From a virus: a stretch of 24,906 nt of DNA. The stretch lies in IMG/VR virus record IMGVR_UViG_3300023116_000328, positions 1 to 24,906 of that record; one strand, 5' to 3'. The position numbers and the translations under genes are program-made. The notes beneath the pieces were generated by a model. That model had not been told where the DNA came from. It did no database searches and saw only the letters and a list, made by a program, of their open reading frames with translations. Of the stretch, positions 1-24,906 are shown piece after piece (position 1 is the stretch's first letter; every line of letters begins with the position of its first letter).

Positions 1-3000
1 ACCATCGGTAATAGCAAGTTGTCTTACACCACCAAATGTAGCATCAAAGTCAGTACCACCATTTCTGAAGGTAAGAACCATGTGTCTGGTTCCACCATCA
101 AATAAATTATCAGCATTATTATTCTTGGTATCAGCAATGACACCAGCAGAAAACTCATCTGGAGATGGATTACTTGTTGGTGTAGTAGTAGAAGTTCTTA
201 GTCTAAGGGTACTACCAGACTGGTTGGAAATGTTGATGTTATATGTACCAGACAGTCTATCAACAGGTAGAGTACCAGCACTTTGGTTACTGGAGTTTAG
301 ATAGAAAGAACCTTGGGCACCGTCAAGGGTATCAGCATCAAGTCCACTATCTGGACCAGTTTTAATATCAACAGAACCATTGCCAGATTGACCAATTTCG
401 AACTGAGATTTCTTAAATCTAGCAACACCAAGAGTACCATATAGATCGCCAGAAGTTGTTAGATCAGTAACTCTGTTAATGTCAACAGCAACGTTAGCGT
501 ACTGTCTTAGAACTGTGGTTACTTTTGCCAGTAAGACTAAACCTGTTCCAGGTCCAATTTCACTAGGAGCAGAAGATACAATAAAGTCAACATTTTGCTG
601 GGAAGTGTTCTGACCATATCCTTCACCACCATTAACGATAGTGACATCAGTAACAACACCACCAGTTGTGATGATGTTAACTCTCAAACCTGTTCCATTA
701 CCACCAGATAGAGGAACATTGAAGAATGGACCAGCATCGAAGCCAGAACCACCATTCTGAATAACAATCTGCTCAACAAATTCACCTTGAGTCTGTGATG
801 ACTCAAAGGTTAAAGGAGAAGAACCTCTATTGAATTCTAGAACTGTATTAGCAGCAAGAGTTGCTGTAAGGAACTTATCTAGAGTAACGGTAGTTTCGCC
901 AGCCTCAGTTAGTACACCATCAATATTGGTGTCTGCTTGAATACCAGTAATCTGTACAACTTCATGACCTTTAATGAAGTTTGAGTTGGATTCAAATACT
1001 AACTGAGAAGCACCACTATTTGCTTGTGTCTTTAGTTTAGCAAAATATCTAGTCTCGGGACCTTTAATCGTTTGTACAGCAGGTTGATAAGACTGATCGC
1101 CTCTTAGGAAGGTGAATGAGTTAGCAGCACTCTCTTCTCCAGAAGCATTGGATGCCAGACGTGCTGTAGAAATAACACCCGAAGTAATTTGGTTAGCAGA
1201 AATACTATCAGAAGATAGAGATACCCAATTAAGAGCATCTTGACCAGAAGTATTAATTACACGAGTGAGATTAATTGTTTCTGATGGAAGATCACTAGAT
1301 TCGATAGTATCTGTATCAACAATCTTGACGTTATTAACAATATCTCCATAGAGTCTGCTTTCAATAAGAGCAGTAGCAGTAGCTTGTGTACCAGAACCAG
1401 CTGGGGCAGCAATAGTGATAGTTGGTGGAGTTGTATATCCTTTACCACCCTTATATCCATTGAATAACTCAATGTTCATGATAACAACCTGACCATTAGC
1501 GATCTCAGTTGTTACTGCCGCGGGAACAGCACCTGATTGTGGATTACCACCAGATACTGTAACAAGAGGAGGTGTAATGTAACCAGAACCACCATCTGTA
1601 ATATTCAACTGATAGACAACACCTTGTCTATACTCAGTTGCTTGAATTTTACCGCCAGAAATATTACCAGTGAAAACGTCACCAATAGTAAATTGAAGTG
1701 TGGTATCTACAGGGAACGCTAGGAATAAACTATCGTTATCGTTGTTAAGAATATATGTGCTTGGGTCAATTGGTGGATCAGCATCAGGATCACCTTCTTG
1801 AATAGCAATATCGCCAGCAAGTGCTCCTTCAATTGCTAGACGTTCTGGCTCGTCGGCAACAGTATAAACCTGGAAAGGACGTAGAGGTGGAATTTGATCT
1901 TCGGAGATCTTACCAGAGTCGGTAAGTTCAACCAGTGCTCTAGGAACTGGGTTCGTAGAATATGGTTTGTTGATGAAAGGACCGAGGTTATTTGTGATAA
2001 AGTCCTTAACTGCCTTTTGAGTTGGTAGTTTGGAATCAGTGGCGTTAGCACCGCCCAGTGTGTTGCTATTATCAAAACCAGTAACAACAACGTCACCACC
2101 TTTCAGTTTCAAGAATTCAACTTCCGAGATGGTAACCGTACCCGTGAAGGTAATGTTACCAGTTCTGTTCTCAATTCTAGCAAATGTACCAACCTTGAAG
2201 TCACCTAGTTCGTCAGTACCAGAGACATATGTTCTACCATAGTTCTCGGAGACTTGCTCGTTTGCCTCAATCTTAACACCACCGTTTTCAGGTAGAGCAT
2301 TATAGTTAGTACCAGAACCAGCGTATTCCCAAGTGTGGGAAGAAGAGTTAACAATTGATGGTCTGTGTAGTCTGACAGTAGCACCAACCAGAGATGATAG
2401 TGATACTACATTGCCCGTAGAAATTTCTTTAAATTCTGCTGGACCACCAGAACCAGACTCAAGAGTGATTTGAGCAGAGAAAGGAGGACCAACTGTTACT
2501 CCTTCTACAACGTCAACAAAGTATTCAATATCTGGATTGACATTCTCATAACCATCAATCTTGACAACGTAGTGCTCAAGTGGTTCTCTTCCAATTCCAC
2601 TGATAGAAAGAATAGTTCTTCCAGTTGGAGTAGAAGAAACATTACCGATTGTAGCAACGTCAAACTCATATGCTTCTCTTCTGAAACCACTAGATCTCAG
2701 AGCGTAGATACCAAAGTTAGAAGCAGAGTTGGTAACCGAAGCGTAACCACCAGACTCAGCAAGAATACCATCAGCACAGAAAATACAGAAGACCGAAACT
2801 AACTGTACATAACCATCTTCAATAATCTTATATCCAACACCACCTTCGGATACAATCGTGAATGCCGAAGCAACCATCGATTTACCCTGGTTGGGGAATT
2901 GAGCTTCTCCATCTAGTGTTAGTCCAGGGAAAGGACAGTTAGGTTGCTTAACTTTAGAACCATCAATCAGAGCACCACCGCCACCTAACTTGGAGATGAT

Positions 3001-6000
3001 AGAAGAGTTTTGGGTATATGGAGATGCTTCAATGATTGGTAGATCATCGTAAGTTGCTTTTACGGTAATGTAATTACCAACAGAGTCTTTAATTACGCTA
3101 TCGGCATACGTATAGAGACCAACCGTGTCAAATAAAGTTCCTGTGTTTACTTCAGTGGCACCTTTAGCAATAGTTCCATCTAAGATATCTTCTAATAGTT
3201 GGAATTCTGTGGTAATAGAAGACTCGACAGCAGCACATAGTGGATTTCCAGCAGGATCAGCAAGAATTGATGTATCAGTAAATCTTGGAATTGGTGTGTA
3301 TAGAGCAGCACTACTAGCATTGCCAGAAGAATCTACCCAATTTCTCATTGCTTCAATGGAAAGGTCTCTCACCTTATTGAAAGCAAAAATTGTGGCACCT
3401 AGTTCAGAAGCTGGAATACCAGTTAGTTGTGTGCCAGTGTAGTAAGACTCGGCAGCTTCAAGCATCCCAGCATTACCACCCAAGATCAAATCTCTAATAA
3501 GAGCACGTAGAATAAATCCGATATCTCTACGACACTTACGCTCATCAATATTAACCAAACCTAGATTTGGATATTGAACAATAGCAGCATTGTATGCTTC
3601 ATCAGCGATGTGATCTCTGTTTCTGGCAATTAGATAAGCAGCATCTAAGTATGTTCCTGAAGCATTATTGGCGAGTACATCAACAAAAAGATATGATAAA
3701 GTATCAATAGCAGATCTTACATTATCACAAGCAGGTGAATTGCCATCATCAATAATAGTATTATCAAAGTATCTTGCTACAGTAGAATATACTGGTGTGT
3801 AAATTGGATCGCCAGCCATACCGTTGCCAGTTCTCCACTTTCTCATAGCGTAGATTGCTAGTTCTCTAGCATATTCAATAGCACGAACTGTTTGAATAAT
3901 TTCATTCTCAACAAACGTAATTTCAGTGTTAGTGCCATCAATATATCTCTTAGCGGCATCAAGAATATTATTATTACTTCCAAACTCAAGGTCTTGAGTC
4001 AAAGCGTTGAGGAAGTGCTTGATGTCTCTACGACACTTATTGTCACTTACAGGAATGTTAAAACTTGGATAAGTCTTTTGAGTTGTTACACCATCAATGA
4101 CACATTCAACCAAGATATCAGCAAGTTTTACAATGTTATCTTCTGATACTCCAGGAATTGATGTATCAATAGTGATCGTAGCAGTGCCAGTAATAAAGTT
4201 ATCGTATTCAAAATTGGTGATGTTGTATGAAGAACCGCCAAAGGTTATCGTACCACCACTGACATATGTGTGGACAAATCTAGACGTTCCAAGATAAATC
4301 TTAAATTGATCGCCACCAACAGATAGCGAGTTAGATGCCGATCTTACAAATGTGTGGGCTGATTGTGGTAGGTGCTTAATAGAATTGGCGGTAGTGCCGA
4401 CAAATGTGTGGGTAGACTGTGGTAGATACTTAACAGCGTTAGTGTTCTCAGTTCCAGGAACAAATGTATGTTGTGAAGTATCAGAAGAAGTTCCTACATT
4501 AATTGTGAGAGTTCCATCTTGTCTTTCTAATCCGTTTACAGCGGCAGATACAAACGTATGGGTGCCAGTATAATCAGCAGAACCAATATTAATATCAAAT
4601 GTATTGGTAGATACGTTAGTGATTTGTAACCAGCGACCAGATGGATAATCATATCCAGCACGTGGATATGATTTTTGAACAGTATTACCATCTAAGTCAC
4701 ATGTATAGGTTAAAGAACCATCACTTAGTTTAATATAATCTCCGTTGGTAAATCCGTGGTTAGGAACCGTTAGAGTTACATCTCCTGTAGCAGGATCATA
4801 AGGAGCATCAGTTACAGTGTGTTGAGTAAATCCTACTGCTGTAACTTCAATAGATTTGCCACCTGAATATGGATCAACACCAGGACGTGGATATGAGTGT
4901 TCTGTTTGGTTGCCATCTAGAGCACAAGTAAACGTAAACGACTCATCTTCAAGAACAATATTTCTGCCAACACCAATACCGTGCTGACCAATAGTCATTG
5001 TCAAGTTGCCAGTTACAGGTTCGTAAGTAGCAGCAGTTGGGGTGAAAAGTTGATTAGCTCTAGAAGCACCTACGTTAACAGTGATTTCTGTAGTAGATGG
5101 TACAGCAGTAATCTTGACTGCTCTACCAGCATATGGGTCAATACCTGGACGTGGATAGGTTTTAGTTGATTGATTGTTATCCATGTCACATGTGAATGAC
5201 AAAGAATTATCATCAATTGTAATACCTTCGCCCACAGAAAGACCGTGAGTGGTATTGAGGTTAATCGTTAAATCGCCTGTAGCAGGATTATATGAAGCGT
5301 CAGATGGGGTGAATTGTTGATCTGGACCAGATACACCTACATAGAGATCAAATGTGTTTGCTGTTGGATTCTCTACAGGAAGTGCTTTTCCACTAGAGTA
5401 ATTGTGAGACTCTGGGTAGTAATGTTCAGTCTTGTTGCCATCCATGGCACAAGTAAATGTAATTGATCCATCGGCAATACTTACGCCATCACCAGCAGTC
5501 AGTCCGTGACCATTGACGGTGAATGTAGCATAACCAGTAGCAGGATCATAAGTTACATTGGATGGGGTAAACTGCTGAGAAGCAGTACCACCGATGTCGT
5601 AGATGGAGAAATATTCTTTCTTAAATTCATCATTAATCTTACCTACAACTTCATCGGCAATAAAGTCAGCGTTGTTTTTAATTTGTAAACAAGCGTCTTG
5701 ATATCGTCTAGCAACAGGTGTTGCTTCATTAAATTTAAATGGTGAGTTGAGTAGAGTTAGTGTAACTGACTTAGCAACAGTCCTTACAGCAGCAAACTGA
5801 CCAGGATCGTAGTTATCGTCGGTTAGAGATGGTAACTTTTTGGGAATAACAAAACGTCTAGATCTACCATCAGGATCTTCAATAACTTTGTAGATTCTCG
5901 AAATGCCATTAAGACTTGATAGATCAGGACCAGATGTGGAAAGACCAGAGATAAAGATCTCTTCTCCTTCTTTAAAATCGTGAATGTTTTCAGCACCTTG

Positions 6001-7950
6001 GAGAGCATTGGTGTAGAAAACAATGCCACCTAGATCTTCTTGGATTCCAGGATCTTGATAACCTCCAGTAGCAATATCTGCTTGACCTTGCTGAGAGAAG
6101 TCAATTCTGTAAATAGGTAGTGGAGGATCAGCATCATTTGGAACATTTTCAAATACGACCTCACCTTCAGGTCTGATTGAAATGATATCCGTAGTAACTA
6201 CAGTGTAAGTATCTCTAACGAATGTAAACTCTAAAGTTCCATCACCATTGTTAGCAGCTCCTTGGTCATGTGTTGGACTATTTTCTCCAGAAGTACCAGC
6301 AACCGTAACATTGTATGTGTGATCGCTAGTCCAAACAAGTTGACCTACTGTGTATGCCGTATTTGGAGTAAATCTAACAGTATTAGGTCCACCAAAACTT
6401 AATGTTTCACCAGAAGTAATACCACCAGATACGTTCACATAATCAAATACACCTGTAATATAGGCAGACGGTCCTGTAGTGGTTGTAAATTCTACCCTGG
6501 TAGATCTAATAAGACCACCATTAACACCTCTCATCTCAAGACCAGAGACAAGACTTGACAAAGCTCCGTTATCCTGGAAAGTTGCTCTAAAAGCATCATC
6601 GCCAAATACTTGTGTACCTACTGGCCAAGATGTTCCGTAATCACCATTTACTGTAGAATCATATGTGACTCTTTGCTTGTCGTCAAAGACCATAGCAAAG
6701 TCCCAGGTAAAGGTATCAGCACCTTCCTGGTCACGATAGGTAACACCAATAACGTAGTTCTTATCACCAAACTTGAAAATGTGCTTTCTTGGGTTGGCAG
6801 GACGAACAATAACTAGACGAAGGTTATCACCAACAATAGAAGCATCTGGTGGAATTGAAATTGGGTTATCTTCAGTGTAGTCTCCACCAGAAATAATGAT
6901 AGACTCTTTAACACCAGGAGTCTGCCATGCTAACTGACATGCTTTTTTAATTGTCCTAACTGGATTAACAGCAGAACGACCATCATTTTCGTCGTCACCA
7001 ATTTGTTGTGAAACGTAGATACGACCACCAACGTCATTCGTTGCTAGGTTGAGGACGTATTCTGTGGTGGCAATTTTATCAGACTTATCACCAAGTAAAG
7101 GAGTGATAGATCTTGGATAGATACCTGCTTCACCAGTTTCATTGTAGTATACTTCGTTCTGGTCAGCTACACGGAAACCGATGTGTTTAAAAAGAACTCC
7201 AGGTCTTGCTAAGTCAGTAATAGGATTACCGTTAACTTCAATACCATCAATGTGTAGAGGAGGATCTAGGGGGTTAGCAGATGAATATCCAGTAGAAACT
7301 GCTTGGTATACGTTACCACCACGAACTACAAAAGCGTTTTCTTGATAAAATTTATCTGGAACCCATTGTGTTCCTGTATTGTTAATAAATGTTTTTAAGT
7401 TTGGTGCTCTGTATTGAGCGTCTGGAGTAACGAGGTTGTCGATATCCAGGTTTAAAATTCGTGCCGTATCAGAAATGATAGAAGTAGATGTTCTGATAGC
7501 ACCGTTAATATCAAGTTCAAAATCAACAGTGTCGAGAAAAGAATCAGCAGCAGCACCAGATCCGTTACCACCAGTGATACTTACAGCAGGGGCGGAAATA
7601 TAACCATCACCAGGGTCGTCAATTAGAATACCAACAACTCTACCTTCAGCAGATACAGAAGCAGAAGCAAATGCCTGACGAGCATTAGGACCAGCGGGGG
7701 GTGGAGCAACTGTGACAGTAGGTAACTGAGTGTACCCAGAACCTGGATTTGTTACTACATATCTGTCAATTCTACTACCAGTTCTATTAATACCAACACG
7801 AGGAAGTTTTGTATCAGGATCCAATAGGGTCCTCATTACCTCTTTCTCATCAGCTCCTGTGCCAGACCTGTAAGAAATTACTTCATCTCCGATAATCTGA
7901 GGAGCAATTGCTCTTAATTGTTCCCTGTCAGAATTAAACTTAAAGCTCAT
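1..7950 (-). CDS. Giant modular tail-fibre-like virion protein (3' end outside window)
   Basis: An open frame runs from ATG at 7950-7948 to the left edge with no stop, giving at least 2650 codons. Translation stays protein-like throughout and the last codons read GVRQLAITDG. Visible modules: a GSGYT/GDGY beta module (residues about 66-132); a segment starting GGRIYVSQQIGDDENDGRS (about 308) and running to SIVGDNLRLVIVRP (about 375), which looks like the start of a right-handed beta-helix seen in cyanophage fibre-like proteins; four tandem FTP...YPRPG repeats (about 791-1115); HTFV repeats (about 1117-1230); a duplicated helical KCRRDI module (1305 and 1472); a GYASVTNSASNFG segment (about 1700-1765); a PTQKAVKDFI fibre motif (about 1975); two further GSGY regions; and a DADTLDG motif (about 2570) typical of tail fibres. 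It follows a CTAAATA late-promoter motif, with only a weak ribosome site (GGAT). The likely role is a host-contacting fibre or baseplate appendage. The family assignment rests on recalled similarity, and the exact T4 counterpart is unknown. Confidence 0.85.
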   Translation of the reverse strand, partial: MSFKFNSDREQLRAIAPQIIGDEVISYRSGTGADEKEVMRTLLDPDTKLPRVGINRTGSRIDRYVVTNPGSGYTQLPTVTVAPPPAGPNARQAFASASVSAEGRVVGILIDDPGDGYISAPAVSITGGNGSGAAADSFLDTVDFELDINGAIRTSTSIISDTARILNLDIDNLVTPDAQYRAPNLKTFINNTGTQWVPDKFYQENAFVVRGGNVYQAVSTGYSSANPLDPPLHIDGIEVNGNPITDLARPGVLFKHIGFRVADQNEVYYNETGEAGIYPRSITPLLGDKSDKIATTEYVLNLATNDVGGRIYVSQQIGDDENDGRSAVNPVRTIKKACQLAWQTPGVKESIIISGGDYTEDNPISIPPDASIVGDNLRLVIVRPANPRKHIFKFGDKNYVIGVTYRDQEGADTFTWDFAMVFDDKQRVTYDSTVNGDYGTSWPVGTQVFGDDAFRATFQDNGALSSLVSGLEMRGVNGGLIRSTRVEFTTTTGPSAYITGVFDYVNVSGGITSGETLSFGGPNTVRFTPNTAYTVGQLVWTSDHTYNVTVAGTSGENSPTHDQGAANNGDGTLEFTFVRDTYTVVTTDIISIRPEGEVVFENVPNDADPPLPIYRIDFSQQGQADIATGGYQDPGIQEDLGGIVFYTNALQGAENIHDFKEGEEIFISGLSTSGPDLSSLNGISRIYKVIEDPDGRSRRFVIPKKLPSLTDDNYDPGQFAAVRTVAKSVTLTLLNSPFKFNEATPVARRYQDACLQIKNNADFIADEVVGKINDEFKKEYFSIYDIGGTASQQFTPSNVTYDPATGYATFTVNGHGLTAGDGVSIADGSITFTCAMDGNKTEHYYPESHNYSSGKALPVENPTANTFDLYVGVSGPDQQFTPSDASYNPATGDLTINLNTTHGLSVGEGITIDDNSLSFTCDMDNNQSTKTYPRPGIDPYAGRAVKITAVPSTTEITVNVGASRANQLFTPTAATYEPVTGNLTMTIGQHGIGVGRNIVLEDESFTFTCALDGNQTEHSYPRPGVDPYSGGKSIEVTAVGFTQHTVTDAPYDPATGDVTLTVPNHGFTNGDYIKLSDGSLTYTCDLDGNTVQKSYPRAGYDYPSGRWLQITNVSTNTFDINIGSADYTGTHTFVSAAVNGLERQDGTLTINVGTSSDTSQHTFVPGTENTNAVKYLPQSTHTFVGTTANSIKHLPQSAHTFVRSASNSLSVGGDQFKIYLGTSRFVHTYVSGGTITFGGSSYNITNFEYDNFITGTATITIDTSIPGVSEDNIVKLADILVECVIDGVTTQKTYPSFNIPVSDNKCRRDIKHFLNALTQDLEFGSNNNILDAAKRYIDGTNTEITFVENEIIQTVRAIEYARELAIYAMRKWRTGNGMAGDPIYTPVYSTVARYFDNTIIDDGNSPACDNVRSAIDTLSYLFVDVLANNASGTYLDAAYLIARNRDHIADEAYNAAIVQYPNLGLVNIDERKCRRDIGFILRALIRDLILGGNAGMLEAAESYYTGTQLTGIPASELGATIFAFNKVRDLSIEAMRNWVDSSGNASSAALYTPIPRFTDTSILADPAGNPLCAAVESSITTEFQLLEDILDGTIAKGATEVNTGTLFDTVGLYTYADSVIKDSVGNYITVKATYDDLPIIEASPYTQNSSIISKLGGGGALIDGSKVKQPNCPFPGLTLDGEAQFPNQGKSMVASAFTIVSEGGVGYKIIEDGYVQLVSVFCIFCADGILAESGGYASVTNSASNFGIYALRSSGFRREAYEFDVATIGNVSSTPTGRTILSISGIGREPLEHYVVKIDGYENVNPDIEYFVDVVEGVTVGPPFSAQITLESGSGGPAEFKEISTGNVVSLSSLVGATVRLHRPSIVNSSSHTWEYAGSGTNYNALPENGGVKIEANEQVSENYGRTYVSGTDELGDFKVGTFARIENRTGNITFTGTVTISEVEFLKLKGGDVVVTGFDNSNTLGGANATDSKLPTQKAVKDFITNNLGPFINKPYSTNPVPRALVELTDSGKISEDQIPPLRPFQVYTVADEPERLAIEGALAGDIAIQEGDPDADPPIDPSTYILNNDNDSLFLAFPVDTTLQFTIGDVFTGNISGGKIQATEYRQGVVYQLNITDGGSGYITPPLVTVSGGNPQSGAVPAAVTTEIANGQVVIMNIELFNGYKGGKGYTTPPTITIAAPAGSGTQATATALIESRLYGDIVNNVKIVDTDTIESSDLPSETINLTRVINTSGQDALNWVSLSSDSISANQITSGVISTARLASNASGEESAANSFTFLRGDQSYQPAVQTIKGPETRYFAKLKTQANSGASQLVFESNSNFIKGHEVVQITGIQADTNIDGVLTEAGETTVTLDKFLTATLAANTVLEFNRGSSPLTFESSQTQGEFVEQIVIQNGGSGFDAGPFFNVPLSGGNGTGLRVNIITTGGVVTDVTIVNGGEGYGQNTSQQNVDFIVSSAPSEIGPGTGLVLLAKVTTVLRQYANVAVDINRVTDLTTSGDLYGTLGVARFKKSQFEIGQSGNGSVDIKTGPDSGLDADTLDGAQGSFYLNSSNQSAGTLPVDRLSGTYNINISNQSGSTLRLRTSTTTPTSNPSPDEFSAGVIADTKNNNADNLFDGGTRHMVLTFRNGGTDFDATFGGVRQLAITDG
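3335..4038 (-). repeat. Duplicated helical KCRRDI module inside the giant fibre gene
   Basis: KCRRDI is encoded at 4038-4021 and again at 3537-3520, exactly 501 nt (167 codons) apart, with near-identical DNA. Each copy continues into a similar helix-rich stretch: FLNALTQDLEFGSNNNILDAA...YARELAIYAMRKW in the first, and ILRALIRDLILGGNAGMLEAA...KVRDLSIEAMRNW in the second. A DAAYLIARNRDHIADE-type helix precedes the second copy, and a related DACLQIKNNADFIADE stretch occurs earlier in the protein (around residue 760). This is an internal duplication of an alpha-helical domain within an otherwise beta-rich protein. Confidence 0.85.
4346..4453 (-). repeat. 54-nt direct repeat encoding 18-aa HTFV units
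   Basis: Two adjacent copies start at 4346 and 4400 on the plus strand, each beginning acaaatgtgtggg. The period is 54 nt, so the frame is kept. They encode LPQS(T/A)HTFV(G/R)... units. Further diverged HTFV motifs (THTFVSAAVN, QHTFVPGTEN, VHTYVSGG) lie on both sides, so the array is a short series of HTFV-containing beta units, with these two copies the most recent duplication. Confidence 0.85.
4829..5580 (-). repeat. Four tandem FTP...FTC-DGN...YPRPG protein repeats
   Basis: Four in-frame copies of a roughly 75-89 aa unit begin near 5580, 5319, 5052 and 4827; the last continues to about 4590. Conserved order: QFTP or QHTVTD, then Y(D/N/E)PATG, a HG turn, a DxSxTFTCxxDGN segment, then YPRPGxDPYxG and a final VTAV...NVG strand. 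Copies 2 and 3 share PRPG(I/V)DPY(A/S)G. The spacings of about 261, 267 and 225 nt are multiples of three. The conserved CxxDGN segment is the most constant element. I recall similar repeats in other marine myovirus virion proteins. Function is not known; a repeated beta domain along a fibre shaft is inferred. Confidence 0.85.
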
Positions 7951-7986
7951 CTTCTATCCAGCCCGCTGATGATTTATTCTCTTATC

Positions 7987-7993
7987 TATTTAG
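7987..7993 (-). promoter_or_regulatory. CTAAATA late-promoter-like motif before the giant fibre gene
   Basis: The 45-nt gap between the 169-aa gene and the giant fibre gene carries CTAAATA, ending 36 nt before the ATG. It resembles the T4-type late promoter (TATAAATA) and its cyanophage variants. No hairpin worth calling surrounds it. Confidence 0.55.
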
Positions 7994-7995
7994 CA

Positions 7996-8505
7996 TCAAG
8001 TCCAGTCGATACTCACTACTTTAACGTATACACACCACTTGACAGTTTTAGTTGTACCAATCCTTGTGGTAGAATAACTAAACTTATTTGCTCCACCACC
8101 AGTAAAGACATCGATTTCCCAAGTTTGACCTTCTGGAATACTATCTTTAATAATAGTTGTCATTGTAGACAACTCTGTTACTACACCAGTACCATTTACT
8201 TGTAAAGCACTTTCTAACTTTTGAGTAATACTAGCAGTATTGTCATCATTGACAGCAATAACGACTGCCTCGACAAAATTCATGGTATTTGAAGGGATTG
8301 GAATAATACCATTTACGTTATCAACAGATAATGTTGATGTGTTAGTTCCTCTTAGAATATAATGCTGAGCAAAAGAATCATCATAAAAATTGTTTCTTAC
8401 TTCTAGAGTGTTTAGATTTTTAGCATCATATGTGTGGTTTACAATTACTTTGTTAGATACTGAAAATCCACCAACAGAATCTAGTGTGTTTAAGTTGCCT
8501 GCCAT
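7996..8505 (-). CDS. 169-aa phage protein of unknown function, probably fibre-associated
   Basis: The start ATG lies 9 nt after the TAA of the 1409-aa gene, with an AGAGG purine stretch just inside the end of that gene that can serve as ribosome site. No signal peptide or membrane segment is seen. The protein is rich in T, N, V and S with alternating beta-type patterns. It opens MAGNLNTLDSVGGFSVSNKV and ends NKFSYSTTRIGTTKTVKW followed by a hydrophobic CVYVKVVSIDWT strand. The repeated NLNT start and the QTWEIDVFTGGGANKFSY stretch look like a compact beta-sandwich. Its place between two fibre-like genes suggests a virion connector, cap or chaperone, but I do not recognise a family. Confidence 0.8.
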   Translation of the reverse strand: MAGNLNTLDSVGGFSVSNKVIVNHTYDAKNLNTLEVRNNFYDDSFAQHYILRGTNTSTLSVDNVNGIIPIPSNTMNFVEAVVIAVNDDNTASITQKLESALQVNGTGVVTELSTMTTIIKDSIPEGQTWEIDVFTGGGANKFSYSTTRIGTTKTVKWCVYVKVVSIDWT

Positions 8506-8514
8506 TGGTTTTTA

Positions 8515-11500
8515 TTACCTCTTGATTACGGTAGTTACTACAGTGATATCAACATTGTTACCATTAATCAATCCAGAATCTAAAGTATAGGTAACACGAA
8601 CTTTACTTGAAGAATCGAAATCAAATGTGGTCCCAACAAGTTCTTGACCAGTTTTTACATTACCAATCTCTGTACGGTATATATCCGTACCATCATCAAT
8701 AACAGTAAATTGGATAAACTCTTTGTCTCCACTTGCTTGATTGTGAGCAACAAGTTCTACTTGAGCACACTCAGCAACGGCAGGATCATACAATATAACA
8801 GAACTGACATCTGAAGTTCCTTTGACAAGTGTGACTTTGCTTGTATGAGTCTTAATATGAGATAGTTCTAGTTTAGATAGGTCTTCATTTAAGATTTCAA
8901 TTGCTTGATAATTTCCAAGTCCAAATGAGGTGTTGAAGAAAATCTTGCCAGTATTTGTTAGTCTGATTAATGTATCTGTGTTTAGACCAGATGAAAGACC
9001 AATATCAAAATTATTTTTTGAGGAGAATAAGAAAGTTTCGGTAGCTGAAGTGTTCAATAATGTTGTGTCTTGTGATCCAAACGTAATAGTATCAGCAACA
9101 AAATTGAAAGCATTGCTAGTTTCAGACTCTAAAGTATCAATGTAATTGAATACTAATTTTTGATCGTTAAGTCTTAACGTTTCATTATTGGCATTTTTGA
9201 AGTATAAAGTATCTTCATCAGCACCAGGAGCAGTTTCTGCTTGGATGAGAGTATCTTGGTCAATATCTTTAACACCACCAAGACCTCCCCATTGACTACC
9301 ATTAAATCCTTCAAATTGAGAATCTGTAGTATTGTATCTTACAGATCCTTGTTCTGGATTTCCTTTGGAGTTTGAGTCTCCAACAGGCAATACAAGCGAT
9401 GTAACAGATTCAATCTTAACTTTCTGTAATCCGTTTGGTTGAATTAATAGATCATTAATATCAGTAGAAATTTTATTTCCAGCAAATCTCAAATCGCCAT
9501 TAACAACCAAAGGAATTGGTTCTGTTGGTCCAATTCTAAATTCTTCAACTTCAGCAATTACTAGTGGAGCAACAGCAAGAGAATACCACCGTAAAGTAGC
9601 GGAACCATTGGTAAATGAATCTCCACTAGTATCTCCTGGAGGAGATCCAGGACCAGCAGATACACCACTTACAGTTACTTCATATAAGTTTAGACCTTCT
9701 TTGACATATGTTCCAGCAGTTAAAGGAGCATTAGCAATCCATTTACTAAATTCAGGAATACCTTGCTTTGTGGATTTAATGTCTTTGACAGTATTAAAAT
9801 CTAAGAAATTTCTATCTAATTTTAATGTGTAGTTACCATCATTTCTGAACCATAAAGTATCGTCATCATCACCAACATTTAATTCGGCAAGAATTGTAGT
9901 GTCCCCATCCAGGTCACGTACACCACCAAGAGAAGACCAAGAACCATTTAAGGAACTATATCCTTCATACTGATTTGTTTCACTGTTGAATCTAACTTGC
10001 CCACTTTCTTGTACTTGTGGTCTTTGACTTGTATCTCCAACAGGTAGAGTCAAAGCAGTGACTTGATCTACTTTAGCTACCTTTCCAAATCCAGGTTGTA
10101 AAATTAAATCATTAGTAGCATTGGTAGCAATGGTGTTGTTTGTAATAGTAGTAACATCATTGACGTTCAATACTGTTGATGTCTTAATATCTCCAGTAGA
10201 TGTAATGCTATTATTAGCAGAATTTAAAACAATGTCACCTACTTTAAAATTAACAGCAGTGACATCAACATCACCAGATGATGCTAAAGACAAATTAGAA
10301 CCAGATGTTGCTGTGATATTAGTAGCAACTACATCCGTAGCATTAATAAGAGCAGTGTCTATTTTAGTTTCTGCTGTGAGGTCTTTAATAGAACCTGTTT
10401 CAGAAGCAATGTCGGTAGAATTTATTGTTCCAGTGCTTACATCAAAAGAAATGGTGTCGTCAATAGCAACACTAATAATAGTTAGTTCAAACCCATCGCC
10501 AAAAACTTTGGGGTTATTTGGATCTGGATCGTGTGATCCTCCCATGCCGTCATGATTAGGGCAGTAGTAATATAAAGGATCTGGAGTTGAAGCTGTAATT
10601 TCTAGAATAGATCCATCAGAAGTAGAAGTGAGACCATCAGTAAATGGAGCACCACTAAAACTTAAAGTTGTCCCTACACCACTTGTAGTGGGAACTTCCG
10701 ACAACGTAACAACACTTCCTGTAACATCTTGAACAGTAGTGCCAATATTAACACCACCATCTCCATCAGTAACAGATACCACCATGCCTACAAGAATACC
10801 AGTAGGATCTGATACAGTAATTGTAGTTGAAGCAACATCTAAATCTGCTGTCACCCCAGAGACTAGATTTCTACTTCCATCTGGATGACTAGAGAATGAT
10901 AGTGGGTGTGTACCAAATGAACCATCAGTTTGTTGGAATTGATACTTACTACCAATATAAAGAGTAAGTGTTGGTGTTAAAGTTTGATTTTCTTCATCAA
11001 ATCCAGCGTAATATCTATTTGCTGGGATAGATTCATCAGATGTATATACTGTGCCTCCAGCATTCACAGAGAACTGAGTGCCCTGACCTAACTGCTCGGC
11101 ACTAGAAGCAATAAAAGTAGTACCATTAATAACTTCAATAACTTCTAAATCTGGACCATATGATGCTGGAGTTCCTGCTTCGGCATCTGGTGGCGTATAT
11201 GTATTAACGTTATCACCGACAGAAACATTAACGTTTCCTGTAGCAGTAACTTGCTGTCCCTCAAATACGGATACAAATACTGGAATTGGATTTGTTAGAT
11301 CAGCAGCATTAACTGCTAATACATCACCAGCATCGTATCCATTTCCTTCGTTATTTACTAAAGCACTTGTAACAACACCAACAGCATCAATTAAAAAATT
11401 AAATCCCGATCCCGTGCCATATGGGGGATCAATTGTAAAAGTTACATTACTTGCTGCAGTTGTACTATCTGGTACAATACTAATTTCATTTAAGTCAATA

Positions 11501-12744
11501 TCGACACCAGTAACTTCTCCAGTATATCCACCACCACTAATAGAAGATCCTAAAATAATAGTTGATACATCTCCAGATAAAGCAATGCTACTAAGAGATG
11601 AACTAGAAAAATCTAAAACAACAGCACCAGAGGCTGCTGGGGCAGCAGATAATACTAGAGTTGTGGAATTTGTGACGCTAGCAACAGTTGTATCATCGGC
11701 AAGTTGACCATCCCCAGATACCTGAAGAACATCCATACCAGCAATAATACCAGCAGTAGAAGCAACTGTAATACTTGTTCCTGCTCCTAAAGTAGTAGAC
11801 ACTCCAGATACAGTACCACCAAGATCTCCAGTAAAGGTTTGAGATCCTGGAGTAGTTAGGTTATCTCCAACAGCATGTCCGTCGCCTTTAGTTACAAATT
11901 CTACTGTTGTTGTATCAATAGTATTTGGATTGTTACTGATAGCAATAGTGGCACCAGCTCCACCACTTTGTACTTCTTCCTGAAGATCTTCGTCAAAATA
12001 AAGTAACTCAGAATTTGGAACGCTAAAAGTATCTCCTGCTAAATGGTATAGACCCTCATTTTCTACAGTAATAGAAGTTAACTGTCCGCCAGTAAATTCT
12101 AGGGTAAGTTGCTGTTCTTGACCACTCCCACTAGATACTACATTGATACTGCTATAAACACCATCAGTATATCCAGAACCACCACTTTGAATTACAAATA
12201 CTGGAGTTCCTGTAGTAAAGTTTGCAGTTACTCCCGATCCAGCACCATCAGAAACCAATGGAATGGAACTATAACTTCCTGTTAGATAATTACTACCAGC
12301 AGATGTTATATCACCGCCAAAAGATTCTACAACTAAATTTACAGAACCATTAGATCCAGAACCACCAATTACATTGACATCACTAAAATTGCCAACATCA
12401 TAATTTTGTCCAGCGTTCGTAATAGAAAAACCAGCCGACGTTAATGTTTTCTTTCTTACATATAAATCTTGAAACGTATAAAATGCTTCCGTTTCAAGTC
12501 TGATTAAATCTTTACCATCAGATACAAAAGAAATCTGTGAATTGTCTGGTTTGTATAAACCTAATGTAGAATCACTAATAAAAGAAAGAGAAGGAACTTC
12601 TTTTGTACCATCACCCAATTTCAAATTACCAGTTTGGAGATCACTTCCGCCAGCGGAAATGTTCGATAGGATATCTCCAATCTGGTTAATCTTTTGCCTT
12701 TGAACCTCAAAGGTATCTGTTCTGGCGACGTTAATTGCTGGCAT
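8515..12744 (-). CDS. 1409-aa fibre-like virion protein with embedded cupredoxin-like motif
   Basis: The N-terminus (MPAINVARTDTFEVQRQKIN) resembles the short oligomerising starts of phage tail-fibre proteins. Residues about 50-250 and 460-500 hold GSGYT/GNGYD-type beta modules. Two GM-V modules lie at about 306-382 and 628-695. A cupredoxin-like region (about 584-740) carries His613 and C728-x2-H731-x2-M734. Two similar LPVGD...LGGV...DTL(W/Y)F units lie at about 895-988 and 1112-1206. The C-terminal 120 residues (VELVAHNQASGDKEFIQFTV... TEIGNVKTGQ...) resemble in pattern the receptor or attachment domains ending phage fibre proteins such as T4 gp9; this is a weak, visual match. The start overlaps the 66-aa gene by 14 nt, which suggests translational coupling, and a CATAAATA motif lies 54 nt upstream. 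It probably forms part of the baseplate periphery or a fibre. Confidence 0.9.
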   Translation of the reverse strand: MPAINVARTDTFEVQRQKINQIGDILSNISAGGSDLQTGNLKLGDGTKEVPSLSFISDSTLGLYKPDNSQISFVSDGKDLIRLETEAFYTFQDLYVRKKTLTSAGFSITNAGQNYDVGNFSDVNVIGGSGSNGSVNLVVESFGGDITSAGSNYLTGSYSSIPLVSDGAGSGVTANFTTGTPVFVIQSGGSGYTDGVYSSINVVSSGSGQEQQLTLEFTGGQLTSITVENEGLYHLAGDTFSVPNSELLYFDEDLQEEVQSGGAGATIAISNNPNTIDTTTVEFVTKGDGHAVGDNLTTPGSQTFTGDLGGTVSGVSTTLGAGTSITVASTAGIIAGMDVLQVSGDGQLADDTTVASVTNSTTLVLSAAPAASGAVVLDFSSSSLSSIALSGDVSTIILGSSISGGGYTGEVTGVDIDLNEISIVPDSTTAASNVTFTIDPPYGTGSGFNFLIDAVGVVTSALVNNEGNGYDAGDVLAVNAADLTNPIPVFVSVFEGQQVTATGNVNVSVGDNVNTYTPPDAEAGTPASYGPDLEVIEVINGTTFIASSAEQLGQGTQFSVNAGGTVYTSDESIPANRYYAGFDEENQTLTPTLTLYIGSKYQFQQTDGSFGTHPLSFSSHPDGSRNLVSGVTADLDVASTTITVSDPTGILVGMVVSVTDGDGGVNIGTTVQDVTGSVVTLSEVPTTSGVGTTLSFSGAPFTDGLTSTSDGSILEITASTPDPLYYYCPNHDGMGGSHDPDPNNPKVFGDGFELTIISVAIDDTISFDVSTGTINSTDIASETGSIKDLTAETKIDTALINATDVVATNITATSGSNLSLASSGDVDVTAVNFKVGDIVLNSANNSITSTGDIKTSTVLNVNDVTTITNNTIATNATNDLILQPGFGKVAKVDQVTALTLPVGDTSQRPQVQESGQVRFNSETNQYEGYSSLNGSWSSLGGVRDLDGDTTILAELNVGDDDDTLWFRNDGNYTLKLDRNFLDFNTVKDIKSTKQGIPEFSKWIANAPLTAGTYVKEGLNLYEVTVSGVSAGPGSPPGDTSGDSFTNGSATLRWYSLAVAPLVIAEVEEFRIGPTEPIPLVVNGDLRFAGNKISTDINDLLIQPNGLQKVKIESVTSLVLPVGDSNSKGNPEQGSVRYNTTDSQFEGFNGSQWGGLGGVKDIDQDTLIQAETAPGADEDTLYFKNANNETLRLNDQKLVFNYIDTLESETSNAFNFVADTITFGSQDTTLLNTSATETFLFSSKNNFDIGLSSGLNTDTLIRLTNTGKIFFNTSFGLGNYQAIEILNEDLSKLELSHIKTHTSKVTLVKGTSDVSSVILYDPAVAECAQVELVAHNQASGDKEFIQFTVIDDGTDIYRTEIGNVKTGQELVGTTFDFDSSSKVRVTYTLDSGLINGNNVDITVVTTVIKR
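9126..10062 (-). repeat. Internal duplication of an LPVGD/LGGV fibre unit
   Basis: Two related segments of the 1409-aa protein align along their length. Copy 1 (about 9783-10062) has TLPVGD, GQVRFNSETNQYEGY, WSSLGGVRDLDGDT, DDDTLWFRNDGNYTLKL and FLDFN. Copy 2 (about 9126-9410) has VLPVGD, GSVRYNTTDSQFEGF, WGGLGGVKDIDQDT, DEDTLYFKNANNETLRL and LVFN. The VR(F/Y)N...(Y/F)EG(Y/F)...W..LGGV core is common in phage fibre proteins (recalled). The copies are about 220 codons apart, with a unique segment between them. Confidence 0.85.
10535..11000 (-). other. Cupredoxin-like region split by an inserted GM-V module
   Basis: Residues about 584-740 of the 1409-aa protein contain LTLYIGSKYQFQQ, then THPLSFSSHPDG (His613, His620), and finally LYYYCPNHDGMGG (Cys728, His731, Met734). 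The C-x2-H-x2-M spacing equals that of amicyanin type I copper sites, and one upstream histidine is also expected in such sites. Between the two halves (about 628-695) lies a GM-V module similar to another copy in the same protein. I recall uninterrupted HP(L/F)...YYYCxxHxGMGG domains in other marine phage virion proteins. Copper binding is inferred only. Confidence 0.6.
11600..11825 (-). repeat. GM-V module, copy 1 (copy 2 at about 10645-10857)
   Basis: This segment encodes TSITVASTAGIIAGMDV followed by SGDGQL, TTVASVT, LVLSAAPAASG and a final VLDFS strand. The segment at about 10645-10857 encodes the matching series TTITVSDPTGILVGMVV, DGDGGV, TTVQDVT, VTLSEVPTTSG and LSFS. The two are clearly copies of one beta module about 60-70 residues long that is frequent in phage fibres (recalled). 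Copy 1 stands free in the shaft, while copy 2 interrupts the cupredoxin-like region. Confidence 0.8.
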
Positions 12745-12931
12745 TTCTTACGATCTCTCTAAGAAGTAGTTTGATTTCAGATAGTTCTTCCTTCAAAGTA
12801 TTTATGTCATGAAGAGCATTGGTCATTGTATGAGAAAGGTTGTTACGAGAAGGTTTATCTGTATTGATAATAGCTCCCGTATCAAGGTCACGAACCAAGT
12901 TATCGTGACCTTCTACTTTTAAGTATTTCAT
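12731..12931 (-). CDS. 66-aa coiled-coil protein, conserved small cyanophage-type protein
   Basis: The ATG shares its A with the TAA stop of the 2690-aa gene (TAATG), a typical stop-restart coupling, and no strong ribosome site is seen. The 3' end overlaps the 1409-aa start by 14 nt. The N-terminal half reads MKYLKVEGHDNLVRDLDTGA, a pattern I recall in small proteins of T4-like cyanophages. The C-terminal half (about 38-62) has leucine/isoleucine heptads (INTLKEELSEIKLLLREIV) predicting a coiled coil. Both overlaps suggest it is made in proportion to its large neighbours. It could be a small virion component or an assembly chaperone; function is unknown. Confidence 0.85.
   Translation of the reverse strand: MKYLKVEGHDNLVRDLDTGAIINTDKPSRNNLSHTMTNALHDINTLKEELSEIKLLLREIVRNASN
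12799..12806 (-). promoter_or_regulatory. CATAAATA late-promoter-like motif inside the 66-aa gene
   Basis: CATAAATA (NATAAATA type) lies on the coding strand 54 nt before the ATG of the 1409-aa gene. It is within coding sequence (codons for H-D-I-N-T), so chance occurrence in AT-rich DNA cannot be excluded. Confidence 0.35.
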
Positions 12932-15900
12932 TAGTATGAAGCAACTGCTCGTAGGTCTTGTACTTTAGGAACATATGCTGGGTTTTCAGATTTCATAATA
13001 ATCTTGACAGCAAATGAACTGAAATCTGGAAGATCTGAAGCACTATATGTTAGTTCTTGATAATCTTCTTGTTTTTCAAATTGACCAGAGATTGAATTTG
13101 CTGGAGTAGCAATAACATCAAAATCTGGATTGCCATCTTTATTGAAAGGAATCCAATTAGTATCTTCAAAATTGATAGAACTCGAAGCTTCTTTAATTTT
13201 GTAATATACTTTGACATTCTCAATATCAGGAAGGTTAACTGTAGTTTTAACCGTAATAGAACTGCCAGGATTGTTAATAGAAACTTCCTTAGTAACGTAT
13301 TTGGCAATAGCAGAACTATTAGAAGAATCTGTTTCTGGTACATAATCAATACCAGTATCAAATGTCATTGTAGCAATCTCTAGGAATGATTCTGTTCCAG
13401 CAGTTGTCTTGATAACATCACCTTTTCTAAAGATATCTGCCTGCTGACTAGTTGAAGAAGCTAACCTTACATAAGCAGTATCTTCTGTGTTGCTGGCAGT
13501 GTAGTTGTTATTAATGGGAGCAAAAGCATTCTCAACCACAAGAATATTTTCTTCTGGATCCCACAGAACAATTTTGCCATTGATCTTGTTGTTGTAATCC
13601 GTATCAGTATCAAAAGGATAATAAGCAATTAAGTTAGATCCAACACTAAAGTTAAATGTAATTCTAGAAATGTTTCCAACTTGTAAACTGACATCACCAA
13701 CAGTCTCACCTGAGGTGTTGATCAACGTTAATGACTCACTTGCCTGGAATTCTGTTTGTGTTCTCAATCTTATACGAGCAGTTCCATTTTCGTATGATAC
13801 GACATATCCTTCTGCTTTAGAATTTTGTCCAACAATAACAGTTCCTGCTACAAATTGATCGGAGTTGTCACCAGAAACAGCTACAGTGATATCAAACAGT
13901 GGTAAGAAAGTTAGAATTTGATTTCTCTTACCATAACGATTCTCATAACCAGTGGCATTTTCTACACGGTTTGATGCTGTCTTGACAGAAGCAGTTCTAA
14001 GATCGACGATTGGGGAAACAGCAGAGTTTGTTGACTTAAGTCTCAACTTATACTTAAGACTGTCTTTAATGCCATTGGTAATAGAGTTAATGTCCGAAGC
14101 AACAATCTTCTGATTAATAAAGAAATGCTCTTCATTTAAGAAAGTTTGTTCATAGTCGGTTATAGAATAAGAATCGTAATTTGTTACACTGGCATCCGTT
14201 GGAATAACGTTAGTTGTTGAAACAAATGTATCAATCTTAGTTCCCTCTAGTTCTAAGTGAGGAATCTGAGCATAAAGTCTTTCATACTTTCTGTTGAAAG
14301 AAGCAATAACCTTATCTCCGCCACCAAGTACGCTAGAACCAGCTGGGTTTGGAGAAACAATGTTATAGAAATCTAAACCAGAGTTAGAAACTTTAAACAA
14401 TCTTCCATTCAGAGTAGCACTTGAGATACCACCAACGTCTTGTGTATTAGCAAAGAACACATACGAATTGCCACTATCTTCAAATCCATTGTTTCTATGA
14501 TTTACTTTAATAATAGAATTATTATTTTTGAAGAGTGGTGATGTGGCATTAGATGGAGATCTAACACTGGTTTCGAAAGGAGAAATGTCTAGCAATTCAT
14601 AACCTAAAGAATCATTAGTAAGTTCTAGATTTCCTTCAGTAGCAATATCAAAATTAGCACGATATAGAACAAACTTCAAATCTTCGAACAAGTCTTCTGT
14701 CCAGTTATCTGTATTTTGTGACTTATAAACAGAACCAAGTAAAGGTTGTGTAGTAACTACATTGCTGGTAGCAATTTCAATTTCTCCCAACTTAGATGCC
14801 CAGAGAGCATAATCCAAAGAATCAGTCTCTACTACTAAAGCATATTCGGTATTGTTCTGTAGATAAACTGGGTGCTTAAACTTGAAGTTGGTTGGTGTAG
14901 TTGATTCAATATCACCTTCGAAGTCTGTAGCAATACCCATGCTAACAGCAGGTGTATCAATTTCAATGAATGATTGAATGATAGCACCAGCAGCACCAGT
15001 TCCTACACCTTTGATAACAACTGATGGAGCTTCAGTATAACCACGACCAGATAGAGAAATTTCAGCATTGTAAACCTTGCCATCAGAAACACCAACGCTG
15101 GCAGTAGCAGAAGAACCACCTGGAAGTTGTGGACTTTCAATTGTTAACGAAGCGGTTTCGTAATTGTCGCCAGTGTCGAGAACTTTTAATCTCGTAACCT
15201 TACCAGAATCTTTAGCAATAAAAATTCCTAAAGTGGTATTATTCTTAGCATTGTAACTAACAATAGAAGGAATTGATAGTGATTCGTTTGGAACAAATGC
15301 TGTTCCATTATGATTGCTTAGAACCAAAGTGTAAACTTGTTCTTTGTTTAACTCAAATGTAGTGCTTGACTCATCACCAACCTCTACGTTATTAGCGTCC
15401 AGTACCTTCAAAATAGGTCCAGAAGCGTTAGAACTAGTTCCAGATACATATTCACCCTTACCAATAGTTACCGTCTCTTTCTCGCCCGTTACATACACTT
15501 TTAAATATGTTTCTGGATTAAGAGACACTTGTGTGCCAGGGATAATATTCTTTCCTGGTTTACCAGAAACGACATCGGTCAAATATGCTCTTAAAGGAAC
15601 GGAAGAACTCTTTTTCTGGAAGAAGAGATCTACACCAGTTGTCATCATACCAAGTGGGAAATTCTCAACCTTGAATGTTTGAGCAAGAGGATTTGGTTTG
15701 ATTGGGTTGTCGGTATTGCTATCAACTAATTGTACACCCTCATTTGATTTGAAGAATGCTGCTTGTGTAGATGTAATACTTGGAGGATTGTTTGGAAGAG
15801 CTCCAGTAGCATAGAACTGAACTTCGGCATATGTATCAGCAGATGCTTTATCTTGATTTTGATCACTTGATGTAAATCTGATGGTCTTAACGCCAGTTGT

Positions 15901-18900
15901 AAATCTAACCTCTTCAGAACCTTCACTGTATGAAACTGTATCAACGTTACCAGTCCATCTGGTATTTGGAGTTGGTTTTAGACCTGCTGGAACTATAATG
16001 ATACCACTGAGATTACCATTAGAATCTGTTACAAGTTCAGATCCAAATGAAGTTAAAGAGTTTCCAGCAATACCAGTAAATCTCGTATCAGGAACTACCC
16101 ATCCATTAATATCACGACCTTCCATGAAGACGTATACTCTGGTATTAGGCTTCAGACGATTGACAACAAACTTAATTGGAATTGATCTAGCAAAGAACGT
16201 TACAGAACTAGCAATTTTCTTATTACCAACCTGCCTTGAAGATTGTCCCTTTCCAAGTTCATTATTCTGTGGACTGGTGTTAGAAGAACTAGCAACACTG
16301 GCAGTTTGTACTGAAGATTCTAAATCTTCACTGTTGACATTTGCTAGAGATTCAATTGGCAAGAATGCCTGATCAGTACCACACCAGTTTACAATGAATG
16401 AATTGTAAATACTAGAATAAGCATCAGCAAGATATTCTTCTTTTGCTAAGTAAATAGAATTTAGTTTAGTATTAGAATCAGAAACAAGAGGAGCGACGGA
16501 TTGATCATACCAAGAATCTTGTTGTGGAGTAATCACTGACTCGCCAACATATTGAATGACAACAAATGGATTTGGATTAATAGTTTTAGTAGCATTTTTG
16601 TTGCCCAAAACTTCTACTTCAGTGTATGGCAGAGAAACAACTCCATTCTTAATTGTGTAACCAGCAACTTGTCTTTGGTCATCTCTTGTGTTGATTTCTC
16701 TAAGACTTAAGCTATCTTCCTTAGATTGTGGTCTAAGAACAGATTGCTGAGTGTCAATAGCACACTTGTAATCAACTGATTTAAGATTTCCAACTCTATG
16801 TGCTTCGAAGTTATCTACAAGGAATCCACTCTTAAATCTTTCTAGACCAAGATCATCCTTGATTTGCATGTTCTGTGTTTGCTGCTCTAGAATGCTTAGA
16901 GTAGTGTAGTATTCAAGACGTTCGATACGTTTCTCTAACTTACCAATGTCCTTCATAGTATAACGCTTGTTATCGACAGGGATAACTCTTACATCTTTGC
17001 TGCTGTTAGTATAAGCAGGGATATGTAGATAGCAAAGAGAAATAGCATCATCAATTGGTTCTGGTTTGGATGGGTTGAGAGAAGAGTTGCCTTTCTTGAC
17101 AACAAAATCTCCTTGCTTGGTAAGGAACAATCCATCAATACGATCAAGATACTGCTTCTCACTAAATGACATAGTAAAGATTAGATTTGTATCTGGAGCA
17201 GGAGTAGCAGAAGGAATGCCGCCATTACCAGTAAAGCTAATATAGTCGGTAGAATCGAATAGAGAAACAATTGAGTTATCTTGGAAACCAGTAATTGTAG
17301 TGTTATTGTCTACCTTTGGTCTAAAGTCAATACAATCTCTAAGTGCTACTAAACCATTTGCTTCTGAGTTAAACAAAGGAATTTCTTCCGCTGTAACACC
17401 AGCTTCGTGTACATAAGAATCAACGGTAGAGAAATCTCCAGCAGAATGGTTGAAGTAATCAAAAGCAATAATTAACTGACCTGTAGGAGCATCAAATCCA
17501 GGTTTTAGAATAATTCTAGAAACATCATAATAAGTGTCACGCTGACCATTGTCAAAACTAAACTTGTATGTAACGTCTGTTCCACTAATCAAATTACCAG
17601 ATCTATCTACTGATGGTGGATTAGTTACCGTTCCTTCGTAAATATACTTTAATTTAAATACATCAGAATATGAGAACGTTTCAATAATATCAGAATCATA
17701 ATCTTGACCTCTAATAGGAATTACACGGTCACCACTTGAAACGACAACAACTCTCTTATTTCTGACTACAGTTTTTAATCTAGGACGTGCTTTGTCGATC
17801 TCTACCGTAGCGGTTAATTTGAGAGTTGGATAGTTGCCATCAAGGATGGTTCCAAAGTAATTCTGTGGTAGTCCTTCAATTGCCAAAGCGCCAGCTGTAA
17901 CTGTGCTAGCAGTAACTTGAGAATCTGTAATAGTGACGTATCTTGGATCAATATAAACAATATCACCATTTTCTACAACTGTAGAAGATCCTTTATCTAG
18001 TACAGTAATGATAAAGTTTTGTTCAGTAAATCCAACAAACTTTTGTGTACCAACTGGCAATTGAGCGGTGAAAGTTAGTAATCCACCAGCAGCAGAAAGT
18101 TCAGTTACAAAATCTTTTCTGATGTAATACTTGAACTTAGTATCGCTGGTATCACTAACTAAAGAAGCGACTTGCTTACTTCCTGTTGGGAACACCAATG
18201 AAGATGAAGAGTTAGCAATTCTTGGACGTAATTTAATAATAGTAGCATTTACAACATCTGCTGGTAGAGAATAATCGAGATAAATTCTTGATTTATCAAT
18301 ACCAGAAGGTTCGGTAACATATTGTACAACTGTTCTGATTACGTTGTTATCAGCATCGGTAAACTGAATAATGTCTCCCTGAATTAATCCAGTTAAGTTA
18401 GCACCAAATCCATTACACTCAAGATATTTTCCTCCCTCAGATCCAAAGAAACTAAAGTCACTAATTTGAGTGTATGTAGCATAAGATGAAGATGATACAT
18501 CAATATCTGCTGTAAAAGTATAGTTATTGTATACCGAAGCAAATGACTTCACATTTTGAGGCGTGTAAGTCAGAACAGTATCTCTAAACAATACAGGAAC
18601 AATAATAGCAGGGGTAGCATTATCATCATCTCCAGTTAATGTAACTACAGGTGGTGAAAAATACTCAATATTACGAACTTTTTGATCTAAAATTACAGCA
18701 GATACAATTGCTGTTCCACTGGAGTTGTAAGACAAGTCGATCTTAGATTGATCATACTCAGCACCATTAATGAACATGTTCTCAGAACCATCATAATTAG
18801 CACCTCGTTTGGTAACAACAAAGTGTGACAGAGTGTTGTTCTTAGCAATTTTAATAGTATTGTTTGCTTCATCAATAATGGTTTCGCCAGAAATAAACTG

Positions 18901-21003
18901 TCCAAACAGAGTAGTTACAAACAGTGTGTTATTTCCAGAGAAATTTTCTGTAGTATCATTCTCAATAACAGCATACGCTTTACTTTCTTTTCCATAAATG
19001 TACTTACCTTTTGTAAAGGTGCCGTCTGCTATACTTCTATCTAAAGTTAGTTTTGTAAAGAATGTTGGATTGAAATAACTAAATCCAAATGTAGCCTCAT
19101 AAGGAGTTTGTGTTCCAGATCTACCTCTAGATAGAACAATATCAGTATCTGGATTAAATCCTAATGCTCTATTGATAAGTCTAAAGTTTTTTGGTTTTGC
19201 CAAACCAATTACTGGAGTAATACTAGCATTGTAGTCTCTAATTGTACCCCATTCTCCCGTCTCGGAGAGCATAGCAGCTTCGGTTTGATATAGGTATTTC
19301 TCAAAAACATTTGGGAATCCAGTATCATACTCAAGCAAGAACTCATCTAGAATTGCCTTATCGCCAATAACAGTAAGTTCAGCAAATGTCGTTGCTGCTG
19401 CAATATCTTCTCTGGTTACTAATGATTTAGCAATCACCTCAACAGATTTGCCAAGAACACTTCCAGTTCCTCTTGTAGTGACAAACCATAAAGTGTTGGG
19501 AATAGCATCAGTGTTAGATGGAACTGTCCCAGAAAGTTGAACCCAAATAGTTTTAATACCAGTATTAATACCAAGTTGTTTTGATCTTCTATTAACAGTT
19601 CTCTTGTAATATGAAGATGCTTCTAGACCAGAGAACCCAATTGTGCCATCAGTAAATGTTGAATTTAAAGTTACAGTTGGATATCCTGTAATTGTATCGC
19701 CAACGTTGTTCAAAGGAACAGAACCATATACGTTGGTAATATTAAACTCTGGAAGTCCACGACTCTTTAGAGTAACGTTGTCTCTAGAAAGAGTATCTCT
19801 TCCTTTTTCTACTTCTAGTGGTTTCGACTCTTTATTAACAATTTCATAACCCTTGACATATGCCTTACCAGAACTTACGGTAAGAACCATTCTATCAGCA
19901 GCATCTACTTCACTATATCCATTAACTAGACCAGTTTCTTCACTGAGAGCATACACACCATTGTTAAATCCTTTCTGGTAGTATTCTCTAATAGAGTAAT
20001 CAAAATCATCTACAACATAGTCTCCAGATTCGTCATAGGTTCTTCTTGCTAAGGTTTCTTCTAGTAGAGAATAATCTGCTGCTTTTACTTGTTTCTCTAC
20101 AGATCCTTCTTTAATTTGAAGAAGTTGAATAAAGTTCTTATCTGTGTTTGCTCCATAATCAAACTTAGTTAAGGTTAGATCGATACTAAGTCTGTGAGCA
20201 CCAGGAGCAGAAGCGTTAGAGAAACCTCTAGCGTTATCATATAAAGAACCATCTTGTTCTGGAGTTACAATATCTTCGTTGATTGTAAATCCAACTTTAG
20301 CGGAAGCTTTGTCATAATACTTATTAATAATCAGGAGTTGTTTCTGATTCTTGACAAAGAAACCATTTACAAAGTAAATACCTTCCTGAACTTCAACTGC
20401 AGTAGCAAATCCCATCGCTGGACTGCTAAACGAGTTAACATTTCCAGAGACAGGATCGGTTACGTTAATACTAGTTGGTAGAACACTACCATCAGTACCA
20501 ACTACAAGTAGAGGAGTGTTGATGCCGTCAATAACTTCGAGTGTTTCGCCTTGTCTAAAAGTAGATTCATTATTAGCGTCACCACTAGTTGTATACTTGA
20601 CAAACAATGTATCAGCTTCTATGTCAGACCCATATTCTGCTGATACGACCTTACCGACAACCCCCGAATTGATTCCCCTAAGGTCAGTATTAACTAGTTT
20701 TTTAATGTCATATTTTTTGTAGACAATTTGTCCACCTTCATTGACAGCAACCTCAGACACAGAAGACAATTTAACGAAGTCAAGTTTGGTATTTAAACCA
20801 ACTTCACCAGGAATTACTTGCTGTCCTTGTTTAAACAAGAACTTACCATAACTCTCAATTTGATTCTGGAGGATCGATTGTAGAGATGTTAATTCCCTAG
20901 TCTGGATCGAGTATCCAGGTCTGAACAGAACTTTGTAAAAGTTCTTGTCAGCATCAAAATCATCATAATATGGTGCTACATTAAGATTAGTCTTCTGTGG
21001 CAT
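12931..21003 (-). CDS. DUF4815-type giant baseplate/tail structural protein, 2690 aa
   Basis: The N-terminus (YYDDFDADKNFYKVLFRPGY, then RELTSLQSILQNQIESYGKF) matches the recalled signature of DUF4815 phage structural proteins. Around residues 1349-1383 is KDIGKLEKRIERLEYYTTLS, a coiled-coil segment also conserved in that family. At about 1765-1790 is NPLAQTFKVENFPLG with DLFFQKK, and at about 2033-2075 is HPVYLQNNTEYALV with LLGSVYKSQNTDNWT, blocks I recall as close together in relatives. The C-terminus (VKVYYKIKEA... FAVKIIMKSENPAYVPKVQD) is also family-like. The protein is beta-rich with no signal peptide or membrane helix. It follows gp8 and probably builds a large external baseplate or fibre-attachment structure. 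Start choice is supported by GGAG 4 nt upstream of the ATG, although this site is held inside a hairpin. The length appears greater than usual because of internal modules. Confidence 0.92.
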   Translation of the reverse strand: MPQKTNLNVAPYYDDFDADKNFYKVLFRPGYSIQTRELTSLQSILQNQIESYGKFLFKQGQQVIPGEVGLNTKLDFVKLSSVSEVAVNEGGQIVYKKYDIKKLVNTDLRGINSGVVGKVVSAEYGSDIEADTLFVKYTTSGDANNESTFRQGETLEVIDGINTPLLVVGTDGSVLPTSINVTDPVSGNVNSFSSPAMGFATAVEVQEGIYFVNGFFVKNQKQLLIINKYYDKASAKVGFTINEDIVTPEQDGSLYDNARGFSNASAPGAHRLSIDLTLTKFDYGANTDKNFIQLLQIKEGSVEKQVKAADYSLLEETLARRTYDESGDYVVDDFDYSIREYYQKGFNNGVYALSEETGLVNGYSEVDAADRMVLTVSSGKAYVKGYEIVNKESKPLEVEKGRDTLSRDNVTLKSRGLPEFNITNVYGSVPLNNVGDTITGYPTVTLNSTFTDGTIGFSGLEASSYYKRTVNRRSKQLGINTGIKTIWVQLSGTVPSNTDAIPNTLWFVTTRGTGSVLGKSVEVIAKSLVTREDIAAATTFAELTVIGDKAILDEFLLEYDTGFPNVFEKYLYQTEAAMLSETGEWGTIRDYNASITPVIGLAKPKNFRLINRALGFNPDTDIVLSRGRSGTQTPYEATFGFSYFNPTFFTKLTLDRSIADGTFTKGKYIYGKESKAYAVIENDTTENFSGNNTLFVTTLFGQFISGETIIDEANNTIKIAKNNTLSHFVVTKRGANYDGSENMFINGAEYDQSKIDLSYNSSGTAIVSAVILDQKVRNIEYFSPPVVTLTGDDDNATPAIIVPVLFRDTVLTYTPQNVKSFASVYNNYTFTADIDVSSSSYATYTQISDFSFFGSEGGKYLECNGFGANLTGLIQGDIIQFTDADNNVIRTVVQYVTEPSGIDKSRIYLDYSLPADVVNATIIKLRPRIANSSSSLVFPTGSKQVASLVSDTSDTKFKYYIRKDFVTELSAAGGLLTFTAQLPVGTQKFVGFTEQNFIITVLDKGSSTVVENGDIVYIDPRYVTITDSQVTASTVTAGALAIEGLPQNYFGTILDGNYPTLKLTATVEIDKARPRLKTVVRNKRVVVVSSGDRVIPIRGQDYDSDIIETFSYSDVFKLKYIYEGTVTNPPSVDRSGNLISGTDVTYKFSFDNGQRDTYYDVSRIILKPGFDAPTGQLIIAFDYFNHSAGDFSTVDSYVHEAGVTAEEIPLFNSEANGLVALRDCIDFRPKVDNNTTITGFQDNSIVSLFDSTDYISFTGNGGIPSATPAPDTNLIFTMSFSEKQYLDRIDGLFLTKQGDFVVKKGNSSLNPSKPEPIDDAISLCYLHIPAYTNSSKDVRVIPVDNKRYTMKDIGKLEKRIERLEYYTTLSILEQQTQNMQIKDDLGLERFKSGFLVDNFEAHRVGNLKSVDYKCAIDTQQSVLRPQSKEDSLSLREINTRDDQRQVAGYTIKNGVVSLPYTEVEVLGNKNATKTINPNPFVVIQYVGESVITPQQDSWYDQSVAPLVSDSNTKLNSIYLAKEEYLADAYSSIYNSFIVNWCGTDQAFLPIESLANVNSEDLESSVQTASVASSSNTSPQNNELGKGQSSRQVGNKKIASSVTFFARSIPIKFVVNRLKPNTRVYVFMEGRDINGWVVPDTRFTGIAGNSLTSFGSELVTDSNGNLSGIIIVPAGLKPTPNTRWTGNVDTVSYSEGSEEVRFTTGVKTIRFTSSDQNQDKASADTYAEVQFYATGALPNNPPSITSTQAAFFKSNEGVQLVDSNTDNPIKPNPLAQTFKVENFPLGMMTTGVDLFFQKKSSSVPLRAYLTDVVSGKPGKNIIPGTQVSLNPETYLKVYVTGEKETVTIGKGEYVSGTSSNASGPILKVLDANNVEVGDESSTTFELNKEQVYTLVLSNHNGTAFVPNESLSIPSIVSYNAKNNTTLGIFIAKDSGKVTRLKVLDTGDNYETASLTIESPQLPGGSSATASVGVSDGKVYNAEISLSGRGYTEAPSVVIKGVGTGAAGAIIQSFIEIDTPAVSMGIATDFEGDIESTTPTNFKFKHPVYLQNNTEYALVVETDSLDYALWASKLGEIEIATSNVVTTQPLLGSVYKSQNTDNWTEDLFEDLKFVLYRANFDIATEGNLELTNDSLGYELLDISPFETSVRSPSNATSPLFKNNNSIIKVNHRNNGFEDSGNSYVFFANTQDVGGISSATLNGRLFKVSNSGLDFYNIVSPNPAGSSVLGGGDKVIASFNRKYERLYAQIPHLELEGTKIDTFVSTTNVIPTDASVTNYDSYSITDYEQTFLNEEHFFINQKIVASDINSITNGIKDSLKYKLRLKSTNSAVSPIVDLRTASVKTASNRVENATGYENRYGKRNQILTFLPLFDITVAVSGDNSDQFVAGTVIVGQNSKAEGYVVSYENGTARIRLRTQTEFQASESLTLINTSGETVGDVSLQVGNISRITFNFSVGSNLIAYYPFDTDTDYNNKINGKIVLWDPEENILVVENAFAPINNNYTASNTEDTAYVRLASSTSQQADIFRKGDVIKTTAGTESFLEIATMTFDTGIDYVPETDSSNSSAIAKYVTKEVSINNPGSSITVKTTVNLPDIENVKVYYKIKEASSSINFEDTNWIPFNKDGNPDFDVIATPANSISGQFEKQEDYQELTYSASDLPDFSSFAVKIIMKSENPAYVPKVQDLRAVASY

Positions 21004-21004
21004 G

Positions 21005-21053
21005 TTACTCCGCCAAATACTCTACATTATCGTTGAAGTATTTAGCGGAGTAA
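21005..21053 (-). promoter_or_regulatory. 17-bp hairpin enclosing the ribosome-binding site of the DUF4815 gene
   Basis: In the mRNA sense the 5' arm TTACTCCGCTAAATACT (21053-21037) pairs with the 3' arm AGTATTTGGCGGAGTAA (21021-21005). All 17 positions pair, one as G-U, around a 15-nt loop. The Shine-Dalgarno GGAG lies in the 3' arm, and the arm ends one nucleotide before the ATG. The 5' arm contains CTAAATA, a late-promoter-like motif. No U-run follows, so it is not a typical terminator. Confidence 0.8.
21039..21045 (-). promoter_or_regulatory. CTAAATA late-promoter-like motif before the DUF4815 gene
   Basis: CTAAATA lies in the 58-nt gap after gp8, ending 35 nt before the ATG, and sits within the 5' arm of the hairpin. 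Transcription from such a motif normally starts about 10-13 nt downstream, which would leave the 5' arm out of the mRNA. Confidence 0.55.
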
Positions 21054-21061
21054 AAAGTAAA

Positions 21062-22930
21062 TCAGAACTCAATAACGAGTTTGATATCTTCGATCTGGTC
21101 GGCAGCACGTGTGATGAGACGACGGTTCTCAACATAGATGATCTCGCCAGAGTTATTTTCGATCTCTGGGTTAGCAAGACCATTCGAGAATGTAACTCCA
21201 CCGAGAGTCACGTTTGCTTCTACAGCATCATCAGCAGTGGTGATAACATCACCAGCAGCAAGTGAAGAAAGACCTTCAATGTTATTAGCTGATGCTTCGA
21301 AAGCTCTTACAACACCAGCATCGGTGTGAAGTGAAGGTGACTGAATCCACTTGAGAACACCAGTTCCACCAGGACCAGCATTACCAGCATCTAGTTCCCA
21401 AGAAACTACGGTGCCGTAAGCAAAACCACCAGCAGCAACAGTTTGACGGATTGTTTCATCAACCTGATAGTCAGCAGTAGCGTTCTCAATTCTGGCAGCA
21501 TATACACCATTTAGGGTGCTGGTAGAAGCGACGGTTGTAGTACCGAAAGCATATGGATCCTTGATAATACCGATACGACGGAAGTCGTTATCAACAGGGA
21601 AGTCGCCAGATCCTTCAGCATAAGTTAGACGGATGTTCGTCATAACACGCTTGGCATTGAGCTCTTCTTCAAAGTTCGAACCGTGACCACCTTGAGGAGG
21701 TAGAATGACTTCAAGAGCACCAGTTGCTGTATTACCTACAGTAACAGCAGCACTGAAAGCGGTTGAAGTGTATAGACCATAAGCAGAACCAGTCCAACCT
21801 GGATCGCCATTTAGAAGACCAGTTTCTAAAGCAATAGAAGCATAAGTGTAACCAGAACCAGGAGTTACAACAGTTACTTCACTGATACTACCACCAACAA
21901 CTACAACTTCAACGGCACCACCAGTGCCATCTCCAAGAATAGGAGCATAGTGAGTACCATTAGGTAGAGCAGTTCCAGCGTCTTCAACTAGAACAACATC
22001 GATGGCATTAGGAGCAGCTGTAGCGATTGCTTCGGTATCGATACGTGACTGGTTCGTTGGAAGAACAATTGGCATGAAGTCCGTAGACAGGAAGCGTAGT
22101 ACGTCATCAGTTGGGATGGTGTACATATACTTCCAAATATATCCACCAGGAGCAGAAGCATCCTCGGTAAATTTGCCAGTAACAGCATCATAAGAACCTT
22201 GACCAGCAGAAGGTGTGGTCTTGGGTTCGTTAGTGGCAGTTTGACCGCTTGTGTTAGCAGGATTCTGACCATTGTAGAGGCACTTAAATACCTCGTACTG
22301 TGAGTTAATTAGATAGTACTTAGCGTCAGCAATGTTGGTAGCACCAGTAGCAGCTGCCTTACCAATCTGACCACCAGAACCAGGAGTTGTGGAGTAATCA
22401 GGCTTCCACATGTCGAATACTGGGTTAGCAGAGATGTCCCAGTTGAAACGACGGATTACGCTACGGGCGAAATCGGTGGTAATACGCTTAGCAGCAATGA
22501 TATCATCATAGATATCATACTTTTCTGCTTGGTTGTCGAGAGGTACAGGGGGAACATCCTCTGTAGCGTAACGATAAACACCAGTCAATGCTTGAGCGCC
22601 AGTATCAGCAGTTCCATTCCACGCTTTGAGTTGTGAACCTACTGCAGGAGTAGCATTTGTGGTTGGACCAATTTGGAATAGAAGAAGTGAGTTTTCGTAT
22701 ACTTCTCTAATTTCTGCTTTAAAGGTAGCAGTGCCATAAGTAGCACCAACATATACTTCGTTGCCAACAACGAATGCTGTGTTATTAGCACTGAAGATTT
22801 CTAGGTAGGCATCCCAACGTTGAGGACGACCTACGAAGAAATACATCTTCGTGTCTTCTGCTTCACTCAGTGATTCTAGAAACTGGGAAGCATTAAAAAT
22901 TCTAAACTTATCTGAGATGATAGCAGCCAT
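21062..22930 (-). CDS. 8: Baseplate wedge protein gp8 (T4-like)
   Basis: This is the clearest homology in the window. Residues 1-40 (SDKFRIFNASQFLESL... MYFFVGRPQRWD) correspond to the T4 gp8 start (TSKFR... ITFGRSEPW). The middle contains YEVFKCLYNG and APGGYIWKYMYTIPTDDVLRF, matching VYRCL and GDGYVWEYLFEIPPDVSINR of T4. The C-terminus RRIGIIKDP, then SGEIIYVENRRLITRAADQI, matches RQISIITNP and SGEMIYMENRPPIIMAMDQT. In T4, gp8 dimers form part of the baseplate wedge with gp7, gp10, gp6, gp53 and gp25. At 622 aa it is nearly twice the 334-aa T4 protein. Much of the excess lies between the DVLRF and RRIGIIK blocks and includes a GSGYT beta module. It is preceded by two overlapping TATAAATA motifs and a GAGAGAG ribosome site. 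Confidence 0.95.
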   Translation of the reverse strand: MAAIISDKFRIFNASQFLESLSEAEDTKMYFFVGRPQRWDAYLEIFSANNTAFVVGNEVYVGATYGTATFKAEIREVYENSLLLFQIGPTTNATPAVGSQLKAWNGTADTGAQALTGVYRYATEDVPPVPLDNQAEKYDIYDDIIAAKRITTDFARSVIRRFNWDISANPVFDMWKPDYSTTPGSGGQIGKAAATGATNIADAKYYLINSQYEVFKCLYNGQNPANTSGQTATNEPKTTPSAGQGSYDAVTGKFTEDASAPGGYIWKYMYTIPTDDVLRFLSTDFMPIVLPTNQSRIDTEAIATAAPNAIDVVLVEDAGTALPNGTHYAPILGDGTGGAVEVVVVGGSISEVTVVTPGSGYTYASIALETGLLNGDPGWTGSAYGLYTSTAFSAAVTVGNTATGALEVILPPQGGHGSNFEEELNAKRVMTNIRLTYAEGSGDFPVDNDFRRIGIIKDPYAFGTTTVASTSTLNGVYAARIENATADYQVDETIRQTVAAGGFAYGTVVSWELDAGNAGPGGTGVLKWIQSPSLHTDAGVVRAFEASANNIEGLSSLAAGDVITTADDAVEANVTLGGVTFSNGLANPEIENNSGEIIYVENRRLITRAADQIEDIKLVIEF

Positions 22931-22969
22931 TGATAAACTCTCTCGGGGGTGTGAACGTTTTGTCTGATT

Positions 22970-22983
22970 TATTTATATTTATA
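22970..22983 (-). promoter_or_regulatory. Two overlapping TATAAATA late promoters before gp8
   Basis: Perfect copies of the T4 late-promoter consensus TATAAATA lie at 22983-22976 and 22977-22970, overlapping by two bases. They sit at the stop codon of the upstream gene, 39 nt before the gp8 ATG. The rest of the 48-nt gap is AT-rich, then C-rich before the GAGAGAG ribosome site. Confidence 0.75.
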
Positions 22984-24906
22984 CGACAGAGAACGGAATG
23001 ATATCGTCCCCAACCGTAATGCTGTTTGTTCCTCGGAAGACCGTACAACCTTCAAATGATGTGGGGGTTTTAGCGGTATACTGTACCACTGTTCCTCCTC
23101 TTGTATATAGATAACCAGAATCAGCAAAGTATTCTGTACTCAATACGGTGATAGATGCTGGTATAGCACCCGACACTTGTGATAAAGCAACAGGTTGCTG
23201 ATACGATGGGATGGCAAGATTAAATCTATCACCATTAGCAATTAAAGCAGATTGCTCTCTAAATTCGAAATCACGGATACTTAATGTTGGGTAAATGGCA
23301 TCTAGATCTCCAATTGTTAATCCAGAACTAATACCAGAATCAACTAAAGCATTAGTTTCGAATGCTCCTAACGTGAGACCAACATTACCCAACGTGTAGT
23401 CTTCAAATCCTGGTGGTTCTTTTTGTGATCTGTTCTCTACAATAAATGTAGATCCATCTCTATAAACAACTTCATTGTATGGATCTGCTAAGAATACTGT
23501 ATTACCATTTCTTTGCTCAATAGTAGTTTCAAGAACATTTTCTTCAATGATAAAATCAATAACAGCAAATTTGTAAGGAACTTGAACAGCAGATCCACCA
23601 ACGCCATCTGCTCTAGAACCAACAATCAAACTAAATGTAGTTACAAATGTGTCAACATCTTGTATACTTGTAGTAATTTCAATTGAACGACGTAATACTT
23701 GCTGTTCTGTAAGAACGTTCATTTCAGCAATTGAAGTAAGATCCAATTGATGATCTGTAATTGTTGTCACAATAGAAGTCGTTGGCAATGAATTGACCTT
23801 AATATTAATTGGGTCAACAAGAGGAGAAGATATAGTCTTTATTGTATTGAGTACTTCAACATTAAGACCAATTAAAGTAGACGTGTTATTATAAGAAGTA
23901 GTAACAACTTGAGATGTAGAAGATGCTGTAGCAGAAATCGAACCAATAGAAATAGATTCAATCTTAGAAAGTGGTTTGATGAGAATCTTATCTTCTTGTG
24001 TTAATTGGAGAGTTGTTTCTTCAATCGTAACAACTTCGGCATTAACAAATCCAGATATATCTCTAGGAGTTACATCGGCAAAACTAATTCTAGAAGTAGT
24101 AGAATGTACACTGGTAATGATATTATATGATGTAGGAGGAATGATTGTAATCTGTTCAATTACATCTGGTTCAAATTGATCAACTTCGATTTGGAATTCA
24201 TTTTCAATTTGATTTACATGAGATTCTTCTTCAACAATCTGAACATCACTGATAGATTGAATAGTAAACTTAGATTCTCTTCTAGCAGTAGAGGCAGAAG
24301 AAACACTGACTTCAGTGTAAATCTCAGTGACACCACCAGAAAGTAGAGTGACAAATTCTGGTTCATGAAGAACTAGATCACCAGCATTATGAGCATCAGC
24401 TGCTGTACCTAACCAACCTCTGCTAACCCCAAGGAATCTATCTTCTTGTTTCTCTCTATAGAATAGAAGTTCTCTACCAATACGTAATCTACTTGGAGTG
24501 TCTGGGAATCTACTAGTATTTGCTACATATACAATCTCTCTGTAATTGTCAGGAGCGTTGATAACTTCTGCCAATGGAGCATCCAAGAATGTTCCGTAAC
24601 CATTAAGAGAAGGTAGTCCTTTTGGAACAAATGCCTTTCTTGCTGGAATCTGAATGATTGCTGTTAACTGATCTACCTCAATGGTCTTGATAGAATTATC
24701 GATTTCAAATCCAGAAACGCCACCAATAACCTGAGTAATGACTCTATCAACATTGTAATTAACAGTTGGTAATCTAAAGATTCTTGGGCTTGCCTTAAGT
24801 TCTGTAGGAGCAGCCTGTTGAGGCATTGTTGCCTGACGTTCTTCACCTGCTAAGGTGTTGACATTATTGGTAATTTGATCGGCAGTAGAAACAATAGATC
24901 CAGTTG
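22979..24906 (-). CDS. Baseplate-wedge-like protein in gp7/VrlC position (5' end outside window)
   Basis: The frame is open to the right edge, giving 641 visible residues. An ATG at 24826 exists, but the frame continues upstream as TGSIVSTADQITNNVNTLAG with no stop, and no good ribosome site precedes the ATG, so the gene is taken as truncated. Two similar modules are visible. One (about 24370-24550) reads RFPDTPSRLRIGRELLFYRE, then FLGVSRGWLGT...H..GD. The other, near the C-terminus (about 23010-23140), reads YFADSGYLYTRGGTVVQYTA, then SFEGCTVFRGTNSI. The middle is a long beta-rich, S/T/I/V-rich region without recognised domains. It is immediately upstream of gp8, where T4 has gene 7 and where I recall cyanophages having a VrlC-type gene. 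A wedge or baseplate role is inferred from this position. Confidence 0.85.
   Translation of the reverse strand, partial: TGSIVSTADQITNNVNTLAGEERQATMPQQAAPTELKASPRIFRLPTVNYNVDRVITQVIGGVSGFEIDNSIKTIEVDQLTAIIQIPARKAFVPKGLPSLNGYGTFLDAPLAEVINAPDNYREIVYVANTSRFPDTPSRLRIGRELLFYREKQEDRFLGVSRGWLGTAADAHNAGDLVLHEPEFVTLLSGGVTEIYTEVSVSSASTARRESKFTIQSISDVQIVEEESHVNQIENEFQIEVDQFEPDVIEQITIIPPTSYNIITSVHSTTSRISFADVTPRDISGFVNAEVVTIEETTLQLTQEDKILIKPLSKIESISIGSISATASSTSQVVTTSYNNTSTLIGLNVEVLNTIKTISSPLVDPINIKVNSLPTTSIVTTITDHQLDLTSIAEMNVLTEQQVLRRSIEITTSIQDVDTFVTTFSLIVGSRADGVGGSAVQVPYKFAVIDFIIEENVLETTIEQRNGNTVFLADPYNEVVYRDGSTFIVENRSQKEPPGFEDYTLGNVGLTLGAFETNALVDSGISSGLTIGDLDAIYPTLSIRDFEFREQSALIANGDRFNLAIPSYQQPVALSQVSGAIPASITVLSTEYFADSGYLYTRGGTVVQYTAKTPTSFEGCTVFRGTNSITVGDDIIPFSVV

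Follow-up and report, generated by a model that had tools for sequence, protein, structure and literature searches.

Results

The gp8-DUF4815 junction

The window, by which we mean the whole stretch of 24,906 bases that was analyzed, is a fragment of a T4-like cyanomyovirus, and the named phages closest to it are Synechococcus phages, including Sf-FR1 and S-WAM2. On its minus strand, the upstream cistron (21062..22930) encodes the baseplate wedge protein gp8 (PF09215, Phage-Gp8, E = 1.3e-10; relatives carry the annotation "baseplate wedge"), and the presumed regulated gene (12931..21003) encodes a giant structural protein of 2,690 amino acids with a DUF4815 domain (PF16075, E = 8.5e-52). A gap of 58 nt separates the gp8 stop codon (21062-21064) from the DUF4815 ATG (21001-21003). 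The nearest promoter motif upstream of this gap is of the late type and lies before gp8, where two late-promoter motifs (TATAAATATAAATA; 22970..22982, minus strand) are the likely origin of RNA that reads through into the gap.

Analysis of the gap revealed an inverted repeat of two 17-nt arms (21005-21021 and 21037-21053) that are 94% complementary, with one G-U pair as the sole exception, and are separated by a 15-nt spacer. Read on the minus strand, the 5′ arm (TTACTCCGC TAAATACT; 21037..21053), defined by the repeat and by the predicted fold, contains a sequence match to the late-promoter-type motif CTAAATA (21039..21045); the loop (21022..21036) differs among relatives; and the 3′ arm (AGTATTTGGCGGAGTAA; 21005..21021), which is kept in motif-bearing relatives, contains the GGAG ribosome-binding site (21008..21011), 4 nt 5′ of the ATG. 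The sequence confirms the first-pass annotation of this DNA, which had described a 17-bp stem with one G-U pair and a 15-nt loop, hiding GGAG and carrying CTAAATA in its 5′ arm.

The late motif of Aeromonas phage Aeh1 is CTAAATA, starting at −12 (PMC1524935), and that of S-PM2 is NATAAATA (PMC2984593). Setting the C of the window motif at −12 by the Aeh1 rule predicts a transcription start at 21033 (minus strand), inside the hairpin loop and downstream of the 5′ arm. CTAAATA-type motifs showed no enrichment across the window (2 found versus 5.7 expected), so the significance of this motif rests on its position and conservation.

The gap contains no U-tract and no terminator-like site, and the 3′ arm is followed directly by C-ATG. 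An intrinsic (Rho-independent) terminator was rejected for the window hairpin, which lacks the combination of a GC-rich stem and a U-tract. A known Rfam RNA was likewise rejected, since no family in the window exceeded its gathering score and the one match near the hairpin (E 0.55) was at chance level.

Predicted folding in the window and at other late motifs

The window read-through RNA has a predicted folding energy of −30.8 kcal/mol (z −5.7), which none of 200 shuffled sequences equaled, whereas RNA starting at 21033, that is, 12 nt after the motif start (C = −12), is only as stable as its shuffles (z −0.3). The predicted cost of opening GGAG is 14.0 kcal/mol in the read-through RNA and 2.0 kcal/mol in the promoter-started RNA, in agreement with the earlier proposal that read-through mRNA would fold and block translation while mRNA lacking the 5′ arm would be freely translated. 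Comparison with 480 gene starts, taken from the window, seven contigs or genomes related to it and a portion of Sf-FR1, placed the window DUF4815 start highest (14.3 kcal/mol versus a median of 1.7 and a 99th percentile of 13.0), tied with the DUF4815 start of a near-identical contig; the DUF4815 starts of two further contigs also ranked near the top.

When 93 late-promoter-like motifs from intergenic sites in related contigs were compared, the window's motif lay in the most stable of the hairpins spanning them. Unusually stable hairpins were found at 15 of the 93 motifs, compared with 6 expected, and most of the others were of a different design. An initial scan of whole genomes for strong ungapped hairpins around late motifs found them almost exclusively at this junction, with one other in contig G003. 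Because such hairpins are essentially confined to the gp8-DUF4815 gap, we rejected the possibility that they are a general feature of late promoters.

Several late motifs elsewhere were combined with terminators. Directly 5′ of the gene for gp13, the head-tail adaptor, an intrinsic terminator carries the late motif in its loop, giving a combined terminator and late promoter, in S-CAM4 (NC_031900, ~105,935-105,985; L498), S-PM2 (NC_006820, ~66,785-66,833; L500) and contig G007 (near 935, minus strand; gp13 assigned by homologous position); the terminator stems differ between phages (GATCCCTTCTTCCTAAATAGGTAAGAAGGGATTTTT and AAATCCCTATCTGATAAATACAGGTAGGGATTTTT). A second S-CAM4 site (NC_031900, ~145,635-145,675; L499) has ACCTCCCCTCTAAATAGTTAGACGGGAGGTTTTTTTATG as a terminator stem with the late motif in its loop, and the GGAGGT of its 3′ arm could double as the ribosome site of the adjoining hypothetical gene. 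A further S-PM2 site (NC_006820, ~115,170-115,200; L501) has ATAAATA followed by CCTCCATATGGAGGTTTTTT directly 5′ of a gene for a RusA-like resolvase, placing a late motif, a terminator and a possible ribosome site within 30 nt.

Four types of gap among relatives

Related loci were gathered from IMG/VR and from GenBank phages using gp8 relatives, two hairpin DNA patterns, an exact 14-mer, the DUF4815 N-terminus and named phages, yielding 167 distinct gp8-DUF4815 gaps. gp8 precedes the DUF4815 gene at 354 of the 355 starts considered to have enough upstream sequence; at the remaining start the element is present and the upstream sequence is too short. All 350 matches to the hairpin patterns in the fetched loci lie before a DUF4815 start (348 assigned automatically, the other two also beginning MPQK), and a mobile or repeated element was therefore rejected. 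The exact 14-mer CTCCGCTAAATACT gave at least 120 matches; 12 among the matches listed had the complementary arm, and the 14-mer alone was rejected as an uninformative marker since that arm is rare among them.

The gaps fell into four types, whose counts are not frequencies in nature because searches that began from the hairpin favor types A and B. Type A gaps (65 of 167) have the promoter motif and no terminator. Type B gaps (67 of 167) have the same promoter and ribosome site and, in addition, an intrinsic terminator (e.g. CCCCCGAGAGATCGGGGGATTTTTTTT) that ends a few bases 5′ of the motif; the isolates S-WAM2 and S-CAM4 have gaps of this terminator type. Type C gaps (30 of 167) lack the motif and are 23-47 nt long. 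In the five type D gaps (L053, L063, L243, L036 and L045), of the S-PM2/Syn1 type, CCTAAATA lies within a small hairpin (e.g. CCTAACCTCCTAAATAAGGTTAGG) that includes the promoter motif and ends without reaching a ribosome site.

The motif and the ATG are 40-48 nt apart (sd 1.0-1.5) in gaps of differing length. The predicted leader measures 28-36 nt in 132 distinct relatives despite gap lengths of 49-214 nt. Both hairpin arms are kept among relatives, and the flanking spacer and the loop are free to vary. Type B relatives such as L071 and L044 also retain an inner palindrome (AAATACTA/TAGTATTT) though their ribosome site is not hidden, and some of the palindrome may therefore have another role.

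Predicted occlusion of the ribosome site is associated with the absence of a terminator

With the transcription start set in each relative by the Aeh1 rule, under which CTAAATA begins at −12 (PMC1524935), the predicted opening cost in type A gaps (n=65) had a median of 9.57 kcal/mol for read-through RNA and 1.94 kcal/mol for promoter-started RNA. Shuffling the type A sequence upstream of the start lowered the read-through value to 3.09 kcal/mol (median z 5.2), and 46 of the 65 gaps exceeded every one of 30 shuffles. Type B gaps (n=67) were at the level of their shuffles, with a median of 2.07 kcal/mol (3.21 in a longer RNA) and a median z of 0.2. The type C median was 2.13 kcal/mol, and all 30 gaps were at or below 4.14 kcal/mol; the lack of strong occlusion where there is no internal promoter matches what a model of bypass from such a promoter requires.

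Exchanging flanks located the difference between types A and B. Type A flanks joined to type B 3′ halves gave 9.6 kcal/mol, close to the 9.7 obtained with own flanks, whereas type B flanks on type A 3′ halves gave 3.9 and other control flanks 2.3 kcal/mol, the controls being rough in that several of the twelve were nearby phage sequence rather than exact 16-nt flanks of late motifs. The 3′ halves of the two types are thus equivalent, and the difference is carried by the 16 nt 5′ of the motif.

A tree built from the first 600 nt of DUF4815 coding DNA, which excludes the gap, indicated that terminator presence has changed at least 17 times among types A and B. Costs of at least 5 kcal/mol were found in 53 of the 63 type A rows on the tree and in 9 of the 65 type B rows; pairing is weak in the other 10 terminator-free relatives. 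Across 13 supported independent pairs, terminator and occlusion differed in opposite directions in about 9.6 and in the same direction in 0 (median p 0.002), a test that, like the arm-swap test below, is subject to effects of relatedness and to which mechanical overwriting of the arm by a terminator cassette inserted beside the motif could contribute part of the anticorrelation. Loss of the terminator stem with the type B flank left behind would, however, give a predicted cost of about 4-5 kcal/mol, compared with about 9.7 in type A rows, suggesting that the arm is actively maintained or restored.

The first-pass annotation had pointed to relatives in which pairing is lost while promoter and ribosome site are kept as evidence against a switch. 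Such relatives do exist, accounting for 56 of the 65 terminator-type rows on the tree, but they have an intrinsic terminator there instead; since the terminator replaces the hairpin, this exception supports the idea that read-through expression is blocked.

Evidence for co-adaptation of the hairpin arms

Compensatory changes in the arms, also suggested at the outset, were found by one approach and not by another. Column-wise covariation was not significant in a MAFFT alignment of 35 terminator-free sequences, in which 83.8% of the cells were paired compared with 83.0% after column shuffling and 28-55% when the arms were slid; one row of this alignment (L343) has six added A at its 5′ end, which touch only the outermost columns. 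The weakness of this signal reflects nearly invariant arms, the ribosome site constraining one and the promoter half of the other. RNAalifold gave no consensus on the same alignment, probably because variation in inner-stem length misaligns the rows.

We also used an alignment-free arm swap, in which every 5′ part was joined to every 3′ part. Own pairs gave 16.1 kcal/mol compared with 14.95 ± 0.26 for permuted pairs, a value reached in 0 of 5000 permutations, which relatedness may inflate; after collapsing to 49 arm classes, it was reached in 1 of 5000. Individual relatives illustrate both outcomes: in L378 the stem is lengthened by CGTAC/GTACG, and L065 has a cost of 15.1 kcal/mol with its own arm and 8.4 with that of the window, whereas L012, L070 and L446 are predicted to be occluded more strongly by the arm of the window than by their own. 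The arm-swap test supports co-adaptation of the arms.

A late promoter motif upstream of gp8

A late motif, mostly in tandem (TATAAATATAAATAA), was present a few tens of bases 5′ of the gp8 ATG in 65 of 65 distinct relatives (rows L059 and L072 were left out of this check), suggesting that the read-through RNA is itself probably late and upholding the earlier placement of the hairpin inside a late structural operon. The 5′ arm of most relatives with strong pairing starts about 8-12 nt past the gp8 stop codon, a distance at which, given the size of the ribosome footprint, a terminating gp8 ribosome would just clear the arm. In nine weaker relatives the stem starts 1-2 nt past the stop, so gp8 translation could open the hairpin there.

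Discussion

We propose that the junction probably holds a promoter-in-hairpin translational insulator between gp8 and DUF4815, which relatives exchange for a terminator. Late RNA polymerase starting from the gp8 late promoter would cross the gap, where there is no terminator, and the resulting read-through RNA would form the 17-bp hairpin, burying GGAG and leaving DUF4815 poorly translated. The putative CTAAATA promoter in the 5′ arm would initiate RNA within the loop, at about 21033, and this RNA, lacking the 5′ arm, would expose GGAG and allow translation of DUF4815. DUF4815 output would therefore be governed by its own promoter, independently of read-through from gp8. In related phages, an intrinsic terminator directly 5′ of the same promoter would provide the insulation, and the occluding arm has degenerated. 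Our literature search found no transcription-start map for any DUF4815-bearing cyanophage.

The same physical mechanism could instead form a timing switch of the T4 type, in which early or middle RNA is silenced by the hairpin and the late promoter releases DUF4815, imposing a delay rather than setting dosage, and the known T4-type cases are indeed late genes on transcripts that also bear early or middle genes (PMC2988022). We consider a timing switch unlikely here, given that gp8 is a structural gene preceded by a late motif of its own in the relatives that were checked, so that read-through RNA should be largely late, and that the terminator found at the same place in relatives acts at all times. 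Overall, the late-in-late setting favors insulation of dosage over timing, though some early read-through may occur.

Two other explanations take the hiding of GGAG to be incidental or without function. The palindrome might be a DNA operator adjacent to the late promoter or a site where RNase III/E splits the gp8/DUF4815 RNA; a processing site could take the form of such a ~17-bp stem, and the inner palindrome persists in terminator-type relatives whose GGAG is no longer strongly paired. An operator or processing site seems quite improbable, however, in that strong pairing of GGAG tracks the absence of the terminator, promoter-less gaps are never strongly paired, and changes in arm sequence appear co-adapted. 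That the promoter and the ribosome site are complementary by chance and co-inherited, as a functionless by-product of shared descent, would fit with all carriers belonging to one phage lineage and with arms too conserved for column-wise covariation, but is very improbable: the arms are kept while spacer and loop vary freely, the tree shows several shifts of occlusion together with the terminator, and control flanks yield no occlusion.

Beyond the window, the evidence leaves evenly balanced the broader proposal that marine T4-like cyanophages insulate the operon junction between baseplate and giant structural genes with two interchangeable devices around one late promoter, a terminator or a hairpin, that have been switched repeatedly, and that the T4 promoter-in-hairpin acts as an operon insulator in general as well as a timing switch. 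In the T4 cases described, the device silences late genes early in infection; here, in ocean viruses of an abundant group, a late gene lies on either side of it. Relatives with the same promoter and ribosome site, in which a terminator substitutes for the occluding arm, supply a natural control. The resulting claim, testable in isolates, is that the dosage of a giant virion protein in cyanophages is shielded from its upstream neighbor by either transcriptional or translational means.

Comparison with known systems

In T4, the genes e, soc, 49 and I-TevI each have a late promoter within a hairpin that hides the ribosome site, and e is repressed about 100-fold (PMC3014915, PMC2988022). The analogy with T4 drawn by the first-pass annotation holds at the level of sequence, at which the features of the gene e and I-TevI device are found here: a ribosome site hidden in the long RNA, a late motif in the 5′ arm and a predicted short RNA without that arm. 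In contrast to the T4 cases, in which early or middle promoters give rise to the long RNAs (PMC2988022), the upstream cistron here is a late structural gene, the regulated gene encodes a giant structural protein, and relatives exchange the hairpin for a terminator.

A hairpin with a late promoter has also been described in a review for mobE of Aeromonas phage Aeh1 and for T4 segB (PMC2988022). The arrangement is the same, and Aeh1 late promoters also have CTAAATA (PMC1524935), but mobE and segB are homing endonuclease genes inserted in early or middle operons.

The promoter early stem-loops (PeSLs) of T4-like phages, as described in the work cited in PMC4503421, consist of an early promoter and a terminator stem-loop shuffled between sites, and on that description they resemble the window element as compact intergenic elements joining a promoter and a stem-loop. 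The window element differs from PeSLs so described in having a late motif and no U-tract and in being found only before DUF4815, and a PeSL cassette was rejected on the basis of the late motif, the absence of a terminator and the single junction at which the 350 pattern matches occur. By sequence, the element is a probable variant of the T4-type device that lies between two late genes and that relatives swap for a terminator.
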